Shown: piece after piece, positions 1-12,056 of the stretch
How the letters are laid out: each line of letters begins with the position of its first letter
How positions within the stretch are numbered: position 1 is the stretch's first letter
Source: a bacterium
GTDB lineage: Bacteria > NPL-UPA2 > JAGMAN01
DNA length: 12,056 bases
Direction of reading: 5' to 3'
Assembly: GCA_023130215.1 (NCBI GenBank)
Contig: JAGMAN010000121.1
Span: forward strand, 1-12,056
Made by a program: the position numbers and the translations under genes
The notes under the pieces: generated by a model
Told to the model about the DNA's origin: nothing
The model's input: the letters and a program-made list of their open reading frames with translations, nothing else
The model's database searches: none

Positions 1-22
1 ATTGTAAAGCCGAAATATAAGG

Positions 23-94
23 TCAGCCGAAAGTCCTGATATAAACTTTCGGGGGCGATTTTTCATAACCCTTTTTAAATTCTCGGGTTGGCAT
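23..94 (-). pseudogene. Truncated inverted copy of the miaB start
   Basis: On the minus strand an ATG at 94, preceded by the same AGGAG site as real miaB, opens the first 23 codons of MiaB. It ends in RTFG and then a TGA formed exactly where repeat identity stops (positions 23-25). In the intact gene the next codon is the conserved Cys24. The fragment therefore lacks all iron-sulfur ligands and cannot be functional. It is a by-product of the inverted duplication. Confidence 0.7.
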
Positions 95-180
95 TTATTT
101 TTCTCCTCAAAAAATAAAAAATTAAAGGGGGCAAACAAATTAAAAGCAAAAATCTTTTTGTGGGCGATTTTGATGTTTTT
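24..180. repeat. Left arm of a perfect 157-bp inverted repeat
   Basis: Compared base by base, this segment is the exact reverse complement of 4593-4749 (paired positions sum to 4773). Read on the minus strand it contains the end of a serine-recombinase frame, an AGGAG ribosome binding site, an ATG at 94 and the first codons of miaB. Identity stops at position 24 on the outer side and at 180 on the inner side. After a 41-nt insertion (181-221), weaker homology resumes at 222-238 (16 of 17 bases matching 4576-4592). Confidence 0.97.
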
Positions 181-271
181 GCGTCTTGCCCTTCAGGCAA
201 TCCGCAGGCCTTACGGCCTTTAAAAAGCAAATTTAATACCCCGCCCACCCAGCAGTCACTTTGTGACTGCT
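181..271. repeat. Three consecutive small hairpins upstream of the PHP-ATPase gene
   Basis: Three palindromes lie in 86 bases. The first is TTGCC/GGCAA (186-190 with 196-200, 5-nt loop). The second is AGGCC/GGCCT (206-210 with 215-219, 4-nt loop). The third is a 9-bp stem AGCAGTCAC/GTGACTGCT (251-259 with 263-271, TTT loop). The first two are inside the 41-nt segment (181-221) that interrupts the left copy of the recombinase tail. The third ends 10 nt before the ribosome binding site at 281-287. No T-tract follows, so a simple terminator is unlikely. A REP-like palindrome, a recombinase or transposase recognition structure, or an mRNA 5' structure are possible. No convincing promoter is visible here. 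Confidence 0.6.
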
Positions 272-296
272 TCCCCTTGAAAAGGAGTTAATTAAA

Positions 297-3104
297 ATGG
301 ATAAAGGTGCCCATTCTTACAAATGTGATTTTCAAGTTCATACTCCACGTGATATTAATTGGCATGGTCAAGGTGCTACTACTGACGCTGAGAGGAGAAC
401 ATACGCAGATGAGTTCATAGCTGCTTGCCGCGAAAAGGGATTAAATGCCGTTGCAATTACAGATCATCATGATTTAGTTTTCTTTAAATATGTTAAAGAG
501 GCAGCTGATAATGAGGTGGGTGAAGATAATAACCCAATTCCTCCAGAGAAAAGGATAATTGTATTTCCTGGTATGGAGTTGACACTTGCGAGACCACCGT
601 GTCAAGCCATTTTGATTTTAGATAGTGATTTCCCGGTAAATTTATTACCTACTTTACATCATAATCTCGCGATTACTCAAACAGACTCAACGGAAGATAA
701 ACAAGCGCCAGTGGAGAGATTAGAACGCATTCAGTCATTTGAGCAGTTATATGAATTATTAAATCAGCACGATTACCTAAAAGATAGATTTGTTGTATTA
801 CCTAATGTTAGCGAGAGCACCAATGTTACGCTTTTACGTTCAGGATTTCATGATTTTTATAAAAAAATGCCATGTGTGGGTGGCTATCTTGATGGTTCAT
901 ATGAGCAATTAGGGGAAGGTAATATTAGAATCTTAAGTGGGAGAGATAGGCATTATGGTCCCAAAAGATTAGGCATTTTTCAAACATCTGATAATAGGCG
1001 TCGCGACCATCATGATTTAGGCACACATGCGACTTGGGTTAAGTGGGCGATCCCTACTGCTGAAGCATTACGTCAAGCATGCCTTGCAAAAGAATCAAGA
1101 ATATCGCAAATAGATCCCGCGTTACCATCTGTATATGTAACTTCGGTAGATGTTTCTAACAGCAAGTTTATGGGACCTATTTATTTAGAGCTTAATCGTC
1201 AATATAACGCTTTAATTGGTGGGCGTGGTACAGGGAAATCGACGATTTTAGAATATTTACGATGGGGGTTGTGTGATCAACCGCCAGATTTTATTAAAAG
1301 TAGTGATTTTCCTGAGTTTCAGGAGAGAAGGAAGAATTTGATTGAAAAAACTCTCTTGGCTTTTGATTCAACAATTCAAATTTCATTTGTTAAAAATAAT
1401 GTTCCACATATTATTAGACGCAGATCACAATCTACTGAAATATTTCTTAAAATTGGTGATAGTGAATTTGAGCTTTGTAAAGAGTCCGATGTTAGAAATT
1501 TATTACCAATTCAAGCGTATAGCCAAAAACAACTAAGCAGTGTTGGGGTAAGCATTGAAGAGTTGAAGAGGTTGATTTATAGCCCCATTCGTCAAGTGCT
1601 GAATGAATTCAATTCTAAATTCAAAGAGTTATCTTCCGAAGTAAGAAATTGTTATGAATTAAGGCAAAGGAAAATGAGGATTCAAAAGGAAGTAGAGAAG
1701 GATGAGCTCGAGCTAAAATCATTGACTGAACAGGTCGATAATTTACGGAAAGGTTTAAAAGGAATATCTGATAAAGATCGAGAGATAATATCCATTCACA
1801 GTGTATATGAAGATGCCGATGGGTTGATTGAAGGATGGAGGGCGGAAATTCAGACAGTCAAAGAAGCTCTGGAGGATTTAAAATCAAAAGTAGAAGGATT
1901 ACCTGCCAAAGTTTCAAACGAGTTAGAGTTACCTAAGACTGATTTGGATATTATCTCAAAAATATCGAAAAAGTTAGAGGATATTTTTATTGCAATAAAT
2001 AAACAGATTTTGACAATTGATAATTTAGTTGGTTCAGAGAGTAAAGAAATAGGAGACTTGAATGGTTTAATTGATAAGTGGAGTACAGCCATCGATAGCC
2101 ATAGAAAAAAATATGAAGCCGCAAAGCAGAAATCAAGTTCACAAGAGGTTACCATTAAACAAATTCGACAATTGGAAAATCGTATTAAGGAAATTAAGAA
2201 ATATTTGTTGGATAAGAAACAAAGCATTCTGAAAGCTGGCGACCCCGAAGAGAAGTTTATAAAACTTAAAGAAAAATGGTTTGATATACATAAAAAGAGA
2301 GGAGATATTTTAGAGAAGCAATGCTCAGCATTGAGTAGATTATCGAATGATACATTACGGGCATCTTTAGGGAGAGGTAAAGGAGTTGTTATCCTCGAGC
2401 AAGCTTTAAAAGATACTTTAGCTGGTGCAAAAATACGCAAGGATAAAATAGAAGATTTATGTGTAAAAATAAGTGAGTCTCCAAATCCTGTGGCTCAATG
2501 GGATGATATTTTGTTGGAATTTGAACAGTTGGCTAATTTTGAAGCAGATGAGGAGTCGTCAATAGCTTTGCCTTCGACCCCCATTTTAGATAGTATCAGT
2601 TTTACAGCTAATGAAATCAAAAGGATGTCAGAAAAGCTGAATGTTGAGAATTGGATTGATTTATTTCTTGTAGAGTTAGATGATTTGCCTAATTTTGAGT
2701 ATAAAGCTCGAATAGGTGAGTATATCGATTTTTCAGATGCTTCAGCGGGGCAACAAGCTACAGCGCTTATGAATGCCCTGTTAAATCAAGAGGGCCCTCC
2801 TTTAGTCATTGATCAGCCAGAAGATGATTTAGATAATGAAATGGTTTCGGATATCTCCAGGTTAATCTGGGTTTCCAAAAAGCAAAGACAACTAATTTTT
2901 GCTAGTCATAACGCTAATATAGTTGTGAATGGTGATGCTGAATTGGTAGCTTGTTGTAGTTATAAAATTTCAGGGGATCAGTCAAAGGGAGTGGTTGAAA
3001 AGCAAGGGGCTATCGATATTGAAGAAATTAAAAATGAGATTACAAAGGTTATAGAGGGAGGCGAAGAAGCTTTTAAGCTGCGAAAAGAAAAATATGGTTT
3101 TTGA
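297..3104 (+). CDS. PHP-domain / SMC-like ATPase, TrlF-like, Ppl-type defence candidate
   Basis: The protein has 935 residues. The N-terminal third resembles a PHP metal-dependent phosphoesterase, with DFQVH (11-15), TDHHD (55-59) and PGMELT (91-96) supplying the usual metal-binding His, Asp and Glu. An ABC/SMC ATPase is split around a long charged coiled coil (about 430-790). Walker A is GGRGTGKST (308-316). C-terminally come the signature SAGQQ (816-820), Walker B and D-loop from IDQPEDD to DLDN (838-847), and a switch His in ASHN (H871). This order is that of TrlF-family AAA-like ATPases and of the single-gene anti-phage system Ppl, which suggests ATP-gated nucleic-acid or nucleotide hydrolysis during phage infection. 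AAAGGAG at 281-287 sits 9 nt before the ATG. The recombinase gene starts 27 nt after the stop. The family call is firm. The defence role is inferred from family and context. Confidence 0.88.
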   Translation: MDKGAHSYKCDFQVHTPRDINWHGQGATTDAERRTYADEFIAACREKGLNAVAITDHHDLVFFKYVKEAADNEVGEDNNPIPPEKRIIVFPGMELTLARPPCQAILILDSDFPVNLLPTLHHNLAITQTDSTEDKQAPVERLERIQSFEQLYELLNQHDYLKDRFVVLPNVSESTNVTLLRSGFHDFYKKMPCVGGYLDGSYEQLGEGNIRILSGRDRHYGPKRLGIFQTSDNRRRDHHDLGTHATWVKWAIPTAEALRQACLAKESRISQIDPALPSVYVTSVDVSNSKFMGPIYLELNRQYNALIGGRGTGKSTILEYLRWGLCDQPPDFIKSSDFPEFQERRKNLIEKTLLAFDSTIQISFVKNNVPHIIRRRSQSTEIFLKIGDSEFELCKESDVRNLLPIQAYSQKQLSSVGVSIEELKRLIYSPIRQVLNEFNSKFKELSSEVRNCYELRQRKMRIQKEVEKDELELKSLTEQVDNLRKGLKGISDKDREIISIHSVYEDADGLIEGWRAEIQTVKEALEDLKSKVEGLPAKVSNELELPKTDLDIISKISKKLEDIFIAINKQILTIDNLVGSESKEIGDLNGLIDKWSTAIDSHRKKYEAAKQKSSSQEVTIKQIRQLENRIKEIKKYLLDKKQSILKAGDPEEKFIKLKEKWFDIHKKRGDILEKQCSALSRLSNDTLRASLGRGKGVVILEQALKDTLAGAKIRKDKIEDLCVKISESPNPVAQWDDILLEFEQLANFEADEESSIALPSTPILDSISFTANEIKRMSEKLNVENWIDLFLVELDDLPNFEYKARIGEYIDFSDASAGQQATALMNALLNQEGPPLVIDQPEDDLDNEMVSDISRLIWVSKKQRQLIFASHNANIVVNGDAELVACCSYKISGDQSKGVVEKQGAIDIEEIKNEITKVIEGGEEAFKLRKEKYGF

Positions 3105-3131
3105 TTAGTGGGAAGTATGGAGAATGGAGAA

Positions 3132-4757
3132 ATGATGATTGCAATTTACATAAGAGTTTCTACAGAAGATCAAGTAAAAGAAGGCTATTCGCTTGAAGTG
3201 CAACGAGAATGTCTTAAGTCTTTTGCTAAGAGAGAAGGGTTTGAAATATTCAGAGCTTATCAAGATGATGGCATAAGTGGATACTCTACAGAGCGCCCTG
3301 CTTTAAAAGAACTTCTTAAGGACGCGGAACAAAAGAAATTTGATTTAGTTTTGGTTTACAAGATAGATAGATTCAGCAGGAATCTAAAAGATCTTCTCAA
3401 TCTTGTTGATAAATTATCTTCATACGGCGTTGGTTTTAAGTCTGCCACTGAGCCATTTGATACTACTACATCAGCAGGAAAACTTATGTTTCAGCAGTTG
3501 GGAAGTTTTGCTGAGTTTGAAAGGAATAGAATTGCTGAGAGAGTGTTCCCGGGGATGATTAAGGGAGTTCAACAAGGTAATTGGCAAGGAGCGAGATATT
3601 CGCCTTATGGGTATAGATATAATAAAACAGAGAAACTTCTCGAGATTGATGAGGAAGAAGCTAATGTTGTAAAGATTATTTATACAATGTGTCTTGCTGG
3701 AAAAAGTATATGTAGTATTACCGAATACTTAACGAAGAAGAAATATAGAAATAGGAAAGGAAATATTTTTACTACAAAGTTGATCGGTGATATTTTAAAA
3801 AATAGAATTTATGCCGGCAAACTTGTCTGGAATAGACATCATTATGATAAAACTAAGAAAACGAAAAAAGGTTATGCCTATATAAAGAATTCCCCGGATA
3901 AAATAATAATCGCTCAGGGGAAACATAAACCTATGATTTCAGAAGAAGATTTTGAACTTGCGCAGGAAAAGCTCAAAATCAGGAGAATTGAGATAAAGAA
4001 AAAGGCGGGCGATTATCCTTTGTCAGGAATTCTTTATTGTGCTAAGTGTAATCATAAATATTTAGGCAGGTCTGCTATTTCTAATCACCGAACCGGTGCA
4101 AAGAAGAGATGGTATCGGTGTTCAGCTTACCAGACAAGTTTTATAAGATGTAAGAATAAGGGTATTAAATCTCTGGAAATTGAGTCAGAAGTCGCAGAAA
4201 TCTTGGAAACATTATTGAAAAATGATAAGCTTAAGACAAGCCGATGGACAAATATGACCGCGGCGAATTTTCCTGTTTTTGCAGAAAGCGCAAAAACTGA
4301 CCTTGAGAAGGTCAAAAATAGGCTCAAAACTAACCTTGAAAAACAGTCCAAATTAACCGACGCCTATTTGGAAAGTTTGCTGAGTGAGGAACTATACAAG
4401 CAGAAGAACGAAGGACTAAGGCAAGAGGAAGAAGAGCTGAAGAAACGTATTGCTCTGCAAGAAGTTAGAGAAATTGAGAGGGAGCGTTCAAAGGACTATC
4501 TTAACAGGGTGGAGGAGTTTTTAGAAGGCTATGACCCCAACAAGAAAGTGATGGACAAAGAGACTAAAAAACTTATATTAAATCTGCTTTTTAAAAACAT
4601 CAAAATCGCCCACAAAAAGATTTTTGCTTTTAATTTGTTTGCCCCCTTTAATTTTTTATTTTTTGAGGAGAAAAATAAATGCCAACCCGAGAATTTAAAA
4701 AGGGTTATGAAAAATCGCCCCCGAAAGTTTATATCAGGACTTTCGGCTGTCAGATGA
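3132..4757 (+). CDS. Large serine recombinase (resolvase/invertase family)
   Basis: The protein has 541 residues from ATG 3132. This start has GGAG 9 nt upstream (3119-3122) and puts the IYIRVS motif at the N-terminus. In-frame GTG 3108 and ATG 3117 lack a good site. The order is a resolvase catalytic domain (about 2-140; nucleophile Ser10 in RVSTEDQ, DRFSR at 79-83, long helix with FAEFERNRIAERV), a recombinase domain (about 155-255), a zinc ribbon (C303, C306, C330, C340), and a coiled coil (about 365-450). This is a typical complete large serine integrase or invertase, which cuts both strands through a phosphoserine link. The C-terminus after the usual IFAFNLFAPFNFLF segment runs 79 nt into miaB in another frame, so the final ~25 residues are probably read-through of target DNA. 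It likely moves or inverts the neighbouring ATPase gene. Confidence 0.93.
   Translation: MMIAIYIRVSTEDQVKEGYSLEVQRECLKSFAKREGFEIFRAYQDDGISGYSTERPALKELLKDAEQKKFDLVLVYKIDRFSRNLKDLLNLVDKLSSYGVGFKSATEPFDTTTSAGKLMFQQLGSFAEFERNRIAERVFPGMIKGVQQGNWQGARYSPYGYRYNKTEKLLEIDEEEANVVKIIYTMCLAGKSICSITEYLTKKKYRNRKGNIFTTKLIGDILKNRIYAGKLVWNRHHYDKTKKTKKGYAYIKNSPDKIIIAQGKHKPMISEEDFELAQEKLKIRRIEIKKKAGDYPLSGILYCAKCNHKYLGRSAISNHRTGAKKRWYRCSAYQTSFIRCKNKGIKSLEIESEVAEILETLLKNDKLKTSRWTNMTAANFPVFAESAKTDLEKVKNRLKTNLEKQSKLTDAYLESLLSEELYKQKNEGLRQEEEELKKRIALQEVREIERERSKDYLNRVEEFLEGYDPNKKVMDKETKKLILNLLFKNIKIAHKKIFAFNLFAPFNFLFFEEKNKCQPENLKRVMKNRPRKFISGLSAVR
4593..4749. repeat. Right arm of a perfect 157-bp inverted repeat
   Basis: This is the exact reverse complement of 24-180. 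Unlike the left arm, it lies in functional context. It spans the last part of the serine-recombinase frame, the miaB ribosome binding site (GAGGAG, 4665-4670), the miaB ATG (4679) and miaB codons 1-23, ending in codon 24. The arm includes native miaB coding sequence, so it is not a classical transposon terminal repeat. It is better described as an inverted duplication of the junction between the element and miaB. Confidence 0.97.
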
Positions 4758-6244
4758 ATGAGTGTGACTCGGAGGTGATGGCGGGGCTGCTGGTGGGGGA
4801 TGGGTATGAGATGGCAGGGGATGTACCATCTGCTGATGTTATTTTGTTTAATACCTGCAGTGTGCGCCGTCATGCTGAGGAGAGGGTCTGGAGTGAGTTG
4901 GGTAGGGTAGGGCAGTTGAAGAAAAAAAGGCCGGAGCTTATACTGGGGGTTTGCGGTTGCATGGCTCAGAAGGAGGGGGTAAATATCCTAAATAGGGCTC
5001 CTTATGTTGACTTAGTCTGTGGAACTTATCATTTTGGAGAGATTTCCCGGTTGCTGGACAGAGTAAGAAAAGATGGAAGGCGGATAGTTGATGTAGGGGA
5101 GAAGGAGACTTGGGAAGAGGATGTTGGAAATAAGGATGCGGGGGAAAAGGATGTTAGGGGTAAGGATGTCGGAGAGACGGATGCAAGAAAGGGAGATGTG
5201 CAAAAGACAGATACAGGGAAGGCAGATGTAAGAAGGGAAAATGTTGGAGAGACGGATGCAAGAAAGGGAGATGTGGGGAAGGCAGATTGGGAGAAGGCAG
5301 ACGTCGTGAGGGGGGATAGTAAGGAGAAAGAAGAGGCTATCCTTTCTTATTCTACCTCCTGTTCTCGTCTGCCCAGAGATGGAAGGGTAAAGACGTGGGT
5401 GTCCATCATGCGGGGCTGTAATAATTATTGTGCCTATTGCGTGGTTCCGTATCTTAGAGGCAGGGAGAGGAGCAGACCTTTAGATGAGATTGTGCAAGAG
5501 ATAAAGGGACTGGCCGAAGAGGGTTACAAGGAGGTTACTCTGCTCGGGCAGAATGTGAATAGTTACCCGGGATTTGTGGACTTATTAAAAGGGGTAAATA
5601 AAATTGATGGGATAGAGCGAATTCGTTTCGTTACCTCTCATCCACGGGATATAACTGAGGAGATGCTAAGGGTAGTATCTCAGTCAGAGAAAATCTGCGA
5701 GCATCTTCATCTTCCGCTTCAAGCCGGCTCGGATAAAATCCTGAAGAGAATGAACAGGGGATACACAAGAGAGTTCTACGAAGACCTCATCAAGAAAGCC
5801 CGCAAGCTAATACCGGGAGTGAGTATTACCACTGACCTCATCGTTGGTTTTCCGGGAGAGAAAGAGGAAGATTTTGAAGATACTCTCAATTTAGTTAAGG
5901 AATTGGAATTCGATGGGGCTTTTATCTACAAGTATTCTCATCGCCCTGGAACAGCGGCCGCTAAAATGGACGGAGGTGTTGTGGAGGAAGTGAAGAAGGA
6001 GAGGCTCCACCGGCTTCAGGAACTTCAAGAGAAAATAAGTGGGAAGAAGAATGAGGGATTAGTTAATCAGGAGGTTGAAGTCTTAGTGGAGGGGCCGAGC
6101 AAGAAGGTTCCGCTTAGGCTCTATGGCAGGACCCGCACCAATAAGATAGTCATTTTTGAAGGTGTGGAGGAACTGGTCGGTAAATTGATTAAAGTTAGAA
6201 TTAAAGAAGTTGGTCCCTGGACGCTATTTGGAAGTCTGAATTGA
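4679..6244 (+). CDS. miaB: tRNA-2-methylthio-N6-dimethylallyladenosine synthase MiaB
   Basis: MiaB is a radical-SAM methylthiotransferase that adds a methylthio group to C2 of i6A37 in tRNAs, using two [4Fe-4S] clusters. The N-terminal domain shows the three cluster ligands C24 (TFGCQMN), C60 (NTCSVR) and C94 (GCMAQ). The radical-SAM motif is C247-x3-C251-x2-C254 (GCNNYCAYC). The last ~60 residues form a TRAM RNA-binding domain ending in GPWTLFGSLN. At 521 residues it is about 70-80 longer than usual. The excess is a pentapeptide-repeat insert (147-216) between the N-terminal and radical-SAM domains. GAGGAG at 4665-4670 is 8 nt before the ATG. The start region lies inside the right inverted-repeat arm and overlaps the recombinase 3' end by 79 nt. 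Its substrate is made by MiaA, encoded at 7404-8318. Confidence 0.96.
   Translation: MPTREFKKGYEKSPPKVYIRTFGCQMNECDSEVMAGLLVGDGYEMAGDVPSADVILFNTCSVRRHAEERVWSELGRVGQLKKKRPELILGVCGCMAQKEGVNILNRAPYVDLVCGTYHFGEISRLLDRVRKDGRRIVDVGEKETWEEDVGNKDAGEKDVRGKDVGETDARKGDVQKTDTGKADVRRENVGETDARKGDVGKADWEKADVVRGDSKEKEEAILSYSTSCSRLPRDGRVKTWVSIMRGCNNYCAYCVVPYLRGRERSRPLDEIVQEIKGLAEEGYKEVTLLGQNVNSYPGFVDLLKGVNKIDGIERIRFVTSHPRDITEEMLRVVSQSEKICEHLHLPLQAGSDKILKRMNRGYTREFYEDLIKKARKLIPGVSITTDLIVGFPGEKEEDFEDTLNLVKELEFDGAFIYKYSHRPGTAAAKMDGGVVEEVKKERLHRLQELQEKISGKKNEGLVNQEVEVLVEGPSKKVPLRLYGRTRTNKIVIFEGVEELVGKLIKVRIKEVGPWTLFGSLN
5117..5326 (+). repeat. Fourteen tandem 15-nt units encoding pentapeptides inside miaB
   Basis: Codons 147-216 of miaB divide cleanly into 14 five-residue units such as EDVGN, KDAGE, KDVRG, TDARK, GDVQK, ADVRR and GDVGK. 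Asp is at position 2 in 13 of 14 units, Val is common at position 3, and Lys/Arg/Glu fill the rest. A 30-bp stretch recurs exactly at 5171-5200 and 5246-5275, offset by 75 nt (five units), which shows expansion by slippage or unequal exchange. The insert is highly charged and probably disordered. It sits in the linker between the N-terminal and radical-SAM domains, where length variation should be tolerated. Confidence 0.9.
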
Positions 6245-6275
6245 TAGAGTTCCTTGGCAGTATCTGAATATATCC

Positions 6276-6473
6276 TTGACTTTACCCAGGGTTAAGAATT
6301 ATAATGTCACCGTTAGAGAGTTGGGATTATGGATTTGTTTAAGATTCAGGGTTCAAGTAATGATTGAATCCTACAGCGTGGGGGAAAAGAAACTATTTAT
6401 AACTACTTGTGAAGGAGATAAAGCTGGGAAGATAATCGAAGAGGTAATTGAGCAGTCCGGCGGAGGGAGTTAA
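6276..6473 (+). CDS. Small hypothetical protein (doubtful)
   Basis: This is an open frame of 65 codons from TTG 6276. An alternative is 38 codons from ATG 6360. I do not recognise it. The C-terminal half (GEKKLFITTCEGDKAGKIIE and following) has a plausible soluble alpha/beta composition, while the N-terminal part reads less naturally. Neither start has a clear ribosome binding site. In its favour, it fills the only sizeable gap in the operon, and its stop ends 4 nt before the next ATG, with that gene's GGAGG inside its last codons, as expected for coupled genes. It may be a small conserved protein, a remnant, or non-coding. Confidence 0.35.
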   Translation: MTLPRVKNYNVTVRELGLWICLRFRVQVMIESYSVGEKKLFITTCEGDKAGKIIEEVIEQSGGGS

Positions 6474-6477
6474 GCCA

Positions 6478-7080
6478 ATGGCAAAACGGTGGACGAAAGG
6501 TGAAGAAAAGGCTCTGAGGAGATATTCTTCTAAAATGAGTATCCAGGAACTGGCTAAAAAATTTGGGGTGACCCCTGGGGAGGTGCGCAAGAAGGAAAAG
6601 AGCCTGGGAATTATCAGGGAACACACTCCCCGGAAAAAGGTAAGAAGGAAAGCCCCTCCTTCTTCTACCAGGAAGTGGACTGAGAGAGAAGCACAATACC
6701 TGAAGAATCATTTTGAAAAGATGACAAATGCCCAGATGGCTAAGAAATTTAAAACAACTGCTAAGTCGGTGGAAAGCAAGCTTAGAAGGATGGGGCTTAG
6801 GAGGGAAAGAAAATCCGCTGTCATTCCTGAGGAAGAGAGGAAGAGAAAAATAGGGGAAATACTCAAAGAGATGCGTCGGCGACTGGAGGAGGAAAGAGCA
6901 GGGGAGAACCACAGAGGTGAGGCTATAGCCCGGTTTGACCAGGCCGTTCAGCTCTACCATACCAAGAAATATGAGCGAGCAGAATCAGCCTTTGGAAAGA
7001 TTATCAAAGACTTTGGGAACGTCATTGATATAGTCCGTAAGGCAAGGCAATACATAAAGTTATGTCAAGAGACATCATAA
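6478..7080 (+). CDS. Double Myb/SANT-like DNA-binding protein with TPR-like C-terminus
   Basis: The protein has 200 residues from ATG 6478, preceded by GGAGG (6462-6466). A longer TTG start at 6448 is less likely. It contains two related helix-turn-helix repeats. Repeat 1 begins RWTKGEEKALRRYSSKMS (about 4-46). Repeat 2 begins KWTEREAQYLKNHFEKMT (about 66-107). Each has the Trp and the three-helix pattern of Myb/SANT-type DNA-binding modules (W-T-x-x-E, then LAKKFGVT or MAKKFKTT). A basic linker separates them. A charged helix and one TPR-like helical hairpin (AVQLYHTKKYERAESAFGKI, about 160-195) follow. It probably binds DNA and self-associates or binds a partner. Regulatory targets are unknown. 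It lies in the run leading to miaA, so co-transcription is likely. No gene name is justified. Confidence 0.75.
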   Translation: MAKRWTKGEEKALRRYSSKMSIQELAKKFGVTPGEVRKKEKSLGIIREHTPRKKVRRKAPPSSTRKWTEREAQYLKNHFEKMTNAQMAKKFKTTAKSVESKLRRMGLRRERKSAVIPEEERKRKIGEILKEMRRRLEEERAGENHRGEAIARFDQAVQLYHTKKYERAESAFGKIIKDFGNVIDIVRKARQYIKLCQETS

Positions 7081-7112
7081 TTTACTTTAACTTATGAAGG
7101 GGGGTGAGTTCT

Positions 7113-7397
7113 GTGAAAGTAGTGGGAATAGCTATCATTTTGTTGGGAATACTTGCAGCTGGATGTAGCCTTCAGATTCAAAGCAGGCCTGGGGCAAAGG
7201 CTGTCCCAGTTATGGAGCAAGAGTTAGTAACCACCCATACTGTGGTTAAGGGAGAGACCTTGTGGAAAATTGCTGGCTATCCGCACATCTACGGTGACCC
7301 TTATAAGTGGAGGCGGATATACGAGGCAAACAAAGATATCTTGGAGGGCCCCGATTCCCTTAAGTTAGGGCAGGTTCTGATTATACCTCAGGAGTAG
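7113..7397 (+). CDS. Small LysM-domain lipoprotein
   Basis: GTG 7113 is preferred because the G-rich site at 7098-7106 is well spaced from it, whereas an upstream GTG at 7104 overlaps that site. The product has 94 residues. It starts with a short basic end, a hydrophobic segment (VVGIAIILLGILAAG) and a lipobox-like LAAGC, with Cys18 as the predicted lipidation site. The mature part is one LysM module (about 43-93) with HTVVKGETLWKIA near its start and LKLGQVLIIP at its end, a peptidoglycan-binding fold. It has the longer LysM variant with a YGDPYKWRRIYEANK insertion typical of cell-envelope proteins. It is expected to tether membrane to cell wall. Its last codons supply the GGAG for miaA. Confidence 0.85.
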   Translation: MKVVGIAIILLGILAAGCSLQIQSRPGAKAVPVMEQELVTTHTVVKGETLWKIAGYPHIYGDPYKWRRIYEANKDILEGPDSLKLGQVLIIPQE

Positions 7398-7403
7398 TGG
7401 GTT

Positions 7404-8318
7404 ATGAAACTACCTCTCATGGTCATCTGTGGGCCCACAGCTGTAGGGAAGAGCCAGGTTGCCTTAGCTTTAGCTGAGGACATAGGCGCAGAGATAATCT
7501 CGGTTGATTCTAGAAAGCTCTATAAGTATATGGACATTGCCACAGCCAAGCCGTCCAGAGAAGTTAGAAGTAAAATCCCTCACCATCTCATCGACCTCAT
7601 AGAACCTGATGCCCAGTTCAGTGCCGGACAATTTGAGGAAGAAGCCAGGAAAGTAATTGCCCAGGTTCATAGGAAAGGGAAGATTCCTCTACTGGTAGGG
7701 GGGTCCGGGCTATATCTGAGAGCAGTAGTTGATGGGCTTTTCCGTGGCCCAATGGCAAGTGCCGAGAGGCGAGAAAGACTGAAGAAGGAATCAGAAGAGT
7801 TTGGCACGGCTTCGCTCCACCAGAGACTGAAGAAAGTTGACCCCCTGGCGGCATCTAAGATTCATCCCCATGACCTGGTCAGAATAATCCGGGCCTTAGA
7901 AGTTTATGAAGAGACAGGAGAATGTATTTCGTCCCTTCAGTCTCGGGAGAAGGAAAACGGGGAAATCTATTTCCTGGTCATGATCGGACTTGTTAGGTCT
8001 CGCCAGGACCTATACCAGAGAATTGACCAGAGAGCGGAGAGGATGTTTTCTCAGGGTTTAGTAGAGGAAGTAAAGAAGCTGCGGAAGCGAGGATACCATG
8101 AGAATTTAGTCTCCATGCAGGGATTAGGGTATAAGGAAGTCTGCGGCTATCTCAAAGGGAGTTATGGTCTGGAAGAGACAAAGAGCCTGCTTAAACGTAA
8201 TACCCGCAGATATGCTAAACGACAGCTAACCTGGTTCCGAAAAGATAGGCGCATCCACTGGATAGAGGTGAATGAGGGTGAGGGGGAGATTTTAGCAAAG
8301 ATAAAGAGAAAATTGTGA
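7404..8318 (+). CDS. miaA: tRNA dimethylallyltransferase MiaA
   Basis: MiaA transfers a dimethylallyl group from DMAPP to N6 of A37 in tRNAs reading UNN codons, giving the i6A that MiaB then methylthiolates. The protein has 304 residues, normal for the family. It shows a P-loop GPTAVGKS (10-17), the substrate segment [17 protein letters not shown] (35-51), GGSGLY, and the C-terminal QGLGYKEV and [14 protein letters not shown] segments that contact tRNA. Lys replaces the more usual Gln in the DSRQ-like motif, a modest deviation. GGAG (7391-7394) lies in the end of the preceding gene, 9 nt before ATG, so translation is probably coupled. The stop overlaps the ribosome binding site of hflX. Confidence 0.96.
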
Positions 8319-8325
8319 GGTTTTT

Positions 8326-9606
8326 TTGTCACATCCACCCATAACTACCAAGAGGGAAAGAGAAAGAGCTATTCTGGTAGCCCTGGAGCTACCCGGGCCA
8401 AATCCCTGGGGAATAGAAGACCAGCTAACAGAATTGAGACTGCTGGCAGATACTGCCGGGACAGATGTTTGTGCAGTAAATTCGCCTAAGAGGACAAAGC
8501 CGGCCCCGACTTACTTCATTGGTAAAGGAAAAGCCGAAGAACTGAGAGAGATAGCTGAAGAGAAGGAAGCAGACTTAGTTATCTTTAACGATGACCTCAG
8601 GCCGGTTCAACAACGAAACTTAGAAGAGCTCATCCAGAGGAGAGTAATTGACCGCACTAAACTGATTTTAGATATCTTTGCTCAGCGAGCCAGAAGCAGG
8701 GAAGGGAAATTGCAGGTAGAGCTGGCTCAATTAGAGTATCTCCTGCCACGTCTTACAGGAAGAGGAATTGAGCTGTCACGTCTGGGAGGCGGCATCGCGA
8801 CCCGTGGCCCGGGAGAAATGAATTTAGAATATGACCGAAGATACATCCGCCGTAGAATCACTAAATTGCAAGGTGAGATAAATGAGATAAGGAAACATCG
8901 TGCGCTTCAAAGGAGGCGCAGAAAAACTCATTATCCCTTTGCTGTCATCACCCTGGTTGGTTATACCAATTCCGGCAAATCAACGCTTCTCAATAGCCTC
9001 AGCCATTCCCATCTAACCGTAGAAGAGAAACTCTTTGCTACTTTAGATCCGGCTACTCGCAAAGTCCGTCTTCCTTCTCATCGTGAGGCTCTCCTCACTG
9101 ATACGGTTGGTTTCATCCGCAACCTTCCCCATCACCTGATTGCTGCCTTTAAGGCCACGCTGGAGGAGGTTACCGAAGCCGATTTGCTAATTCATGTCCT
9201 GGACTGCAGCCATCCTCGCTGGGAAAGACAAAATCAGACGGTGTTGGAGATTCTCAGGGAATTGGGTACAACTGAGAAGCCTATGGTCACTGCCCTGAAT
9301 AAAATTGACCTTCTACATAACCTGTCTGAGCGCAGACGCATCCAGAGAGAACTTCCAGAAGCCGTCCTCATCTCTGCCCTAAGGAAGACAGGGCTGGAAG
9401 AGCTATCAGAAAAGGTGGAAAAGAGGCTGTCGGAGAATAGGAAGACGGTCCAATTGCTTATCCCTCAGAGGGATGGAGCCATGCTTGCCTCCATAAGAAG
9501 AAAAGGGAAAATTATCGGGGAAAAATATGAACGGAGTGGAGTTTACCTGAAAGCAGAATTGGGAGAAGAAATGATAAAGAGGACCGAGAAATATCGGTTG
9601 AGCTAA
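8326..9606 (+). CDS. hflX: Ribosome-splitting GTPase HflX
   Basis: HflX rescues stalled 70S ribosomes by splitting them and helps under heat and antibiotic stress. The 426-residue protein has the HflX N-terminal domain with the glycine-rich stretch [12 protein letters not shown] and a following coiled linker ([16 protein letters not shown]). The TRAFAC G domain follows with G1 GYTNSGKS (212-219), G3 DTVGF (259-263) and G4 NKID (325-328). A short C-terminal domain follows. The start is TTG 8326, with GAGG 5 nt upstream overlapping the miaA stop. No in-frame ATG lies early enough to keep the conserved N-terminus. miaA-hflX adjacency is common in bacteria, often with hfq between, but hfq is absent here. 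The stop overlaps the next ATG by one base. Confidence 0.96.
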
Positions 9607-10076
9607 TGCCCCAAGTAGAAGTGCGGGTAGCTGTTATATTGGTTAAGGGAAATAAAATTCTTCTGGCTGGGCACCGAAAGCGAAGTAGAACTTACTGGGT
9701 TCTCCCGGGAGGAAAAGTAGAATATGGAGAGACAATAGAAGAGACAGCTAAAAGGGAGATGAAAGAAGAGACCAATTTGAAGATAAGACTTAATGAATTA
9801 GTCTTCATTGATGAAACTATTACTAAGAATGGAAGTCGGCATGTTATTAACTTTTACTTTACAGCTAAGGCTTTAAGCGGTAAACTGAAAGTGGCTAAAG
9901 GGAAAGTTCTTCGGGAAGCAAAGTTCTTCAGCCCAAAACAGGTGAAGGATTTAATTGTTCTACCTGATATCAAGAAAGACTTACAGTTAGCGTGGGCTAA
10001 CGATTTCAAGGGCGTGGCAAAGTATTTAGGAAATAGATGGAGCCCGATAAAATATAGTGCGGAAAGGAGGGGATAA
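9606..10076 (+). CDS. Nudix hydrolase
   Basis: The protein has 156 residues. The Nudix box starts at G36 and fits the G-x5-E-x7-R-E-x2-E-E pattern, with E42, R50, E51, E54 and E55 as the metal and catalytic residues. The usual Gly after the box is Asn57. Family members cleave a nucleoside diphosphate linked to another moiety, such as oxidised NTPs, NDP-sugars or ADP-ribose. YWVLPGGKVEYGET ahead of the box is common in MutT-like and ADP-ribose-type members, but the substrate cannot be told from this. The ATG shares its A with the hflX stop (TAATG), and no strong ribosome binding site is visible, so translation is probably by reinitiation after hflX. Confidence 0.9.
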   Translation: MPQVEVRVAVILVKGNKILLAGHRKRSRTYWVLPGGKVEYGETIEETAKREMKEETNLKIRLNELVFIDETITKNGSRHVINFYFTAKALSGKLKVAKGKVLREAKFFSPKQVKDLIVLPDIKKDLQLAWANDFKGVAKYLGNRWSPIKYSAERRG

Positions 10077-10077
10077 A

Positions 10078-10356
10078 ATGGAGGAAGAAATAAAGAAGGA
10101 GGAAGCAAAGAAGGAAGAAATTGGTAAAATCACTCATTATTTCAGCCATGTGGGAGCAGGCGTTATTGGGTTATCAGCCCCGTTGAAGGTGGGGGATACA
10201 ATCCAGATTAAAGGGCACACCACCGATTTTACCCAGAAAGTAGATTCAATGCAGATAGAGCGGGAGTCTGTTCAAGAAGGGAAAAAGGGAGACGCCGTTG
10301 GAGTCAAGATGAAGGATAGAGTAAGACAGGGCGACATTGTATACAAGATTAGTTAA
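10078..10356 (+). CDS. Translation elongation factor-like (EF-Tu domain 2-like) small protein
   Basis: The protein has 92 residues from ATG 10078, with a strong AAGGAGG (10064-10070) 7 nt upstream and 1 nt after the Nudix stop. A lysine- and glutamate-rich tail (1-14) precedes a single beta-barrel. Segments GKITHYFSHVGAGVIGL, LKVGDTIQIKG, VDSMQIERESVQEGKKGDAV and VRQGDIVYKI follow the strand order of domain 2 of translational GTPases. There is no GTPase domain. Stand-alone proteins of this kind are annotated as translation elongation factor-like, but their function is unestablished to my knowledge. Proximity to hflX, miaA and miaB hints at ribosome or tRNA work, which is guilt by association only. 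Confidence 0.8.
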   Translation: MEEEIKKEEAKKEEIGKITHYFSHVGAGVIGLSAPLKVGDTIQIKGHTTDFTQKVDSMQIERESVQEGKKGDAVGVKMKDRVRQGDIVYKIS

Positions 10357-10361
10357 TTTTT

Positions 10362-10391
10362 TTGACATTCTTTTTGGAGGTGTGCTATAAT
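10362..10391 (+). promoter_or_regulatory. Consensus sigma70-type promoter for the cold-shock gene
   Basis: A perfect TTGACA (10362-10367) and a perfect TATAAT (10386-10391) are separated by 18 nt. Transcription should begin near 10398, giving a leader of about 105 nt before the cold-shock ATG at 10505. It lies just after the elongation-factor-like gene, with a T-run but no stem-loop before it, so some read-through from the upstream operon remains possible. Confidence 0.92.
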
Positions 10392-10397
10392 AGGGCA

Positions 10398-10504
10398 GGT
10401 GGCAATGGCAGAGGGGAACTCGGTTACTCAGCGGTAGAGAAGCAGAGGGCTCTTCATAACAGAGAAAGTCCTGTGGAACAGGGCTTTGGAAAGGAGTGGA
10501 GGAA
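10398..10504 (+). ncRNA. Structured, partly tRNA-like 5' leader of the cold-shock gene
   Basis: The predicted leader contains a D-arm-like CTCAGCGGTAGAG (10427-10439). A CTCT/AGAG hairpin follows with a 7-nt TCATAAC loop (10450-10464). A strong 9-bp hairpin AAAGTCCTG/CAGGGCTTT with a TGGAA loop lies at 10465-10487. The last stem ends 3 nt before the Shine-Dalgarno AAGGAG (10491-10496). Order and sequence recall a degenerate tRNA-Met, but the acceptor stem, a proper anticodon stem and a TTC loop are missing, so it is not a tRNA gene. Long structured leaders are typical of cold-shock mRNAs, where they act as thermosensors. A regulatory role is inferred. Confidence 0.5.
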
Positions 10505-10720
10505 ATGGGAACGGGGAAAATAAAGAGGTTAATCTGGAATCGTGGATTTGGCTTCATTAGCGCCGAAGATGGAAGGGAGGTATTCTTTCACCGCAGTGCG
10601 CTTCAGGGAGCAAACTTCGATTCGCTAAAGGAAGGAGACGCTGTAGAATTTGATGTAGAGAAGGGAGACAGGGGCCCTCGAGCGATCAACGTCAAAACTT
10701 CAGAAAAAACTTCAGAATAA
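10505..10720 (+). CDS. Cold-shock-domain nucleic-acid-binding protein
   Basis: The protein has 71 residues from ATG 10505, with AAGGAG 8 nt upstream. A GTG at 10496 overlaps that site and is rejected. It is one cold-shock domain of the CspA type. The sequence GKIKRLIWNRGFGFI carries RNP1 (GFGFI), and VFFHRSAL carries RNP2, followed by LKEGDAVEFDVEKGDRGPRAINV. The family binds single-stranded RNA and DNA and melts secondary structure. The usual KWFN motif is changed to RLIWN, so one aromatic contact is shifted. The tail KTSEKTSE comes from a short DNA repeat. It has its own promoter and a structured leader, suggesting independent, possibly temperature- or growth-dependent control. Confidence 0.93.
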   Translation: MGTGKIKRLIWNRGFGFISAEDGREVFFHRSALQGANFDSLKEGDAVEFDVEKGDRGPRAINVKTSEKTSE

Positions 10721-10943
10721 ATAGGAAGCAGAGCTTTTCTCCCCTAACCGGTCATTTATGGAAGGGAGATAATCTAATACTTTAGCCCGCTTTATTCATA
10801 CATTTCTTAAAATTGGAACAGCCCCGTGGAATTCGCAGAATTCCCGGGATAAAGTCCCCGAAATCCCTTGGATTTCAGGGGAGGTGGATTATTCACTTCA
10901 CGGTGAATAATCCAGGTTAGCGTTGGAATACAGGATACTTAAG
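10721..10943 (+). repeat. Non-coding gap with three strong hairpins before argH
   Basis: No gene is visible between the cold-shock stop and argH. Three palindromes follow one another. The first has 7 bp, GGAATTC/GAATTCC with a GCA loop (10828-10844), extended by CCCG/CGGG around a bulged T (10823-10848). The second is CCCCGAAATCC/GGATTTCAGGGG with a CTT loop and one bulged A (10856-10881). The third is a 12-bp perfect stem TGGATTATTCAC/GTGAATAATCCA with a 6-nt loop (10885-10914). None has a following T-tract, so intrinsic termination is unlikely. They may be REP-like palindromes or a structured argH leader. A weak stem AAGC/GCTT with TTTT (10726-10738) follows the cold-shock stop. Confidence 0.7.
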
Positions 10944-12056
10944 ATGAAGCTCTGGGAGAAGGGTTATCAGCTGAATAAGGAGATAGAGAAATTCTCGGTG
11001 GGGGAGGACTATCTCCTGGATAAGGAGCTGGTGAAAGCTGATGTCCTGGGAAGTATCGCTCATGCCAGGATGCTTGCAGGCATAAAGGTTCTCAGGCAGA
11101 CTGAATTCAGGAAATTAAAAGGGGCTTTGCTTGAAATCCTCAAGCTCAATAAAGAGGGAAAATTCATCATCTCGCAAGAGGATGAAGATGTCCACACTGC
11201 TGTGGAGAATTATCTGACTGAGAGATTAGGTGACTTAGGAAAAAAGATTCATACTGCTCGCTCCCGCAATGACCAGGTAATAGTTGACCTGAGACTTTAC
11301 AGCAAAAGAAAGTTGTTAGATATTAAAGAAGCTGTTTTGCGCTTCTGCCAGGGTCTGCTCACCTTTTGCCAGAAGAATAAAGAAGTCCCCATGCCTGGTT
11401 ACACACATTCCCGCAAAGCCATGCCTTCCTCGGTAGCCTTGTGGGCGGGGGCTTTCTTGGAATCTCTTCTGGATGACCTGATACTGATAGAATCTGCTTA
11501 CAAGATAAATAACCAGTGTCCACTTGGCTCAGCCGCCAGCTATGGGGTTTCCCTGAACATTGACCGTCAGCTCACCTCAGAGCTCCTTGGCTTCGAGAAG
11601 GTTCAGAACAATGTCCTTTATGTCAACAATAGCCGTGGCAAAATGGAAGCCGCAGTGTTATCTTCTTTATCTCAGGTGATGTCAGACTTGAGCAAATTGG
11701 CTGAGGATTTAATCCTCTGGACCCGGGAGGAGTTTGGCTTCTTCACTCTCCCTGATGAACTCTGCCCCGGCTCAAGCATTATGCCTCAGAAGAAGAACCC
11801 GGCTGCCTTAGAGCTAATCAGGGCTAAATCAAGCGCTGTCTATTCCTATCTCTTTGAGGTGATGAACATCCTGAATGGACTGCCATCCGGCTACAACCGG
11901 GACCTCCAGCTTACTAAGGAGCCGCTGATGAAAGGATTGGAAGCAACTGAGTCTTCACTGCGGATTTGCTGCCTGATCATATCACGCTTGAAGGTAAACA
12001 AGGAAAACCTGAATGAGGCTCTCACTCCCGAGCTCTTTGCTACGGATGAAGTTTAT
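10944..12056 (+). CDS. argH: Argininosuccinate lyase (3' end beyond window)
   Basis: The first 371 codons are open to the window edge, where the gene is cut. ArgH splits argininosuccinate into arginine and fumarate, the last step of arginine synthesis. Recognisable are MKLWEKGY at the start, QEDEDVHTAVE, HTARSRNDQV, and GYTH with the catalytic base candidate His155. The fumarase/aspartase-superfamily signature GSSIMPQKKNP begins at 276 (catalytic Ser277/278, Lys282, Asn284). The segment after GYTH reads SRKAMPSSVALW instead of the commoner LQ-x-AQP form, marking a divergent subgroup. AGGA (10932-10935) lies 8 nt before the ATG. The gene follows the hairpin-rich gap and probably has its own leader, though I see no clear promoter. 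Confidence 0.93.
   Translation, partial: MKLWEKGYQLNKEIEKFSVGEDYLLDKELVKADVLGSIAHARMLAGIKVLRQTEFRKLKGALLEILKLNKEGKFIISQEDEDVHTAVENYLTERLGDLGKKIHTARSRNDQVIVDLRLYSKRKLLDIKEAVLRFCQGLLTFCQKNKEVPMPGYTHSRKAMPSSVALWAGAFLESLLDDLILIESAYKINNQCPLGSAASYGVSLNIDRQLTSELLGFEKVQNNVLYVNNSRGKMEAAVLSSLSQVMSDLSKLAEDLILWTREEFGFFTLPDELCPGSSIMPQKKNPAALELIRAKSSAVYSYLFEVMNILNGLPSGYNRDLQLTKEPLMKGLEATESSLRICCLIISRLKVNKENLNEALTPELFATDEVY

Follow-up and report, generated by a model that had tools for sequence, protein, structure and literature searches.

The window, meaning the whole stretch of DNA analysed here, is a complete 12,056-bp contig (G000:C26) from a 1.01-Mb assembly of 136 contigs. Near its left end lies an inverted repeat whose two arms enclose only two long open reading frames, both in the same direction (297-3104 and 3108-4757), and the second of these overlaps the start of miaB. 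In the list below, P and P' are the two halves of an attP-like site and the core is the short motif at which they meet.

1-23, minus strand: start of a P' half-site, the outer flank of the left arm, cut off where the contig stops; inversion would make it the source of the alternative recombinase C-terminus ..SADLIFRLYN
24-180, minus strand: left arm, comprising the inverted recombinase tail, a ribosome-binding site, the miaB start and its codons as far as the TTCGGCTG core; matches the reverse complement of 4593-4749 at 100%, with homologous sites (S2, see below) in ~30 relatives
181-296, no strand: stretch from the left arm to the ATPase gene, containing GC-rich hairpins; inversion would place it upstream of miaB
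297-3104, plus strand: PHP + SMC/AAA ATPase of 935 aa, a Ppl-like defence protein and the cargo of the segment (Pfam PF02463, PF13476 (AAA_23), PF13304 and PF02811; PADLOC Ppl)
3108-4757, plus strand: large serine recombinase of 549 aa, its 3' end overlapping miaB (PF00239, PF07508, PF13408; PDB matches)
4593-4749, plus strand: right arm, the P half of attR, comprising the last recombinase codons, an AGGAG-type ribosome-binding site and the miaB start, and ending in TTCGGCTG (repeat and site comparison; synonymous-codon conservation is raised)
4742-4749, plus strand: core TTCGGCTG, the end of arm identity, mirrored at 24-31; boundary identical in 14 of 15 measured copies
4679-6244, plus strand: target gene miaB, encoding a tRNA methylthiotransferase, with its 5' end within the arm (PF00919, PF04055, PF01938)

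The first-pass annotation had described a defence-type ATPase and a serine recombinase, and both assignments hold. The ATPase joins a PHP domain to an ATPase that matches the PADLOC Ppl model (PDLC02208) at E 3.3e-43, scoring in two partial stretches, and on this basis it is probably a Ppl-type protein and a putative anti-phage gene. The recombinase has the Resolvase (PF00239, 5e-43), Recombinase (PF07508, 2e-19) and zinc ribbon (PF13408, 1e-9) domains, and direct reading finds the catalytic serine motif YxRVSTxxQ as MIAIYIRVSTEDQ. Its PDB matches include the TP901-1 and SPbeta integrases. By these sequence features the enzyme is a member of the large serine integrases, of the integrase type and predicted to target miaB codons. 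A small serine invertase of the Hin/Gin kind (~190 aa, short dix/gix sites) was considered and ruled out by the length of 549 aa and the integrase domains. In miaB itself, a charged tandem-repeat insertion (5080-5320; 15-nt units, for example ETDARKGDVQKTDTGKADVRRENVGETDARKGDV) lies between the UPF0004 and radical SAM domains.

The repeat search bears out the perfect 157-bp inverted repeats reported earlier: the arms are 100% complementary over 157 nt, with a spacing of 4412 nt, and an exact inverted repeat of this length cannot be chance. Besides the two arms, the arm sequence has no further occurrence anywhere in the 1.01-Mb assembly. The left arm begins 23 bp from the contig end. Beyond the arm, inverted similarity picks up again (219-238 vs 4576-4595, 95%), past a 38-bp insertion on the left side; at 181-240 this insertion and GC-rich hairpins break the homology of the left arm with the recombinase tail. 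The outer 23 bases, ACCTTATATTTCGGCTTTACAAT, fit the P' half-site of a relative (L182) at all but 3 of 23 positions and are therefore part of the miaB-island site scheme described below; they also resemble the P' of L055 and L052. Together with these bases, the left arm is a full attP-like site (S2). A promoter search of the left arm and intergenic region (1-420) returned a single weak promoter-like match, at chance level. When 24-4749 is flipped in silico, miaB is unchanged to the letter and the recombinase C-terminus goes from ..GLSAVR (stop) to ..GLSADLIFRLYN.., just as the first-pass annotation had foreseen for both genes.

A recombinase scan over contigs from one genome per species gave 29 loci, most of them in metagenome-assembled genomes (MAGs) labelled Omnitrophota, Elusimicrobia, Auribacterota or unnamed bacteria, and phylum-level searches added further copies. 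The recombinase 3' end overlaps the miaB 5' end in most of the 29 loci, and the last residues of the homologous recombinases (LSAVR, SDAR, SAAK) are an out-of-frame reading of the miaB codons FGCQMN. Self-comparison revealed inverted arms of ~90-180 bp in many of these loci; in total ~30 recombinase copies have their own inverted arm, two of them weak (L033, 72%; L182, 68%) and one a 33-bp stub at a contig end (L038). The outer arm edge falls exactly at a TTCGG[N]TG core, which sits within the FGCQMN codons, in 14 of the 15 copies with both cores readable, despite differing flanks. A counterpart of the window is L184, from an independent MAG, which has the gene pair at miaB in the same ATPase-recombinase-miaB order. 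Its PHP-ATPase (PADLOC Ppl, 8e-50) occupies the same position and is 57% identical to the window ATPase over the full length, and far from lacking an inverted repeat the pair has perfect 208-bp arms. No inverted arm was found in the sequence examined for recombinases of another branch (L041, L043, L044, L046-L048, L050, L051 and L053); integration therefore does not require an inverted copy. In L031 and L186 the recombinase genes have stops or a frameshift while the att sites are retained, and these are possibly decaying units. The viral contigs searched contained no relative, and a viral origin was rejected on that ground.

Comparison of the relatives distinguishes three kinds of site that have the TTCGG[N]TG core in common. 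S3 (attR) consists of the recombinase tail followed by miaB. S2 consists of the recombinase tail followed by P' and bounds the recombinase segment on the left, in inverted orientation. In S1 (attL), P' is preceded by a short ORF resembling a native miaB start; in L092 this ORF reads MLKFFITTFG and directly follows a TATAAT-like box. P' starts with ACC, AAC, AGT or GCC. Read in the frame of the recombinase, it specifies a different C-terminus, for example DELWLRLHRTVHPILKTLYC, with the pattern D-x-W-x-x-x-Y-(R/K) where the left flank continues the frame. This alternative C-terminus is in use by recombinases joined to P' in L033, L048, L100, L181, G166 and G732. Each arm is half of an attachment site, the right one joined to miaB (attR) and the left one to a P' half-site.

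The attL and attR sites share a core at a defined target gene across the relatives, attR being present in the window and in relatives and attL in L092, G153 and G159. In other genomes the attL, with its native miaB start and P', is found at distances of up to 15 kb, on the far side of defence genes. In L092, attL and S2 enclose 14.8 kb of defence genes (470-15303) within ~180-bp P' inverted repeats; the content is a type III restriction-modification pair, a Ppl-like ATPase, PDC-M68 and E1-like genes, and chromosomal RND-efflux genes lie outside this run. Within each of the genomes G152, G153 and G159 the P' sequences at S1 and S2 are the same or almost the same, the attL matches the P' of S2 within G153 and G159, and a P' inverted repeat of >260 bp lies between two units in G732. 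The three layouts and the within-genome P' matches therefore give a grammar of miaB-5' joined to P', cargo, reversed P' joined to reversed P, the cargo-recombinase segment, and P joined to miaB. The invertible piece is one part of a larger multi-gene island. Two long contigs (G166:C51, 44001-104000; G732:C15, 585001-625000) each have two recombinase units with P' half-sites in common, which suggests stacking and rearrangement of islands. A site-pattern search of the window's own assembly for its attL returned only the two arms, and the miaB genes of order-level relatives gave no synteny handle for locating it. A symmetry search around the core gave no clear centre for the crossover dinucleotide.

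Close copies with different neighbours locate the exchange. Between the copies in G166 and G732, identity is 97.6% across 2173 bp and stops at the core, beyond which G166 continues into P' and G732 into miaB. The same change between miaB and P' at the core separates L100 from L028 (95% over the recombinase tail), L181 from L186 (90%) and L048 from L046 (88%), which makes four pairs of close copies in all. Inverted sites flank a segment that carries a recombinase, as in an invertible element, and the two orientations in nature are represented by one case, L171 flipped vs its relatives. In L171 the recombinase segment is reversed: an arm links miaB to a MerR-like gene and the recombinase at their 5' side, with the recombinase pointing away. 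L171 is a direct natural example of the flipped state, given by one metagenome contig that ends inside the far arm and whose orientation may be an assembly choice. The same could hold for the orientation in any single contig, arms of 150-210 bp being hard for short-read assemblers. More than 20 assembled copies face miaB and L171 alone faces away, these orientations being read from assembled contigs across different genomes.

The cargo inside the arms varies widely. It includes Ppl-like ATPases (window, L034, L184), PsyrTA (L033), SIR2 proteins (L180, L056), AbiV/HEPN proteins (L031, L170), PDC-S39 (L183) and a HerA-like protein (L032); L029 has only a weak TIR-effector match, the cargo of L030, L042 and L186 is without assignment, and many Elusimicrobia copies consist of just a small gene and the recombinase. 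Outside the arms lie Gabija (L034), AbiEi/AbiEii (L033), HsdR (L056) and an AbiU-like protein (L052). A gene for a 60-65-aa MerR-like HTH protein, a candidate recombination directionality factor, precedes the recombinase or cargo in L041, L042, L169, L171, L183, L184 and L186, and adjoins one or the other at L171:8374-8571, L042:1776-1964, L183:412-594 and L184:320-613; the window has no such gene. In a relative from the same order (L193, G004:C24, 8415-14366), AbiEi/AbiEii-like and other cargo genes in common with L182 stand upstream of miaB, and the stretch read contains no recombinase.

The arms are conserved as DNA. In recombinase pairs at 45-65% protein identity, the share of identical codons at positions with the same residue is 37% over the recombinase body and 44% over the last 40 codons ahead of the arm; inside the arm it reaches 71% upstream of the miaB start and 70% in the miaB overlap. 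This increase indicates conservation of the DNA past what coding demands, setting in where the duplicated arm starts; gene conversion or horizontal transfer could contribute to this. Within most genomes the two arms are 92.7-100% identical, whereas the median between genomes is near 0.55. Gene conversion is suggested by this high within-genome identity and by where the arm ends on its inner side, since simple site-specific inversion leaves both unexplained, and host homologous recombination may be the cause of the identity.

A unifying model, which we consider probable, is a serine-integrase defence island at miaB with two inverted attP sites, in which the recombinase segment is invertible and the miaB 5' end is kept intact. 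The window would be the right-hand end of such an island, for which the large serine recombinase used the conserved FGCQMN codons of miaB as its integration target. The attP would lie inside the 3' end of the recombinase gene, and integration would therefore fuse the recombinase tail to miaB (attR), the tail then providing miaB with replacements for its ribosome-binding site, start codon and opening codons, with the native miaB start left behind at attL. A second attP P-half, inverted and joined to P', would stand at the other end of the recombinase segment, and recombination between this attP-like site and attR would invert the segment with its recombinase and one defence gene, swapping the recombinase C-terminus between ..LSAVR (stop) and ..LSADLIFRLY.. 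while miaB stays intact because the arms are identical. The sites, boundaries, grammar, neighbour switches at the core and both orientations are present in the assembled relatives; from them we infer enzyme-catalysed inversion in cells, its reversibility and any change in how the defence gene or miaB is expressed. The earlier proposal of a self-inverting defence cassette thus stands as to the biological repeats, the serine recombinase and the opposite orientation of the recombinase segment in L171. Its larger frame differs, the cassette being a segment within a multi-gene miaB island.

The first-pass annotation had named a chimera of assembly or amplification as its alternative, in which the left arm would be an artefact of the contig end. 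The left arm does lie 23 bp from that end, and the arm is at or near a contig end (within ~140 bp) in ~20 of the 30 copies. However, independent MAGs of several phyla share the design and the core boundary; several arms sit well inside long contigs (G166, 808 kb; G732, 730 kb; L034; L052), the 23 bases outside the left arm agree with conserved P' half-sites, and the left arm has extended homology past the arm, broken by the 38-bp insertion. A chimera is therefore rejected as extremely improbable, and in place of an assembly error the locus appears to be a mobile defence island, widespread and with one reversible segment. It is also improbable, if less extremely so, that the arms are terminal inverted repeats of a transposon-like unit of recombinase and one cargo gene moving between P' and miaB targets. 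Near-identical units do adjoin miaB in G732 and P' in G166, but the flanks are always P' or miaB and never random sequence, and with a core that is not palindromic inverted ends should invert, not excise.

The two remaining readings concern how, or whether, the segment turns. Host homologous recombination between the long perfect arms might invert it, leaving the recombinase with integration and excision only: arms of 150-210 bp exceed what a serine integrase site needs, their within-genome identity points to homologous exchange, and a RecA-type exchange between them yields the same inverted product. The neighbour switches of close copies nevertheless fall at the core, and we regard this reading as unlikely. 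Slightly less so, but still doubtful, is a static island, in which the inverted attP copy is a relic or by-product of integration, held identical by gene conversion, with no inversion at a meaningful rate. The preponderance of copies facing miaB, in orientations compared between genomes and not within one population, is what such an island would give. Against it stand the flipped L171, the in-frame miaB start and ribosome-binding site kept in left arms, and the conservation of arm DNA past coding need. Contig breaks also cluster at the arms, as expected from mixed orientations, although any repeat this long could equally produce them. We retain the invertible island as the preferred reading.

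Several known systems resemble this arrangement in part. Like the large serine integrases TP901-1, SPbeta SprA/YokA and A118, the window enzyme has the Resolvase-Recombinase-zinc ribbon architecture, an attP beside or inside the integrase gene and a protein-coding target; unlike them, its gene overlaps the target, a second, inverted attP-like site is present, and the C-terminus is set by the site that follows. SCCmec/Ccr islands likewise use large serine recombinases, an RNA-modification target gene and stacked cassettes rich in defence genes, but they occupy the 3' end of rlmH with direct att sites, whereas the miaB islands occupy the 5' end with alternating inverted sites. The cargo ATPase has the PHP domain and SMC-like ATPase layout of Ppl (PDLC02208), from which its scoring in two partial stretches sets it apart. 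In dusA islands, too, the 5' end of a tRNA-modification gene is replaced by the island's own sequence, although the integrase family and target gene are different and the passages covered of that report mention no inverted attP pair or invertible segment (PMC4482086). That small serine recombinases can invert DNA is well established (PMC8987985), and the Hin/Gin/Pin invertases similarly have a serine recombinase in or beside a segment with inverted sites (PMC8987985; PMC12529663); theirs are small enzymes with short sites, in contrast to the large integrase, 157-bp arms and miaB target of the window. In the open-access literature we found no paper on miaB with a serine integrase and islands, or on miaB islands with an inverted attP pair, which is weak evidence that such islands are new.

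These islands suggest a possible route for shuffling and flipping defence genes in poorly studied phyla (Omnitrophota, Elusimicrobia, Auribacterota), by an integrase whose tail, present as two mirror copies, carries the start of the target gene and so keeps that gene readable. Such islands could be annotated automatically from the site grammar, which is sufficiently explicit, and their arms may explain a recurrent break point of metagenome assemblies. More tentatively, and with a little under even confidence, we propose a class of miaB defence islands built of alternating invertible segments, cargo within inverted P' halves and the recombinase with one defence gene within inverted P halves, that are flipped, stacked and exchanged by one large serine integrase at a single core, the arms doubling as the translation start of miaB. 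If this is true, orientation would set the integrase C-terminus, and phase variation might couple defence and tRNA modification.
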